From Helicobacter sp. 11S03491-1 (GTDB lineage: Bacteria > Campylobacterota > Campylobacteria > Campylobacterales > Helicobacteraceae): a stretch of DNA of 64,000 nt. The notes below the pieces were generated by a model. The model saw only the letters and a list, made by a program, of their open reading frames with translations, was not told the origin of the DNA and did not search any database. The stretch covers positions 124,001 to 188,000 of the forward strand of contig NZ_MLAO01000004.1 of assembly GCF_002272835.1 (NCBI RefSeq). The letters run 5' to 3'. The position numbers and the translations under genes are program-made. Below, piece after piece: positions 1-64,000 of the stretch. Each line of letters starts with the position of its first letter. Position 1 is the first letter of the stretch.

Positions 1-586
1 TAGGTGCAACTTGTGCTACATAAGGAGAACCATGCGCTGCCATTACAAATAAAATATCTTTTTTTCTTTCTTTCTTTCCATAGCTAACTTTACCTGCCGG
101 GGTTGTTGATGTACTTGCACCAATGGGGGTAGAACTGCTTCTTTGTCCTCCGGTGTTGGCATATACCTCATTATCCAAGCAAATATATGTCATATCATGT
201 CCTCTCTCAAAACAACCACTTATCCATTGAAAACCGATATCATAGGTAGATCCGTCGCCTCCAAAAGCAACAAATTTAGGTCTTTGCCCATTATATTTAC
301 CCTTTTTAGCCAAAGCTCTATACATAGCCTCTACACCTGCAACAGCAGTCGAACCATTTTCAAATCCAATATGGATCCAAGGCACATCCCATGAAGTATA
401 AGGATATACGGCTGTAGAAACCTCTACACACCCGGTCGAATTTCCCAAAACCAATGGTCCATCTACTACATTTAAAACTTCTCGAATAATCATTCCATGG
501 GCACAGCCCGGACACAGAAGATGTGCTCCTTCAAATTTCTCTGCTGATTTGCTAAATTGTTTTAGATTTTTGACTTCATTTACCAT
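1..586 (-). CDS. porB: Pyruvate:ferredoxin oxidoreductase beta subunit, partial (3' end off window)
   Basis: PorB is the thiamine-diphosphate subunit of pyruvate:ferredoxin (flavodoxin) oxidoreductase, which converts pyruvate and CoA to acetyl-CoA and CO2 in the cytoplasm. About 195 codons are visible from the ATG at 586, which has the Shine-Dalgarno AAGGAGAAAA. The translation shows CPGCAHG near residue 25 (Fe-S ligand region) and GGDGS near residue 109 (the TPP/Mg motif), then ANTGGQRS, all typical of the family. It follows porA by about 10 nt as the last gene of a porGDAB operon. The C-terminal part lies beyond base 1. Confidence 0.95.
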   Translation of the reverse strand, partial: MVNEVKNLKQFSKSAEKFEGAHLLCPGCAHGMIIREVLNVVDGPLVLGNSTGCVEVSTAVYPYTSWDVPWIHIGFENGSTAVAGVEAMYRALAKKGKYNGQRPKFVAFGGDGSTYDIGFQWISGCFERGHDMTYICLDNEVYANTGGQRSSSTPIGASTSTTPAGKVSYGKKERKKDILFVMAAHGSPYVAQVAP

Positions 587-596
587 TATTTTCTCC

Positions 597-1820
597 TTAG
601 CAAAAGCTTAGTTTAGGACCTCTAAGCCCTATAAATTGTTGAGTTGGATGCGTGAGTTTAGCTGCCTTTGCATTTGCATCAAGCTCTTGATAGATTTTGA
701 CCAAATCTACTTGAGTCAAATCCCTCTCTCCTAAACCATAAATATAATTAGAAAGAACAGGATGCTTTGAATCTTGAACCTGATAAAGCGAGGCAGCCAC
801 TTCATTAAACAATGCTCCCATCGCCCCTGCAGGCAAACTTTTATCCATAATAGCAACAGCTTTAAAATCTTTAAGAATTTCTCCAAGTTTTACATAGGGA
901 AAAGGACGAAACACTCGAATCGTAACAACACCTGCTTTGATTCCTAATTCTCTAACATTCTTAGCTGCCACACGTGCAGATTCAACCGTTGTCCCCAATG
1001 CAAAAATAACTACTTCAGCATCTTTGGTATCATAGGTTTCTACAATGTTATATCTTCTAGCGGTAAGATCAAAAAATTCATCAAAAACCTTCTGTATTGC
1101 TATGTCTGAATGCATAAGAGTATTGTGAAGTTGCGCTTTATGCTCAAAATGCCAGTCTTCCTCAGCTTGCGCTCCATAAGTTGCAGGCTTATCAAAATCA
1201 AGCAATGGATTTTTGCTCTGATAATCACCAATAAAATTATAAGCCACTTCATCACTCAATGGACGGACATTTTGAGCAGTATGCGAACATAAAAAACCAT
1301 CTTGATTTACAATTGTAGGAATCCTTACTGCCATATCTTCGGCAATCCTGAATGCCATCAAATTAAAATCATAAGCCTCTTGGGGATTGCAAGTATTCAG
1401 ATTAATCCAGCCTGCGTCACGTCCTAAATACATATCTGAATGATCTCCGTGGATATTCAAAGGAGAAGCCAAGGCACGATTAACGAGATTAAGCACAATA
1501 GGAAGTCTCATCCCTGAAGCTTGATAAAGAACTTCTATCATCAAGGCAAAACCTTGAGAACTTGTTGCTGTAGCTACCCTTCCTCCTGCAGCTGCAGCTC
1601 CTACGCACCCACTCATTGCAGCATGTTCTGACTCAACCAAAACAAACTCACCATCTATATAACCATTACTCACAAAACTTCCATAATTTTGAACAATTGG
1701 CGTTGATGGGGTAATTGGATAGGCTGCTACCACATCAATTTGCGCTTGTCTAAGAGCATGAGATGCTGCCATATTTCCATCCCATACCTCTACCTCCTGC
1801 AATTCCATAACATTTGGCAT
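597..1820 (-). CDS. porA: Pyruvate:ferredoxin oxidoreductase alpha subunit
   Basis: PorA carries the pyruvate-binding pyrimidine-binding fold of the four-subunit oxidoreductase. The product is 407 aa from the ATG at 1820, which is preceded by AAGGAGAATATT. The open frame extends upstream to 1886, but that extra part is Lys/Arg-rich and runs into porD, so the internal ATG is preferred. The motif YPITPST near residue 35 and GRVATATSSQG are characteristic of the alpha subunits of 2-oxoacid:ferredoxin oxidoreductases. It sits between porD and porB, and the length equals that remembered for H. pylori PorA. Confidence 0.95.
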   Translation of the reverse strand: MPNVMELQEVEVWDGNMAASHALRQAQIDVVAAYPITPSTPIVQNYGSFVSNGYIDGEFVLVESEHAAMSGCVGAAAAGGRVATATSSQGFALMIEVLYQASGMRLPIVLNLVNRALASPLNIHGDHSDMYLGRDAGWINLNTCNPQEAYDFNLMAFRIAEDMAVRIPTIVNQDGFLCSHTAQNVRPLSDEVAYNFIGDYQSKNPLLDFDKPATYGAQAEEDWHFEHKAQLHNTLMHSDIAIQKVFDEFFDLTARRYNIVETYDTKDAEVVIFALGTTVESARVAAKNVRELGIKAGVVTIRVFRPFPYVKLGEILKDFKAVAIMDKSLPAGAMGALFNEVAASLYQVQDSKHPVLSNYIYGLGERDLTQVDLVKIYQELDANAKAAKLTHPTQQFIGLRGPKLSFC

Positions 1821-1852
1821 AATATTCTCCTTTTTGATCTTTTTAGTTGTAT

Positions 1853-2245
1853 TTAGTCTCGTTTTTTCTCTTCTTTTTTTGGCCAATTTTTTAAGGCAGT
1901 TTGATTATCTTCATGATCGCTAAACATTAACAATGATTTTGGATTGGTTGGGCAAACATCTACACACACACCACAACCCTTACAATGGACATAATCCACT
2001 CCCCTAAGTTTCTCATCTCTAGCAAGTATAGCCCCATCCGGGCAATAAACCCAACAATTAAAACAATTGATACAAACTTCACTATTATGAACAGGTTTAT
2101 CTACTCTCCAATGAGCAACACTGCTATTAAATGAACTCTCTTGAGTATAATCTCGCTCATTATTGTGAGATGCTAGGGCTTCTTGTCCTTGATGTTTGAA
2201 TGGAAATAACACCGCTCCAATTTCAAAATCATTCCAACCTTTCAT
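1853..2245 (-). CDS. porD: Pyruvate:ferredoxin oxidoreductase delta subunit (2x[4Fe-4S] ferredoxin)
   Basis: PorD is the small ferredoxin-like subunit that passes electrons from the catalytic dimer to ferredoxin or flavodoxin. The 130-aa product from the ATG at 2245 (SD AAGGAGTTC) contains two cluster motifs in its C-terminal half, CINCFNCWVYCP and CKGCGVCVDVCP, each followed by Pro as in 2[4Fe-4S] ferredoxins. The open frame could start as far up as 2371, but that would lie deep inside porG. The gene lies between porG and porA, with about 30 nt to porA. Confidence 0.95.
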   Translation of the reverse strand: MKGWNDFEIGAVLFPFKHQGQEALASHNNERDYTQESSFNSSVAHWRVDKPVHNSEVCINCFNCWVYCPDGAILARDEKLRGVDYVHCKGCGVCVDVCPTNPKSLLMFSDHEDNQTALKNWPKKEEKKRD

Positions 2246-2255
2246 GATGAACTCC

Positions 2256-2816
2256 TTATTTGACTTCATTATATGCACGCTCAATGGCAAGCATATTTGC
2301 GTCAATAATTTTTTGAGGAAGTTTTTTCCCCAAAACTTTTTTGAAAGCAGCCTTAAAAAATTCAATTTCAAGCATGCCTGAAACTTTTATCAATGCGCCC
2401 AACATTGGAGCATTTGGAATAGGCTTGCCTAGAGCTTCAATCGATATCTTGATACAATCCAGCGTATAAAGCTTCTTACCTTCCAGATCGGGTTTTTTCT
2501 TCAAAAGTTCCTCTTTACCTAAATGTGTTGTAATAATATATTGAGTGCCGGGTTTTTCATTAGCACAAATATTAGTAATAAATGTAAGACCCGGATCTAT
2601 AACAAGAATATAATCAGGATTCATAAATTTTTCATGATTGAGAATAGGAGAAGAGTCAATACGATTATAAGCTGTCATAGCAGCACCTCTTTTTGCAGAA
2701 CCATACAAAGCAAAAGCTTGGACTTCCTTTCCTGTTCCTGCCACCACATCAGCCAAACCTTTTGCACCCGTTATAGCTCCTTGTCCGGCTCTTGAATGCC
2801 ATCTGATTTCTAGCAT
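2256..2816 (-). CDS. porG: Pyruvate:ferredoxin oxidoreductase gamma subunit
   Basis: This 186-aa protein is the gamma subunit (called PorC or PorG) of pyruvate:ferredoxin oxidoreductase and forms the domain that helps close the CoA/TPP site. The N-terminus MLEIRWHSRAGQGAITGAK holds the Gly-rich GQG motif of the family, and FALYGSAKRGAAM is the expected second signature. It is the first gene of the operon. Gamma-delta-alpha-beta is the order known in Helicobacter and Campylobacter. The promoter should lie in the 216-nt gap upstream. Confidence 0.94.
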   Translation of the reverse strand: MLEIRWHSRAGQGAITGAKGLADVVAGTGKEVQAFALYGSAKRGAAMTAYNRIDSSPILNHEKFMNPDYILVIDPGLTFITNICANEKPGTQYIITTHLGKEELLKKKPDLEGKKLYTLDCIKISIEALGKPIPNAPMLGALIKVSGMLEIEFFKAAFKKVLGKKLPQKIIDANMLAIERAYNEVK

Positions 2817-2948
2817 ACTTCTTCCTTTTTCTAGTTAATGTTGTTAGTTGTCCTTAGAAATATGAATCATTTATATCTTGGTATGCAACATTCAAATTCA
2901 AATGATTAATTACCCTAAACGATACAATTCTAAACTTTTTATTTGTGA

Positions 2949-2954
2949 ATTATA
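2949..2954 (-). promoter_or_regulatory. Candidate -10 box upstream of porGDAB
   Basis: On the minus strand the sequence reads TTTAGTATAATTC, a perfect TATAAT hexamer about 130 nt before the porG start, in an otherwise gene-free AT-rich gap. Helicobacter sigma-80 promoters rely mostly on this element and have a weak -35 box, so the absence of a good -35 is not decisive. Confidence 0.45.
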
Positions 2955-3032
2955 CTAAATTTAACACAATATGTAAAATATAAGAAAGCCCATATTTAAA
3001 ACTATCATTTACCTTGAGTAAAAACGTAGCAA

Positions 3033-3683
3033 TCAAAAGGTTTTGATGAAATTGACAGCCTCAAGTGCGTCCTCAAAAACATTTTGGCATATTCTCAATA
3101 AATCCTCATTCTTACCATACCCGCTTTTGAGGGCTATTGGATTAACACCGGCATTAATGGCAGAATAAATATCTAAAGGCGTATCCCCTACCATAAAAAT
3201 ATTCTGCGAAGATATGCCCGCATTGAATTGTTCTATAGCTCTTAAAATAGGTTCTTGATGTGGTTTTGGAAATTTCACATCTTCAATACCAATCACCACA
3301 TCAAAATAATTCAAAATTTCAAAATGCTCTAAAATCTCTTTTGAGTATTTTGCCGTTTTAGTTGTAACCACCCCTAATTTTGCAAATTTTTTAGCTATTT
3401 GGAGAGATTGTGTAGCATTTGGTAACAATTTTGTTTTTTGCAGACAAATAAGATGATAATATTTCCGATAAGAATCAACCAAAAAAGATATATTTTGTCT
3501 ATCTGCTCCAAAACTCACAAACATATCCTCTAGCGGATAACCAATGGTTTCTCTAACGCTTTGAAAATCAGGAATTTTGAGTTTATTTTGCTCACAAGCT
3601 ACACAACAACTCTCATAAATAGCTTGGGCAGAATCAATAAGTGTGCCATCCAAATCAAATAAGATTATTTTTTTCTTTGCCAC
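3033..3683 (-). CDS. HAD-superfamily phosphatase (phosphoglycolate phosphatase-like)
   Basis: A 216-aa haloacid dehalogenase hydrolase. Motif I is DLDGTLIDS near residue 10 (nucleophile Asp and acid Asp), motif II is the VVTTKT segment, motif III is KFPKPHQEP, and motif IV is MVGDTPLDI, so all catalytic elements are present. The cap is of the small helical type seen in Gph/PgmB enzymes. The start is GTG at 3683, which overlaps the end of the MATE gene by 19 nt with a G-rich SD inside it, so the two are probably translationally coupled. The substrate cannot be told from sequence. Confidence 0.88.
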   Translation of the reverse strand: MAKKKIILFDLDGTLIDSAQAIYESCCVACEQNKLKIPDFQSVRETIGYPLEDMFVSFGADRQNISFLVDSYRKYYHLICLQKTKLLPNATQSLQIAKKFAKLGVVTTKTAKYSKEILEHFEILNYFDVVIGIEDVKFPKPHQEPILRAIEQFNAGISSQNIFMVGDTPLDIYSAINAGVNPIALKSGYGKNEDLLRICQNVFEDALEAVNFIKTF

Positions 3684-5050
3684 AATAAATTTCCCCCTGC
3701 AATTTTTCCTGAGAAAATACCCAATCTCATCTCATACCAAACTATACCCATCACAACCAAAAATGCTAAAAATTGCGAAATAGGATAAGTAATCCACACA
3801 CCATCCATTCCATATTTTTTACTCAAAATAGGCAATAAAATCACTAAAAAAACTAATGTATAACAAATTGTAATGATAAACGAACTTTTAGTTCGTTGCA
3901 CAGATTGAAAAAAAATTGCGCAGACAATATTAACACCCAATAAAATATACCCAAGATAATAAACACTCATTGCTTTAATTGTGTCGCTTAAAAAATAAGG
4001 ATCTCTACTGAAAACATCTTCTTTTAAAAATAATTGGACAAGGTATTTATCAAATCCATAAAATATACAATAAACAAAAATTCCTATCCCGAAAGAAATA
4101 CTAATCCCAAAAATAAAAATGCTTTTTACACGCTTTAAATTTCCTGCTCCATAACTAAAACTTGCAATTGGTTGGATACCTTGTGCGATTGAAAGCAAAA
4201 TGGTAAAAAATATAACCCCGCTGTACATGATAATTCCGTAGATTGACACTCCTCGTTCCCCGGCTATAGCAATAATAGTTGTATTAAACATTAACATCAC
4301 AATAGCCGCACTCAATTCAGAAATAGATTGGGGAATCCCACTTTTTGCTGAAGAAAGCACAGCAGCGAAACTAAAACGCCTGATAAAAAATAGCTTACCT
4401 CTTTTGAATAAAAAATGCTGCAAAAGCACCAAAAATCCTATCCCATGCCCTATTACTGTCGCCAAAGCACTCCCATAAATCCCGGTCTCAAGAACAAACA
4501 AAAATAAATAATTCAAAACAATATTCATAGCCGAACCAATAATCATCGCAATCATTGCCAAAATAGGCTGTTTATCATTGATAGCAAAAACATCACTCAA
4601 TGGATGAAGCACCATAATCACACTGCCACAAAAAATAATTCGTAAATATTCAACCACTAGAGGTTTCAATACCTCAGAACTCCCAAGCAATAAGGCAATT
4701 TGTTCAACAAACAAATATAAAATCACTCCAATAATAAGCATGCTAATAACAACAAAATAAAATACCGAACTAAAAATCAAGCGTGCACGATGGACTTCAT
4801 TTTTTCCCAAAAAATAAGAAGTAATTGAAGCTGCTCCCAGTCCAAAAAGTAACTCAAAAGCAATCAATACCGGAAATACAGGCCAACAAATACTGACAGC
4901 TGCCAGGGCATCTTCGCCTAATTTTTTGCCTACAAAAATCCCATCAACAGTCGAATAAGTAGAGAGGGCAATCATTGCACACAAAGAAGGAATAAAATAA
5001 TAAAAAAACAATTTTTTTACAGAATCATTCCTTAGGTCTATTGAAAACAT
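3665..5050 (-). CDS. MATE-family multidrug/cation antiporter
   Basis: A 461-aa inner-membrane protein with about twelve hydrophobic segments in two homologous halves, as in MATE (NorM/DinF type) exporters that expel organic cations against Na+ or H+. The early motif PSLCAMIALSTYSTVDGIFVG matches the conserved first two helices, where V-D-G-I-F-V is the signature. It starts at an ATG with SD TAGGTGA. It is followed by an overlapping HAD phosphatase gene. No regulator gene is adjacent. The transported compound is unknown. Confidence 0.9.
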   Translation of the reverse strand: MFSIDLRNDSVKKLFFYYFIPSLCAMIALSTYSTVDGIFVGKKLGEDALAAVSICWPVFPVLIAFELLFGLGAASITSYFLGKNEVHRARLIFSSVFYFVVISMLIIGVILYLFVEQIALLLGSSEVLKPLVVEYLRIIFCGSVIMVLHPLSDVFAINDKQPILAMIAMIIGSAMNIVLNYLFLFVLETGIYGSALATVIGHGIGFLVLLQHFLFKRGKLFFIRRFSFAAVLSSAKSGIPQSISELSAAIVMLMFNTTIIAIAGERGVSIYGIIMYSGVIFFTILLSIAQGIQPIASFSYGAGNLKRVKSIFIFGISISFGIGIFVYCIFYGFDKYLVQLFLKEDVFSRDPYFLSDTIKAMSVYYLGYILLGVNIVCAIFFQSVQRTKSSFIITICYTLVFLVILLPILSKKYGMDGVWITYPISQFLAFLVVMGIVWYEMRLGIFSGKIAGGNLLWQRKK

Positions 5051-5157
5051 AAAATCACCTAATAATTACAAATTTTATAATTATATTCAAACATTTATCA
5101 AACCTATATTAAGTTATCATATAATCATCTAATCATTAAAATTTAAGAGGAGCAATC

Positions 5158-5622
5158 ATGCTAAAAAAAGCTTTTATTATTACATGTATTCTTTCACAAA
5201 TTCTACTGGCAAAGGATATTTCTATGATAAATAATAGAGATGTTGTTATCAAACAAAGCGCACTAAGTTTTCAAGAAACACTATCAAATCTTAAAAATGT
5301 TTTGCATCAAAAAAATATTACTATTTTTGCAATTTTTGATCACACAAAAAATGCTCACGGAGTAAATCTGGAACTCAATCCCACCACTGTTGTAGTATTT
5401 GGAACTCCTGAAGTAGGGACTAAATTGATGCAAAAAAATCAAAAAATTGCTATAGAACTCCCCGTAAAAATTCTAATTTGGCAAGATGAAAAAGGTGTAT
5501 TTGTAGAATTTCTAAATTTTGAAACAATCGCAAAGAATTATGGATTTAAAGATAATGTAACCATAAAAAATGTAGAAAAATTATTATCTGATATTACAGA
5601 TACTATTACAAAGAAACATTAA
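5158..5622 (+). CDS. Secreted DUF302-family protein
   Basis: A 154-aa protein with an N-terminal signal peptide (MLKKAFIITCILSQILLA, predicted cleavage after Ala18) and a DUF302 domain, recognised by FAIFDH, then TVVVFGTPEVGTKLMQ and the LPVKILIW segment. DUF302 proteins are small periplasmic or cytoplasmic proteins of unproven function, often found near redox or stress genes. SD AAGAGGAGC precedes the ATG. It stands alone between the divergent MATE gene and the convergent rpsI. Confidence 0.85.
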   Translation: MLKKAFIITCILSQILLAKDISMINNRDVVIKQSALSFQETLSNLKNVLHQKNITIFAIFDHTKNAHGVNLELNPTTVVVFGTPEVGTKLMQKNQKIAIELPVKILIWQDEKGVFVEFLNFETIAKNYGFKDNVTIKNVEKLLSDITDTITKKH

Positions 5623-5678
5623 AATCACTCATTCATTAGATTTTAGAAACTAAAATTCAAGATTGAGAATAAACAAAA

Positions 5679-5703
5679 AAGCATAAAGATTAACTTTATG
5701 CTT
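5679..5703 (-). terminator. Terminator of rplM-rpsI
   Basis: A perfect 10-bp stem AAGCATAAAG / CTTTATGCTT with a 5-nt loop lies just after the rpsI stop. On the minus strand the stem is followed by a T-rich tract (TTTTTTGTTTA), which fits intrinsic termination of the ribosomal operon. It could also stop the convergent DUF302 gene transcript. Confidence 0.75.
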
Positions 5704-5710
5704 AAAAATA

Positions 5711-6100
5711 TTATCTTTTTGAGAATTGTGGGCTTCTTCTTGCTTTTTTCTTACCGTATTTCTTTCTTTCAACAACTCTGGAATCTCTTGTTAATAAACC
5801 TTTTGGTTTCAAAATACTTCTAAATGTTAAATCATAAGCATTTAAAGCTTTGGATATGCCATGCCTCAAAGCCTCTGCTTGAGCAGAATAACCCCCTCCC
5901 AAAGTAACAGCTACAATATCTACAGATTTTTCTTGTTTGGTGAGAAGCAAAGGTTGCATGACTTTCATTTTAATTGCTTCATGCCCCCCTAACCATTCAT
6001 TCAAATTCTGTTGATTGATAGTCATTTTGCCGGTTCCGGCGTTTAGCCAAACTTTTGCTATTGCTGTTTTTCTTTTTCCTGTTGCATAAACTTTCGCCAT
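5711..6100 (-). CDS. rpsI: 30S ribosomal protein S9
   Basis: S9 binds 16S rRNA in the small-subunit head, and its C-terminal tail reaches the P-site tRNA. The 129-aa product has the expected [14 protein letters not shown] start, the central [19 protein letters not shown] signature and the basic tail ending in SPQFSKR. It begins directly after rplM (stop of rplM and start of rpsI adjacent), the usual L13-S9 pair. Confidence 0.98.
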
Positions 6101-6535
6101 TTAAATTCCTTTATTTGCTTTTGTAATCTGAGCTGTATGAGGGTGCTCACTGCTTTTATACACTTTAAGTTTCTTGATCATCACTCTACCCAGTTTAGTT
6201 TTAGGTAACATGCCTCTTACTGCAAGATGATAAAGTTTTTCAGGAGTTTTTTCTAACATTTCTTTGAGAGTCTTGCTTTTTGTGCTTCCAAAATAACCTG
6301 AATGTGTAAAATATTCCTTATCTTCAAGCTTCATGCCGGAAAACTTCACCAATGTAGCATTAATAATCACTACAAAATCACCACAATCTACATTGGGTGT
6401 ATAGCAAGGTTTATGCTTTCCTCTTAAAATAGTAGCTACTTCTGTAATCAAACGACCAAATGTCTTATCTTTCGCATCTAAAACAACCCAATCGCGTTTT
6501 ATTTCAGCTTCTTTCGCAGTCTTAGTTATATTCAT
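6101..6535 (-). CDS. rplM: 50S ribosomal protein L13
   Basis: L13 is an early-assembling 23S rRNA-binding protein. The 144-aa product shows WVVLDAKDKTFGRLITEVA, LRGKHKP and the signature VRGMLPKTKLGRVMIKKLKVY. It is the first gene of a two-gene operon with rpsI. An SD-like AAAAGG lies 9 nt before the ATG. Confidence 0.98.
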   Translation of the reverse strand: MNITKTAKEAEIKRDWVVLDAKDKTFGRLITEVATILRGKHKPCYTPNVDCGDFVVIINATLVKFSGMKLEDKEYFTHSGYFGSTKSKTLKEMLEKTPEKLYHLAVRGMLPKTKLGRVMIKKLKVYKSSEHPHTAQITKANKGI

Positions 6536-6575
6536 TATTATTGCCTTTTGGTTTTGGACTAAATTTAAAACCCGG

Positions 6576-6583
6576 ATTTTATA
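6576..6583 (-). promoter_or_regulatory. Candidate -10 box of rplM-rpsI
   Basis: On the minus strand TATAAAAT lies about 40 nt upstream of rplM in the short gap to the next gene, followed by a GC-rich CCGGG that would fall near the start of the transcript. No convincing -35 is seen at the right distance. Confidence 0.35.
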
Positions 6584-6621
6584 GAAAAAAAGCTTTCAAT
6601 TAACTTAAATTAAGCAAAATT

Positions 6622-7089
6622 TTATTTAAAAGCATGTTCTTGATATTCTAAAATACGTTTATTTTCCTTGCTAATAACATATTCTTCATCATATGCCTTT
6701 TGGACTACAGATCGAATAATATCCCTTTGAGTCTCATAGCTGCTATCCTTTAGCATATCAAGCACGATAGAATAGTATTGAATATCTTGGACAATAATTT
6801 CAAATGACTTATCTCTATCTTGCATATAAAGTTTTTCATCTTTGGCATATTCAGATACGCAAATAACAACCCTATCAAATACTTTAGCAGCTAAATTTGA
6901 GGGTTTGATATTTTTATTGATAATTATTTTGGCTTGTTTGAGTTGATTTTCTAAATGAGGCCTGCCCATATAAACAAGCACAGGAAGCATAATCATTAAA
7001 GTATCAACTTTTGAACCCAAAGAACGAGTTTGCCACTTAATAAGAAATTTTTGCAAATAAGTAAAATTGGTTTTATCCGGCATCATCAT
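6622..7089 (-). CDS. Conserved hypothetical protein downstream of argB
   Basis: A 155-aa soluble, mainly helical protein with no domain I recognise. It is lysine-rich, has no signal peptide or membrane segment and no cysteine cluster. The start overlaps the argB stop by 4 nt (ATGA), so the two are translated from one message. The N-terminus has three Met codons in a row (MMMPDK) and the exact start is therefore uncertain by two residues. Its coupling to argB is the only clue to a role. Confidence 0.75.
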   Translation of the reverse strand: MMMPDKTNFTYLQKFLIKWQTRSLGSKVDTLMIMLPVLVYMGRPHLENQLKQAKIIINKNIKPSNLAAKVFDRVVICVSEYAKDEKLYMQDRDKSFEIIVQDIQYYSIVLDMLKDSSYETQRDIIRSVVQKAYDEEYVISKENKRILEYQEHAFK

Positions 7090-7937
7090 AGAACTATCTC
7101 TGTTCCAATTCCTGCGCTTGTAAAAAGCTCCAAAAGCAAGGAATGTTCAACTCTACCATCAATAATATGAACTTTTTGGACACCATTTTGGACACAACTA
7201 ATACAAGCATCGATCTTTGGCAACATACCCCCTGTAATCACTCCATCTTTTTTTAGTTTTTCAATTTTTTCTATATTGAGTGTGGAGAATAATTGATTAT
7301 TTTTATCCAGGACACCTTTTGTGTCGGTAAGAAAAATTACTTTAAAAGCATTCAAAGCTTTGGCAATTTCACAAGCTACGCTATCAGCGTTAATATTGTA
7401 TCCGAGATGGTGTGCTTGAGAACTCCCTGCAATTGGAGCGATCACAGGGACAAAACCATTTTGCAACAACGTAGCTAATAAGGTAGTATCTACTTGGGTG
7501 ATTTCTCCTGTGTAACCCAGCTTACCCCCATCTTTTTGTGCCGCTTCAAAACTCCCGGCATCTTTGCCGCTTATCCCCACTGCTTTCACGCCATGATAAT
7601 TCAAAAAAGCGCTTAATTCTTTATTGATATTCCCACATAAAACCATCTCAATAATAGGCATACTTTCTGCTGAACTCACACGATGTCCATTAACAAATTC
7701 ACTCTCCAAACCCAAATCATCAAGCATTTTAGAAATATTCCTACCTCCTCCATGCACGATAATAGGCTTAATACCTAACATATACATCATTACAATATCT
7801 TTAGCAAATTGCTCTTTGAGTTTGGGGTTTATTTGGGCAGCCCCACCATATTTAATAACGACTACCTTTTTTCTAAAAGCCCTAATAAAAGGCAATGAAT
7901 CAAGCAAAATATCCGCAATTTTGATTTTTGTTTCCAC
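7086..7937 (-). CDS. argB: Acetylglutamate kinase
   Basis: ArgB phosphorylates N-acetylglutamate with ATP, the second step of arginine synthesis. The 283-aa product has VVIKYGGAAQ (Lys and Gly of the phosphate site), IIVHGGGRNIS, and the C-terminal KLKKDGVITGGMLPK segment binding nucleotide, all standard for the amino acid kinase family. The start is GTG at 7937, with AGAGG 5 nt before it. A 4-nt overlap couples it to the small unknown gene downstream. No other arg gene is in the window. Confidence 0.96.
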   Translation of the reverse strand: METKIKIADILLDSLPFIRAFRKKVVVIKYGGAAQINPKLKEQFAKDIVMMYMLGIKPIIVHGGGRNISKMLDDLGLESEFVNGHRVSSAESMPIIEMVLCGNINKELSAFLNYHGVKAVGISGKDAGSFEAAQKDGGKLGYTGEITQVDTTLLATLLQNGFVPVIAPIAGSSQAHHLGYNINADSVACEIAKALNAFKVIFLTDTKGVLDKNNQLFSTLNIEKIEKLKKDGVITGGMLPKIDACISCVQNGVQKVHIIDGRVEHSLLLELFTSAGIGTEIVL

Positions 7938-7962
7938 GTAACCTCTCTATACAATATCAAAT

Positions 7963-8006
7963 AAAGATGTATTATTATATAAAAAAAGATGTATTATTAC
8001 ATAAAA
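7963..8006. repeat. Tandem 22-bp direct repeat between argB and the dehydrogenase gene
   Basis: Two adjacent 22-bp units (7963-7984 and 7985-8006), each starting AAAGATGTATTATTA and ending ATAAAA, differ at one base. They fill the divergent intergenic region, so both promoters must lie in or beside them. They may be paired regulator sites or a simple duplication. Confidence 0.6.
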
Positions 8007-8030
8007 TCCAACTCCCAAAAGGACATAATG

Positions 8031-8963
8031 ATGAAAATAGTATTATTAGATGCCAAAACACTCGGTGTATGCGATTTAAGTCCAATAAAAAAATTTGGTG
8101 AATTTATCTCCTATCAAACTACTTCTCCTCAAGAAACGCTTCAAAAATGTCAAGATGCAAATATTGTTTTAACCAATAAGGTTGTTTTAGATACTCCTAT
8201 ACTCAATCAATTACCCCACCTCAAATTCATCGGCATTACTGCCACAGGAACCAATATTATTGATATGCAAAGAGCACAAGAGTTAGGTATTGTAGTCAAA
8301 AATGTCGCCGGATATTCCACAGATAGTGTGGCGCAACATACCTTAACCCTAGCTCTTAATCTGCTTTCACAATTAAACTATTATGATCATTATTGCAAAA
8401 GCGCTCAATGGTGTCAGAGTGATGTTTTTATGCATATTAATGGTGGGCTAAATGAACTTAGCGGAAAAGAATGGGGAATTATAGGTTTTGGCAATATTGG
8501 AAAAAAGGTAGCCAATCTGGCAAGCGCATTTGGCGCTAAAGTCAGCTATACATCTACTAGTGGCAAAAATTCCGATAATGCTTATCCTAAAAAATCTCTT
8601 AAAAATTTACTTCAAGAAAGTGATATTATCTCTATCCATGCCCCATTAAATGAACATACAAATAATCTCATTACACAAAATGAACTTTCGATTTTAAAAC
8701 AAGGGGCTATTCTCATTAACGTAGGGCGTGGAGGTATTGTCAATGAAGAAGATATGGCAAAAGCATTACAGACAAAAAATATTTTCTTTGCCACGGATGT
8801 TTTGGCAAAAGAACCCATGTCAAACAATCACCCCTTTCTCAATCCCAAGATTCAAGATAAAATGATTCTAACCCCACATATTGCTTGGGCTTATGGCAAT
8901 GCCAGAAAAACGCTTCTCAAAATGGTGATTCAAAATATACAAGATTTTATAGATCAAAAATAA
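8031..8963 (+). CDS. D-isomer-specific 2-hydroxyacid dehydrogenase
   Basis: An NAD-dependent D-2-hydroxyacid dehydrogenase of about 310 aa, related to hydroxypyruvate/glycerate dehydrogenases. The Rossmann motif WGIIGFGNIGKKVA is central. The catalytic triad is visible as Arg in INVGRGGIVNE, Glu in VLAKEPM and His in LTPHIAW. The start is taken at the second of two adjacent ATGs (8031), 7 nt after AAGGA; the upstream open frame to 7989 runs through the tandem repeat and is unlikely to be translated. H. pylori has a similar lone gene. The substrate is not determined by sequence. Confidence 0.9.
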   Translation: MKIVLLDAKTLGVCDLSPIKKFGEFISYQTTSPQETLQKCQDANIVLTNKVVLDTPILNQLPHLKFIGITATGTNIIDMQRAQELGIVVKNVAGYSTDSVAQHTLTLALNLLSQLNYYDHYCKSAQWCQSDVFMHINGGLNELSGKEWGIIGFGNIGKKVANLASAFGAKVSYTSTSGKNSDNAYPKKSLKNLLQESDIISIHAPLNEHTNNLITQNELSILKQGAILINVGRGGIVNEEDMAKALQTKNIFFATDVLAKEPMSNNHPFLNPKIQDKMILTPHIAWAYGNARKTLLKMVIQNIQDFIDQK

Positions 8964-8996
8964 TTGATTGTGTTATCTCAATCACTAAAATGGATA

Positions 8997-9173
8997 TCAT
9001 CCCCAAACTCTATTCCTAAAAATGATGGAAACAGATATTGTGTTTAAGCGATTCTCATAACTATAAAATATGGCATATATTTCCCAAGAATCACTAAGTT
9101 TAAGATATTTTCCATAATCCGGATAATGGAAATTAAAAACCCCCTTATGATTGGAAAAATGATTTATTCTCAT
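8997..9173 (-). pseudogene. Short 58-aa open frame, possible gene remnant
   Basis: In the 450-nt stretch between the dehydrogenase gene and the CvfB-like gene, the minus strand carries a 58-codon frame from an ATG at 9173. Its translation has protein-like character, with alternating aromatic and polar residues such as DSWEIYAIFYSYENR and TISVSIIF, as in the last strands of a beta-barrel or similar fold. The frame stays open for six codons upstream of the ATG (reading KTTKPY) and then meets a stop, and no good SD is present. This suggests the tail of a decayed gene rather than an intact one. Nothing else is recognised in 8964-9413. Confidence 0.3.
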
Positions 9174-9413
9174 ATAGGGTTTGGTTGTCTTTTATTCTAA
9201 ATCCAATCAGCTAAATAAAATATATAGTTTATGATTTATCCACTAATTGAATTAGAATATTTTATTAAACTTAAAAAATATATCATTTGTGTGCAGCCAA
9301 AGCAAATACTCTCCTTAAAAACCAAAAACTCACTTGAAACTTTACCTCATCAAATTTTTGAGCTTTACTTAGATATAATATCGAATTATTTCTGCCTTCA
9401 TACAAGGATGCTT

Positions 9414-10247
9414 ATGGAAATTGGAAAAATACAAATCCTTCAAATCAAACGTTTTACCCAACACGGAGCTTATTTAAAAGATACCTCCTGTGATCAGGAA
9501 GTTTTATTGCCCAATAAGTTTATCTTAAAAGATTTTAAGGTTGAAGATTCCATCAAAGTATTTATCTATACAGATTCCCTGGATAGACCTGTTGCTACAA
9601 CTCAAACCCCTTATGGGACACTTGAAGACATACTTTTTTTGAAAATTCTCTCTATACAAGCTAATGGTTGCTTTTTAGATTTAGGCATTGATAAAGATAT
9701 TTTTATGCCCTCAAAAGCTCCTTATAGATTCCACATAGGGCAATCTGTTGGGGTAAGAATAACAAAAGATAAACAAAATAGATTGATTGCCGGGCTTGGG
9801 ATTAAAGAACATTTAATTCCCTACCCGCACAAAACAAAATATATTCAAATAGAAATTCTTCCTTTTGAAAAAACCCCCTTAGGAATAGGTTGTGTAGTGA
9901 ATAAAAAATACTATGGACTTCTGTATCAAAATCAAATTTTCTCTCCTGTTGCATTAGGCAAAAAAACACCGGCATATATCACAAATATACGATCTGATGG
10001 CAAGCTGGATTTATCTCTCAAACCTATCAATAACACAACTGAAGATAAATCGCGATTGCTGGAGCTTATTGCCAAAAATAAAATTTTAGAATTAGATTTT
10101 AATTCTTCTCCTGAAATAATCAAACAAACTTGCCAAATGAGCAAAAAAAGTTTCAAAACCCTTATCAATGCTTTGCTTAAGGAATCAAAAATCAAGATTC
10201 TTGAAAGCTCGAAGCACCCCGGTCAAAAATCAATTCATCTTATCTAA
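9414..10247 (+). CDS. CvfB-like S1 RNA-binding protein
   Basis: A 277-aa cytoplasmic protein of the CvfB family: several S1-type OB folds followed by a C-terminal winged helix. MEIGKIQILQIKRFTQHGAYL is the first S1-like domain, and FLKILSIQANGCFLDLGIDKDIFMP is the clearest S1 motif. The tail TCQMSKKSFKTLINALLKESKIKI is the wHTH. The start at 9414 has AAGGA 5 nt upstream; the open frame reaches back to 9231, but that part has no family similarity. CvfB in Staphylococcus affects virulence gene expression; the role here is unknown. It ends 4 nt into the convergent rclA-like gene. Confidence 0.85.
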   Translation: MEIGKIQILQIKRFTQHGAYLKDTSCDQEVLLPNKFILKDFKVEDSIKVFIYTDSLDRPVATTQTPYGTLEDILFLKILSIQANGCFLDLGIDKDIFMPSKAPYRFHIGQSVGVRITKDKQNRLIAGLGIKEHLIPYPHKTKYIQIEILPFEKTPLGIGCVVNKKYYGLLYQNQIFSPVALGKKTPAYITNIRSDGKLDLSLKPINNTTEDKSRLLELIAKNKILELDFNSSPEIIKQTCQMSKKSFKTLINALLKESKIKILESSKHPGQKSIHLI

Positions 10248-11602
10248 ATCTCTTTTAAGCTTGCGCACAAATCATTGATTGCCTCACTCATTGAAGGGTG
10301 AGTAAAAATCATATCTTTAAGACTTTGGTATTTTAACTGCCCATTAAGTGCTAGTGAAAAAATATTAATGACCTCCGGAGAATCAACACAATATAGCGTA
10401 GCTCCTAATATCAAATCATTCTTGGCATCTACAACAAGCTTCAACATTCCTGTAGTATTTTCTAAAATCCTTGCCCTTGGAACCGCTGCACTTAGTAATT
10501 TGCCCACTTTAATGGTATAGCCTTGAGCTTGCGCTTCTTTTTCTCTTAAGCCAACATGAGAGAGGGGAGTATCCAAAAACAATACTTCAGGAATAACGGT
10601 TCTGTTGTTGCTGCTTCTTTTTTCTCCTCCATAAAGAGAATCAAAAACAATTCTAAAATCATCCAAAGAAACATAAGTAAAAAATTTCCCTCCTTTTACA
10701 TCTCCTAAGGCATAAATATTATTAGCATGAGTGCGTAAAAATTCATCTGTAATAATTTCTCCTCTAGCATTGAGTTTAACTCCGGCTTTATCAAGATTCA
10801 ATCCCCTGGTATAGGGTTTTCTTCCAATAGCTATCAAAACACTATCCCCAAAAATTTCAAAATCTTGATTGTCCTTTTTATAAAAAATACAAGCCTTTTC
10901 TTCTGTATCTTTGATAGCCTCTACTTGAGCGTTAAAAATAATTTCTATACCCATTTTTTTGAATGAATCTTGCACAAGTTTTGCTATGTCCCCATCTTCT
11001 TTAGGCATAAAAGAATTCTCACGTATTAAAATAGTTACTTTTGAACCAAAGTTTGCATACATGCCGGCAAATTCTAGCCCAATATACCCTGCTCCAATAA
11101 TTATAAGTTCTTTAGGCAAAACCTCCATATCTAATATTGTTGTGCTTGTATAAACCCTCTGAGAATCAATATCTATATCAGGAATTACACTTTCAGAACC
11201 CGTGTTGATAAATATTTTTTCTCCCTTAATGGCTATGTTATTTTTTCCTGAAATTTCAATCGTTTGATTATCCAAGAAAGAAGCTTGTCCATCAAAAATA
11301 GTAATATTTTGATTTTGTGCTAAATTTTCATAATTTTTTTCTCTCAAAAATTCAATGAGTTCGTTTTTTTTCTGAATACTTTTTTGATAATTTTCTTGAG
11401 TAGATCTGCCACACTGACAGGTTAAATGGGATTGAAAAATCAATGATTTTGTTGGGATGCAACCAACATTAATACAAGTCCCACCATACATTTTTTTGGA
11501 TCGTTCTATCAAAGCCACTTTTTTACCCATCAATGCGCTTTTAAGCGCCAATGTTTTGCCTGCCTTCCCAAATCCAATAACAACAATGTCGAATTTTTGC
11601 AT
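10244..11602 (-). CDS. rclA: RclA-like FAD/NAD(P)-dependent disulfide oxidoreductase
   Basis: A 452-aa class I pyridine nucleotide-disulfide oxidoreductase. The FAD motif GFGKAGKT, the redox disulfide GGTCINVGCIPTKSL (Cys43/Cys48), the NAD(P) motif GAGYIGLEFAGMYANFGSK and the closing THPSMSEAINDL follow the order in E. coli RclA, and the wording of these motifs matches RclA more closely than dihydrolipoamide dehydrogenase or mercuric reductase. RclA reduces Cu(II) and hypothiocyanous acid and protects gut bacteria from reactive chlorine species. SD AAGGA lies before the ATG. It is divergent from the YdfG-like gene, and no rclR-type regulator is adjacent. Confidence 0.85.
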   Translation of the reverse strand: MQKFDIVVIGFGKAGKTLALKSALMGKKVALIERSKKMYGGTCINVGCIPTKSLIFQSHLTCQCGRSTQENYQKSIQKKNELIEFLREKNYENLAQNQNITIFDGQASFLDNQTIEISGKNNIAIKGEKIFINTGSESVIPDIDIDSQRVYTSTTILDMEVLPKELIIIGAGYIGLEFAGMYANFGSKVTILIRENSFMPKEDGDIAKLVQDSFKKMGIEIIFNAQVEAIKDTEEKACIFYKKDNQDFEIFGDSVLIAIGRKPYTRGLNLDKAGVKLNARGEIITDEFLRTHANNIYALGDVKGGKFFTYVSLDDFRIVFDSLYGGEKRSSNNRTVIPEVLFLDTPLSHVGLREKEAQAQGYTIKVGKLLSAAVPRARILENTTGMLKLVVDAKNDLILGATLYCVDSPEVINIFSLALNGQLKYQSLKDMIFTHPSMSEAINDLCASLKEI

Positions 11603-11622
11603 TTTTATTCCTTAATTTTTTA

Positions 11623-11628
11623 TATAAT
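11623..11628 (+). promoter_or_regulatory. Candidate -10 box for the SDR gene
   Basis: TATAAT about 56 nt before the ATG of the short-chain dehydrogenase, in the short divergent gap shared with rclA. No clear -35 is seen. Confidence 0.4.
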
Positions 11629-11683
11629 CATTACAATATATTGCAATCATACATTATTAATAATAATTTTCAAAGGATAACAA

Positions 11684-12436
11684 ATGGTAGTTTTAATCAG
11701 TGGGGCTTCTGCAGGATTTGGAAAGGCCATTGCACAAAAGTTTATCAAAGAAGGTCATCAAGTTATTGCCTTAGCCAGAAGAGAACACGAACTCAAAGAG
11801 CTCCAAAACAAATTAGGAGAAAAATGTCAAATTATTGTATCTGACGTCAATGACACAGATTATATTGCACAAGCAATCCAAAATCTTCCTAAAAACTTTC
11901 AAAATATTGATGTGCTTGTCAATAATGCCGGATTAGCGCTTGGATTAGAACCTGCTAATAAAGCCAATATTAAAGACTGGGAAATGATGATTATGACTAA
12001 TATTTATGCCCTTGCAAAACTTACCCATCTATTACTACCCCAAATGGTAGCACGCAAAAAAGGGCACATCATCAATCTGGGCTCTATTGCAGGGACTTAT
12101 CCTTATCCGGGAGGGAATGTCTATGGAGCCACCAAAGCATTTGTAAAGCAATTTAGCCTCAATCTGCGTGCTGATCTTTATGATAAAAATATTCGTGTTA
12201 GCAATATTGAACCCGGACTTTGTGGAGGGAGTGAATTTTCGCTTGTTAGATTCAAAGGAGACAAAACAAAAGCGAATGAAGTCTATAAAAATACCCAACC
12301 TCTATTGCCTCAAGATATTGCCCAAGCAGTTTGGTGGGTTGTGAGTCTTCCTGAACATGTCAATATCAATCGTCTGGAAATAATGCCTACCACGCAAGCG
12401 CCTGCTGCACTCAATGTGGCGAAGACAAAAAAATAA
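11684..12436 (+). CDS. Short-chain dehydrogenase, YdfG-like (NADP-dependent 3-hydroxy acid dehydrogenase)
   Basis: A 250-aa classical SDR enzyme. It has the cofactor motif SGASAGFGKAIA near residue 6, the NNAG motif LVNNAGLALG, the catalytic Ser in LGSIAG and the YxxxK pair in VYGATKAF. The C-terminal part (SNIEPGLCGGSEFSLVRFKG) is typical of YdfG-type enzymes that oxidise serine, 3-hydroxypropionate and similar 3-hydroxy acids with NADP. SD AAAGGA precedes the ATG. It is divergent from rclA. The physiological substrate is not known. Confidence 0.88.
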   Translation: MVVLISGASAGFGKAIAQKFIKEGHQVIALARREHELKELQNKLGEKCQIIVSDVNDTDYIAQAIQNLPKNFQNIDVLVNNAGLALGLEPANKANIKDWEMMIMTNIYALAKLTHLLLPQMVARKKGHIINLGSIAGTYPYPGGNVYGATKAFVKQFSLNLRADLYDKNIRVSNIEPGLCGGSEFSLVRFKGDKTKANEVYKNTQPLLPQDIAQAVWWVVSLPEHVNINRLEIMPTTQAPAALNVAKTKK

Positions 12437-12468
12437 ATAATGATTAAGAGATAGTACTCATCCTCACT

Positions 12469-13806
12469 TCACCATGAATTGATAATTTGTGAAAATAAAA
12501 TTATTACAATTACCAAAGGGGCTATGTAGCGGAGAATAAAAAACCATATTCCAAACATTTTTTTAGAAAGAAAGTGTTTGCTAAACTGATAAACTCGATT
12601 CTTGCCAATTACCCACCCTACAAACACCACAGACAATAACCCTCCTAAAGGCATTATGATTGATGAAGTAACAAAATCTATCCAATCAAAAATATTTCTC
12701 TGCCAAAAAGTCAGTATTGTTGCATAGTTTTTACTCAAAGAAAAAATAACTAAAAGACCTATCATATACACTGCTATTGTTACCAAACAAGTTGCCCCAA
12801 CCCTTCCAAAATTAAAACGCTCAATCAAATAAAATACAAAAGGTTCTAACAAGGAAACCGTCGATGTAATTCCGGCAAATATTAAGGCTACCAAAAATAA
12901 TATAGAAACTACATTCCCCACTAGCCCCATTTTGGCAAAAACCAGAGGCAAAGAAACAAATACAAGCCCTGCGCCTTCTTGTGGTTGTCCTCCATATTCA
13001 AACATAAATGTAAATATCATCAACCCTGCTACCAAAGAAATAAGTATGCCGGGGATAACCACCCATAATGCACTTTTTAAAAGATTTTCATTTTTCCTTG
13101 TAAAAGCTGCATATGTAACAATTGTTCCCACTCCAAGACTAAGCGAGAAAAATACCTGTCCTAATGATGCGACAATAATTTTCAAGGTAATTTTTTCAGG
13201 TTCAAAAGCAAACATAAAATTAAACGCCCTACCAAAAGAAGGCATACTCATTGCATAAATCAAAAGCCCAATGAAAATCACAAATAACAAAGGCATCAAA
13301 ACCAAATTAAGTTTCTCAATCCCATTTTTAATACCAAAACAAATAATATAAGCGCTCAAAAACAAGCAAATGCTAAATCCGGAAATTTGCCACCCTATAC
13401 TTTGACTTGAAAGTTCTAAAAATTGCCCTTGTGCTTCTTGAAGTGTACCGGGTAATTCAAAGCTCACCACTAACAAATAATACAATACCCATCCAAGCAC
13501 TACAGCATAAAAAGATAAAATTAAAGGTCCTCCTATCAGGCAAATACCACTTATTCTCCAAGGTTTCTTTGGCGTAGGGTCCAGTTCTTCATAACAAGAA
13601 ACCATGTCTTTTTTGCCTTGATTGCCAATCACCATATCTGCGACCAACATTGAAATCCCAATAGTTAATGTCAAAAACAAATAAAGCGCCACAAAAGCAC
13701 TGCCTCCACTTGCCCCAACCATGTAAGGGAATCTCCAAATATGCCCCAACCCGATAGAACTCCCTAAAGTTGCTAATATAAAACCAAATTTTGAAAAATG
13801 ACTCAA
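12469..13806 (-). CDS. Sodium:neurotransmitter symporter (SNF) family transporter, copy 2
   Basis: A 445-aa inner-membrane Na+-coupled solute symporter of the SNF/LeuT family, with about eleven or twelve membrane helices. The first helix region GFILATLGSSIGLGHIWRFPY contains the unwound GSSIGLGHIWRFP substrate/Na+ site. It is a tandem paralogue of the upstream gene, 9 nt apart, with long blocks of identical nucleotide sequence, so the two are probably one transcript. The likely substrates are amino acids. H. pylori has a similar pair. Confidence 0.92.
   Translation of the reverse strand: MSHFSKFGFILATLGSSIGLGHIWRFPYMVGASGGSAFVALYLFLTLTIGISMLVADMVIGNQGKKDMVSCYEELDPTPKKPWRISGICLIGGPLILSFYAVVLGWVLYYLLVVSFELPGTLQEAQGQFLELSSQSIGWQISGFSICLFLSAYIICFGIKNGIEKLNLVLMPLLFVIFIGLLIYAMSMPSFGRAFNFMFAFEPEKITLKIIVASLGQVFFSLSLGVGTIVTYAAFTRKNENLLKSALWVVIPGILISLVAGLMIFTFMFEYGGQPQEGAGLVFVSLPLVFAKMGLVGNVVSILFLVALIFAGITSTVSLLEPFVFYLIERFNFGRVGATCLVTIAVYMIGLLVIFSLSKNYATILTFWQRNIFDWIDFVTSSIIMPLGGLLSVVFVGWVIGKNRVYQFSKHFLSKKMFGIWFFILRYIAPLVIVIILFSQIINSW
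13204..13335. repeat. 132-bp block identical to 14554-14685 (within SNF copy 2)
   Basis: This 132-bp stretch is identical, base for base, to 14554-14685 in the neighbouring SNF gene, while flanking sequence differs clearly. Shorter blocks are also shared near 12900 and 14250 and at both gene starts. This is a direct repeat that could recombine and fuse the two genes. Confidence 0.9.
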
Positions 13807-13815
13807 AATAAATCC

Positions 13816-15156
13816 TTATGAAAATGATTCTATAATCTTAGCAACCCAAATGACAATCACGACTAAAGGGGCGATGTAACGAATAATAAAAAACCATACC
13901 TCAAACATTTCCCTAGAGAGAAAATGTTTGCTAAACTCATAAACTCGATTCTTGCCAATTACCCACCCTACAAAAATAACTGATAAAAATCCGCCCAAAG
14001 GCATTACAATTGCAGAAGAAGAAAAATCTACCCAATCAAACAAACTTTTATGGAAAAAAGTTAAATCGCTTTGATAGTGCTTATTTGAAGACAAAATTAA
14101 AAGTAACCCAACCATATAAATTCCCAAAACAAGTAACCATGTTACATATGATCTTCTCAAGCGAAATCTATCAATGATATACATTACTGAAGGCTCTAGC
14201 AACGAAATTGTTGAAGTAATACCGGCAAATGCCAATGCTACCAAAAATAATATAGAAACTACATTCCCCACCAACCCCATTTTGGCAAAAACCAGAGGCA
14301 AAGAAACAAACACAAGCCCTGCGCCTTGGGCAACCTTGCCTTCATATTGAAAAACAAATGTAAATATCATCAACCCTGCTACCAAAGAAATAAGAACTCC
14401 GGGGATAACCACCCAAAATGCACTTTTTAAAAGATTTTGTTTTTTATGTGTTGAGGCTGAATAAGTAATAATAATCCCTACTCCCAAACTCAAAGAAAAA
14501 AACATCTGCCCTAAAGCTGCAATTAAAACATTTGTCGTAATATCTTCAAATCGAAAAGCAAACATAAAATTAAACGCCCTACCAAAAGAAGGCATACTCA
14601 TTGCATAAATCAAAAGCCCAATGAAAATCACAAATAACAAAGGCATCAAAACCAAATTAAGTTTCTCAATCCCATTTTTAATACCTCTGGAAACTACCCA
14701 TCCTGTAATCCCAAGCACAACGCTTAATCCTAATATTTGCCACCAAATAGAGTTCGCCAATAAATCATCAAATTCTGCCTCTGAAGTGCCAATATCTTGA
14801 GGGAGTCCGAAACTCACTACAAATAAATAATACAACACCCATCCAAGCACAATTGAATAAAATGTCAAAATAAAAGGACCCCCAATAAGTGTAATCCCGG
14901 CATAACCCCATCTTTTTTTAGGATTAGGATCAAGCTCTTTGAATGAATCAGTTGTGTTTTTTCCTGCAGTATGCCCAATCACCATCTCTGCAACCAACAT
15001 TGAAATCCCAATAGTAAGTGAAAGAAACAAAAACAAAACAACAAACCCTCCACCTCCCATAACTCCAGCCATGTAAGGGAATCTCCAAATATGCCCTAAT
15101 CCGATAGAACTCCCTAAAGTTGCTAATATAAAACCAAATTTTGAAAAATGACTCAT
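13816..15156 (-). CDS. Sodium:neurotransmitter symporter (SNF) family transporter, copy 1
   Basis: A 446-aa SNF/LeuT-family Na+ symporter, first of the tandem pair. It shares the first 28 residues with its neighbour (MSHFSKFGFILATLG onward) and a long central block (NGIEKLNLVLMPLLF onward), while extracellular loops and the C-terminal third differ, which suggests different substrates. Glycine-rich GVMGGGGFV replaces GASGGSAFV in helix 2. The promoter is expected in the AT-rich gap upstream. Confidence 0.92.
   Translation of the reverse strand: MSHFSKFGFILATLGSSIGLGHIWRFPYMAGVMGGGGFVVLFLFLSLTIGISMLVAEMVIGHTAGKNTTDSFKELDPNPKKRWGYAGITLIGGPFILTFYSIVLGWVLYYLFVVSFGLPQDIGTSEAEFDDLLANSIWWQILGLSVVLGITGWVVSRGIKNGIEKLNLVLMPLLFVIFIGLLIYAMSMPSFGRAFNFMFAFRFEDITTNVLIAALGQMFFSLSLGVGIIITYSASTHKKQNLLKSAFWVVIPGVLISLVAGLMIFTFVFQYEGKVAQGAGLVFVSLPLVFAKMGLVGNVVSILFLVALAFAGITSTISLLEPSVMYIIDRFRLRRSYVTWLLVLGIYMVGLLLILSSNKHYQSDLTFFHKSLFDWVDFSSSAIVMPLGGFLSVIFVGWVIGKNRVYEFSKHFLSREMFEVWFFIIRYIAPLVVIVIWVAKIIESFS
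14554..14685. repeat. 132-bp block identical to 13204-13335 (within SNF copy 1)
   Basis: Partner copy of the identical block in the tandem SNF genes. It encodes the segment around AFNFMFAF back to NGIEKLNLVLMPLLF. Confidence 0.9.
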
Positions 15157-15222
15157 TGGTATTGCCTCAAAAAATAAATTGAAATGATTAATATACTCAA
15201 TTATAAATTAAAAATCATAGTG

Positions 15223-15254
15223 ATTTTTCTAAAAACTAAAATTTTTAGAAAAAT
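15223..15254 (-). terminator. AT-rich hairpin downstream of yejB
   Basis: A perfect 13-bp inverted repeat (ATTTTTCTAAAAA and its complement, 6-nt loop) lies in the 274-nt gap between yejB and the SNF genes. It probably ends the trpS-yejA-yejB transcript, but it is purely AT-rich and has no strong T tail. Confidence 0.35.
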
Positions 15255-15430
15255 AATAAAGAATTTTGAGTATTAGGAATCAAAAATACAATACTAAAGT
15301 ATTTAAAATATTCATAAAATCAGAATTTTATCTGAGTATCTTTTGAGGAGACAAAATTAACATTCAATATAGATTCTAATAAAATATAAAATCCCAAAAT
15401 TCCTTACAAGCCTAGAAAAATCTCATATTT

Positions 15431-16483
15431 TTAACGTTTTTCAAAATCAATCCTTGGATCAACCAAAGTATAAGTAATATCACTAATAAGACTTACAATA
15501 AGCCCTAAAAGAGTAAAAATATAAAGTGTACCAAAAACAACAGGGTAATCTCGATTGACAATACTTTCATATCCCAAAAACCCTAATCCATCTAAACTAA
15601 ATATAATCTCAATCAATAAACTTCCGCTAAAAAACATCCCCAAAAATGCTCCGGGAAAACTTGAGATTACAAGCAACATTCCATTACGAAAAATATGTCT
15701 ATATAAAATTCTTTCTTCGCTAGCGCCTTTTGCCCTTGCAGTGGTTACATAAAGTTTATGAATTTCATCTAAAAACGAATTTTTTACAAGCAGTGTAAGT
15801 GTTGCAAACCCTCCTATAGATAAGCATATAACAGGCAAAGTGATATGCCATAAATAATCTTTTATTTTTCCCCAAAAGCTAAGCATGCCAAAATTATCAC
15901 TCACCAATCCTCGAAGTGGAAATATATCCCAATAGCTTCCTCCTGCTAACAAAACAATAAGCAATATTGCAAATAAAAATGCAGGAACAGCATTACCAAT
16001 CACAATAATAAGGCTACTTGCAACATCAATCCTCGATCCATTGTGACGAGCTTTGAAAATACCTAGAGGAATGGAAATAAGATAAATTAAAAGCGTGCTA
16101 AAAACACCTAAGGAAATAGAAACCGGAAGTTTTTCTTTAATAAGATCAATGACGCTAATTTGACGATAAAAACTTTCTCCAAAATCAAAACTCAAATAAT
16201 GTTTTATCATCAAAAGATATCTCTCCCAAAGAGGTTTATCAAAACCATAAAGCTTTTCTAAAGAAACAAGCAAATCTTTATCCATACCTTCTGCCCCGCG
16301 ATATGCTTTGTTTCCAATACTTCCCATACTGGATTCATTACTTGCATTAATATTTTGCATCTTTGCCATCATCTGCTCTACCGGTCCCCCAGGAGCCATT
16401 TGGATGATAAAAAAATTAATCGTAATAATCCCAAAAAGCGTAGGGATAATCAATAAAAAACGTTTGAGTATATAATGTAACAT
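15431..16483 (-). CDS. yejB: Oligopeptide/microcin C-type ABC transporter permease YejB
   Basis: A 350-aa binding-protein-dependent transport permease with six membrane helices. It closely follows E. coli Yej[26 protein letters not shown] at the N-terminus, a YejB-specific insertion after it, [19 protein letters not shown], the EAA loop ending in [20 protein letters not shown], and the terminal [10 protein letters not shown]. YejABEF imports peptides, including microcin C in E. coli. It lies 2 nt after yejA. The partner permease yejE and ATPase yejF are not next to it. Confidence 0.93.
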
Positions 16484-16485
16484 TC

Positions 16486-18294
16486 TTAGGGCTCTTTTTG
16501 AGAATTAGATTCAAGACTTTTATCCCACCATAAATATTGTGAAAAACCATATTTTGGATTTATCCTCGGCATGGCAATTTTATCCCAATAAGCAATACGA
16601 AAGTTAGGCAAGTAATAATGAGGGATCACATAAAATCCCCACAATAAAACTCTATCAAGTGCGCGTGTAATAGCAATTTGATCTTTTCTATCTTTTGATT
16701 TTATGAGTAAATTTATCAAATTATCCACCACCCCATCATGTATCCCTGCATAATTTCTACTTCCTTTGGTGAGCGCGCTTTGGCTTCCCCAAAAATATCT
16801 CTGTTCATTCCCGGGAAATAAAGACTGCCCAATTACAGCCACAATCATATCATAATCAAAATCACGCAAACGATTGATATACTGACTTAAATCCACACGT
16901 TGAATTTTCATCTCTATACCCAAAACCTTTAAATTTTGCGCATATGAAAGAGCTAAACGCTCAAAAGCAGGATTATCTAAAAGCAACGTAAAAGAAAAAG
17001 GCTTATGAGTTTTAGCATAAATCAATTGGTTGTTTTTTATGATCCAGCCTGCTTGTTTGAGAAGTTTCTGAGAAAATTTTAAATTCTCTCTTCTATTCTC
17101 ACCTAAAACTCTTGCTCCATCTGTTCCGGGAATCATATAGGGCGAATCAAAAATTTGTGGAGCAGTTTTTTCTAACTGCTTTTTATAGCGCTCTAAAATA
17201 TGCAATTCTTCTCCTTTGGGCAATCCTGAAGAAGCAAAAATAGAATTATCAAAATAACTCTTTGTGCGCTTATATTGAGAAAAAAACAAATTTTTATTAC
17301 TCCATTCAAAATCAAAAGCATAAAATAATGCTTCTCTTACCCTAATATCCTTAAAAATATCCCTTCTTGTATTGAAAAAAAACCCTTGCATGCCACTAGG
17401 CAAATAATGTCTGATAGAAACTTTGTGGATTTCCCCGGAATCAATCCCCTTGCCTACATAACCCCTAGCCCAAACTTTTGCACTTGTTTCAATACGCCAA
17501 TCATACTCTCCACTTAAAAATGCCCTTAATGCAACAGTATCATCTTTGTAATATTCATAAATAGAAGTGTCAAAATTAAACTGCCCTATTCTGGAAGGCA
17601 GATCTTTTGCCCAATAATTCTTATCCCTCTCATAAATAATTTTCTTTCCTACTTCATAAGATTTGACTTTATAAGGACCACTTCCTATAGGAATAAGCAA
17701 GGGATTTTTGCCAAAAGGATTTTTTTCATAATAATGCTTGGGTAGAATTTGAAGTTGTCCAAGTATCAAAGGGAGTTCGCGATTTTTGGTTGTTTTAAAA
17801 ATAAATTTAATACGTTGTTTGTCTAAAACTTCTGCTTTTTGCACATCAGCATAATATTGTTTAAAAATTGGAGAACCTTTTTGCATCAATATATCAAAGC
17901 TAAACTTGACATCACTGGGGCTTACACTCACGCCATCACTAAATTTAGCATGTTTATTGATATGAAAAATTACATAAGAATTATCTTTAGCAACCTCAAT
18001 ATCATCAGCAATAAGAGCATATTGCGCATAAGGTTCATCCATGCTTTGTGCTAAAAGTGTATCATAAATCAAATCAAGCCCTTCAGCAGGAGTTCCTTTG
18101 ATAACAAAAGGGTTGAGACTATCAAATGTGCCTAAAGAATAATTTCTAATACTTCCTCCTTTGGGCGCATGAGGATTAGCATAATCAAAATACTTCAGAT
18201 GAGGATATTTTACCTTCTCACCAAGACTGATATAAGATTCCCCCTCCAAAGACAAAAATCCAAAAATAAAACAAAACCATATAATTCTTAACAA
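16486..18294 (-). CDS. yejA: Extracellular solute-binding protein YejA (family 5)
   Basis: A 602-aa periplasmic peptide-binding protein of SBP family 5 with an N-terminal signal peptide (hydrophobic [13 protein letters not shown], cleavage near residue 20). Typical segments are [36 protein letters not shown] and [13 protein letters not shown]; the length fits YejA rather than the shorter DppA/OppA. It is followed directly by yejB and lies 15 nt after trpS, so all three may be co-transcribed. Confidence 0.93.
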
Positions 18295-18309
18295 TTTTAC
18301 CTTCCCAAA

Positions 18310-19296
18310 TCACACTAAGCCAACAAATTCTTTGGCTTTTTTATAAGTAGCCTTTGCTATAGGGCGAACTTTATTTGCTCCTTCATTTAATACTTCTTCA
18401 ATATATCCCTTTTGAGATCTTAATTTTTCATATTTTTCTCTAATAGGTCTTAATGCTTCAATAACAACTTCTGCTACCATAGTCTTAAATACACCATAGC
18501 CCTTGCCTTCAAACTCATCTTCAATTTTTCTTCTATCTTTGTGTGTAAAAATTTCATAAATATTAAGCAAATTATATAAACCTGCACGCTTTTGATCAAA
18601 CACAATAGAATTTTGAGAATCTGTAGTGGCTTTTTTAAATTTTCTCATAATTTCATCCGGAGTATCCAACAAAAATATCGCGTGATTAGCTCCATTAAAA
18701 GATTTGCTCATTTTATTCGCAGGTTCATCCAATCCCATTACTCTTGCGCCTATTTTTGGAATCATAGGCTCAGGAATTTTAAAACATTCTCCAAAATCAC
18801 GATTAAATCTTTGTGCAATATTTCTGGCAAGCTCTAAATGTTGTTTTTGATCCTCGCCTACAGGCACACCATCTGCTTGATAAAGCAAAATATCAGCTGC
18901 CATCAAAACAGGATAATTAAAAAGTCCCACATTTACATTTTTAGGATTTTTAAGAGATTTGTCTTTAAACTGTGTCATGCGACTCATTTCGCCCATTGAA
19001 ATATTACAATCAAATACCCAAGCAAGCGCCGGATGCTCATCAATTTCACTTTGTATAAAAAGATTGGATTTTTTCATATCTATCCCGCAAGCCAGAAGCA
19101 TGCCTGCAAGTTCATAAGTTTTTTCTCTAAGTTCTTTGGGGTTTTGTGTAGTGGTAATAGCATGAGAATTCACAACACAAAATATATTTTCATACTCATC
19201 TTGAGAATCTACCCAATTTTTGACTGCACCCAAATAGTTCCCCAAATGAATTTGTCCTGTAGGTTGGATACCCGAAAATACTCTTTTTTTCTCCAT
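18310..19296 (-). CDS. trpS: Tryptophanyl-tRNA synthetase
   Basis: TrpS charges tRNA-Trp. The 328-aa class Ic enzyme shows [19 protein letters not shown] (the HIGH-type motif HLGN), [12 protein letters not shown] and [12 protein letters not shown] (KMSKS motif). The C-terminal helix [20 protein letters not shown] is typical. It is the first gene of an apparent unit with yejA and yejB. Confidence 0.97.
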
Positions 19297-19480
19297 TGCT
19301 AACCTCTTGCTAATTCAAATTTTAAAAGCATTTATTATACATAAATAATAGACTCGATTGAAATTAAAACTTTATAGTTTATACTTTATGTTATTTTAAT
19401 CAATACTCCATTACAATAATAAGAATTTCATAAAATTAGAATGAAAATTTTAAAAAATTTGAAGAAAAAAGGAATTAGAG

Positions 19481-20017
19481 ATGAAAAGAAGTTATCTAAT
19501 TGGCGCGTTAATTGCTGTTGGTATTTTGGCAGGTTGCAGTTCAAAAGCCCGGCTTGGAAATGTGGATGCTTACGGATTGAAAAATGCTCCGCAATGGGTC
19601 CTTGGTGGGGATAAAAACCTCTTAAGTGCTACAGGAAGTGCAAAGATTAAAAACAATAACATTGGCTTTGCAACCACACAAGCGACTAATACCGCACGAG
19701 CAGAGATCGCAAGTCAAATTGCTACAAAAATAGAAAGCAAATACAAAGAACTCTCCAGCAGCACAGAAGATGATGTCTCTACTGAAGCTGTGCAAGCTAT
19801 CAGAAATAGTGTTGATACAACTCTTGCAGGTTCTAAACGAGTTCAAACTTGGATTAGTGATGATGGCACATTGTGGGTACTTGTAAAAGTGGATCATCTT
19901 GATACAAAATTATTACAAGAAAATCTTGCCAAAAACAAAGCCCTTGATAAAGCTGCAGCAAAAGCATTGTCTCAAGCTGTTGATGATATTATCGATGGGG
20001 AAAAATCTACCCACTAA
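19481..20017 (+). CDS. LPP20-family outer-membrane lipoprotein
   Basis: A 178-aa lipoprotein: a short basic start, hydrophobic stretch and lipobox LAGC, so Cys19 would be acylated. The mature part contains APQWVLGGDKNLLSATGSAKI and TQATNTARAEIASQIATKIE, which resemble the APxWV and AR(A)xLA segments of H. pylori LPP20 (LPP20/DUF4136-like fold). SD AAAGGAATTA precedes the ATG. It has its own terminator-like hairpin and stands apart from recA. The function of the family is not established. Confidence 0.85.
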   Translation: MKRSYLIGALIAVGILAGCSSKARLGNVDAYGLKNAPQWVLGGDKNLLSATGSAKIKNNNIGFATTQATNTARAEIASQIATKIESKYKELSSSTEDDVSTEAVQAIRNSVDTTLAGSKRVQTWISDDGTLWVLVKVDHLDTKLLQENLAKNKALDKAAAKALSQAVDDIIDGEKSTH

Positions 20018-20060
20018 TCAAACACATCAAAGAATAATGAAGTCTAAACTTTATATTAAT

Positions 20061-20100
20061 TTTAAATCATTCAAAAACAGGTATTTTTGAATGATTTAAA
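20061..20100 (+). terminator. Perfect 17-bp hairpin after the lipoprotein gene
   Basis: TTTAAATCATTCAAAAA (20061-20077) and its exact complement (20084-20100) are separated by the 6-nt loop CAGGTA, 43 nt after the lipoprotein stop. The stem contains A/T tracts on both sides and could act as a terminator in either direction, though GC content is low. Confidence 0.5.
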
Positions 20101-20453
20101 GAATTTAGAATTAGAATATTTTCAATAAACTTCATTTCATAAACTATGATAAATGATACCATTACCTGACTGAAAGAACTTAAAAACTACCAAGACACCA
20201 TAAAATAACCCATAATCAATAACAAATATTTGCTAAAATCAAATTATTATCAAAAGTAAAAAGTTATAAAAATTTAAAAAATATTTTAAATTTGATAACT
20301 TTGAATTCAATGTATATTCTTTCATGACCGCCTGCAATAAAGTTTTTTACAAAAACTTCTAAGATTCTAAGTTTGATTTAGTTAAGACTTCGGTAAAATG
20401 CTAAAATCACATTTATTAGATTAATTTAAAAATTGCAGCAAGAAAGGAAACAA
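20101..20453 (+). other. Gene-free region upstream of recA
   Basis: After the hairpin at 20061-20100 about 350 nt hold no credible open frame and no recognisable RNA gene. The region is AT-rich apart from a short GC-richer patch near 20325-20340 (ATGACCGCCTGC). A small hairpin AAGTTTTT/AAAAACTT follows at about 20340-20358. TAAAAT boxes at about 20394 and 20403 are the best candidates for the recA -10. No LexA-type box was recognised, as expected since Helicobacter lacks LexA. Confidence 0.5.
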
Positions 20454-23051
<2,598 letters not shown>

Positions 23052-23055
<4 letters not shown>

Positions 23056-23648
23056 AAAAAATTTTTATTTTCCTATGCTTGTTTCTGTATATATCAGTGG
23101 GTAGAGAAAATCCATTTGAACCCTTACTGACTCCAAAAGAAAGTTCTCATGACTCCTCTAAAAATAGTAAAAATTATTTTGAAAATTTTGACTTCAAACT
23201 CCCTACTACAGCTAGAATTTTAAAAAGTATCACCGTTACTTATGAAAATATTGATGGATCAATCAATCAAAAAACTTTAGACATTGATGAAAGCATTGAT
23301 TGGCATTATCCTTTGAGATTGAGTCAAAAAAGTGCTATCGTTTCTGAAACAACCAGTTATTACACTATCTCACCTTTTGAATTTTTTATCAAAGGAAATA
23401 AACTTTATATCCATACTGCTGCCAAAATTCAAAGAAATTTTCTTCTTCCAAATCCTTATCGCATTGTTATTGATGTAGACAGAAAAGATCCTAGCATTAA
23501 TAAGAATATTGAAATAAACAAAAAATATTTTACAAAAATATCTATAGGCACACACAATGCTTTTTATCGTATTGTTATCACACTTGATGGGCAATACCGG
23601 TATGAAGTAAATCGCGAAAATCAATATTATGTCCTAAGCGTGCAATAA
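23052..23648 (+). CDS. AMIN-domain periplasmic protein
   Basis: A 198-aa secreted protein. The signal peptide is MKKIFIFLCLFLYISVG; the mature start ENPFEPLLTPKE is typical of this family in Helicobacter and Campylobacter. The C-terminal half (IQRNFLLPNPYRIVIDV to RIVITLDGQYRYEV) matches the AMIN fold, which in AmiC and PilQ binds peptidoglycan or targets proteins to the septum. It is coupled to the FtsB-like gene upstream and to aroK downstream. Confidence 0.75.
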
Positions 23649-24139
23649 TGCAAAATAATATTGTTTTGATTGGGTTTATGGGATGTGGCAAAACAACTAT
23701 AGGCACGCATTTAGCGAAACATACAGATAAATATCTGATAGATACAGATTCTCTTATTAATCTAAAAGTTTCTTGCAGTATTAAAGAAATTTTTGATTCC
23801 TATGGAGAAAAATATTTTCGCACTCTAGAAGCAGACTTTATCAAATGGGCACAAAAAAGTATTTGCAATGCTATCATCTCTACAGGTGGGGGTATGCCTA
23901 TTTTCAATCCAGTCAATGCAATGGGAAAGGTATTTTATCTCAAGATTGATTTTGAAGCAATATGCAGGCGTTTAAATTCTTCAGAAATTGCTTCCAGGCC
24001 TCTTTTTTCGGATTTAAATAAAGCCTATGAACTCTATATCCAACGTGAGAGTATTTATGGAAAATCTGCTGATGTTATTATTGATGCAAAAGCACCCATC
24101 AATCAAATTCTTACCCAAATTCTTAAAAATACACTCTAA
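23648..24139 (+). CDS. aroK: Shikimate kinase
   Basis: AroK phosphorylates shikimate at the 3-OH with ATP in the chorismate pathway. The 163-aa product has Walker A IGFMGCGKTTIG, the shikimate-binding DTDSLI and FRTLEADF segments, STGGGMPIF, and the lid ASRPLF with Arg. The start shares one base with the preceding stop (TAATG). It is the last gene before the CRISPR array. Confidence 0.96.
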   Translation: MQNNIVLIGFMGCGKTTIGTHLAKHTDKYLIDTDSLINLKVSCSIKEIFDSYGEKYFRTLEADFIKWAQKSICNAIISTGGGMPIFNPVNAMGKVFYLKIDFEAICRRLNSSEIASRPLFSDLNKAYELYIQRESIYGKSADVIIDAKAPINQILTQILKNTL

Positions 24140-24169
24140 TAAAATCCTATCTGATACACATATTACTTA

Positions 24170-24666
24170 GTTTTAGGCAGTTTTTAAATTCTTCTATGCT
24201 AAAATTTTGAAAATTAGTTACTAACCACCCAATCGTTTTAGGCAGTTTTTAAATTCTTCTATGCTAAAATATCGATATTGCCCTGAGTGATGAGAAAATT
24301 GTTTTAGGCAGTTTTTAAATTCTTCTATGCTAAAATCAAATGTTTCTATACTCTTTTGAATGTCTGTTTTAGGCAGTTTTTAAATTCTTCTATGCTAAAA
24401 TAAACCCCACGTTAAAAGTAGAACTTTTTTGGGTTTTAGGCAGTTTTTAAATTCTTCTATGCTAAAATAATGTGATTATAAATAATGCCTCCAATGATGT
24501 TTTAGGCAGTTTTTAAATTCTTCTATGCTAAAATAATCAAAAAGCAATTTTATAATCAAGTGTGGTTTTAGGCAGTTTTTAAATTCTTCTATGCTAAAAT
24601 GAAAAATTAAATCAATGCCTACAGAAGAGCGTTTTAGGCAGTTTTTAAATTCTTCTATGCTAAAAT
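24170..24666 (+). CRISPR. Type II (II-C-like) CRISPR array, 8 repeats, 7 spacers
   Basis: Eight identical 36-nt repeats, starting GTTTTAGGCAG and ending CTATGCTAAAAT, lie at 24170, 24235, 24301, 24366, 24433, 24499, 24565 and 24631. The seven spacers are 29, 30, 29, 31, 30, 30 and 30 nt. The GTTTTAG start and TAAAAT end are those of Cas9-linked repeats in Campylobacter and Neisseria. In those species each repeat end acts as a -10 element, so every spacer would have its own promoter; TATGCTAAAAT would serve here. The direction is set by the downstream tracrRNA, whose anti-repeat matches the repeat 5' part. No repeat is degenerate, so the array is not visibly decaying. No cas1, cas2, cas9 or csn2 gene is present in the window. 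Confidence 0.97.
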
Positions 24667-24667
24667 A

Positions 24668-24707
24668 GACCTTGTTTTTATTCCCTAAATTTGGGAGAAA
24701 AAAGGTC
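24668..24707 (+). terminator. Imperfect hairpin between the CRISPR array and tracrRNA
   Basis: GACCTT (24668-24673) pairs with AAGGTC (24702-24707), TTTT pairs with AAAA inside it, and CCC/GGG closes a TAAATTT loop. It begins 2 nt after the last repeat. It may end crRNA transcripts before the tracrRNA promoter, but it has no T tail on the plus strand. Confidence 0.4.
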
Positions 24708-24727
24708 AAAAAGCATAGAAAATATGC

Positions 24728-24733
24728 TATAAT
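24728..24733 (+). promoter_or_regulatory. -10 box of the tracrRNA promoter
   Basis: TATGCTATAATACC contains a perfect TATAAT preceded by the extended -10 TATGC. A transcript would start at about 24740, 7 nt before the anti-repeat. The same TATGCT is the end of the CRISPR repeat, and AGCATA (24712-24717) pairs with it, giving a small palindrome over the promoter. Confidence 0.7.
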
Positions 24734-24739
24734 ACCAAT

Positions 24740-24825
24740 CTTTAGAAGAAGAATTTAAAAACTGCCTAGAATAAATGGTTATAGGGTTCCATGTGGAGTT
24801 ACAATCTCCGAAAAACCCTAAAATA
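24740..24825 (+). ncRNA. tracrRNA
   Basis: The trans-activating CRISPR RNA pairs with the repeat part of pre-crRNA, allows RNase III processing and is the scaffold for Cas9. At 24747-24768 there are 22 nt exactly complementary to the repeat (AGAAGAATTT to CTGCCTA), continuing imperfectly for 4 nt. The tail then follows the C. jejuni tracrRNA plan: AGGGTT pairs with AACCCT, and inside it GGAG pairs with CTCC around a TTACAA(T) loop that is conserved in C. jejuni. It is on the same strand as the array and 74 nt after it. The 3' end is estimated; no T-run terminator is seen, only AT-rich sequence. Confidence 0.9.
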
Positions 24826-25071
24826 ATAAATATTTTTCATTATCTTCAAGCCTTTTAAAACAACTTTCAAAAATAAATCAATATTTTTAGCAAATTTTTC
24901 TCTAACAAATATCCGGTAAATATCCACATTTAGTCTAATAACCCACAATGCAAAAAATTAGGGCTATCAAAAACTAAAATTTGAATAAATAGTAGTTTTT
25001 ATAAAAACATAAAAAAATTCCTAAGCCTAGCCAATCCAATTAAGCAATACATAGAGAGAAAGGAGGGGATC

Positions 25072-25212
25072 ATGTCAAGAGTAAAAATATAAAAAATAAC
25101 AATTACTTCTAAAAATTATGATAATAATGCCTTATTGATGATTGATAAAATCAAGTTTATTTTAGATAGATATGAAGAAAATAAAGAAAAATTAATCTTC
25201 AAAAAATTATAA
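25072..25212 (+). pseudogene. Small open frame with strong ribosome-binding site, interrupted by an in-frame stop
   Basis: AAAGGAGGGG lies 4 nt before an ATG at 25072, one of the best SD sequences in the window. Translation gives only MSRVKI and then TAA at 25090-25092. If the stop is read through, the same frame continues for 39 residues (KITITSKNYDN, then MIDKIKFILDRYEENKEKL) to a TAA at 25210. This may be a decayed small gene, a leader peptide, or chance in AT-rich DNA. I do not recognise the peptide. Confidence 0.3.
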
Positions 25213-25423
25213 AAATTATGTTATAAATTTATATATTTTGGTATATAAATTATGAAAATATTAAAAAATTATAGTATATTTTAAAAAATAAAAAATTTAA
25301 TAGGGAATTTCAAATATTTTTAGAAAAAATTTTTCGTTGATTTAATGCATAAAGAGACAAATAAAACAATATTCATATTTTTCAAATTTCAATAAATTAA
25401 GACAACTCAAATAATTTTCTTCT

Positions 25424-25443
25424 TTTCACCCCTATTTCACCCC
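25424..25443 (+). promoter_or_regulatory. Two TTTCACCCC direct repeats, candidate response-regulator site for ttrBCA
   Basis: TTTCACCCC occurs at 25424-25432 and again at 25435-25443, 11 bp start to start, one helical turn, about 50 nt before the ttrB ATG. OmpR-family regulators bind such direct repeats next to or over a -35 box, and the operon encodes one. The C-tracts stand out in very AT-rich DNA. A -10 may be at CATAAAT near 25463. Confidence 0.5.
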
Positions 25444-25491
25444 AAGATTAAAATAAAATTCTCATAAATTCACAAACTATAGGAGGAGATA

Positions 25492-26292
25492 ATGGATTCA
25501 AACAACAGCAGACGAAGTTTCCTGACAACCATGTCTTTGGGACTTGTTGCTACAGGGATTGGGGCTGGTAATGCCCAAGCATTTACCCTTAAAAATCCCG
25601 GCAGAGATAAGCAAGATCCCAGATACATAGGGCAGAAGGGAAAACGTTTTGGAATGGTCATCGACTTACGTAAGTGTGTAGGATGTCAGGCATGCACAGC
25701 CTCATGCAAATGCGAAAACAATGTCCCTACAGGGCAATACCGCACTTATGTTTCTGAATATGAAATAGGCGTATTTCCAAATGTAAGAAAGGCTTTTTTA
25801 CCCCAACTGTGCAATCATTGCGAAAATCCATCTTGCGTGAGCGTATGCCCAACAGGAGCAACCTTTAAGCGTGAGGATGGGATTGTAGTGGTTGATGATA
25901 CAGTATGTTGGGGTTGTGGTTATTGCATCAATGCTTGCCCTTATGATAAAAGATTTTTCAATAAACTCACCAAAGTAGCCGATAAATGCACATTTTGTGC
26001 CCATCGAGTGGATAAGGGATTGCTACCTGCATGTGTGGAAACTTGTGTAGGGGGTGCAAGAGTATTTGGAGATCTCAATAATCCAAACTCTGAAATTTCA
26101 AAGCTTTTAAATATGTTCCCAACCAATGTAATGAAAAAAGACCAAGGTACAAATCCTAGAGTTTTTTATATAGGATTGAATGATGAAATTTCAGATATTC
26201 CTGTGAGTGAAGCAATCTTAGATGATTTGGCTAAAAAAATAGACAAAACTCCTTTAGCACAATGGAGTGTCGCTTATGAAGGAGGAAAATAA
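25492..26292 (+). CDS. ttrB: Tetrathionate reductase iron-sulfur subunit
   Basis: TtrB carries electrons between the membrane subunit TtrC and the catalytic TtrA. The 266-aa product has a twin-arginine signal (SRRSFLTTMSLGLVATG, cleavage near AQA). Four cysteine clusters follow: CVGCQACTASCKC, CNHCENPSCVSVCP, CWGCGYCINACP and CTFC with CVETC, i.e. four [4Fe-4S] sites as in the DmsB/NrfC family. SD AGGAGGAG. The B-C-A gene order and the TtrA sequence decide the assignment to tetrathionate reductase. The end overlaps the first possible start of ttrC. Confidence 0.9.
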   Translation: MDSNNSRRSFLTTMSLGLVATGIGAGNAQAFTLKNPGRDKQDPRYIGQKGKRFGMVIDLRKCVGCQACTASCKCENNVPTGQYRTYVSEYEIGVFPNVRKAFLPQLCNHCENPSCVSVCPTGATFKREDGIVVVDDTVCWGCGYCINACPYDKRFFNKLTKVADKCTFCAHRVDKGLLPACVETCVGGARVFGDLNNPNSEISKLLNMFPTNVMKKDQGTNPRVFYIGLNDEISDIPVSEAILDDLAKKIDKTPLAQWSVAYEGGK

Positions 26293-26293
26293 C

Positions 26294-27463
26294 ATGTATG
26301 ATTTAGTTTTAAATACAATTGATACTATCACCCCTGCAAGACCTTGGGGGATTGATATACCTAATTATTTTTGGTTTACCGGGGTATCTGTGGCAGCTTT
26401 TATCATTTCAAGTTTTGGGAATGTTTTTGGCATGAAGTCATATAAACCTATTGCGGGATTTTCTTTATTAGTAGCTTTTGTACTTTTAGTAGCAGCGCCC
26501 TTAAATCTCATTGATGACCTCAAACAACCCGGAAGAATTTCGAATTTCTTTACCCATGGATGGGAAAATTTCCCTACATCGCCAATGAAATGGGGCGTAT
26601 TGATATTGGTATCTTACTTTTTTTTATTACTTTTTAATGTTTTGATATTTTATCGAGAATATTTTGTTCATGCCTATCATTGCACAAATAACAAGTTTTT
26701 AAAGACAATTTTTAAAATTGCAAGTTTATGGAGAATAAAATTAGGAGAAGCACAAGAACAAAAAAATCATAAAATAGGCTTAATTTTAAGTGTGATAGGA
26801 ATCTTTTTTGCATTAAGCGTAGAAGGATACACAGGCTATATTTTAGGTGCTACACATGGAGTGGCACTTTGGCATACCCCTTTGATGCCTATATTATTTT
26901 TGGCTTCAGCAATGGTGGGAGGAACGGGGCTTTTAGTTGTGATTTTATGTATTTTTCAAAGGTTTTTTGCCGATTTCAAAAAAATTGATTATGATATGGT
27001 TGATAGATTGATGAAACTTTTGGCATGGTTTATTGTGATTGATTTGACGATTCGATTTTTTTGGCTTACTTTTGCTATCCCCTTTAATGGCGAGGAAAAA
27101 TATGCCTTAATGAGATTTTTTAAGGCTAATTTAACTGAGACTATCTTGATTGAATATATTTTGTGTTTGTTGATACCTATGGTGATTGGATTTGTTTCTA
27201 AACTTCGCAAGAATTTATTTATATCATTGTTTGGAGCAGCGATTTGTTCGATTGGAGTTTGGGATTTTCGTTGGAATATTGTTATTGGCGGACAGAGTAT
27301 CGGCAGAACAACCCCGGGTCTCCTAAACTATATACCTGATTTTTGGGGACAAGATAGCATTATTTCAGCGCTTTCTAATTGGGGAATATTTATTGCGCTT
27401 TTGTGTTTAGTGATGGCAATATTCCCATGGGATAAAGAAATGAGTAAATATTATAAACAATGA
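26294..27463 (+). CDS. ttrC: Tetrathionate reductase membrane subunit (NrfD/PsrC family quinol dehydrogenase)
   Basis: TtrC anchors the complex and oxidises menaquinol. The 389-aa protein from ATG 26294 (GGAGG 9 nt upstream, inside the ttrB end) has eight to ten hydrophobic helices typical of NrfD-like subunits, with WGIDIPNYFWFTGVSVAAF at the first helix and no heme or Fe-S motifs. The frame is open to 26267, but that start lacks an SD. It lies between ttrB and ttrA. Confidence 0.88.
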   Translation: MYDLVLNTIDTITPARPWGIDIPNYFWFTGVSVAAFIISSFGNVFGMKSYKPIAGFSLLVAFVLLVAAPLNLIDDLKQPGRISNFFTHGWENFPTSPMKWGVLILVSYFFLLLFNVLIFYREYFVHAYHCTNNKFLKTIFKIASLWRIKLGEAQEQKNHKIGLILSVIGIFFALSVEGYTGYILGATHGVALWHTPLMPILFLASAMVGGTGLLVVILCIFQRFFADFKKIDYDMVDRLMKLLAWFIVIDLTIRFFWLTFAIPFNGEEKYALMRFFKANLTETILIEYILCLLIPMVIGFVSKLRKNLFISLFGAAICSIGVWDFRWNIVIGGQSIGRTTPGLLNYIPDFWGQDSIISALSNWGIFIALLCLVMAIFPWDKEMSKYYKQ

Positions 27464-27479
27464 ATAAAAGGTAGAGATA

Positions 27480-30400
27480 ATGGAAAAAAACAGAAGAAAA
27501 TTTCTCATTGGCACTGGTATAGTTACCGGTGTAGCAGGTCTTGGCGGGTATCATGAAATGTTGGGTTCTGCAGTACTTCTAAAGGACAATGGTGAGCGAG
27601 CAAAAGATCCCATTTACGGATCTCCCGGTGGAGTAGAAGCAAAAGTTGATGATTTTGGAAAAATAACTTTTAACAAAAACTATAAAATTTCACCTTCTGT
27701 TTGCAATGGCTGTGTGACTTTTTGCGGTATTCGAGTCAAGATTAACAAAACAACCAATAAGGTTGAACGTGTGTTTGGAAATCCTTATAGCCTTTTGTCA
27801 TCAGATCCATGGCTGGATTATCATACCCCTATTCAAGAGAGTATTTTATTAACCTCAGGCTTCAAAGATCAAGGTATGCAAAATCGATCCACAGTGTGCG
27901 CAAGAGGAAATATTGTATTTGACAAAATAGATAGCGAGTTTAGAATCACAAAACCCTTAAAACGAGTGGGTAAGCGAGGAGAAAACAAATGGATAGAAAT
28001 TTCCCCGCAAGATTTGATTCGCGAAATTACTGAAGGCGGGAATCTTTTTGGAGAAGGTGAAATCAAGGGATTGAGAGCAGTTAGAGATTTACAAACCCCT
28101 ATTGATCCAAACAACCCTGAATATGGGACAATGGTCAATAAACTTTGTGTATTAGGCACAACTGATGAGGGCAGACAAAAAGCGATGATCCAGCGATTTA
28201 CCAAAAGCTTTGGCACGATCAATTTTATGGGACATACAGCCACTTGCGGATTATCAATGCGTTCAGGAGAAGCGGCTTATTTGGGAGATTTTAAGGGTTA
28301 TCCTCATTTGAAACCTGATTTTGAAAATACAAAATTTTTACTCAATATTGCTGCTGCTCCTGCACAAGCAGGAAATCCTTTCAAAAGACAAGCCAAACTT
28401 TTAGTAAAAGCGCGCACAAAAGGAGAATGCAAATATGTTACGGTTACACCAATTTTAACTAATAGTGATAGCATTGCTGTAGGGGATAAATCCGGTTGGT
28501 TACCCATAAAACCCGGTGGAGATTTGGCATTTGTAATGGGTCTATTAAGGGTTATTATCGAAAACAAACTCTATAATCAAGCCTATCTCTGTATTCCAAG
28601 CGAAGAATCCAGAAAGGCTTTGGGGGATATGAGCTATACCAATGCCTCTCATTTGGTGATCACAAAAGGAGAAAAAGAAGGACACATCTTAGGCAATAAA
28701 GATGGTTTTTATGTGATTGATAAAAAAGATGGTAAACTCAAAAATGCAAAAAATGTGCCGGAAGCAGATATTGATTTTGCAGGCGAGGTTGTCTTTGAGG
28801 GATCAAAATTGCAGGTTAAGAGTGCTTTTAATATGCTAAAAGAAAGTGCTTTATCATATTCACTGCAACAATATAGCGATTTTAGCGGGATAGGAGTCCA
28901 AGATATAGAAAAAATTGCAAAAGAATGGACAAGTTATGGCAGGGAAGTAGCCCTGGATTGCCATGGGGGGACAATGCAAACTACAGGATTTTACAGCGCT
29001 TATGCGATTATGATGTTAGGAGCTATGGTAGGCAATCTCAATCACAAAGGCGGCATGAGCATGGGTGGGGGAAGATATGAGGATTTTGATGGAGTCAAAT
29101 ATAATCTTTTTGCCATCAAAGATAAACCCAAAGGGGGTGGTGTGCGAATTGATCGTGCAAAAATGAGATATGAAGATACAAGCGAATATAAAAACAAACT
29201 CAAAAATGCACAAAACCCCTATCCGGCAAAATATATGTGGTATCCCCTTACAAATGCTCTTGAAAATGAGATCATCACAAATAGCGCCTTAGGTTATCCT
29301 TATAAGCTTGATATACTCATTACTTGGGCATGCAATGTTGTTTATGAACAACCTGGCGCTCCTTTTATTGAAGAACTTCTAAAAGATCCAAAAAAATCCA
29401 TCCCACTTTTTATAGCCATTGATCCTTTTATTAATGATACTAGCAAATATGCCGATTATATTGTGCCTGATAGCGTGATGTATGAGACTTGGGGAATCAC
29501 CTCCCCATGGGCCGGTTTCCAAACCAAAGCCAATCATTTGCGTTTCCCTATTATTAAAAATAAAAATGCAACTTTTGAAAATGGAGAACCTATCTCTATG
29601 GATAGTTTCATTATTGAGCTTGGAAAGGCACTTTCTTTGCCGGGATTTGGCAAGGGAGCATTGATGGGAAAAGATGGGAATAGTTTTGATTTAGATAAAC
29701 CTAGCGATTTGTATTTGCGTGCTTTTGAAAATCTCGCCTTAATTGATGAAGATACCCCTGAAGCTAGCGATGCAGATATGATAATTTGTGGTATTGATGC
29801 ATTTGAAGATGAATTAAAAAGAGTGTGCGGAGAAAATTGGAAAAAAGTTGCTTATGTAATGTGTCGTGGAGGAAAATTTGCCTCAAAAAAAGATTCTTAT
29901 CAAGGAGAACAGATAAAAAGATCTTATCAAAAACCTATTATGGTCTATAACGAACAAGTAGGTACTTCAAGGCATTCTATTACCGGAGAGAAGCTCAGTG
30001 GTGTCCCAAAATATTATCCACAACGTTTTAATAATGGCAAAGAACTTTATGATCAAGAAGAAATCAAAGTTTATCCACTTTTGGCTTTTGGTTATAAATC
30101 AAATGTCTTATCCCCTCTTAGTGGGGCAAGTGCAGCTATCAGAGACATTCGTTATAGCACTTATTTTGATATGAATTCCAAAACTGCTCAAGCATATGGA
30201 CTTAAACACGGCGATAAAATACGTGTTAGCTCAAGAGATGGCGAGGCAATAGGGTTATGTAGAGTAAAAGAGGGTATTATTCCCTTTGGTATTGGTATTG
30301 AACATGGTGGAGGCAGGATGGGAGAAGGCGCTATGAGTATTATGATAGGAGACAAGAAGATTATAGGCAATCCTGCGATTAAAACAGGGATCAATATCAA

Positions 30401-30518
30401 CCATCTTGGAATGGTCGATAAAGATCGGGGGGGAACATTGGGTGATTTTGTTATCGGGTCTTGTGCCAGGAATGCTTTGCCTGTAAAAATTGAAAAAATA
30501 GGTATATCTGAAGGGTAA
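27480..30518 (+). CDS. ttrA: Tetrathionate reductase catalytic molybdopterin subunit
   Basis: TtrA reduces tetrathionate to thiosulfate in the periplasm using a bis-molybdopterin guanine dinucleotide cofactor. The 1012-aa protein has a Tat signal (NRRKFLIGTGIVTG), a [4Fe-4S] motif CNGCVTFCGI with a distal STVCARG, and then LKRVGKRGENKW and GNLFGEGEIKGLRAV, which match Salmonella TtrA closely. TATCGLSMRSG holds the probable Mo-ligand Cys at about residue 256. Later blocks AGNPFKRQA, FIAIDPFINDTSKYADYIVPD and RHSITGEKLSG are also TtrA-like, and the length equals the family norm (about 1020). Arsenate or polysulfide reductases are less likely. It is the last structural gene, 5 nt before the regulator. 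Confidence 0.93.
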   Translation: MEKNRRKFLIGTGIVTGVAGLGGYHEMLGSAVLLKDNGERAKDPIYGSPGGVEAKVDDFGKITFNKNYKISPSVCNGCVTFCGIRVKINKTTNKVERVFGNPYSLLSSDPWLDYHTPIQESILLTSGFKDQGMQNRSTVCARGNIVFDKIDSEFRITKPLKRVGKRGENKWIEISPQDLIREITEGGNLFGEGEIKGLRAVRDLQTPIDPNNPEYGTMVNKLCVLGTTDEGRQKAMIQRFTKSFGTINFMGHTATCGLSMRSGEAAYLGDFKGYPHLKPDFENTKFLLNIAAAPAQAGNPFKRQAKLLVKARTKGECKYVTVTPILTNSDSIAVGDKSGWLPIKPGGDLAFVMGLLRVIIENKLYNQAYLCIPSEESRKALGDMSYTNASHLVITKGEKEGHILGNKDGFYVIDKKDGKLKNAKNVPEADIDFAGEVVFEGSKLQVKSAFNMLKESALSYSLQQYSDFSGIGVQDIEKIAKEWTSYGREVALDCHGGTMQTTGFYSAYAIMMLGAMVGNLNHKGGMSMGGGRYEDFDGVKYNLFAIKDKPKGGGVRIDRAKMRYEDTSEYKNKLKNAQNPYPAKYMWYPLTNALENEIITNSALGYPYKLDILITWACNVVYEQPGAPFIEELLKDPKKSIPLFIAIDPFINDTSKYADYIVPDSVMYETWGITSPWAGFQTKANHLRFPIIKNKNATFENGEPISMDSFIIELGKALSLPGFGKGALMGKDGNSFDLDKPSDLYLRAFENLALIDEDTPEASDADMIICGIDAFEDELKRVCGENWKKVAYVMCRGGKFASKKDSYQGEQIKRSYQKPIMVYNEQVGTSRHSITGEKLSGVPKYYPQRFNNGKELYDQEEIKVYPLLAFGYKSNVLSPLSGASAAIRDIRYSTYFDMNSKTAQAYGLKHGDKIRVSSRDGEAIGLCRVKEGIIPFGIGIEHGGGRMGEGAMSIMIGDKKIIGNPAIKTGININHLGMVDKDRGGTLGDFVIGSCARNALPVKIEKIGISEG

Positions 30519-30523
30519 ATTGA

Positions 30524-31207
30524 GTGAATTCCAAACTCCAAATTTTTAAAACCAAAACTGTTTTGTATGCCGAAGATGAAAGAGGTGTGCAAAACAATAT
30601 TGGAGAAATTTTGGGTTTATATTTTGAAAAAGTGCTTTTAGCTAGCGATGGAGAAGAAGCAATAAGGCTTTTTGACAACAATCATACAGATTTGTTAATG
30701 TTAGATATTTGTATGCCTAAAGTAGATGGTTTAGAAGTGCTTAGACGGATTCGAGAAGAAAATAAAAAAATCCCCGTAATTATCTTGACTGCTCATAATG
30801 AACAAGAATATCTTCAAAGGGCAGTTGAGCTTAATATTACACGTTATCTCTCTAAACCATTTTCTAAAAATTCCCTTCAAGATGCCCTGATCTCTTGTGT
30901 AGATTGGATGGCCTGTATGTTTGGGGGATTGGTTGTTAATATTCATCAAGGTTTATCTTATGATGTCCTGAGTAAAGCTTTGATTATCCAAGGAGAAAAA
31001 ATTTATTTGAGTAAAAAAGAATACCAACTTTTAGAATTTTTTTTAATCAATCGTTCCAGAATGCTTGAGTTTGATAGCATTATCAATGAAGTATGGGAAG
31101 AAGATGTAGGCAAGGAAGCTTTGAAATCTATCATCAAGTCTTTGCGAAAAAAAGCCCCAAGTCTTGAAATTCAAAACGTATTTGGCAATGGGTATATTCT
31201 CCAATAA
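30524..31207 (+). CDS. OmpR-family response regulator (putative regulator of ttr)
   Basis: A 227-aa two-component regulator. The receiver domain (about residues 10-125) has the acidic pair in YAEDE, phospho-acceptor Asp61 in LLMLDICMPKVDG, Thr in IILTAH and Lys in YLSKPF. The C-terminal winged helix (about 135-227) with ALIIQGEKIYLSKKEYQLLEFFL is OmpR/PhoB-type. Salmonella TtrR is instead a LuxR/NarL-type regulator, so this system is not its orthologue. The start is GTG at 30524 after AAGGG. It is coupled to ttrA (5 nt) and overlaps the kinase gene. Confidence 0.92.
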   Translation: MNSKLQIFKTKTVLYAEDERGVQNNIGEILGLYFEKVLLASDGEEAIRLFDNNHTDLLMLDICMPKVDGLEVLRRIREENKKIPVIILTAHNEQEYLQRAVELNITRYLSKPFSKNSLQDALISCVDWMACMFGGLVVNIHQGLSYDVLSKALIIQGEKIYLSKKEYQLLEFFLINRSRMLEFDSIINEVWEEDVGKEALKSIIKSLRKKAPSLEIQNVFGNGYILQ

Positions 31208-32978
31208 AACAAGTTTGGGCATATCTACCAAAACCAAAACAATGATTTTAGTTTTGGGACTTTTTATTTTTATTCTTCTGACTTTTAGTTATTTTCGCTA
31301 TCAAGACATGAGTAAAGAAAATAAAAAAATCCAACTTTTTTATGGACAACAAATCCAAAATATATTTGAAATTTCTATTGAAAATATTACTTCTTTTTTC
31401 ATTAATAGGGCATTTAGCAATATCCATTCTTATGGCGTTATAAAAGCTATCAAACAAAAAAACCCCTCTCTTCTTAAGAGTCTTTCAATCCAAAGATTTG
31501 AAGTTTTAAAACATGAAAGCAGTTATTTAAAAAATATGATTTTTTATGATAACCATCTCAATCATCTTGTTTCAATCGGAGATTATAAGTTTGTCAATCA
31601 AAAAATTAAAATGCTGGATTTTAGTAATCTCAAGCCAAAATATGGGTTTTTTACTCATGATAATCAAATGACTTATAATGTGCTCGTACCTATTTTTCAA
31701 GATAAATTTTTGGGAGTTTTGGAGTTTGTATTCTCTCCTGAGTTTTTTTCTAAAAAGATTATGCAATATGGTTATGGAAAAGGCTTCATTTTTATATCCA
31801 AAGATAAAATTTCACCCCAAAAAAATGGGATCAAAAATGGGCATTATTTTCTCTATTCTCAAGAAAAATTTAAACCCATAGAAAAAGTTTTTTTACAAAC
31901 AGCCCCCTTAGATCAGGGAAAAAAGTATTTTTTTGATGGCAATATGTATATTTCACATGCTTTTGATTTGTATTCTTATCAAGATAAAGTAATTGGGAAA
32001 TTTGTCTTATATCAAGATATAAATTCCTGGCAACAAAAATTCAAATATACACTTTATCAGACGTTGTTTTTTGCCCTTATTACATTTGTTTTATTGTTTT
32101 TTATTCTTAATTATGGTTTTGATGTACTCATCAAACGTCTTGAAGTGTCTAATTCTGATTTGAAATCCAAACAACAAGAACTTCAAGTCTTGAATGCAAC
32201 ATTAGAAACAAAAGTATCTCAAGAAATTAAACGTCGTATGCATAAAGAAGAAGAGGCAAAATTCAAAGAAAGGATTTTACTCCATCAAAGCAAAATGGCT
32301 TCTATGGGTGAAATGATAGGCAACATTGCCCACCAATGGCGACAGCCCCTATCTGAATTAGGAGCTATTTTTGCCAATATGGGTGTGCTGGAAGAGATGG
32401 GCAAACTTGATCCTGAAAAATTTAATCAAAAAATTTCTGAGGGAGAAAATCTCATTTTGCATATGAGCAATACAATTGATGACTTTAGGAGCTTTTTTAG
32501 CACTGATAAACAAAAGAGTGTTTATAGCATTAATAAAATGTGTTTGAATACTATTGCCCTGATTGACTCTGCCTTTAAAAACCATCATATTGTTTTGGAA
32601 ACAAAAGAGTATGAAGAAGTTTTTGTTGATGGCTATCCGCGCGAATTTTCACAAGCGCTTTTGAATATATTAGGAAATGCTAAAGATGTTTTACTGGAAA
32701 GAAAAATAAAAAATCCAAAAATCACACTTAAAATTGCTACTTTGGGCAATAGGGTTGTTGTATCTATCAAAGACAATGGTGAGGGAATAAAACTAAATCC
32801 TATTGAAAAGATTTTTGAACCTTATGTATCCACCAAAGAAGGAATGAATGGGACAGGTATCGGGCTTTATATGAGCAAAATTATTATAGAAAAAAACACT
32901 AACGGGGAACTTCTTGCTTACAATGATACATCAGGGGCAATATTTGAAATATGGTTGGAAAGACTGATGGGGACTTAA
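31188..32978 (+). CDS. Membrane sensor histidine kinase (partner of the OmpR-type regulator)
   Basis: A 596-aa sensor kinase. Membrane helix 1 (about 18-38) and helix 2 (about 289-311) enclose a roughly 250-residue periplasmic sensor, probably a Cache-like fold. A coiled coil (LQVLNATLETKVSQEI) leads to the phospho-acceptor box KMASMGEMIGNIAHQWRQPL with His382. The ATPase domain follows: N box LLNILGNAKDVLLE, DNGEGI and GTGIGLYMSK. The ATG at 31188 is preferred over a TTG at 31164. It overlaps the regulator gene by 20 nt. It is likely to sense tetrathionate or a related sulfur anion, by position only. Confidence 0.9.
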   Translation: MGIFSNKTSLGISTKTKTMILVLGLFIFILLTFSYFRYQDMSKENKKIQLFYGQQIQNIFEISIENITSFFINRAFSNIHSYGVIKAIKQKNPSLLKSLSIQRFEVLKHESSYLKNMIFYDNHLNHLVSIGDYKFVNQKIKMLDFSNLKPKYGFFTHDNQMTYNVLVPIFQDKFLGVLEFVFSPEFFSKKIMQYGYGKGFIFISKDKISPQKNGIKNGHYFLYSQEKFKPIEKVFLQTAPLDQGKKYFFDGNMYISHAFDLYSYQDKVIGKFVLYQDINSWQQKFKYTLYQTLFFALITFVLLFFILNYGFDVLIKRLEVSNSDLKSKQQELQVLNATLETKVSQEIKRRMHKEEEAKFKERILLHQSKMASMGEMIGNIAHQWRQPLSELGAIFANMGVLEEMGKLDPEKFNQKISEGENLILHMSNTIDDFRSFFSTDKQKSVYSINKMCLNTIALIDSAFKNHHIVLETKEYEEVFVDGYPREFSQALLNILGNAKDVLLERKIKNPKITLKIATLGNRVVVSIKDNGEGIKLNPIEKIFEPYVSTKEGMNGTGIGLYMSKIIIEKNTNGELLAYNDTSGAIFEIWLERLMGT

Positions 32979-32981
32979 TTG

Positions 32982-33476
32982 CTAAATAGGTTTTTGGGCT
33001 AAAGACAGATCAATATGACAATACCCTTGAGGATTCTTTTTGAGATAGTTTTGATGATAATCTTCAGCCAAATAGTAGTTTTTAAGTTTATCAACCTGAG
33101 TAAGAATGGGTTTGTCATAACGAGATTGTATATTTTGAACAAATTGTTTTATATATTTTAATATTTTTGCATCTTGAGTATAAATCCCACTTTTATATTG
33201 GGATCCTATATCATTCCCTTGCCGATTGTATGAAGTTGGATCGATAATAGAAAAAAATCGAGTCAGAATTTCATCTAATTTAATTTTTTCTCCATCATAA
33301 ATAAGCTCAAGAGTTTCAATAGCCCCACTTGTTTGACTACATACAACTTCATAGCTAGGATAGGGTATGTTTGAATTGCTATAACCTACACTTGTTTTGA
33401 CAACGCCCTTAAGAAGATCAAAATAACCTTGCATACCCCAAAAACAACCTCCGGCAAGATAAATGGTGTGAAGCAT
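32982..33476 (-). CDS. msrA: Peptide methionine sulfoxide reductase A
   Basis: MsrA reduces the S-form of methionine sulfoxide in proteins and free Met. The 164-aa product has the catalytic motif AGGCFWGMQGYFD near the N-terminus (Cys11), VGYSNSN, the FSIIDPTSYNRQGNDIGSQYKS block and EDYHQNYL near the C-terminus. No MsrB domain is fused; msrB is a separate gene at 52527. The stop is 4 nt from the end of the convergent kinase gene. Confidence 0.95.
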   Translation of the reverse strand: MLHTIYLAGGCFWGMQGYFDLLKGVVKTSVGYSNSNIPYPSYEVVCSQTSGAIETLELIYDGEKIKLDEILTRFFSIIDPTSYNRQGNDIGSQYKSGIYTQDAKILKYIKQFVQNIQSRYDKPILTQVDKLKNYYLAEDYHQNYLKKNPQGYCHIDLSLAQKPI

Positions 33477-33586
33477 TTTATTTCCTTATTTTTTGCTTAT
33501 TTTTATTGTATCTGTTTTGATATAGAAATTGGATAAAACTTAAGATTATCTGCATTATAATTAGTTTTTAACTTTAAGGAGACACC

Positions 33587-34447
33587 ATGATTAAAGTAGC
33601 CCATAGCCCTGATGCTGATGATTTATTTATGTATTATGCCATCGTATTTGGTTGGGTAGATAGTCCTTTGGGGCAAAAATTTAGTCATACAGCTTTAGAT
33701 ATACAAACACTCAATGAAGCTACGATAAAGGGTATTTATGATGTAAGTGCTATTTCATTTGGAGCTTATCCTTTTGTGAAAGAAGATTTTGCACTTTTAA
33801 AAACGGGAGTAAGTTTCGGGCAAGGTTATGGCCCTAAACTCATCAAAAAAAAATCAACCCATCTTAAGAAAAACTTCAAAGTTGCTTTAAGTGGAGCACA
33901 TACTACCAATGCTATTATTTTTAGATTGGCTTACCCTGAAGCAAAGATTATTTATAAGAATTTTCTTGATATTGAAGAAAGCGTTTTAAGTGGAGAAGTA
34001 GATGGTGGCGTATTAATACATGAATCAATTTTGAATTTTGATTCTTCTCTTGAAGTAGAGAGAGAAATTTGGGATATATGGTGCGAACAAACAAAAGAAG
34101 AATTGCCCTTGCCCCTTGGAGGAATGGCCCTAAGACGTTCTATCCCCTTAAACAAAGCTATTGATATAGAGTCCGTGCTTACTGGGGCTGTAGAAGTAGC
34201 ACTTAAAAATAAAAAAACTCTTTCTAAAATGCTCATGGAACGTAACATTATCCGCGTGAATGAAAAAGAATTAGATACTTATTTAAATCTCTATGCCAAT
34301 GATAATTCTGTGAGTTTAAATGAGATTCAAAAACAAGGTATTGATAAATTATTTGAGTTAGGTTTTCAAGCAGGGATTTATGACAGGCTGATAAAATGTG
34401 AGGATTATTTTATCCCCACACTTTATCAAAATCTAAGACATACTTAA
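33587..34447 (+). CDS. mqnD: 1,4-dihydroxy-6-naphthoate synthase (futalosine pathway)
   Basis: MqnD converts cyclic dehypoxanthinyl futalosine to 1,4-dihydroxy-6-naphthoate, a late step before prenylation in the futalosine route to menaquinone. The 286-aa product has the start VAHSPDADDLFMYYAI, which replaces the SPCPNDTF motif of other lineages, then VSAISFGAYPFV, GQGYGPKLI and LPLPLGGMALRR, as in the MqnA/MqnD periplasmic-binding-like fold. SD TAAGGAGA. It stands alone. A UbiA-type enzyme for the next step is encoded at 45478. Confidence 0.88.
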   Translation: MIKVAHSPDADDLFMYYAIVFGWVDSPLGQKFSHTALDIQTLNEATIKGIYDVSAISFGAYPFVKEDFALLKTGVSFGQGYGPKLIKKKSTHLKKNFKVALSGAHTTNAIIFRLAYPEAKIIYKNFLDIEESVLSGEVDGGVLIHESILNFDSSLEVEREIWDIWCEQTKEELPLPLGGMALRRSIPLNKAIDIESVLTGAVEVALKNKKTLSKMLMERNIIRVNEKELDTYLNLYANDNSVSLNEIQKQGIDKLFELGFQAGIYDRLIKCEDYFIPTLYQNLRHT

Positions 34448-34448
34448 T

Positions 34449-34964
34449 CTATTTTTCAAGCAAGGCTTTTTTATAAGATTCAATGGCTTGAGTAAGTAAT
34501 TCATCTGTCATTCCCATTGTATTATAAGTGCAGTGTATAGGAGCAACTTTCATTCCCAGATATTTTGCGCAAAGGCTAAAAGGAAGCAAAATCTCTTCTA
34601 AGGTTTTCTGATTCCTACCATCAGATTGATATTTTTCTATAGGACTTCCTGTAGAAGTGATTACTTGGAATATTTTATTTGCAAGCATTTTAGGATTAGG
34701 ACCAAAAGAAACTCCACTTAAAGCGCAATCTTCCCATTCTTTCAGAAGGCTTGGGCAACTAAACCAATAAAGCGGGAATTGGAAGATAACTTTATCATGA
34801 GACCCTAGAAGCGCTACTTCTTTATCTCTATCAATTTTACCTTGGGGGTAAATTTTATAAATATCACGCACAGTAATATCTGCATCTATAATGCTTTGGG
34901 TTAAGGCTTTATTGACAACAGATTCTTCCAGATTTGGATGAGCCAAAATAATGAGTGTTTTCAT
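34449..34964 (-). CDS. Flavodoxin-fold NAD(P)H oxidoreductase (KefF/MdaB-like)
   Basis: A 171-aa enzyme of the NAD(P)H dehydrogenase (quinone) group with the flavodoxin-like fold. Start TLIILAHPNLEESVVNKAL, then VIFQFPLYWFSCPSLLKEW at the FMN/isoalloxazine site, ITSTGSP at the second loop and the IHCTYNTMG block. Such FMN or FAD enzymes reduce quinones or nitro compounds. It is divergent from an HxlR-family regulator across a palindromic operator, an arrangement typical of oxidant or electrophile responsive flavoenzymes. Confidence 0.87.
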   Translation of the reverse strand: MKTLIILAHPNLEESVVNKALTQSIIDADITVRDIYKIYPQGKIDRDKEVALLGSHDKVIFQFPLYWFSCPSLLKEWEDCALSGVSFGPNPKMLANKIFQVITSTGSPIEKYQSDGRNQKTLEEILLPFSLCAKYLGMKVAPIHCTYNTMGMTDELLTQAIESYKKALLEK

Positions 34965-35012
34965 TGAATTTCCTTTAAATTTAAGATTTCATATAATATC
35001 ATAATTATCTTA

Positions 35013-35046
35013 AAAGTAACTTACTTTATTAAAAGTAAGTTACTTT
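35013..35046. promoter_or_regulatory. 34-bp perfect palindrome, candidate HxlR-type operator
   Basis: AAAGTAACTTACTTT (35013-35027) is followed after ATTA by its exact reverse complement (35032-35046). Each half also contains the near-palindrome GTAACTTAC, so two dimer sites may be present. It is centred in the divergent gap between the flavoenzyme (starts 34964, minus) and hxlR (35085, plus) and would overlap the promoters of both. Confidence 0.65.
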
Positions 35047-35072
35047 ATTTTTACTGAGTCTCTAAAATGTGT

Positions 35073-35078
35073 TATAAT
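35073..35078 (+). promoter_or_regulatory. -10 box of the HxlR regulator gene
   Basis: TATAAT inside GTTATAATAA, with TTTACT 18 nt upstream as a weak -35 that begins just after the palindrome. The expected transcript start is at or within a few bases of the ATG at 35085, which would make the message nearly leaderless. Confidence 0.5.
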
Positions 35079-35084
35079 AAACAC

Positions 35085-35423
35085 ATGAAACAAAATAAAA
35101 AATATGCAATTGATAATCTCTGTCCGGTATCATATTTTGGAAAGATTTTTAACGATCGCTGGAAGCTTTATATTGCTTATAAGCTTTTAGATGGAAAAAA
35201 ACGATTCAAAGATCTCAGGGATTTTTTCGAACCTTACATGACCCAAAAAACTCTTTGCATAAAATTAAAAGAACTTGAAGAAGAACAAATTATTCAACGA
35301 GAAGTATTTAGTGAAATTCCCCCACGCGTAGAATATCATTTAACAAATAAGGGCAAAGAGTTAGCTAGCGTTTTAGAATGTATTTATCAATGGGGAGATT
35401 CTTATGTTTGCCTAAAAAACTAA
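35085..35423 (+). CDS. HxlR-family winged-helix transcriptional regulator
   Basis: A 112-aa DNA-binding protein with the HxlR wHTH: CPVSYFGKIFNDRWKLYIAYKLL (conserved Cys, and W at the helix start), FKDLRDFFEPYMTQKTLCIKLKELEEEQII as recognition helix, and the wing PPRVEYHLTNKGKEL. The family often senses electrophiles or oxidants through that Cys. A Met six codons upstream (35067) would place the start before the -10 box, so 35085 is preferred. It probably controls itself and the divergent flavoenzyme. Confidence 0.87.
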   Translation: MKQNKKYAIDNLCPVSYFGKIFNDRWKLYIAYKLLDGKKRFKDLRDFFEPYMTQKTLCIKLKELEEEQIIQREVFSEIPPRVEYHLTNKGKELASVLECIYQWGDSYVCLKN

Positions 35424-36011
35424 ATTATGTGGCAAAAAATATCTTATAGAACCAAAACCTCTTAAATGAAAAGATTTTATAGCATTGATTTGTTCTTCAG
35501 TAATGATCCCTCCTAATGCAAATAAATGAGGTTTGATATGAGAGTTAAGATGGCTGCAGTAGTCTATCCCCAAAGGTTTTGGCTTATTGGGGGTTGGAAA
35601 TATTGGGCTAATAGTAACAAAATGAGCTCCCAAATCTAGAGCTTGCAGAATTTCATTGCTTTGATGAGCGCTATAAAAAATACTTTTTTTTTCACTGATA
35701 GCTATTTTAATAGTGTGAAGTTGGTTACTTTTGATATGTATGCCATCTATATTGCATTGATTGGCAATTTTCAAACTCAAAGAAGTGTTTGATAAATTCA
35801 AAAAACTTTTGATATGATGAGATTGACACCATTGCGCAAATACTTTGATTAAATCTATAGGAATTATGTTTACATTATCTCTAAAACAGGCTTTGTCAAT
35901 ACTATGATGTAAAGAAATATTCCGGAGATGATGATAAAAAATTTCAACAGAATTTTGAGGATAAAGAAGAGGCGAAGTGATAAAATAGCTTTCAAACATG
36001 TTTGGATTCAT
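35412..36011 (-). CDS. Thiamine phosphate synthase-like (ThiE/TenI family) protein
   Basis: A 199-aa TIM-barrel protein of the ThiE/TenI family, seen in CNIDGIHIKSNQL, HFVTISPIFPTPNKPKPLG and ALGGI, at their usual spacing. The substrate residues of true ThiE are altered: the QLREK motif is ACFRDN here, and the ND metal site is replaced by NLSN. It may be a TenI-like thiazole tautomerase or a divergent synthase. It overlaps the hxlR end by 12 nt (convergent) and the small membrane protein gene by 20 nt. Confidence 0.65.
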   Translation of the reverse strand: MNPNMFESYFITSPLLYPQNSVEIFYHHLRNISLHHSIDKACFRDNVNIIPIDLIKVFAQWCQSHHIKSFLNLSNTSLSLKIANQCNIDGIHIKSNQLHTIKIAISEKKSIFYSAHQSNEILQALDLGAHFVTISPIFPTPNKPKPLGIDYCSHLNSHIKPHLFALGGIITEEQINAIKSFHLRGFGSIRYFLPHNLVF

Positions 36012-36213
36012 CGGCTTTGAGAAGGATACTTAAAGCCTTGGCTACAATACCAAAAAAACTAAAAATAGCAAAAAAAATCAGAGATAATACAAGAGCGATA
36101 AGAGGACTAAAATCTTTGAATGCCAAAAAACAAGCAATACTTCCAAACACACTCATCCCGGAGAACAAACCCACAAAAAACTCTAAAAGTTTGACAATGG
36201 TAATTTTTTTCAT
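35992..36213 (-). CDS. Small integral membrane protein downstream of atpB
   Basis: A 73-aa protein with two hydrophobic helices (FVGLFSGMSVFGSIACFLAF and LIALVLSLIFFAIFSFFG) and charged ends. The start is placed at the ATG at 36213 (MKKITIVKLLEF), 5 nt after the atpB stop; the longer frame to 36348 would overlap atpB in another phase and is Cys/Ser-rich nonsense. A similar small gene follows atpB in Campylobacter. The function is unknown. Confidence 0.7.
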   Translation of the reverse strand: MKKITIVKLLEFFVGLFSGMSVFGSIACFLAFKDFSPLIALVLSLIFFAIFSFFGIVAKALSILLKADESKHV

Positions 36214-36218
36214 TTTGT

Positions 36219-36905
36219 TTAGAGTTGATCTTGATCTTGTACTACCACAGCTCCGGCAAGATATACATAAGTAAGTATCATAAAAACAAAAGCTTGTAAT
36301 GCTCCCATAAAAACAAGTATTCCAAAAGGCGCAATAGGAATAATCCAAGGCACAAGCATCAGCATTACCAACAAAAACATATCATCACCTTTAATATTAC
36401 CAAAGAGACGAAAAGAAAGCGAAATAATACGCGAAAAATGTGAAATGATTTCAATAGGAAACATTAAAGGTGAAAGCCATTTAACGGGTCCCATAAAATG
36501 GGCAATATAATGAAAAAACCCATGCGCTTTTAATCCTTCATAATGATAATAAAAGAAGACTATCAAAGCCAACACAAGAGTAAAACTCCAATTTGCAGTA
36601 GGAGCTTCAAACCCCGGAATAATACCAAGCATATTGCAGAAAAAAACTAATATTCCAATTGTTCCGGCAAGAGGAAAATATTTCCTGGCTAATTTTTCTC
36701 CAATAATATCTTTTGCCATAAACAACATGCCACTCAAAGCACTTTCATAGATATTTTGGATTCCTGAGGGAATAACTTGCATTTTATTTGTTGCAATTTT
36801 TGCCGTAATTACAGCAACTAATGCACATATAACAGTATAAAAACCGATAATAAAATCATGATCCGGATTGATTAAACTTGCAAAAGTAAAAAGTCTATGT
36901 TCCAT
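36219..36905 (-). CDS. atpB: F0F1 ATP synthase subunit a
   Basis: Subunit a provides the proton half-channels against the c ring. The 228-aa product has five to six helices; the essential Arg is in [15 protein letters not shown], and the last helix has the usual Gln in [21 protein letters not shown]. As in other epsilonproteobacteria, atpB is far from the other atp genes, none of which is in the window. Confidence 0.96.
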
Positions 36906-36998
36906 GAAAAACCTTTTTCCAGTCGTTGTATATTTAGGATTTTAGCTAAAAAATTTTTAAGTATCTATTAAAGCGTTGGAAACACAGAAAAATTGGAT

Positions 36999-37508
36999 TT
37001 AAGATTTTGTCTTTGATATTTTTTGGACAAGAGTCGTATTGCAAATAATATCATGAAGGCATTTTTTATCTTTGCGAAAAAATGGTGTAATAAGTCCTAG
37101 AAGTATGGCTACCCCGAATATCCATATAAAAAACCTTATGAGCGCTTTGAAAAATCCTATTTTTTTACCATTTGGCGCGCTAATAGCTAATTCCATATAT
37201 CGCAATCCCGGTGTTTGAGAGGAAATAGCAATAAAAATGGCAGAGATAATGCCATAAAGCAACAAACAAATAAAAATACTTACTTGATCATGGCGAAATT
37301 TTTCAGCACTTCCCAAAATAAGATAAGTAACAACATAAAGAATAGGGGTATAAATCATAAATAAATCTGTGATAAAAGCTTTGATTCTTCTAAAGGCATA
37401 AATTTCTTGCAATGTCTGCATGATGGTAGATTTTTTAGGGGTTGGGATAGAGTGGGGATTTTTTGGTTTTTTGGTATTTCTCCATCTGTGTTTGGGTTGA
37501 TTTTTCAA
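36999..37508 (-). CDS. RDD-family membrane protein
   Basis: A 169-aa protein with an RDD domain: RRIKAFITDLFMIYTP (Arg and two Asp-like positions), then SSQTPGLRYMELAI and a third helix. The start is probably TTG at 37508 with AGGAT before it, giving a 29-residue Lys/Pro-rich cytoplasmic extension; the ATG at 37421 (MQTLQEIYAF) is the alternative. The stop-to-start gap to pyrE is 8 nt. RDD proteins are small membrane proteins, some of them transporters; the role here is unknown. Confidence 0.75.
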   Translation of the reverse strand: MKNQPKHRWRNTKKPKNPHSIPTPKKSTIMQTLQEIYAFRRIKAFITDLFMIYTPILYVVTYLILGSAEKFRHDQVSIFICLLLYGIISAIFIAISSQTPGLRYMELAISAPNGKKIGFFKALIRFFIWIFGVAILLGLITPFFRKDKKCLHDIICNTTLVQKISKTKS

Positions 37509-37516
37509 ATAAAATC

Positions 37517-38134
37517 CTAATTCCCTCTACTGCCGGGCTTAATGGCTTTATCTTTACCTGCTTTACAAAGAGGACAATCTTTAGGATCATACATATTAAA
37601 AATAAAATCTTCAAGAGCAAACAATGGCACCTCATCAGGAAGTCTGCATTCAGGTTTTTTTTCTAATACAGATCCCATTCTTTGGCAAAATCCACGATTA
37701 GCAAGCCCGGCATAAGCAACAACCTTCCCCCCTTGGAATTCTACACATCTTGCAGCCTCAAGCGCAGATCCTCCGGTTGTGATAATATCCTCACAAATCA
37801 GGACTTTTTCATTTGTTTTGATACTAAAACCTCTTCTTAAACTCATCTGCCCTTCTACACGTTCAGTAAAAATAAACCTCACACCTAATGCCCTGGCAAG
37901 TTCATACCCTGCCAAAATCCCTCCAAGTGCCGGAGAACAAACACAATCAACACTTATTTTTGCTTCTTGAATTTGTCGGGCTAATGCTTGAGCTAAAATT
38001 TCTGCAGTTTTTGGATTTTCCAAAACTTTAGCAGACTGGAGGTAATAATCAGAATGATTGCCGCTACTTAACAAAAAATGTCCCTCTAGCAAAGCATTGG
38101 CTTGTATATAATATTTTTTAATATCTAATCCCAT
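37517..38134 (-). CDS. pyrE: Orotate phosphoribosyltransferase
   Basis: PyrE joins orotate to PRPP to give OMP in pyrimidine synthesis. The 205-aa product has [16 protein letters not shown] at the orotate site, [17 protein letters not shown], the RRGFSIK loop and the PRPP motif [17 protein letters not shown]. The tail [11 protein letters not shown] with two Cys is usual in the epsilon type. It lies between RDD and frr. Confidence 0.96.
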
Positions 38135-38182
38135 GTTTTCCTTCTTTTTTGTTAAGGTTTTAAAATCAAGAGTTTTAAAACC

Positions 38183-38740
38183 CTAGACTTTCATAGTTTC
38201 TTCTTCTTTGCTTCTAGTCATTTCTTCAATTTTTTTTACATACTCATCTGTGTATTTTTGGATTTCTTCTAATCCCTTTTTGCTTTCATCTTCAGTGATT
38301 TCTTTATCTTTCTCAAGTTTTTTGACCTGATTATTAGAATCCTGTCTAATGTTGCGGATAGCTATTTTTGCTTTTTCTCCCATACCTTTAGCCTCTTTGG
38401 CAATTTCTTTTCTTTGTTCTTGAGTCATTGGGGGAAAAAATAATTTAATACAATCACTGTCAGAATTTGGATTGACACCAATATTAGCTTCTTGGATGGC
38501 ACGTTCAATATCTTTGAGAAGATTTTTTTCCCATGGGGTGATGACAATAGTTGTTGCATCTTGAGCAATGACAGAACCAACCTGATTTAAAGGTGTAGGC
38601 GTATCATAATAATGAATACGGATATTATCCAGTATGCTAATGGAGACTTTACCGCTTCTAAGAGTGCTAAAATCCCTACGCAGAGATTCCAATGTTTTAT
38701 CCATATGATTTTTAGTGTAGCTATAAATTTCTCCCAGCAT
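38183..38740 (-). CDS. frr: Ribosome recycling factor
   Basis: Frr splits post-termination ribosomes with EF-G. The 185-aa product has the long-helix bundle pattern, [17 protein letters not shown] at the N-terminus and [34 protein letters not shown], the tRNA-like arm. The start touches the secG stop (one shared base), so the genes are coupled. pyrE follows after 48 nt. Confidence 0.97.
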
Positions 38741-39108
38741 TATTTTTCCTTTTTGGTTTCCTGATTTTGAGGGGCAAGTGGCGCTAATGGCTTGACAGGT
38801 TCAAGTGTATTTTGCAATGGTGCAGCAGGAACAAGTACTTTTTTGGAGGTTTCAGAGGTATTATCAAGGAGACTTTTATTGTGCTCTTTGTTGTAAATAA
38901 AACCCAAAGAAATTGTATTGACTAAAAATAAAAAGCCTAATAACATTGTTAGTTTTGCCATAAATCCTGCCGGACCTTTTGCGCCAAAAACAGATTCATT
39001 ACTCCCACTATAGACACCAAGACCAATGCTTGAGCTTTTTTGTAGCAAAACTACAATGACGATTAAAATTGCTAAAATGATTTGAATCACAAGGAGTGTA
39101 TTGATCAT
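38740..39108 (-). CDS. secG: Protein translocase subunit SecG
   Basis: SecG assists SecYE in protein export. The 122-aa product has two membrane helices ([19 protein letters not shown] and [20 protein letters not shown]) joined by the loop [23 protein letters not shown], the family signature. A Pro/Ala-rich tail ([18 protein letters not shown]) is longer than in E. coli but usual in Helicobacter. The ATG at 39108 has GGAGAG before it; the frame reaches 39147. Confidence 0.92.
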
Positions 39109-39178
39109 TATTCTCTCCATAAAATATTTAAGATAAGATTTTACCAAAACTTTATTGATCAGAAGATAAAATTCACAA

Positions 39179-39898
39179 ATGCAAACTATTAAAAATAATC
39201 AAAATTCATTTGCAAGACAAGCTCATGTTTATCAGAAATCTGCCTTGATTCAAACTCGTATTGCTCACCTATTGTTAAATAAACTGCAATATAAATATTT
39301 TTATCATGTCCTTGATATAGGGTGTGGGAGTGGGAGCGTGGCAATAGAGATAGAAAAATTAAAAATAAAAGTAAAAAATTTTATCGGGATTGATATAGCC
39401 AAAGAAATGCTTTTCTATCACCCCAAGCAATTAAATCATATTCAAAATATTAACCTTATATGTGAGGATTTTGAAAAAATCTCTCTTCCTAAAAGCGATT
39501 TGATTATAGCTGCATCTTCTTTGCAATGGGCAAAGAATCTCGAATATATATTGTCTAAAATTGCACAAAATTGCTCAGAAGTTGCATTTGGAATTTACAC
39601 AAACAAAAGTTTAAAAAGTGTGCATAATTTTTTAAACACCTCTTCCCCGCTGCGATCTAAAGAAGCCCTCAAAGATATGCTTGGGAAATATTTTAGAGGC
39701 AAAAGTTATATAGCGCATTTTGAAGAATCCTTTCAAAATCGGCAAGATTTCCTCCGGCATCTAAAAAATTCAGGACTATTAGGAGGAGGCAATTTAAGCT
39801 ATCAAGAAGCAAAATATTTTAGAAATCATATCCCTTACGAAAAAGCAGAATACGAAGTTTTGATATTTATAGGAACCCCCAAGCAAATTACTTCATAG
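39179..39898 (+). CDS. SAM-dependent methyltransferase, BioC-like
   Basis: A 239-aa class I methyltransferase. The start FARQAHVYQKSALIQTRIAHLLL resembles the N-terminus of BioC, motif I is VLDIGCGSGSVAIEI, and the post-I Asp is in FIGIDIAKEM. SSLQWAKN corresponds to the LxLQW motif of BioC, which methylates malonyl-ACP to start biotin synthesis. No other bio gene is adjacent, so malonyl-ACP methyltransferase is likely but not certain. It is divergent from secG. Confidence 0.75.
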   Translation: MQTIKNNQNSFARQAHVYQKSALIQTRIAHLLLNKLQYKYFYHVLDIGCGSGSVAIEIEKLKIKVKNFIGIDIAKEMLFYHPKQLNHIQNINLICEDFEKISLPKSDLIIAASSLQWAKNLEYILSKIAQNCSEVAFGIYTNKSLKSVHNFLNTSSPLRSKEALKDMLGKYFRGKSYIAHFEESFQNRQDFLRHLKNSGLLGGGNLSYQEAKYFRNHIPYEKAEYEVLIFIGTPKQITS

Positions 39899-40105
39899 CC
39901 TAAGAATGCATCACAATATTAAGTTTAAAAATTTTGATGCAATCACTAAGGATACAAATAAAACACAATCTCTTTATCTCCATACTTATAGAAAATTTTA
40001 TAATATTTAACCGGCTTATTTAAGGGCATATTTTGCTGATTAAAATTCTGATCATAATTCTCTTAAGCAACATTTATCAAAACATATTTTTATTTGAACA
40101 ATCAT

Positions 40106-40993
40106 CTATCCATGCCATTCATGAGTTTGATAGGCACTCATTCCCCGCACTACTTCGCCAATACATTCAAGGTTTAATCGACATTTTTGAGCCAAAATTT
40201 TTGTTTTTATATAATCTTTTGGAGCAATGCAAAAAAGCATTTCATACTCTTCCCCGCTTTGATAAATTCGTTTTCTTGGGCAATAAAGTTTAAAGTGAAG
40301 CTTGTTGATTTTGGAGAGACGATTAAGTTCAGTGGCTATTCCATCAGAAATATCTATTCCCAAATGTGCAAAACCTGCTATTTTTTTGATAAATTCCCCA
40401 CGCAACAAGGGATAAAAAAAACGTGATTTTTTATTTCCCCTCCCTCCTCTCAAGAGTTTTATAAGCTCTTGATAACTTTCTCCAATTTTTCCGGTATGGA
40501 CGATTAAGTCCCCTATTTGTGCCTTTTTTCTAAAAAGTATTTTGGGGCATCCTTCTCCTATCATACTAATAGCAAACCCCAATTGACTCCCCCCAATGGT
40601 ATCTCCTCCAATAATTTTAATTTTAAATTTTTTGCAAATTTTTTGTATTCCCAATACCAATTCATCTATAAAGAAATTTGAAATATCTTTTGGTAAAGAT
40701 ATGCCTAAAATAACATATTTAGGAACTGCATTCATAGCTAAAATATCTGAAATATTAACTAAAAATGCCTTTTGTGCAACCTCACTTGGAGAAAACCATC
40801 CCCTCTTAAAATGCACCCCCTCCCAAAACATATCCATTGCATAAACAGGCATAGAAATATCATTAAAAAGACAAAATTCCTCGGATGGAAATAAAATAGA
40901 TTTTTTGTTACAAAAAACGACTCCATCATCTCCGATCCCCTTGGTGATATTACTTTGAATCAATCTCCGAATAAAATAAGATTCTTTGTCCAA
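40106..40993 (-). CDS. thiL: Thiamine-monophosphate kinase
   Basis: ThiL phosphorylates thiamine monophosphate to the diphosphate cofactor, which PorB needs. The 295-aa product has GIGDDGVVF (nucleotide/Mg site), DMFWEGVHFKRGWFSPSEVAQKAF in place of the DxxVEGVHF...KxLA motif, NISDILAMNAVP, GGDTIGG and DISDGIATELNRL. The Asp-rich sites are kept, so it is probably active. The nadC stop is 1 nt upstream of the start, suggesting one transcript nadA-nadC-thiL. Confidence 0.88.
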   Translation of the reverse strand: MDKESYFIRRLIQSNITKGIGDDGVVFCNKKSILFPSEEFCLFNDISMPVYAMDMFWEGVHFKRGWFSPSEVAQKAFLVNISDILAMNAVPKYVILGISLPKDISNFFIDELVLGIQKICKKFKIKIIGGDTIGGSQLGFAISMIGEGCPKILFRKKAQIGDLIVHTGKIGESYQELIKLLRGGRGNKKSRFFYPLLRGEFIKKIAGFAHLGIDISDGIATELNRLSKINKLHFKLYCPRKRIYQSGEEYEMLFCIAPKDYIKTKILAQKCRLNLECIGEVVRGMSAYQTHEWHG

Positions 40994-40994
40994 C

Positions 40995-42838
<1,844 letters not shown>

Positions 42839-42871
42839 ATACTTCCTTTAGGACTTTCTTATATCCTTTCT

Positions 42872-43666
42872 CTAAACAAATATCCCTATTGTATCGCCAA
42901 ATTTTACACTATTTTCTTTTAAAGCAGTTATTTTTATATCTTTCATAAATAAAACAATCGTGGAACCCATTTTAAATAATCCCAACTCCTCGCCCTTTGA
43001 AATTAAAATAGGATTGGAATAAACATAAACTATATTTTGATTGGCTATTTTATTTGTCTGTATTTTTGGTTCAAAATGCAACACCATCTGCCCTACATTT
43101 AAAGCTCCTACAGCCACATAATACATCATTTCTCCTTTTTTGTCTCGCCCAACCACTACAACGCGTTCATTTTGTATAAACAAATCAGTGTTTTTTTTCA
43201 AAGAAGGTTGATTGACACTAAGAAGTTTCCCGGCAAAATAACGCACTTCAAGAATTTCCATATCACAAGGAGCATGATAGTGATGATAATCTTTTGGGGA
43301 AAGATAAAAATTTAAATAACTATACCCCTCTTGTAAATCCTGTTTCAACCCCAACAATGCCGCAACACTATAAGCCATACCCTTAATTTGAAGCGCCCTA
43401 TTCTCTTGAACTTGGGCATATTGCGTGATCAAACAATCACAAGGAGAAATCAGACATTCTTCAGAAGTATCAAACTTCCTGGAAACCTTTAAAGATCTGG
43501 TAAAAAGCGCATTCAAACTTTTATAAGACTGCAATGAATCAAACTCATTCAAATCAATATCAAAAATTTTGACATAAATACTATTGATCACTTTTTGAAT
43601 CGCCCGAGGAAATTCATAATTAGCAAATCTCCCAAAATATCTCGAAACACTATTTGTAATGCCCAT
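42872..43666 (-). CDS. psd: Phosphatidylserine decarboxylase proenzyme
   Basis: Psd makes phosphatidylethanolamine at the inner membrane and cleaves itself to form a pyruvoyl group. The 264-aa product from ATG 43666 (SD AAGGAAGA) contains YLSPKDYHHYHAPCD (catalytic His/Asp region) and the cleavage site LFKMGSTIVLF, with Gly-Ser-Thr as in the LGST motif. The frame reaches 43693, inside the upstream gene. The start shares a base with the stop of the arginyltransferase gene. Confidence 0.95.
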   Translation of the reverse strand: MGITNSVSRYFGRFANYEFPRAIQKVINSIYVKIFDIDLNEFDSLQSYKSLNALFTRSLKVSRKFDTSEECLISPCDCLITQYAQVQENRALQIKGMAYSVAALLGLKQDLQEGYSYLNFYLSPKDYHHYHAPCDMEILEVRYFAGKLLSVNQPSLKKNTDLFIQNERVVVVGRDKKGEMMYYVAVGALNVGQMVLHFEPKIQTNKIANQNIVYVYSNPILISKGEELGLFKMGSTIVLFMKDIKITALKENSVKFGDTIGIFV

Positions 43667-44397
43667 TATTCTTCCTTTTGATAAATTTGCCAAAAAGGCA
43701 CATCAAACAAATCCGGTGCATTCAAAAGCATTTCAAAAGGCTTGAAACGCTCTTTATAACCCATACAATAATGATTTTTAATCCAATATCCCGGATAAAA
43801 ATATTTGAATCTTTTTTCTTTGGCAACCCTTATTTGAGATAGAATATTAAAAGTACCAAGACTCAGATGACTCTCATGATGATCATAAAAAAAATAAATT
43901 GCAGACATGCTATCTAAAAACATATCTACAAGCCCTACACCCACAAGTTTATCATCTAAATAATATGCAAATTCATAACCAAAATCCATAAATCCTGCAA
44001 CAAACATATCCTGATAACTCATTGCATCAATTCCCTTATACTCCCAACCCTTTTTTGTAACCATATGTCGGTGGTATTTATCATACAGAATAAGACGTTC
44101 ATTATCGACAATGGGTTTTGAAATCACAAGTTTGATAAATTTATTTTTATTCAAAACACGTTTATGATTTTTGCTATATTCAAAAACATCTACTAATTGA
44201 CGAATCGAAATGCAATCATTGCAATAGGGGCATACAGGGACAAAAAAATATCTTCCAAATCGCCTCCAACCCCGTTCAAGCAAACCTCTATAAAAATAAG
44301 GACGACATTCTTCAATATACAAATAATAAAATTGGCTTATTTTTGTTTTGATATAACTGCAAGTTTTTTGTTCTGAATAAAATTCAACAATTCGCAT
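43666..44397 (-). CDS. bpt: Aspartate/glutamate leucyl (arginyl)-tRNA-protein transferase, Ate/Bpt family
   Basis: A 243-aa aminoacyl-tRNA-protein transferase that adds an N-degron residue to proteins with acidic N-termini, marking them for ClpAP-type proteolysis. Motifs: CSYIKTKISQFYYLYIEECRPYFYRGLLERGWRRFG, then CPYCNDCISIRQLVD with the Cys cluster of the ATE N-terminal domain, AIYFFYDHHESHLSLGTF and YPGYWIKNHYCMGYKERFKP in the C-terminal GNAT-like half. Coupled to psd. The donor (Leu or Arg) is not certain from sequence. Confidence 0.88.
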   Translation of the reverse strand: MRIVEFYSEQKTCSYIKTKISQFYYLYIEECRPYFYRGLLERGWRRFGRYFFVPVCPYCNDCISIRQLVDVFEYSKNHKRVLNKNKFIKLVISKPIVDNERLILYDKYHRHMVTKKGWEYKGIDAMSYQDMFVAGFMDFGYEFAYYLDDKLVGVGLVDMFLDSMSAIYFFYDHHESHLSLGTFNILSQIRVAKEKRFKYFYPGYWIKNHYCMGYKERFKPFEMLLNAPDLFDVPFWQIYQKEE

Positions 44398-44411
44398 TCT
44401 ATAAAAAACTT

Positions 44412-44933
44412 TTATTTAATATCTGCAAGTTTCAAAGTAAATTCTACTTCACCTCGTCCAACCCTAAGCTCTTTGGCGATAGAATCAATGCTCCAACCAT
44501 CTTGAAACATTGCAACAATACGTTTCTCATCCACATCATTCCCGCTTGAAGAAAAATGCCCAAATTCTCTCACCTTACCCTCAAGTGAAATAATCTTTTC
44601 TTCAAAATAGTCCCTATCTTTATCTAGTGTTTGTTGCATATTTTGTATATGAGAATACAAGTTTGATAAACTTGAATTTAAATTGCTTTTTACTTCGTCT
44701 TTAATATTATTTCCCAATGTAGAATTTGCAAACTCTGCTTGCATCTCATTTTCTTGAATCCACTTTCTTGTTTTGTAAATTTCCTTACTCAATGCCTCAA
44801 TTGCCTTCTCAAGTCGTTGCGTTTTTTTGAGTGATTCTCTATCTTTGATATAATTATACAAAACCAAAAATACCAATACTAATAAAACTAACCCCGATAT
44901 GGCTAATAATAACTCATCAGAACTAAACTCCAT
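44412..44933 (-). CDS. Conserved membrane-anchored coiled-coil protein, DUF6115-like
   Basis: A 173-aa protein with one N-terminal membrane helix (LLLAISGLVLLVLVFLVLYNY), a long coiled coil (about residues 35-125) and a small C-terminal helix-turn-helix-like end (IVAMFQDGWSIDSIAKELRVGRGEVEFTL). The end looks like a short DNA-binding or RNA polymerase region-4-like HTH, seen in such proteins of Campylobacterota. It begins directly after the preceding gene stop. The function is not known. Confidence 0.72.
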   Translation of the reverse strand: MEFSSDELLLAISGLVLLVLVFLVLYNYIKDRESLKKTQRLEKAIEALSKEIYKTRKWIQENEMQAEFANSTLGNNIKDEVKSNLNSSLSNLYSHIQNMQQTLDKDRDYFEEKIISLEGKVREFGHFSSSGNDVDEKRIVAMFQDGWSIDSIAKELRVGRGEVEFTLKLADIK

Positions 44934-45488
44934 TTATATATCCTTTCTTTTATGTTGAATTCTCAGATTTTCTATTTCTTTATTTGCAATATAAGTATCA
45001 AAATCTTGAATATCTCTTTGGTGCATTTGAGTAATTTTGAGTATTTCCTTATCAAATGCCTCTACGAATATGCCTATATAACGTTGTGGAAATACCGGAA
45101 GCTCAAACCTCATATAATACTTTTGCCCTCTTTTGAAATCTGCATTTTCTAAACAAACCACCCCATGCCCTAAAGCACAAATAATCCCCTCTTGTTTTAG
45201 GGGAAGGAAAGTTTCTTCGTGATGTTGGATTAGATTTTCTAAATGAACAAGTTTTTGATAAATCCTTGTCAAAATTTCTATGACTATTCCATCTCCATCT
45301 TGAATTTTATTTTTTAGTTTCAAATGCTCCAAATAATGATTGAAACCATCATTTCCCATATCAGCTAACTTTAAATATTCCTGCTCACATGACTTTGATA
45401 CCTCATCATACCAAACATTCAAGCAACAAGAAACAATACGGGTATAAATGCCATTTTCTTTACAAATCTTTCCATAATCACATCCCAT
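44934..45488 (-). CDS. Conserved hypothetical protein, possibly PilZ-like
   Basis: A 184-aa cytoplasmic protein. The N-terminal half is helical with several Cys. The C-terminal part, with the segments GVVCLENADFKRGQKYYMRF and ELPVFPQRYIGIFVEAF, resembles the beta-barrel of PilZ domains, but the RxxxR and D/NxSxxG c-di-GMP motifs are not present, so a non-binding PilZ variant at best. It overlaps the prenyltransferase by 11 nt and is followed by the coiled-coil gene. The gene set ubiA-type, this gene, coiled-coil gene and psd is also known in H. pylori. Confidence 0.65.
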   Translation of the reverse strand: MGCDYGKICKENGIYTRIVSCCLNVWYDEVSKSCEQEYLKLADMGNDGFNHYLEHLKLKNKIQDGDGIVIEILTRIYQKLVHLENLIQHHEETFLPLKQEGIICALGHGVVCLENADFKRGQKYYMRFELPVFPQRYIGIFVEAFDKEILKITQMHQRDIQDFDTYIANKEIENLRIQHKRKDI

Positions 45489-46356
45489 GAGTTTTGCCTA
45501 TGCCATCAATTAAAATAAAAATAAAAAATACAAAACCCAAATAGCCATTTGTTACAAAAAAAGCCTTAGGAATATTTTTAAAATCCAAACTTACTAAATA
45601 CTGCTCATACACAAGCATTATTATTGAAGCCAAAAGTCCTATATAAGCAAAAATCCAACCTTGAGAAAATCCTATAAATAATGCCCAAAAAATAACAGCC
45701 AAAACATGAAACACTCTGGAAATAATGAGTGTTTTTCGCTCTCCAAAAATAGCAGGGATAGAATATAACCCTTCTTTTTTATCAAATTCAATATCTTGAA
45801 TCGAATACAGTAAATCAAACCCTCCCACCCAAAACACCACCCCCATAGCTAAAAACACACTCCATAGAGTTATCTCTCCTGTAACTGCAATAACCCCTGC
45901 AATAGGAGCTAATCCCAAAGAAATACCCAAAACCAAATGTGCTAAATAACTAAATCTTTTTGTGTAAGAATATCCCCCCAGAATAATCAAAAAAGGGATA
46001 GACAAATAAAAAGCCAATTCATTGATATAATAACTCACCCCTATAAAAATCATTGCATTAAAAATACAAAATAACAAAACTGAAAATGGAGATATTCTAC
46101 CATCTACACTAGGTCTTTTGTCTGTTCTGGAATTTTTTATATCAATATCACGATCGCAATAACGATTAAAACCCATTGCAAAATTTCTCGCACTTACCAA
46201 AGCCAAAATACACAAAAACAAAATTCTAAAACCAAACCATATGCTATTGTTTATCTCTACAGAAGCCACAATCATCGCAATCAAAATAAATGCACCCGAA
46301 AAAATTGTATGCTCAAAAGCAACTAACTCGCTAAATTCTTTAAACTTTTTAAACAC
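45478..46356 (-). CDS. mqnP: UbiA-family prenyltransferase, probably MqnP of menaquinone synthesis
   Basis: A 292-aa integral membrane prenyltransferase with eight or nine helices. The first Asp-rich motif is NRYCDRDIDIKNSRTDKRP, and the second is DLLYSIQDIEFDKKEGLYSIP. In bacteria using the futalosine route this enzyme prenylates 1,4-dihydroxy-6-naphthoate; mqnD in the same window supports MqnP over ubiquinone UbiA. The gene starts 17 nt after the DUF502 gene ends. Confidence 0.85.
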   Translation of the reverse strand: MFKKFKEFSELVAFEHTIFSGAFILIAMIVASVEINNSIWFGFRILFLCILALVSARNFAMGFNRYCDRDIDIKNSRTDKRPSVDGRISPFSVLLFCIFNAMIFIGVSYYINELAFYLSIPFLIILGGYSYTKRFSYLAHLVLGISLGLAPIAGVIAVTGEITLWSVFLAMGVVFWVGGFDLLYSIQDIEFDKKEGLYSIPAIFGERKTLIISRVFHVLAVIFWALFIGFSQGWIFAYIGLLASIIMLVYEQYLVSLDFKNIPKAFFVTNGYLGFVFFIFILIDGIGKTHGM

Positions 46357-46373
46357 TCTTTATTCCCCTATAA

Positions 46374-46916
46374 TCACTTAATACCCAATGAGACAACTTT
46401 TTTTAGACCCTCAGAAACACTCATATCTGATCTTTGTAATTGATCATTTTTTACTCGAAGCAAAATACCTGATGTAGGGTTGGGAGTTGTAGGGACAAAA
46501 ACCCAATAATACCCTTCTTCTTCTTTTGTGATGAAACCTATCACACTATTTCCGGCCAAATCAACATAAGCCACACCCAAATAATTGTCCCCACCTTTTC
46601 CTGAAAACATTTTAATCACATCTTTTAGAACTGCATAAATCGTAGCTACTCCGGGAATCTTGCTAATAATAAATTCAGAAACTTTAATTAATAAAAATTC
46701 TTTATTTTTTTCAAACAAAAACCCTGCATAAATAAGCAAGAGCACCATAACAATCAAAATACTAATTGTCGCGCTTATGCTATTAGCAGTAGTATTAAAA
46801 ATAATTTCAACAAAGCCTTTAATAAAACCAAAAATAAAAGATAAAAACCAAAGCAGGATAATAATAGGCAATAAAACCAAAATTCCCTTGCCTATAAGCC
46901 TAAAAATTGTATTCAT
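46374..46916 (-). CDS. DUF502-family membrane protein
   Basis: A 180-aa inner-membrane protein with two helices near the N-terminus (GILVLLPIIILLWFLSFIFG and ATISILIVMVLLLIYAGFL), then IPGVATIYAVLKDVIKMF and a soluble domain with VFVPTTPNPTSGILLRV, the DUF502 signature. The ATG at 46916 has AAGGAAA; the frame reaches 47087 but there overlaps comEC in another phase. The function of the family is unknown. Confidence 0.8.
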   Translation of the reverse strand: MNTIFRLIGKGILVLLPIIILLWFLSFIFGFIKGFVEIIFNTTANSISATISILIVMVLLLIYAGFLFEKNKEFLLIKVSEFIISKIPGVATIYAVLKDVIKMFSGKGGDNYLGVAYVDLAGNSVIGFITKEEEGYYWVFVPTTPNPTSGILLRVKNDQLQRSDMSVSEGLKKVVSLGIK

Positions 46917-46966
46917 TGCTTTCCTTAATATTTTGATATATTTTACAATTTTTTGACTATAAAAAA

Positions 46967-48289
46967 CTATAAATATTTTAAAAGCAAGAAAATAAAAAAT
47001 CCTACACTCAAAGCATTTAAAAACCAATAGGCAATTTTTGATTTGAATGCATACAAAGAAATACCCACATAAAAAATTACCCACCAAATAGAAGTATAGT
47101 ATTCAATAACAGGGGGTTTTACCAACAAAGCTTTTAATAAAAAATAATCCAAAAAATCTCCCAATCTCAAAAAATGTGATACTAAACTTAATGGGAAAAA
47201 AATAATAAATAAAATACTCACCGGAATCGAAATAAACTGATAAGGAGAAAAATAAGGGAAAAAATAATGCACAATAGAAGTAATATTTAGAAAAATGGCT
47301 ATATCAAAACAAATCCAATAAGGAATTTTGGAAATTTTAGGAAAATGCTTTATAAATAAAAATATATAAAATACTCCCGCAACAGACAAAATAAACCCTG
47401 CATTCAAAACCAATGCCGGAAAAAAAGCGATACAAAATAAGCATACAAAAAACAATAAAGAAAAACTGAAAATTCTAATCCCGCTAAAATAAACAAAAAA
47501 TCCAACTATTGCCATTATAAAAGATCGAAAAAAGGAAGGTTGATAATCCAGAAGCAACAAATATCCAAACATAAAAATCAAAACCAATCCCCCCAAATCA
47601 TAAGCTTCATTTCGATAAGAAAAATAACGCCTTTGAAAATAACGATAAAATGGACGGAATAAAACATATAAAAAAGTGCTCAAAATCCCCAAATGAAATC
47701 CGCTAATGGCAATAATATGGGCTAAACCCAAAGCATTTGATATTTCTCTCCAAGATTTATCCAAAGGATCAGCAATAAATAAGGCGCGATAAAGATTCCC
47801 TATGAGATTGTGTGCATTTCCATCGTTTTGATGTTGTGTATCAATATAGGAGCGTATCTTGTCCCTAAAGTCCCGCTTGTGAAGCAGCGAAATACTATAG
47901 GCATTAATATAACAACTCTTTAAAAATTGCATAAAACTACATTCCCTAATTTGTCCATACACTCGCACATAACGATTAGCAATCATTTTAATATCTTCTT
48001 TGGAAATTGTATAAAAAATATTTCTTTCTAAATCCATGAGTTTCAATACAAAATAATGATCTGTTGCATTTTGATTGTATTTTGAAGTTTTTTTCTTAAA
48101 TTTTTCATATTGTAATAAAACTTGTGCATGAATCTCTTGAGGAGAGGAAAAATCGATTTTTGAGAATTCATAATATTTATGCCCCAAACTATAAACAAAC
48201 ACAACAACTAAAATTCCAATCACCCAAGACCACTCCCTTAGACCACTGATTAACTCAATATTATAAGGAGAGGCGCTAAATTTATTCAC
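46967..48289 (-). CDS. comEC: ComEC/Rec2-family DNA uptake channel protein
   Basis: A 440-aa inner-membrane protein carrying transforming DNA into the cytoplasm. The competence domain is recognised by LGLAHIIAISGFHLGIL and the many helices that follow (GYLLLLDYQPSFFRSFIMAI). The N-terminal OB-like part (YVRVYGQIRECSFMQF) is reduced and the C-terminal metallo-beta-lactamase domain of Bacillus ComEC is absent, as in other Helicobacter ComEC proteins of about this size. It follows dnaB by 3 nt. Confidence 0.88.
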   Translation of the reverse strand: MNKFSASPYNIELISGLREWSWVIGILVVVFVYSLGHKYYEFSKIDFSSPQEIHAQVLLQYEKFKKKTSKYNQNATDHYFVLKLMDLERNIFYTISKEDIKMIANRYVRVYGQIRECSFMQFLKSCYINAYSISLLHKRDFRDKIRSYIDTQHQNDGNAHNLIGNLYRALFIADPLDKSWREISNALGLAHIIAISGFHLGILSTFLYVLFRPFYRYFQRRYFSYRNEAYDLGGLVLIFMFGYLLLLDYQPSFFRSFIMAIVGFFVYFSGIRIFSFSLLFFVCLFCIAFFPALVLNAGFILSVAGVFYIFLFIKHFPKISKIPYWICFDIAIFLNITSIVHYFFPYFSPYQFISIPVSILFIIFFPLSLVSHFLRLGDFLDYFLLKALLVKPPVIEYYTSIWWVIFYVGISLYAFKSKIAYWFLNALSVGFFIFLLLKYL

Positions 48290-48292
48290 TAC

Positions 48293-49771
48293 TTAAATAT
48301 TAACAGCATAAACAGAAGAATCATTGTCTATTTTGGTAGGAGTATAAGCAATTTCACTCTCATGCGCAATATCTTCAAAACGAGTAAAGGCTTTATTAAA
48401 TTGAATTTTAATTGTGTTTGTTTCTCCATTCCTGTTCTTTGCCACAATAATTTCAGCAGGCTCAATTCCCCCACCCCTATATTCATCTCTAGCTTTTTTA
48501 AGTTCATCCTCATAAGCTTTGAGTGCCTTATCATTGCCTTCTTTTTTCAGTTTGGCCAGTTTTTCTTTTTCGCTTCGTTTTTTATAGACTTCATCGCGAT
48601 ACAAAAATAAAATAATATCGGCATCTTGCTCAATCGCTCCAGACTCCCTCAGATCTGACAAAATAGGACGTTTATCCTCTCTACTTTCTAAAGATCGATT
48701 CAGTTGGGAGAGAGCAACAATAGGGATTGCTAACTCTCTTGCTAAGGTTTTAAGCCCTCGACTGATTTCACTAATTTCCTCTTGTCTTGCCATGTCCCCT
48801 CTTCTGCTACTTCCATTACCCATTAATTGCAAATAATCAACAATAGCAACTTCAATATCCGGATTTTTACTTTTAAGCTTGCGGAGTTTGGATCGCAGTT
48901 GATTAATACTCAAAATACTCCCATCATCAATAAATAAATTTTTTGAACTCATCACTTCTGAACACCTGGAAAGTTCCTGCCATTGCATATCATCAAGATT
49001 ACCAACTTTTAATTCTTGCAAAGGAATAGAACTCATAGACGAAAGCATTCTAAGCATCAAGTGTTCTGCAGGCATTTCCAGACTAAAAACAGCTACTCCC
49101 TTATTTTGATTAAGAATCGCTTGAGCCATATTCAAAAATAAGGTCGTCTTTCCCATTGAGGGTCTTGCGCCAATGATAATCAACTCTCCCTTATTGAATC
49201 CTGTTGTAATCTTATTGAGTTCTTTAAATCCGGTATTTAAGCCTGTAAGGACACTATTGCCTCTTGCTTTCATCTCTTTTATAAACTCAACCGTGCTATA
49301 AACAACCTCCTTGCTTGCTTTAAAATCGCTCTGAATACTCTTGATAGAAATATTATAAATCAACCTCTCAATATCATCTAGTATTTCCTCGCTATTTTCC
49401 CCTGTATCAAGAGATTTTTCCCGAAGGACATTGGCTAAAGTATGAAGCTCTCTTTTAATAGAGATATTTTTAAGCTCTCTAATATAAGCCTCAATATTGG
49501 CAATTGGATTAGTAGAGATAATAAACAAGAACTCTTCATCGCTAATTTTTCTATTTTCGGGAATTTTGGAACGTATAAATTCTTCATCCAGGGGCAAATC
49601 TTGTCTAAAAAGTTCCAAGCAAACTTCAAAAATACTTCTATGGGGAATATGAGAAAAATCTTTGGGCTCTAATAAATCTGCAATTTCATCAAACTTACTT
49701 GGATCAAAAATAATTGAAGAAATAACGACACGTTCAATATTAATAGAATGGCTATTTGGAATTTCAGGCAT
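48293..49771 (-). CDS. dnaB: Replicative DNA helicase
   Basis: DnaB is the hexameric 5'-3' fork helicase. The 492-aa product has an N-terminal helical domain (IFEVCLELFRQDLPLDEEFI), Walker A GARPSMGKTTLFLNMA, Walker B VAIVDYLQLM, and the arginine-finger region with LSQLNRSLESREDKRPILSD and SGAIEQDADII. It also has the family insertion near the C-terminus (KLKKEGNDKAL) typical of the H. pylori enzyme. comEC follows closely. Confidence 0.96.
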   Translation of the reverse strand: MPEIPNSHSINIERVVISSIIFDPSKFDEIADLLEPKDFSHIPHRSIFEVCLELFRQDLPLDEEFIRSKIPENRKISDEEFLFIISTNPIANIEAYIRELKNISIKRELHTLANVLREKSLDTGENSEEILDDIERLIYNISIKSIQSDFKASKEVVYSTVEFIKEMKARGNSVLTGLNTGFKELNKITTGFNKGELIIIGARPSMGKTTLFLNMAQAILNQNKGVAVFSLEMPAEHLMLRMLSSMSSIPLQELKVGNLDDMQWQELSRCSEVMSSKNLFIDDGSILSINQLRSKLRKLKSKNPDIEVAIVDYLQLMGNGSSRRGDMARQEEISEISRGLKTLARELAIPIVALSQLNRSLESREDKRPILSDLRESGAIEQDADIILFLYRDEVYKKRSEKEKLAKLKKEGNDKALKAYEDELKKARDEYRGGGIEPAEIIVAKNRNGETNTIKIQFNKAFTRFEDIAHESEIAYTPTKIDNDSSVYAVNI

Positions 49772-49829
49772 TTCTTACTGCTTTATTTCTAAGATTTTAA
49801 ATTCTATCATTTTCATTCATTTTCACTGC

Positions 49830-51062
49830 TTAATTTTTGGACTTTCTTTTAATAAAAAATCCTAGCGCACAAGCATAAATCACAAGAGCAAAAATTAAAA
49901 ATAAATTTAAAAGCCCTACTTCATTAACAATGGGCTGGGTAATAAAAGGAGAGGCAAATTGTCCAAAAAAGATAGCGCTTGCCAAAAATCCCAATGCCCT
50001 TGCACGTTGAGATTCAGGAGCTATAGACATCAAATAAGAACTGTTATTGACAATAATCATCCCCCCTCCGGCTCCTAAAAACATCAAAGAGATAATGACA
50101 ATAATATAATTATGAAAAATAAACAAAAGTAAAAAACAACTCCCCATTAAGAATAAACACAAAGCATAAACTTTGTTAATACTCAAAATATTTCTCAAAC
50201 GATTATAAAATAAAGAAAATACTCCATAGGCAATAGCTGATGCTGACATAGAAATCCCGACAATATCGCTGCTTTTATGGAGATAATGCACAATAAAAAA
50301 AGGAATTTGAGTAGGAGAAATATAATAAACTACAAGACAAAAAAAAGCCAATAAATACACAGGAAGAAATCTGAAAAAATTGAATTTTTGCGTCTCTTCA
50401 ATGACAATGTTTTCTATATGAAATTTTAATTTCCTAGGTTCAAAAAGCTTCATAGAAGCAAAAATAACAATCACAATACCCAAAAGATATACCAAAAATG
50501 GATACCGCCAATCAATACTGGAAAGATAACCTCCAAGACTAATAAAAATAGCACTCCCTACCGAAGTTGCAAAACCTTGCAAGCCAAGTGCCTTTTGTCT
50601 ATCAATCCCACTATAATAATCCCCCACCAAAGCGCTAGCGCTTGTCATTACAAAAGCTGTGGCGATGCCAAAAATTGCCCTGGATACTAAAATCAAATAA
50701 ATATTATCCAGAAAAAATCCACTCCCACCTGCAACACTCCAAAGTATCATCGCAGGAAATAAAAATTTCAATCTCCCAAATCTATCCAACAATGCCCCAC
50801 TTAATGGAGAAAAAAACATAACAAAAAGGGCCGGCAGGGTCAAAATAAGTTTGGACAAAAAATCAATACCGGAAATCATTTTAAAATGATCTTCAAGAGC
50901 AGGCAAAGAAGGTGCAATTACCACACTACCTAATACCGTCATTGAGGTAGTCGAAAAAAGGGCTATTTTAAAAAATGGTTTTTGGACAATCATTTTAAGT
51001 TTATTTTCAAATTTAGTAGGTATTTTTGTCCAATCACCTTGATCTTTTATGCCACTTTGCAT
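49830..51062 (-). CDS. Major facilitator superfamily efflux transporter
   Basis: A 410-aa inner-membrane protein with twelve helices. The loop 2-3 motif GALLDRFGRLKFLFPAM is the MFS motif A, and the PSLPALEDHF start and SSIDWRYPFLVY segment are typical of drug:H+ antiporters of the Bcr/CflA/AraJ kind. SPLSG precedes motif A. It sits between nnr and dnaB in the same direction. The substrate is unknown. Confidence 0.87.
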   Translation of the reverse strand: MQSGIKDQGDWTKIPTKFENKLKMIVQKPFFKIALFSTTSMTVLGSVVIAPSLPALEDHFKMISGIDFLSKLILTLPALFVMFFSPLSGALLDRFGRLKFLFPAMILWSVAGGSGFFLDNIYLILVSRAIFGIATAFVMTSASALVGDYYSGIDRQKALGLQGFATSVGSAIFISLGGYLSSIDWRYPFLVYLLGIVIVIFASMKLFEPRKLKFHIENIVIEETQKFNFFRFLPVYLLAFFCLVVYYISPTQIPFFIVHYLHKSSDIVGISMSASAIAYGVFSLFYNRLRNILSINKVYALCLFLMGSCFLLLFIFHNYIIVIISLMFLGAGGGMIIVNNSSYLMSIAPESQRARALGFLASAIFFGQFASPFITQPIVNEVGLLNLFLIFALVIYACALGFFIKRKSKN

Positions 51063-51134
51063 CTATTCTCTCTTTGTATTTTATGTAGATAATCCTTTGA
51101 AATTTTATCTCATAAAAACAAATTTTACAAATAA

Positions 51135-52517
51135 TTAAATTATATTTTTAATATTTTCTATTAATTTTAATGGAGTAAGCCCATAAGTTGATTTTTCTAA
51201 TCTCGCAGCAAATGAATGTGCTAAAGAAGCGCTGATAGCTGCCTCCGGCAAATCATAACCTTGAGCTACCAAAGCCCCAATCATTCCTGCAAGCACATCT
51301 CCACTCCCACCCTTAGATAAATTAGGAGTTCCAAAAGTATTGATATAAATTTTATTATTTTGTGCAATCAAAGTATTTGCACCTTTTAGCAAACAAACAA
51401 TATGGGGATATTTTGCACTAAATTCTCTAAGAATTTCTATTTTGTTTTTAAGAAGTTCTTCCACACTCATTTCTCCAAATTTACATATTTTCAAAAGTGA
51501 AACAAATTCTTTAGGGTGTGGGGTAAGTATCAAACGCTCATAATGATCTAAAATCTTAGCCATATCTTGGAGATAAAACACATCAGCATCTAAAACGCAA
51601 GGAGATGTTTCTAACATTTGATACAAAATTTCCCCCACCTCCCCCATACCCATCCCAATCACACATGCACTCGTATTTTCGGGAAGTATTTGAGTATGCA
51701 TCAACTCAAGGGGGGCGATAAAATCTTTACCCATGACACTCACAAGCCCCGCTCCAAAATACAATCCCGCCATTGCACTTAAAAGACCTGCCCCACTTTT
51801 TTGACCGACATAAACACAAAGATGTCCAAAATTTCCTTTATGCACATTCAATACTTTACGATCCGGCAATTTCATGTCTGTTTTTTCAAGCATTTGAGTA
51901 TTAGAGCTAATTTCATATAACTTTTTGCTCACTCCCAAATCCCCAACTACCACATTTCCAACATAATCTTTAGCCGCATCACTAAAAAGAGAACTTTTCA
52001 AGGCTCCCATACTCACAGTCCAATCAGCCCTAAAAGCGACATTGCTTATATTGCCATCTAAATCAATCCCACTAGGGACATCACAAGCAATTTTTATCCT
52101 TCCCACCTTATTCATATCCGAAATGAGCTTGCACATATCGGGTAAAAGTTCTCCGGCCAAACCACTTCCAAACAAACAATCTACAACCACATCACAAAAT
52201 AATATTTTTTTTATCTTCTCAACACCTGCCTCCATAGCACGATCATATTGAAGTTGGCACATTTTTGTCTTGGGTTCTTTGGCTACAAAAACTCTCACAC
52301 AATAATCTCCCATCAAACGTCTTGCAAGCCCATAGCCATCTCCTCCATTGTTCCCCCCTCCACAAACAATATTCACTACACTCCCTTGATGAGTAAGTTT
52401 TGAGATTAATTGATGGATGGAATTTGCTGCATTTTCCATCAAAATATCTTCATTTAAAAGATATTTATCTACCGCACGTTTGTCCAAAACCTCTAAGCTT
52501 CTATAAATATTTTGCAT
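51135..52517 (-). CDS. nnr: Bifunctional NAD(P)H-hydrate epimerase / ADP-dependent NAD(P)H-hydrate dehydratase
   Basis: Nnr repairs hydrated NAD(P)H. The 460-aa fusion has the YjeF N-terminal epimerase domain (about 1-210: AVDKYLLNEDILMENAA, VCGGGNNGGDGYGLARRL, ACDVPSGIDLDGN) and the C-terminal ribokinase-like dehydratase (about 220-460: HKGNFGHLCVYVGQKSGAG, LTPHPKEF, LSKGGSGDVLAGMIGALVAQG). Both active sites appear intact. It is followed 71 nt later by the MFS gene. Confidence 0.94.
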   Translation of the reverse strand: MQNIYRSLEVLDKRAVDKYLLNEDILMENAANSIHQLISKLTHQGSVVNIVCGGGNNGGDGYGLARRLMGDYCVRVFVAKEPKTKMCQLQYDRAMEAGVEKIKKILFCDVVVDCLFGSGLAGELLPDMCKLISDMNKVGRIKIACDVPSGIDLDGNISNVAFRADWTVSMGALKSSLFSDAAKDYVGNVVVGDLGVSKKLYEISSNTQMLEKTDMKLPDRKVLNVHKGNFGHLCVYVGQKSGAGLLSAMAGLYFGAGLVSVMGKDFIAPLELMHTQILPENTSACVIGMGMGEVGEILYQMLETSPCVLDADVFYLQDMAKILDHYERLILTPHPKEFVSLLKICKFGEMSVEELLKNKIEILREFSAKYPHIVCLLKGANTLIAQNNKIYINTFGTPNLSKGGSGDVLAGMIGALVAQGYDLPEAAISASLAHSFAARLEKSTYGLTPLKLIENIKNII

Positions 52518-52526
52518 CTTATATCT

Positions 52527-52895
52527 TTAATCTTTTTTAGAAATTTGGGGAATAAATTCAAGAGACAATGAATTCACACAATGCCTTATATTTTTATCTG
52601 TATAACCCTCACCCACGAATACATGCCCTAAATGCCCCTCACATCGAGCGCAAATAATTTCCACTCTCCTGCCATCCTCATCAATTTGGTATTTGATCGC
52701 CCCTGCTATCTCATCATCAAAACTAGCCCACCCACAATTTGACTTGAATTTAGTCTCTGAGGTATAAAGCTTTAAGCCACATTGTTTGCACGCATAAATA
52801 CCCTCTTGAAAAAAGTCATTATATTTACCGCTAAAAGGGGGTTCTGTTGCTTTTTGAATTATAATTGCATATTCTTGGGGATTTAATGGATTCAT
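52527..52895 (-). CDS. msrB: Peptide methionine sulfoxide reductase B
   Basis: MsrB reduces the R-form of methionine sulfoxide. The 122-aa product is a complete single domain: PFSGKYNDFFQEGIYACKQCG with the first zinc CxxC, SNCGWASFDDEI, ICARCEGHLGHVF with the second CxxC, and RHCVNSLSLEF with the catalytic Cys. It lies 9 nt before nnr, not beside msrA (32982). In H. pylori the two activities are on one fused protein. Confidence 0.94.
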   Translation of the reverse strand: MNPLNPQEYAIIIQKATEPPFSGKYNDFFQEGIYACKQCGLKLYTSETKFKSNCGWASFDDEIAGAIKYQIDEDGRRVEIICARCEGHLGHVFVGEGYTDKNIRHCVNSLSLEFIPQISKKD

Positions 52896-53007
52896 CAGAA
52901 TTCCTTGCTTTATTTATAAGAATAAATATACCATAAAAGCAAGAATAAAATATATTTTTATAGATACAATAAAAAAAGATAAAGATATTTTAAAAGTATC
53001 CTAAGCA

Positions 53008-53028
53008 ATTCAGGAAAAAATCCTGAAT
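53008..53028 (-). terminator. Hairpin at the end of the alpha operon
   Basis: ATTCAGGA and TCCTGAAT form a perfect 8-bp stem around a 5-nt T loop (minus strand), beginning at the rplQ stop codon. It probably terminates the ribosomal operon, although the T run is in the loop rather than after the stem. Confidence 0.55.
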
Positions 53029-53378
53029 CAAACAAATTCTATAGTAGCCATCAAAGAAGCATCGCCTCTTCTTAGACGTGTTCTTTGAATCCTTGTATAG
53101 CCACCTTTTCTATCAGCATAGCCGGGAGCAATTTCTGCAATCAACTTCTTCGTAGCTGATTTATCCTGCAAATAGCTAAAAATAAATCGATGGGAATTAA
53201 AATCGCCCACTCTTGCTATGGTTACTAATTTTTCAATATAAGACTGAAGTTCTTTTGCTTTAAAAACCCCTGTTTCAATTTTTTTATGTTCAATCAGAGC
53301 AATAGCCAAATTCTTCAACAAAGCTTTTCTATGGGAAGAAGTTCTGCCAAGTTTTCTATATCCGTGATTATGCCTCAT
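53028..53378 (-). CDS. rplQ: 50S ribosomal protein L17
   Basis: L17 binds near the exit tunnel. The 116-aa product has [25 protein letters not shown] and [15 protein letters not shown], the family signatures. It is the last gene of the alpha operon, 9 nt after rpoA. Confidence 0.97.
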
Positions 53379-53387
53379 AATTTCTCC

Positions 53388-54392
53388 TTAGCTTTTCATT
53401 TTAACAATTTTCTTATTCAAAGACAACACCAACTCATCAGACAATTCATAACCTACAGGATAGCCCAATTCTTGAAGCTTCTCAGCAATTTCATCATAAG
53501 ATTTTTTACCCATATTTTTGATGTTTTTCAAATCATTTTCACTCATTAAAACTAATTCTCCAATATATCGAATGCCTGTCCTATCCAAACAATTAAAACA
53601 TCTGGCGCTGAGATTTAATGTATCAATTTTTACCATCAAATCTTTCAATTCAGCTACGTCTTCTGAGGAATTTTTTGCCATCAAAGGAGCTGCACTCATA
53701 TCAGCATCAAAAATACTCATTTGTGAATGCATAATTGCAATGGCTTCTTTAAAAGCATCATGAGGGTTGATTTGTCCATCTGTTTCAATATCAAAAACAA
53801 TCTTTTCATAAGTTGGATTATCTTCTACCAATACATTTTCTATTTCATAAACTGCTTTTTTTACAGGGGTAAAATAAGCATCAAGAGGGATATAATCCTC
53901 AGGAATGATACCTCTTATATTTTCGCTTGGAACATAACCAATGCCTTTTTGAACAATGATAGAAAAATTAAGAACTGCATCTTCATTAATAGTAGCTAAA
54001 TAAGTATTTTTATTCACAACGTCCAAAACATCATTAATCAAATCCGCACCGGATAAACTCATAGGTCCTTTAAAAGAATAATTCACTGTTATAGGACCAT
54101 TATCCTCTTGAGTTTTATGAACAAATCGGATATTTTTCAAATTTACGATAAAAGGTGAAACATCTTCAGTAATACCACGAACAGAATCAAATTCGTGAGC
54201 AACCCCTTCAATTTTCAATCCTATAGGCGCATAACCTACAGAGCTTGAAAGCAATAATCTTCTGATAGGATGAGCCAAAGTAATAGCATAGCCGGACTCA
54301 AAAGGATATACAGATATTTTAATTCTATTCGTATTTATCTCTTCTATATTGATATCTGTAGGAATATAGGGAGCTGTTTTAATAGTTTTCAT
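53388..54392 (-). CDS. rpoA: DNA-directed RNA polymerase alpha subunit
   Basis: RpoA starts RNA polymerase assembly and contacts regulators and UP elements. The 334-aa product has the N-terminal dimer domain (GYAITLAHPIRRLLLSSSVGYAPIGLKIEGVAHEF), a linker, and the C-terminal domain (LSARCFNCLDRTGIRYIGEL, NMGKKSYDEIAEKLQELGY with two HhH-like helices). It lies between rpsD and rplQ. Confidence 0.98.
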   Translation of the reverse strand: MKTIKTAPYIPTDINIEEINTNRIKISVYPFESGYAITLAHPIRRLLLSSSVGYAPIGLKIEGVAHEFDSVRGITEDVSPFIVNLKNIRFVHKTQEDNGPITVNYSFKGPMSLSGADLINDVLDVVNKNTYLATINEDAVLNFSIIVQKGIGYVPSENIRGIIPEDYIPLDAYFTPVKKAVYEIENVLVEDNPTYEKIVFDIETDGQINPHDAFKEAIAIMHSQMSIFDADMSAAPLMAKNSSEDVAELKDLMVKIDTLNLSARCFNCLDRTGIRYIGELVLMSENDLKNIKNMGKKSYDEIAEKLQELGYPVGYELSDELVLSLNKKIVKMKS

Positions 54393-54407
54393 TTTTTCAC
54401 CGCCTAA

Positions 54408-55034
54408 TTATTTGGAATACAACTCGACAATGAGCCTTTCCTCTACCGGGATTACGACTTCTTCTCTCTGAGGATATCTTGTAAAAATACCAAACTTTTT
54501 ATCTTTATCAACATCTACCCAAGGAGATATGCCGGTTTGAGAAGTTAATTCAATAGCTCTAGTTACTTGAGGATTATTTTTTGTTTTCTCTGTAAGTTCA
54601 ATTTTTTGTCCGGGATAAACAAAATAAGAAGGAATATCAATCTTTTTGCCATCTACCAAAATATGCCCATGAGTTACTAATTGACGAGCAAATCTTCTTG
54701 TAGTAGCAAACCCCATTCTATAAACGACATTATCAAGTCTTCTTTCAATCAAGCCAATAAGATTTTCACCTGTATTTCCATCCAGTCGGTTTGCTTCTAC
54801 GAAAATCGATCTAAATTGTTTTTCCGAAATTCCATACATGGCTTTGGCTTTTTGTTTTTCACGCAATTGCAAGCCATATTCAGAAATCTTACCTCTTCTT
54901 TGTCCATGTTGCCCCGGTCCATAAGGTCTTTTATCCAAAGCACTTTTACCTGCCAATCTTCTCTCGCCCTTTAAAGCCAAAGACACTCCAAATCGTCTCT
55001 CTAATTTTTCAACCGGTCCTCTATATCTTGCCAT
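54408..55034 (-). CDS. rpsD: 30S ribosomal protein S4
   Basis: S4 nucleates 16S 5'-domain assembly and in many bacteria represses its own operon. The 208-aa product has [21 protein letters not shown], the S4 domain [40 protein letters not shown], and no zinc motif at the N-terminus. Confidence 0.98.
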
Positions 55035-55046
55035 TATATAACTCCC

Positions 55047-55442
55047 TTATACTCTTCTTCTTTTAGGTGGTCTGCAACCATTATGGGGCAATGGGGTTAC
55101 ATCTTTTATCCAAAGAACTTTAATTCCCTCTATTGTGCCGACACTTTTTACTGCAGTCTCTCTGCCGCTACCCGGTCCTTGAACTTTGATACCTACTTCT
55201 TTGATACCATGTTCTTTTGCTTTTGTCATCGCACTCTCTACTGCTTGTTGGGCTGCATAAGGAGTTGATTTTTTTGATCCCTTAAAGCCAAGCCCACCGG
55301 CTGTAGCCCAACAAATAACATTACCCATTTCATCAGTAATGGTTACATTTGTATTGTTAAATGAAGCAGATATACAAACAATTCCTTTGGCAATATTTTT
55401 CTTAATAACTCTTTTTTTAGTTGCCGTATTTCTTTTAGCCAT
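55047..55442 (-). CDS. rpsK: 30S ribosomal protein S11
   Basis: S11 lies at the platform near the mRNA exit. The 131-aa product has [44 protein letters not shown] and the C-terminal [15 protein letters not shown], where the Asn-Gly is the known isoaspartate site. 12 nt after rpsM. Confidence 0.98.
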
Positions 55443-55454
55443 GACTTAGTCTCC

Positions 55455-55817
55455 TTATTTGCTACCTACTGTTTTTTTCTTGCCTTTTCTTGTGCGTGCA
55501 TTATTTTTGGTTGTTTGACCTCGCACAGGCAAGCCTTTTCTATGCCGAAGACCACGATAATTTCCTAAATCCATCAATGATTTAATATCCATTTGTGTCT
55601 TTTTTCTCAAATCACCCTCGACCATGTAGCCTTCTTGAATTTTTTTAGCAATTGCAGAGACTTCATCTTCGCTGAGATCATGAACTCGCTTATCAAAAGA
55701 TATATTTATAGCATTCAAAATATCTCTTGAGCTTTTAAGCCCAATACCATAAATATAAGTAAGAGCATACTCGACTCTTTTCTTTTTTGGCAAATCTACA
55801 CCAGCTATTCTAGCCAT
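55455..55817 (-). CDS. rpsM: 30S ribosomal protein S13
   Basis: S13 forms subunit bridges in the 30S head. The 120-aa product has [26 protein letters not shown] and [29 protein letters not shown]. It starts 3 nt after rpmJ. Confidence 0.98.
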
Positions 55818-55820
55818 ATT

Positions 55821-55934
55821 TTATCCTTGTCTTTGTTTATGTTTTGGAGTTGAGCAAATCACTCGAACTACACCTTTTCTCTTGATAACTTTACATTTAT
55901 CACACATCTTTTTAACCGAAGGTCGAACTTTCAT
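55821..55934 (-). CDS. rpmJ: 50S ribosomal protein L36
   Basis: L36 is a 37-aa zinc protein of the large subunit. The translation starts [20 protein letters not shown], with Cys11, Cys14 and Cys27 and His32 as the C+ zinc ligands, so the classical zinc form is used here. SD AAGGAGAAAC precedes the ATG. The gene follows a 125-nt gap after infA and precedes rpsM by 3 nt. Confidence 0.95.
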
Positions 55935-55948
55935 TTTGTTTCTCCTTG

Positions 55949-55968
55949 TTTTATGCCAAAGCATAAAA
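55949..55968 (-). promoter_or_regulatory. Hairpin in the leader just before the rpmJ Shine-Dalgarno
   Basis: On the minus strand TTTTATGC-TTTG-GCATAAAA forms a perfect 8-bp stem with a 4-nt loop, directly followed by CAAGGAG, the rpmJ SD. It could affect access to the SD and may be the site of S4 feedback, but this is inference. Confidence 0.4.
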
Positions 55969-56011
55969 TATTTTTAAACCCATTGTATTTTTTAAAGACT
56001 AAAAAGCTATT

Positions 56012-56017
56012 ATTATA
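56012..56017 (-). promoter_or_regulatory. Candidate -10 box for rpmJ-rpsM-rpsK-rpsD-rpoA-rplQ
   Basis: The minus strand reads TTAGCTATAATAATAGC with a perfect TATAAT, about 80 nt before the rpmJ start, in the only sizeable gap (125 nt) of the ribosomal cluster. It suggests that the alpha operon can be transcribed separately. It is also within a small palindrome (AGCTAT/ATAGCT). Confidence 0.45.
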
Positions 56018-56059
56018 GCTAAGAAAAGTTTAAAAGCTTCTTAGTTGCTTCAGGCTTTA

Positions 56060-56278
56060 CTATTTATATCTAAATGTAATGCGTCCCTTATCTAAGCTAT
56101 AAGGCGTAAGTTCAAGCTTTACTTTGTCTCCGGGAAGTATCTTAATATAATGCATTCTCATTTTTCCTGCAATATGACACAATACAACATGCTTGTTTTC
56201 TAATTCCACCTTAAACGTGGCATTAGGCAATGCCTCAATCACTTTACCATCAATTTCTATCACATCATCTTTTGCCAT
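56060..56278 (-). CDS. infA: Translation initiation factor IF-1
   Basis: IF-1 binds the A site during initiation. The 72-aa OB-fold product has [48 protein letters not shown] and the closing RITFRYK. It begins directly after the map stop. Confidence 0.97.
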
Positions 56279-57037
56279 TTATATCTCCGTGAGTATCTTA
56301 GCTTTGCCTTCAATAATTGCAATCGTATGTTCATAATGACTGCCATTTAACCCATCTGCTGAAGTTACCCCCCAATTATCAGATAAAATTTTTGGCTCAC
56401 CACTATTTTGGCAAATCATTGGTTCCAGACAAAAAACCATTCCTTCTTTGATTTTGGGTCCTGAATGGGTTGTAGGGCTTTCTAAATAATTAGGGATCTC
56501 AGGTTCTTCATGAGGTTTTCTCCCAATACCATGCCCGCAAAAACCTCTCAAAGGTACAAAACCTTTTTCTAAAATACAATCCTCAATCATCTTAGTTAAT
56601 TCTTTAAAACGAAGTCCGACTTTAATCTTATCAATAGCTTCATACAAAGTATCTTTTGCACAAGCTATGAGTTGTTTATCTTTTGGAGATATTTCCCCTA
56701 TTCCAATTGTAACTGCCCCATCTCCATACCAACCATCAAACGCAACCCCTACATCAAAACCTACAATATCTCCGGACTTTAATGGAGTTTTATCAGGTAT
56801 GCCATGTATAATAACAGAATTTACCGAAATACACACCGCATTAGGAAAACCATACAACCCCTTAAACGCAGGTATCCCTCCATTTGATAAGATAAAATCC
56901 TCTGCAATTTTATCAAGTTCTAAAGTAGTCATACCCTCTTGAGCATGTTTAGATAAAAGATCCAGAGTCTGAGCAACTATTTTATTAGGCTTTTTTAAAA
57001 ATTCTATTTCTTTTTTATTTCTAATATTAATAGACAC
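56279..57037 (-). CDS. map: Methionine aminopeptidase, type I
   Basis: Map removes initiator Met from new proteins. The 252-aa metalloenzyme has all ligands: VGFDVGVAFDGWYGDGAVTIG (two Asp), GFCGHGIGRKPHEEPEIPNY (His, His) and FCLEPMICQ with a final YEHTIAIIEG (two Glu). The start overlaps the secY stop by one base, so it is coupled. Confidence 0.97.
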   Translation of the reverse strand: MSINIRNKKEIEFLKKPNKIVAQTLDLLSKHAQEGMTTLELDKIAEDFILSNGGIPAFKGLYGFPNAVCISVNSVIIHGIPDKTPLKSGDIVGFDVGVAFDGWYGDGAVTIGIGEISPKDKQLIACAKDTLYEAIDKIKVGLRFKELTKMIEDCILEKGFVPLRGFCGHGIGRKPHEEPEIPNYLESPTTHSGPKIKEGMVFCLEPMICQNSGEPKILSDNWGVTSADGLNGSHYEHTIAIIEGKAKILTEI

Positions 57038-58296
57038 TAAAAACCTACTGCGCTTAATGTTTTATATTTATTCATATAAATTTGAGCCTCAATTTTCCTC
57101 ATCGTATCAATGGCAACCTGCACAACAATAAGCACTGCTGTCCCGCCAAAATAAAAAGGAACTCCCATGCCCTTTACAAGAATCCAAGGCAATGTAGAAA
57201 TCACTGCCAAATATAAAGATCCCCAAAATGTCAAATTACCGGCAACTGCATTTAAAAACGATGACGTCCCCTCTCCGGGTCTCATTCCGGGTATATAGCC
57301 ACCCTGTCGTTTCAGATTATCAGCTATATCTTTAGAATTAAACACTATTGAAGAATAAAAATAAGCAAAAAATATAACTAATACAAACATCAAAACATTA
57401 TAAGCATAACCATTAGGACTTAAAAAATCTGCTATAGCCTGGATAGTTGTATTTGATGATGCTTGCAAAATCGTAGAAGGAAAAACCAACAAAGCAGAAG
57501 CAAAAATTGGAGGAATAACGCCACTAAGATTTAGCTTGATAGGGATATAATTCATGATACGCTTATTTTGATTTTGCATGATGACTTTTCGTGCATAAGA
57601 AACAGGCACTCTACGCTCTGCTAACTCTACATAAATAATAACAAACACTGTCGCTAAAATAATGACAAAAATACCAATCAAAACCAAGAAATTAATTTCA
57701 CCCGTATTGGCAAGATTAAATGTTCCTGCAATCGCAGATGGTATGCCCGAAACAATACCCGCAAAAATAATCAAACTAATCCCATTCCCAACTCCTCTTT
57801 GGGTAATCTGTTCCCCTATCCACATTAAAAGCATTGTGCCTGTCAGCATAGAAAATACAGAAATAATCAAAAAGGTTTGCATATCAATCATAATAGCACC
57901 ATTAACACCATCTCCAATGCTTCTCAATCCAAAAGATACACTCACTGCTTGTATAACGGTGATAAAGATAGTTGCATAACGGACAATTTGCATATATTTT
58001 TGCATCCCATCACGTTCTTTTTTCATTTTTGCCAGATTAGGAAAAGTCGCAGCAAGTAACTCCATGACGATAGAAGCCGTAATATAAGGCATGATACCAA
58101 GAGAAATAATACTCAACCTGGAAACAGCATTCCCACTAAACATATTAAAAAGCCCTAATGCATTGCCGGAATTATGATCAAAAAATGCTTTAATCGCGGC
58201 TAAATCTACTCCCGGAATTGGCACGTAAGCCAAAATTCTATACAAAAATAAAAAACCAAGAGTGATTAAAATCTTGCCAATGATTGCTTTATTCAT
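57037..58296 (-). CDS. secY: Protein translocase subunit SecY
   Basis: SecY forms the protein-conducting channel. The 419-aa product has ten helices, the plug/first-loop pattern PGVDLAAIKAFF, LGIMPYITASIVMELL, a conserved cytosolic loop with GQGISLI-like GVGNGISLIIFAGI, and KRQGGYIPGMRPG. It shares a base with rplO and with map. Confidence 0.98.
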   Translation of the reverse strand: MNKAIIGKILITLGFLFLYRILAYVPIPGVDLAAIKAFFDHNSGNALGLFNMFSGNAVSRLSIISLGIMPYITASIVMELLAATFPNLAKMKKERDGMQKYMQIVRYATIFITVIQAVSVSFGLRSIGDGVNGAIMIDMQTFLIISVFSMLTGTMLLMWIGEQITQRGVGNGISLIIFAGIVSGIPSAIAGTFNLANTGEINFLVLIGIFVIILATVFVIIYVELAERRVPVSYARKVIMQNQNKRIMNYIPIKLNLSGVIPPIFASALLVFPSTILQASSNTTIQAIADFLSPNGYAYNVLMFVLVIFFAYFYSSIVFNSKDIADNLKRQGGYIPGMRPGEGTSSFLNAVAGNLTFWGSLYLAVISTLPWILVKGMGVPFYFGGTAVLIVVQVAIDTMRKIEAQIYMNKYKTLSAVGF

Positions 58297-58697
58297 TATT
58301 TTTGCCTACTGGTTCTAATGCGTTCATCTTTGATTTTACAGAGTAATTCATGTGCATTTATCCCAATTATTTTAACTTTTTCGATATAAGTTGGAAATTT
58401 ATGAATACTCCTGATTGTTTCAAAGGTAATTTCAGATAAGGCAGCGATATTTTTAAATTTATCAATATTAATTACATAAGGTTTTTGGATTTTTGTTCTA
58501 AAGCCAACTTTTGGCAATCTTCTTTGAAGAGGTTGTTGCCCACCTTCAAAACCACGTTTAGCCTTGTAGCCACTTCTGGCAGTTTGCCCTTTTCCACCTC
58601 TTGTAGAAGTTTTGCCCATACCACTACCTTGACCTCTACCTACCCTTTTAATATCTTTGATACTTCCATGAGCGGGTTTTATTTTTTCTAATGCCAT
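58296..58697 (-). CDS. rplO: 50S ribosomal protein L15
   Basis: L15 binds 23S rRNA late in assembly. The 133-aa product has [25 protein letters not shown] and [18 protein letters not shown]. It follows rpsE by 9 nt with no rpmD (L30) between them, as is usual in Helicobacter. Confidence 0.97.
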
Positions 58698-58706
58698 AAA
58701 AACTCC

Positions 58707-59147
58707 TTATGCCTTAATTCTAGCAAGTGCATTTACAGTTGCTCTCACAACATTATAAGGGTTATTTGACCCTAAAGATTTGGTTAAAATATCTTTAATA
58801 CCTGCCAGTTCAATTACAGGTCTTGCCGATCCGCCTGCAATAACACCGGTTCCTTCACTTGCAGGTTTGAGCAAAATCTTACTTGCATTATATTTATGTT
58901 CAATATCATGAGCAATCGTAGTGCCTTTAATTTTAACTTCAATAATATTTTTAAAAGCATCATCAACGGCTTTTTTGATCGCATCGGGAACTTCTTTTGC
59001 TTTACCCAAACCAAAACCAACAAGCCCATTTTTATTGCCCACAACAACAAGGGCATTAAACCGAAATCTTCTACCCCCCTTCACAACCTTTGTAACCCTT
59101 CCGATATTCACAACTACTTCATTAAATTCTTCTCTATTGATTTCCAT
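58707..59147 (-). CDS. rpsE: 30S ribosomal protein S5
   Basis: S5 affects decoding fidelity. The 146-aa product has the S5 motif [42 protein letters not shown] and the C-terminal [33 protein letters not shown]. It is shorter at the N-terminus than in E. coli, as in related species. Confidence 0.98.
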
Positions 59148-59156
59148 ATTTTTCCT

Positions 59157-59513
59157 TTAAAGCACGATGCCATTTTCTCTCAAAGACTCTGCAAAAGCAG
59201 CAACTACACCATGATATAAATAACCATTTCTATCATAAATGACCTCATGAATGCCTAATCCTTTAAGATTTTGTGCAAATGCTTTTGCTATGTTTTTAGC
59301 ATCTTCTTTATTATTGCCCAAAGCCAATTTTTTTCCATCAACACAAGCAAGCGTTTTATGATTGACATCATCAATAGCTTGTGCATATAAATACTTATTC
59401 GATCTAAAAATACTTACTCTTGGTTTTGCATCTGTCCCAAACAAAGAACCTTTAACTCTTAATTTTCGCTTGAGTCTTAATCTTTTTTTTCTTTCTAATG
59501 TTGTGCTTGTCAT
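59157..59513 (-). CDS. rplR: 50S ribosomal protein L18
   Basis: L18 binds 5S rRNA. The 118-aa product has [31 protein letters not shown] and [23 protein letters not shown]-type end ([10 protein letters not shown]). 13 nt after rplF. Confidence 0.98.
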
Positions 59514-59526
59514 ATTCCACCCTTAA

Positions 59527-60063
59527 TTATTTCTTAGCAGTTTTACCGGCTTTGCGAATGATGATCTCATCGCTATATTTAATACCTTTGCCCTTATAGG
59601 GTTCAGGAGGTCTAAACTCTCTAATTTCTGCAGCAATTTGTCCAATTTGCTGCTTATCGCTCCCCTTGATGGTGATTGTATTTTTATCAACGACTATTTC
59701 AACACCTTCCGGTATAGGGTATTTAACAGGATGACTAAAACCCAGTGCTAATTCCAAATTTTTGCCTGCAACAGCTGCTTTGTAACCAACTCCATTGATT
59801 TCTAATACTTTGTTAAAACCTGTGGTCATGCCTACGACAATATTACTTGCCAGGGCTCTATAAGTTCCCCAATATGCACGAGATTGTGGCTCATTATCTA
59901 CAGATTTAAATGCTAATTCATTTGCATTGAGTTCAATATGAACTCTACGGTATGTTTCTAACTCTTTTGTTATTTTACCACTTTTAAACACAATTTTGCT
60001 CCCTTCAACAGTTACTTGCACTGTATTTGGAATGCTAATAGGTCTTTTTCCAACTCTTGACAT
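59527..60063 (-). CDS. rplF: 50S ribosomal protein L6
   Basis: L6 lies at the factor-binding stalk base. The 178-aa product has [29 protein letters not shown] and the signature [22 protein letters not shown]. 9 nt after rpsH. Confidence 0.98.
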
Positions 60064-60072
60064 AATTTTCTC

Positions 60073-60468
60073 CTACCATATACTACAAAGTGCTTCGCCA
60101 CCTACATTTTCTTTGTAAGCATCTTCATTGGCAACAACACCTTTACTGGTGCTTACCACGATCGTTCCATAACCATTTTTGAATTTTTTAAGTTCATTTC
60201 TTCCTTTATAAACTCTTCTTCCGGGCTTACTAATTCTTTTGACCTCATTAATAAGGGGAAACCCTCTTTCATCATAGGCGAGTTGAACCGAAATAGACTG
60301 TTTGCCTTCTTTATTATTTACATTATAATCTTTTACGAAACCTTTGGACTTAAATACTTCAAGAATAGATACAACAATCTTAGCATAATAAAGTGTTGTA
60401 ACCTCTAATCTTCTCATAGAAGCATTTCTAAGTCGTGTCAATGAATCTGCAATTATATCATTTACCAT
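60073..60468 (-). CDS. rpsH: 30S ribosomal protein S8
   Basis: S8 organises the 16S central domain and, in E. coli, represses the spc operon. The 131-aa product has [31 protein letters not shown] and the end [17 protein letters not shown]. 9 nt after rpsN. Confidence 0.98.
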
Positions 60469-60477
60469 ATTTTTTCC

Positions 60478-60663
60478 TTACCAACTAGCTTTACGAAGTC
60501 CGGGAATTAACCCTTCATTACCCATTTTTCTCAAGCATACCCTACAAAGTCCAAAATCTCTATAAACTGAATGAGGTCTGCCGCATACTTGACACCTGCT
60601 ATATTTTCTAGCGCTAAATTTAGCTTTTCTTTTTGCTTTTGCTATCATAGATTTTTTTGCCAT
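60478..60663 (-). CDS. rpsN: 30S ribosomal protein S14 type Z
   Basis: S14 completes the 30S head. This is the short zinc form, 61 aa from ATG 60663: [45 protein letters not shown] with two CxxC pairs, and GLRKASW at the end. The open frame further up (to 60744) lies inside rplE and is not used. Confidence 0.97.
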
Positions 60664-60664
60664 T

Positions 60665-61210
60665 TTATTTTCCTTTTGCAAATGGCATGCCAAGCAATTC
60701 CAGCAACTTGAATGCCTCTTTATCTTTGTGTGTAGATGTAACAATAGTAATATTCATGCCATGGGTTACCATAATATCATCATAAATAACTTCAGGGAAC
60801 ATTAATTGTTCATTCAAGCCAAAACTATAATTTCCCCTTCCATCAAATCCATTTCGAGATACACCTCTGAAGTCTTTCACCCTAGGCAACGAAATAACAA
60901 TGAGTTTTTCTAAAAAATTATACATTTGATTGCCTCTTAAAGTAACTTTTACCCCCATAGGCATTCCTTCTCGCATTTTAAACCCGGCAACAGATTTTTT
61001 TGCCAAAGTAATAATAGCTTTTTGCCCTGCTATTAGCGAAATAGTATCTGCAATATTTTGCATAATTTTTGAATCTTTTGCATGATCACCCGCACCTACG
61101 CTAATCACAATTTTTTCGAGTTTTGGCAAAAGCATAGGATTTTTGATCCCAAGCTCGCTGGCCAATTTTGTTTTCACTTCTTCTTGATAGATTTTTTTCA
61201 AACCAAACAT
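60665..61210 (-). CDS. rplE: 50S ribosomal protein L5
   Basis: L5 binds 5S rRNA and P-site tRNA. The 181-aa product has [71 protein letters not shown] and [26 protein letters not shown]. One nt separates it from rpsN. Confidence 0.98.
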
Positions 61211-61211
61211 A

Positions 61212-61445
61212 TTATTTCTCCTGCGCTTTCTTCACATTAGAAATACTCATAGGCATTTCTTTATTAACAAATCCGCCCTTAGGTTCATTATCTGTTGGCT
61301 TGATTGATTTCTTGACAATTTTACAGCCCTCTATGATAACCTCTGCACTTTTGGGTAAAACAGCTATAACTTTGCCTACTTTGCCCTTATCATCACCGGC
61401 AATAATTTTAACCATATCGCCTTTTTTTATTTTAAACTTTGCCAC
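61212..61445 (-). CDS. rplX: 50S ribosomal protein L24
   Basis: L24 is an assembly initiator at the tunnel exit. The 77-aa product has a KOW motif ([24 protein letters not shown]) and is shorter than the E. coli protein, as in related species. It shares a base with rplN. Confidence 0.96.
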
Positions 61446-61813
61446 TACAATACCTCCGGAGCTAACGATACTATTTTCATAAAATTCGCATACCGCACTT
61501 CTCTACTAACAGGACCAAAAATTCTTGTTCCCATAGGTTCTTTTTTTGCATCTAAAATAACAGCTGCATTGTCATCAAATCGAATCAAAGAACCATTTTC
61601 TCTATGAATTTCTTTTTTAGTGCGCACAATAACAGCCTTGATGACTTGTCCTTTTTTGACTTTTCCATTTGGAATGGCTTTTTTCACAGAAGCAACGATC
61701 ACATCACCCACTGTTGCATATCTCCTATGACTGCCACCCAATACTTTTATACACATAATTTCTTTTGCACCGCTGTTATCAGCAACATTTAATCTACTAA
61801 AACTTTGTATCAT
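61445..61813 (-). CDS. rplN: 50S ribosomal protein L14
   Basis: L14 forms subunit bridges. The 122-aa product from ATG 61813 begins [27 protein letters not shown] and contains [28 protein letters not shown]. The frame is open to 61834 but that part overlaps rpsQ. Confidence 0.98.
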
Positions 61814-61814
61814 A

Positions 61815-62075
61815 TTACACCCCCACCAAAACAATATCTTTTAAGTTAAATGCTTTGGTTTTAGAAATTGGCTTACATTCAATAGCACTCACCACATCAC
61901 CGACTTTAACGGAATTATTTTCATCATGAATGGTATATTTTTTGAATCTTTTTACAATTTTTCTATATTTGGGATGTACGACTTTTCTTTCGACCAAAAT
62001 AACGACACTTTTATCTCCTGCCTTGCTGACTACCTTACCCTGGATGACTCTTTTATGGGGTTGTTTTTCACTCAT
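61815..62075 (-). CDS. rpsQ: 30S ribosomal protein S17
   Basis: S17 binds 16S helix 11 early in assembly. The 86-aa OB-fold product has [32 protein letters not shown] and [13 protein letters not shown]. It overlaps rpmC by 4 nt (ATGA). Confidence 0.97.
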
Positions 62076-62272
62076 TTTGAATCCTTCTTAGCAGATATTG
62101 CAGTATTTAAGCGTGCAATATCTTTTCTTACTGCCACAATTTGACTGGAGTTGGTCAATTGCATTGTTTTGAGTTTGAGTCTTAACTCAAAAAGTTCAGA
62201 CTTTTTCTCTACTAACATTTTTTTCAATTCGCTTATTTCTTTATCTTTTAGTTCAATAAATTTCATTTTCAC
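62072..62272 (-). CDS. rpmC: 50S ribosomal protein L29
   Basis: L29 is a two-helix protein near the tunnel exit where SRP and trigger factor dock. The 66-aa product has [25 protein letters not shown] and [12 protein letters not shown]. It overlaps the rplP end by 20 nt. Confidence 0.96.
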
Positions 62273-62678
62273 TCTCGCTAGTTATGATTTTTGTCTTAAA
62301 TGGCAATTTACTTTGGGCTAAAGCCAAAGCCTCTCGAGCAGTAACTTCATCTATTCCTGTCATTTCATAAATAATTCTACCGGGTTTGATATTCATCACC
62401 CACTTTTCTACACTTCCCTTACCTTTACCCATTCTTGTTTCTAACGGTTTAGCTGTCAAGGGTTTGTCAGGAAATACTCGAATCCAAACTTTACCCGCTC
62501 TTTTGATATGTCGCGTCATGGCAATCCTTGCTGATTCGATTTGTCTGGAATCAATCCTGCCATGCTCAAGCGCCTTAATGGCAATATCACCATAAGCCAA
62601 AGAAGCTCCTCTAAAAGATTTACCTCTATTTCTGCCCTTCATTTGCTTTCTGTATTTTGTTCTTTTTGGCATTAACAT
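62253..62678 (-). CDS. rplP: 50S ribosomal protein L16
   Basis: L16 contacts A-site tRNA. The 141-aa product has [62 protein letters not shown]. 5 nt after rpsC. Confidence 0.98.
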
Positions 62679-62683
62679 AGTTG

Positions 62684-63385
62684 TTATCTCCCTCTTCTTT
62701 TGGTTCTGGTTTCTCTATTTTCTCTAGTGTCCTCTTTCTTTTCAGGTTGGATACCTTTTTGCAAAACTTCACCTTTAAAAATCCAAACTTTAATCCCAAT
62801 GATTCCATAAGTTGTCATTGCTTCTGCAAACCCATAATCAATTTTTGCTCTGAGTGTATGGAGTGGCACTCTCCCTTCCATATACCATTCAGTCCTTGCC
62901 ATCTCCGCACCTGCTAATCTGCCGGATACTTTGACTTTAATCCCTTTTGCGCCTGATTTAATCGCTGTTTGCATAACTTTTTTCATAGCTCTTCTAAAAG
63001 CAACTCTTTTTTCCAACTGAGTAGCTACATTTTCAGCTGCCAATTGAGCATTAGCTTGGGGTCTTTTAACTTCTTTAATATTGATGGAAACCTCTCTTTG
63101 AACAACATTTTTCAAAGACTGCTTTACTTTTTCAATATCTGCACCTTTTTTACCAATAATTAAGCCCGGTCTTGCTGCTACCACAGTAACACGAATTTTT
63201 TTGGCAGCTCTTTCAATAATAATCTCACTCACCCCCGCATAATAAAGCTCTTTTTTCAAAAATTTTCTAATTTTGTAATCTTCTGCGATATTTAATGGCG
63301 TACTTTGAGTGCTTGGAAACCATCTTGAAGCCCAATTTCTGTTAATGCCTAATCTTAAACCTATTGGATTAACTTTTTGTCCCAT
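62684..63385 (-). CDS. rpsC: 30S ribosomal protein S3
   Basis: S3 lines the mRNA entry channel. The 233-aa product has [22 protein letters not shown], a KH domain ([23 protein letters not shown]) and [41 protein letters not shown]. The tail is basic and repetitive ([13 protein letters not shown]). 2 nt after rplV. Confidence 0.98.
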
Positions 63386-63387
63386 AA

Positions 63388-63858
63388 TTATTTATCCTCA
63401 CCTTTTATTTTTTTGCTTGTTGGGGGAGTCTTTTTCAAAGTTGTTTGTTTAACTTCTTTGAGCTCTTTTTTTGATGTTTGCTTTGGCGTTGTTTTTTCTG
63501 AAACAGAAGCACTTTTTGGGGCGCTTTTTTTATTTTTGGAATTCTCCAACCCCACTTCAACCAAAATATGAGAAGTTGGTTTTCTAATAGGTGTAGCCCG
63601 ACCTTTTGCACGTGGCATAAATCTTCTCAACACAGGACCTGCATCCACTCTACAAGAAGTTATACAAACATTTTGTGCTTCATAACTTCCATTTGCAACC
63701 GCTGAAGCAATGACTTTAGAAATCACTCTGGCAGCTTTATTAGGTGTAAATTCCAAACTTGCAATTGCCAATTCAGCATTCATACCCTGAATTTCTCCGG
63801 CAATTAATCTGGCCTTGGTTGGAGAAAGTCTTATATATTTTAATAATGATGTGCTCAT
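63388..63858 (-). CDS. rplV: 50S ribosomal protein L22 with basic C-terminal extension
   Basis: L22 reaches into the exit tunnel. Residues 1-105 form the normal protein ([41 protein letters not shown]). Residues 106-156 are an extra Lys/Ser/Thr-rich low-complexity tail ([16 protein letters not shown] and similar). Tails of this kind occur in other epsilonproteobacterial L22 proteins. Total 156 aa against about 110 in E. coli. Confidence 0.97.
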
Positions 63859-63867
63859 CTCTTCTCC

Positions 63868-64000
63868 TTATTTGCCTATTTTTTTCTGGACACTGCCTTT
63901 GTGTCCCTTAAAAGTTCTGGTAGGAGCAAATTCACCCAACTTATAACCTACATGATTTTCTGTAATATACACAGGAATGAAAATCCTACCGTTATGGACA
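63868..64000 (-). CDS. rpsS: 30S ribosomal protein S19, partial (5' end off window)
   Basis: The last 43 codons of rpsS are present, ending in TAA at 63868. The translation includes [27 protein letters not shown] and [13 protein letters not shown], the conserved C-terminal half of S19. The start lies beyond base 64000. It precedes rplV by 9 nt, the normal S10-operon order. Confidence 0.97.

Follow-up and report, generated by a model that had tools for sequence, protein, structure and literature searches.

We consider it highly probable, judging from sequence features, that the CRISPR array, leader and tracrRNA found in the window (the whole 64-kb stretch of DNA analysed here) constitute a dispersed memory cassette that works with one Cas9 in trans, and we regard its activity and expression as candidate properties. 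The earlier note on this DNA had described array and tracrRNA as a self-contained unit, and had offered a distant Cas9 acting in trans as one option. Both array and tracrRNA are complete, but the unit is not self-sufficient as the cas genes are found on another contig, and the option of a distant Cas9 is supported by the one cas9-cas1-cas2 locus of the genome, which has an identical repeat and tracrRNA.

The array (24170-24666, plus strand) consists of eight 36-nt type II-C repeats, GTTTTAGGCAGTTTTTAAATTCTTCTATGCTAAAAT, starting at positions 24170, 24235, 24301, 24366, 24433, 24499, 24565 and 24631, along with seven spacers which are all distinct and of regular length (29-31 nt). The identity of all eight repeats was confirmed, and the earlier argument that such identity speaks against decay seems reasonable. 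In C. jejuni and type II-C systems new spacers are inserted next to the leader, at the last repeat, and every repeat is a promoter (PMC12080349); in the window the last, leader-proximal repeat is found at 24631-24666 (plus strand), and the final letters of each repeat, TATGCTAAAAT, form an extended -10. No Rfam family reached its gathering score in the window, the unit did not match any plasmid or phage, and neither the repeat nor the tracrRNA was matched among the viral contigs.

Between array and tracrRNA we find a leader (24667-24722, plus strand) with a GACCTT...AAGGTC hairpin and an inner CCC/GGG stem (z = -3.1). It is followed by the extended -10 of the tracrRNA, TGCTATAAT (24725-24733, plus strand), which is the same in all copies, and from the position of this element the tracrRNA should start at about 24741, that is, 74-75 nt past the last repeat. 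The tracrRNA itself (24741-24822, plus strand), with anti-repeat, linker and nexus/terminal hairpins, is identical in the three units of the genome, on contigs C4 (the window unit), C7 and C8. Its anti-repeat (24747-24771, plus strand) forms 24 Watson-Crick pairs over 25 positions, 22 of them consecutive (24747-24768), and one wobble. The previous description of a complete tracrRNA on the same strand, 74 nt past the array and with a 22-nt exact anti-repeat, is confirmed, while the consensus promoter ascribed to it holds only in part; the extended -10 is present but there is no -35, and a sigma-70 scan revealed neither a full promoter nor a U-run terminator. The pairing of crRNA and tracrRNA, which the earlier note had proposed to check, was predicted at -38.1 kcal/mol for the repeat:tracrRNA duplex versus a mean of -12.3 kcal/mol (sd 2.9, lowest -24.0) for 200 shuffled repeats, and is far outside chance.

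Upstream the unit is flanked by aroK (shikimate kinase; 23648-24139, plus strand) and downstream by a ttrB-like gene for a 4Fe-4S protein (25492-26292, plus strand), part of a 4Fe-4S/molybdopterin oxidoreductase operon; these are the flanks that had been named before. With aroK on one side and a respiratory operon on the other, the unit is located among core and metabolic genes and not on an integrative and conjugative element. On its 3' side aroK has a different neighbour in every relative inspected, hence an empty site at aroK is not demonstrable. A tblastn search of the 64-kb window with the genome's own Cas9, Cas1 and Cas2 found nothing, in accordance with the previous statement that the window holds no cas gene or fragment. 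Some cas1/cas9-like matches at the DNA level (33 bp at 85%; 22 bp) were rejected as chance, as tblastn finds nothing.

The assembly of this genome comprises 1.83 Mb in 33 contigs. A search of the whole genome for cas genes, as suggested in the earlier note, revealed one complete cas9-cas1-cas2 locus with the identical repeat on another contig, C7. It encodes the single Cas9 of the genome, a CjCas9-like protein of 1070 aa with HNH and RuvC along with the CjCas9 WED (wedge) and PI (PAM-interacting) domains, and cas1 and cas2, both confirmed by Pfam, adjoin cas9. The open reading frames listed for the locus are cas9-cas1-cas2 only, without csn2 or cas4, and this gene content, with cas9 next to cas1 and cas2, makes it a type II-C locus. 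Its array has 22 copies of the window repeat, followed by the same leader and tracrRNA. A third unit of array, leader and tracrRNA was detected on C8, flanked by HU-like DNA-binding protein and GAPDH genes and, on the opposite side, by a diacylglycerol kinase region. It is likewise without cas genes, and no cas fragments were found at it. In the C8 array eight repeats are perfect, and a further, degenerate one stands at the 5' end, opposite to the leader-proximal end.

The three units are closely related outside their spacers. With the window as reference, leader and tracrRNA (161 nt) are 99% identical on C7, with one substitution, located in the leader, and 97% identical on C8, which has a 5-nt insertion in the leader. 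Beyond the tracrRNA the C7 unit enters cas2, whereas C4 and C8 have a 138-nt tail (24821-24958 in the window, plus strand) without any difference between them. This tail is absent from the C7 unit, and elsewhere in this genome and in six related genomes we found only chance-level stretches of it. A perfect tail common to C4 and C8 implies that one of these units derives from the other, or that they had one (lost) parent. The assembly of a draft genome may, it should be noted, go wrong at identical stretches of about 270 nt. No spacer is common to the C4, C7 and C8 units (36 spacer positions compared); hence the window unit was not a whole-array copy on arrival, or its spacers have been fully turned over since.

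Further evidence of how such units arise comes from a sister species of the same genus, G002, which has one cas-linked unit (contig C31) and two full orphan units (C85 and C108). An alignment of 427 nt with 95% identity links the C85 unit to C31; it continues through the tracrRNA and into the last 48 codons of cas2, where it ends. As the match ends inside cas2, we take C85 to have been copied from part of the cas locus. The repeats tell a similar story. In C31 the oldest repeat is of the CTTCTT type while the six younger, leader-proximal ones are CTTCTC, and in C85 all eight are CTTCTC. Given that acquisition in type II-C takes place at the last repeat (PMC12080349), seeding of C85 from the leader end and later regrowth with new spacers would be expected to produce just such a pattern. 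The repeat variants in G002 also mark the leader end, in accordance with the C8 array, whose degenerate repeat is the one farthest from the leader. From what is seen in G002, this supports, short of proof, that the window array may have been filled by Cas1-Cas2 in trans.

In the same sister species we observed two natural single-guide-like fusions, at L136:4348-4580 (contig C44) and at L065:2306-2401 on the minus strand (contig C46). In both the last repeat is directly joined to the 3' half of the tracrRNA (AGACTGTCTAGAA...), the leader and the upper anti-repeat being deleted, and a 12-bp repeat:anti-repeat stem and the tracr hairpins are retained. C44 has three repeats and C46 one. A C-to-T change that keeps a G-U pair is common to the two, which indicates a common origin.

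Another relative, G005, has two arrays on separate contigs (L053, L223 and L224, on its contigs C24, C10 and C4) with the same leader-tracrRNA start at the contig edge, and its cas9 contig begins at that same start. It seems likely that G005 has more than one unit, through duplication of a unit or of the locus, seen here across assembly breaks. On contigs C18 (L220:2303-2404, 6798-6833 and 9338-9439) and C4 (L218:3133-3366) of G005, mini-arrays and single copies of the host repeat are scattered along a contig that has a CagE/VirB4-like fragment, and between broken reading frames. These scattered elements resemble the dispersed arrays of CampyICE1. A tracrRNA model scan of 121 genomes of the family gave strong matches in this genus only.

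The cas locus of this genome (L011:10500-13652) and the orphan array C108 of G002 (L064:1431-3106) both adjoin the same Mu-like prophage segment, which includes a tail tape-measure gene and is truncated in G002. On contig C10 of this genome a lone repeat, with its last base changed from T to C, is located in a Mu-like prophage (L013:3150-3216) and is preceded by a TATAAT-like element and 22 nt. When these 22 nt were taken as a guide, neither the seven genomes compared nor the cas9 locus held a target for them. The lone repeat is a candidate repeat-mimic RNA anti-CRISPR, for which Racr (PMC10651486) offers a comparison, or a chance remnant.

We suggest the following course of events for the window unit. 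A leader-proximal fragment of the cas locus, with the last repeat or repeats, the leader, the tracrRNA and sometimes a piece of cas2, would have been copied to a new site. There each repeat, having its own -10 element, could start a crRNA, and the local or main tracrRNA (those of C7 and C8 being identical) would pair with the window crRNA and load the distant Cas9 encoded on C7. Cas1-Cas2 probably serve the window cassette in trans as well, and by adding spacers at the local leader they would let every cassette grow its own memory.

To search for the origin of the spacers, as the earlier note had proposed, we compared them with seven related genomes, phages and viral contigs, and the window spacers had weak, mismatched partners only. 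Five of the seven were without any better-than-chance partner in these sets. Spacer 6 has an above-chance match of 26/30 to an HNH-like ORF located on C7 (BLAST E = 6e-4), with three mismatches at the PAM side, and spacer 3 a weak one of 24/29 to a ParA-like gene of a 10.5-kb contig; all matches of window spacers had at least four mismatches, and no short guide to a chromosomal promoter was found. Among all spacers compared with phages, C7 spacer 3 gave the one match, a weak one. Both a Helicobacter prophage record and genome G004 have Mu-like gpT head genes that it matches, which suggests that the system may record phages. Perfect self-matches were observed for C7 spacers 17 and 13 (L108:10399-10428 and L107:3005-3034), in a malic enzyme gene and a 775-aa ORF; in either case the match is antisense to the gene and its mRNA. 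Perfect spacer self-matches also occur in G002 and in G003, where ruvC is matched. For C. jejuni, host-derived spacers are reported (PMC4283603). The 3' flanks of both C7 self-matches do not fit the C. jejuni NNNNRYAC motif, and the 3' flanks of the few protospacers (among them ACGACTAA, TCGGTCTT, TTGATCCA and GGGATTGA) gave no clear PAM motif, none of them fitting NNNNRYAC.

Loss of cas genes is a well-known origin of orphan arrays, and the window unit could accordingly be the remnant of a second complete CRISPR-Cas locus, of which only array and tracrRNA were left after the loss of cas9, cas1 and cas2; an earlier complete copy may have existed at C4 or at C8. However, neither the window nor the C8 site holds any cas fragment, the tail after the tracrRNA is not cas-derived, and the tracrRNA has not diverged from its counterpart at the intact locus, the two being identical. 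As the orphan of G002 moreover was made by partial copying, with the cut within cas2, we find this origin unlikely. A misjoined array that belongs at the C7 or C8 locus is more doubtful still. The identical sequence in common and the 33 contigs of the draft would allow for such an artefact, but the three units differ in their spacers and in their flanks on both sides, the C4 and C7 contigs extend tens of kb beyond the units, and the same arrangement is found independently in the sister genome.

The earlier note had also considered a separate life for the unit, for example guided repression, in which Cas9, directed by crRNAs or the tracrRNA, would repress genes of the chromosome. An action of CjCas9 on endogenous RNAs is known (Dugar 2018, as cited in PMC12080349), and the two C7 spacers with perfect matches to own genes, one of them that of malic enzyme, are antisense to the mRNA. 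For the window unit, on the other hand, the idea finds no support in the spacers, whose partners are weak and mismatched (26/30 for spacer 6 and 24/29 for spacer 3); there is no conserved spacer and no match to the cas9 promoter region, and seven differing spacers resemble ordinary memory. A regulatory role of this kind seems very improbable, and a memory cassette served from a distance is the reading we prefer.

The C7 locus is a normal member of the C. jejuni/Helicobacter type II-C systems, with which it shares the 36-nt repeat GTTTTAG...TAAAAT with internal -10, the CjCas9-type Cas9, and a leader and acquisition end beside the tracrRNA. In those systems array and tracrRNA adjoin cas9-cas1-cas2, whereas here two extra units without cas genes are found at distant sites. 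The earlier claim that array and tracrRNA adjoin cas9 in known type II-C loci is nevertheless too strong, as CampyICE1 has three dispersed short arrays and one Cas9, with the tracrRNA beside an array and away from cas9 (PMC8743540). CampyICE1 is without cas1-cas2, is located on an integrative element and has a tracrRNA at one array only, whereas here cas1-cas2 are present, the window unit is placed among core and metabolic genes, and each unit has its own identical tracrRNA. The orphan CRISPR2 of Enterococcus faecalis has repeats identical to those of a cas-linked array and works with the Cas9 of that array in trans (PMC4580645, PMC5491264); it is of type II-A, and unlike the units described here its interference required cas9 plus the tracrRNA from the CRISPR1 locus. 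Orphan arrays served by a distant Cas9 (E. faecalis CRISPR2) and dispersed arrays (CampyICE1) are thus already known. What is different here is that every dispersed unit has a leader and a tracrRNA, that two of them are in core chromosomal regions, and that intermediates are preserved in relatives. In the literature searched, the coverage of which is incomplete, we came across no account of array and tracrRNA being repeatedly duplicated together.

The usual view of orphan arrays is that they are relics, or that they depend on a tracrRNA encoded far away. Each orphan described here, in contrast, has its own complete tracrRNA and leader. We would give even odds to the wider proposal that the cassette of array, leader and tracrRNA is a unit of duplication, which takes its origin at the leader-proximal end of the cas locus and is established at new chromosomal sites, with one Cas9-Cas1-Cas2 set serving several independently growing memories, and that in the sister species it has also collapsed, through deletion of the leader and the upper anti-repeat, so that a small array is joined to a natural single-guide RNA. 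The intermediates in G002, namely the cas2 stump, the repeat variant of the leader end and the fusion of array and tracrRNA, suggest how such cassettes arise. They make it possible to test whether one Cas1-Cas2 chooses among several leaders, why several copies of the tracrRNA are kept, and whether single-guide RNAs may come about by simple deletion.
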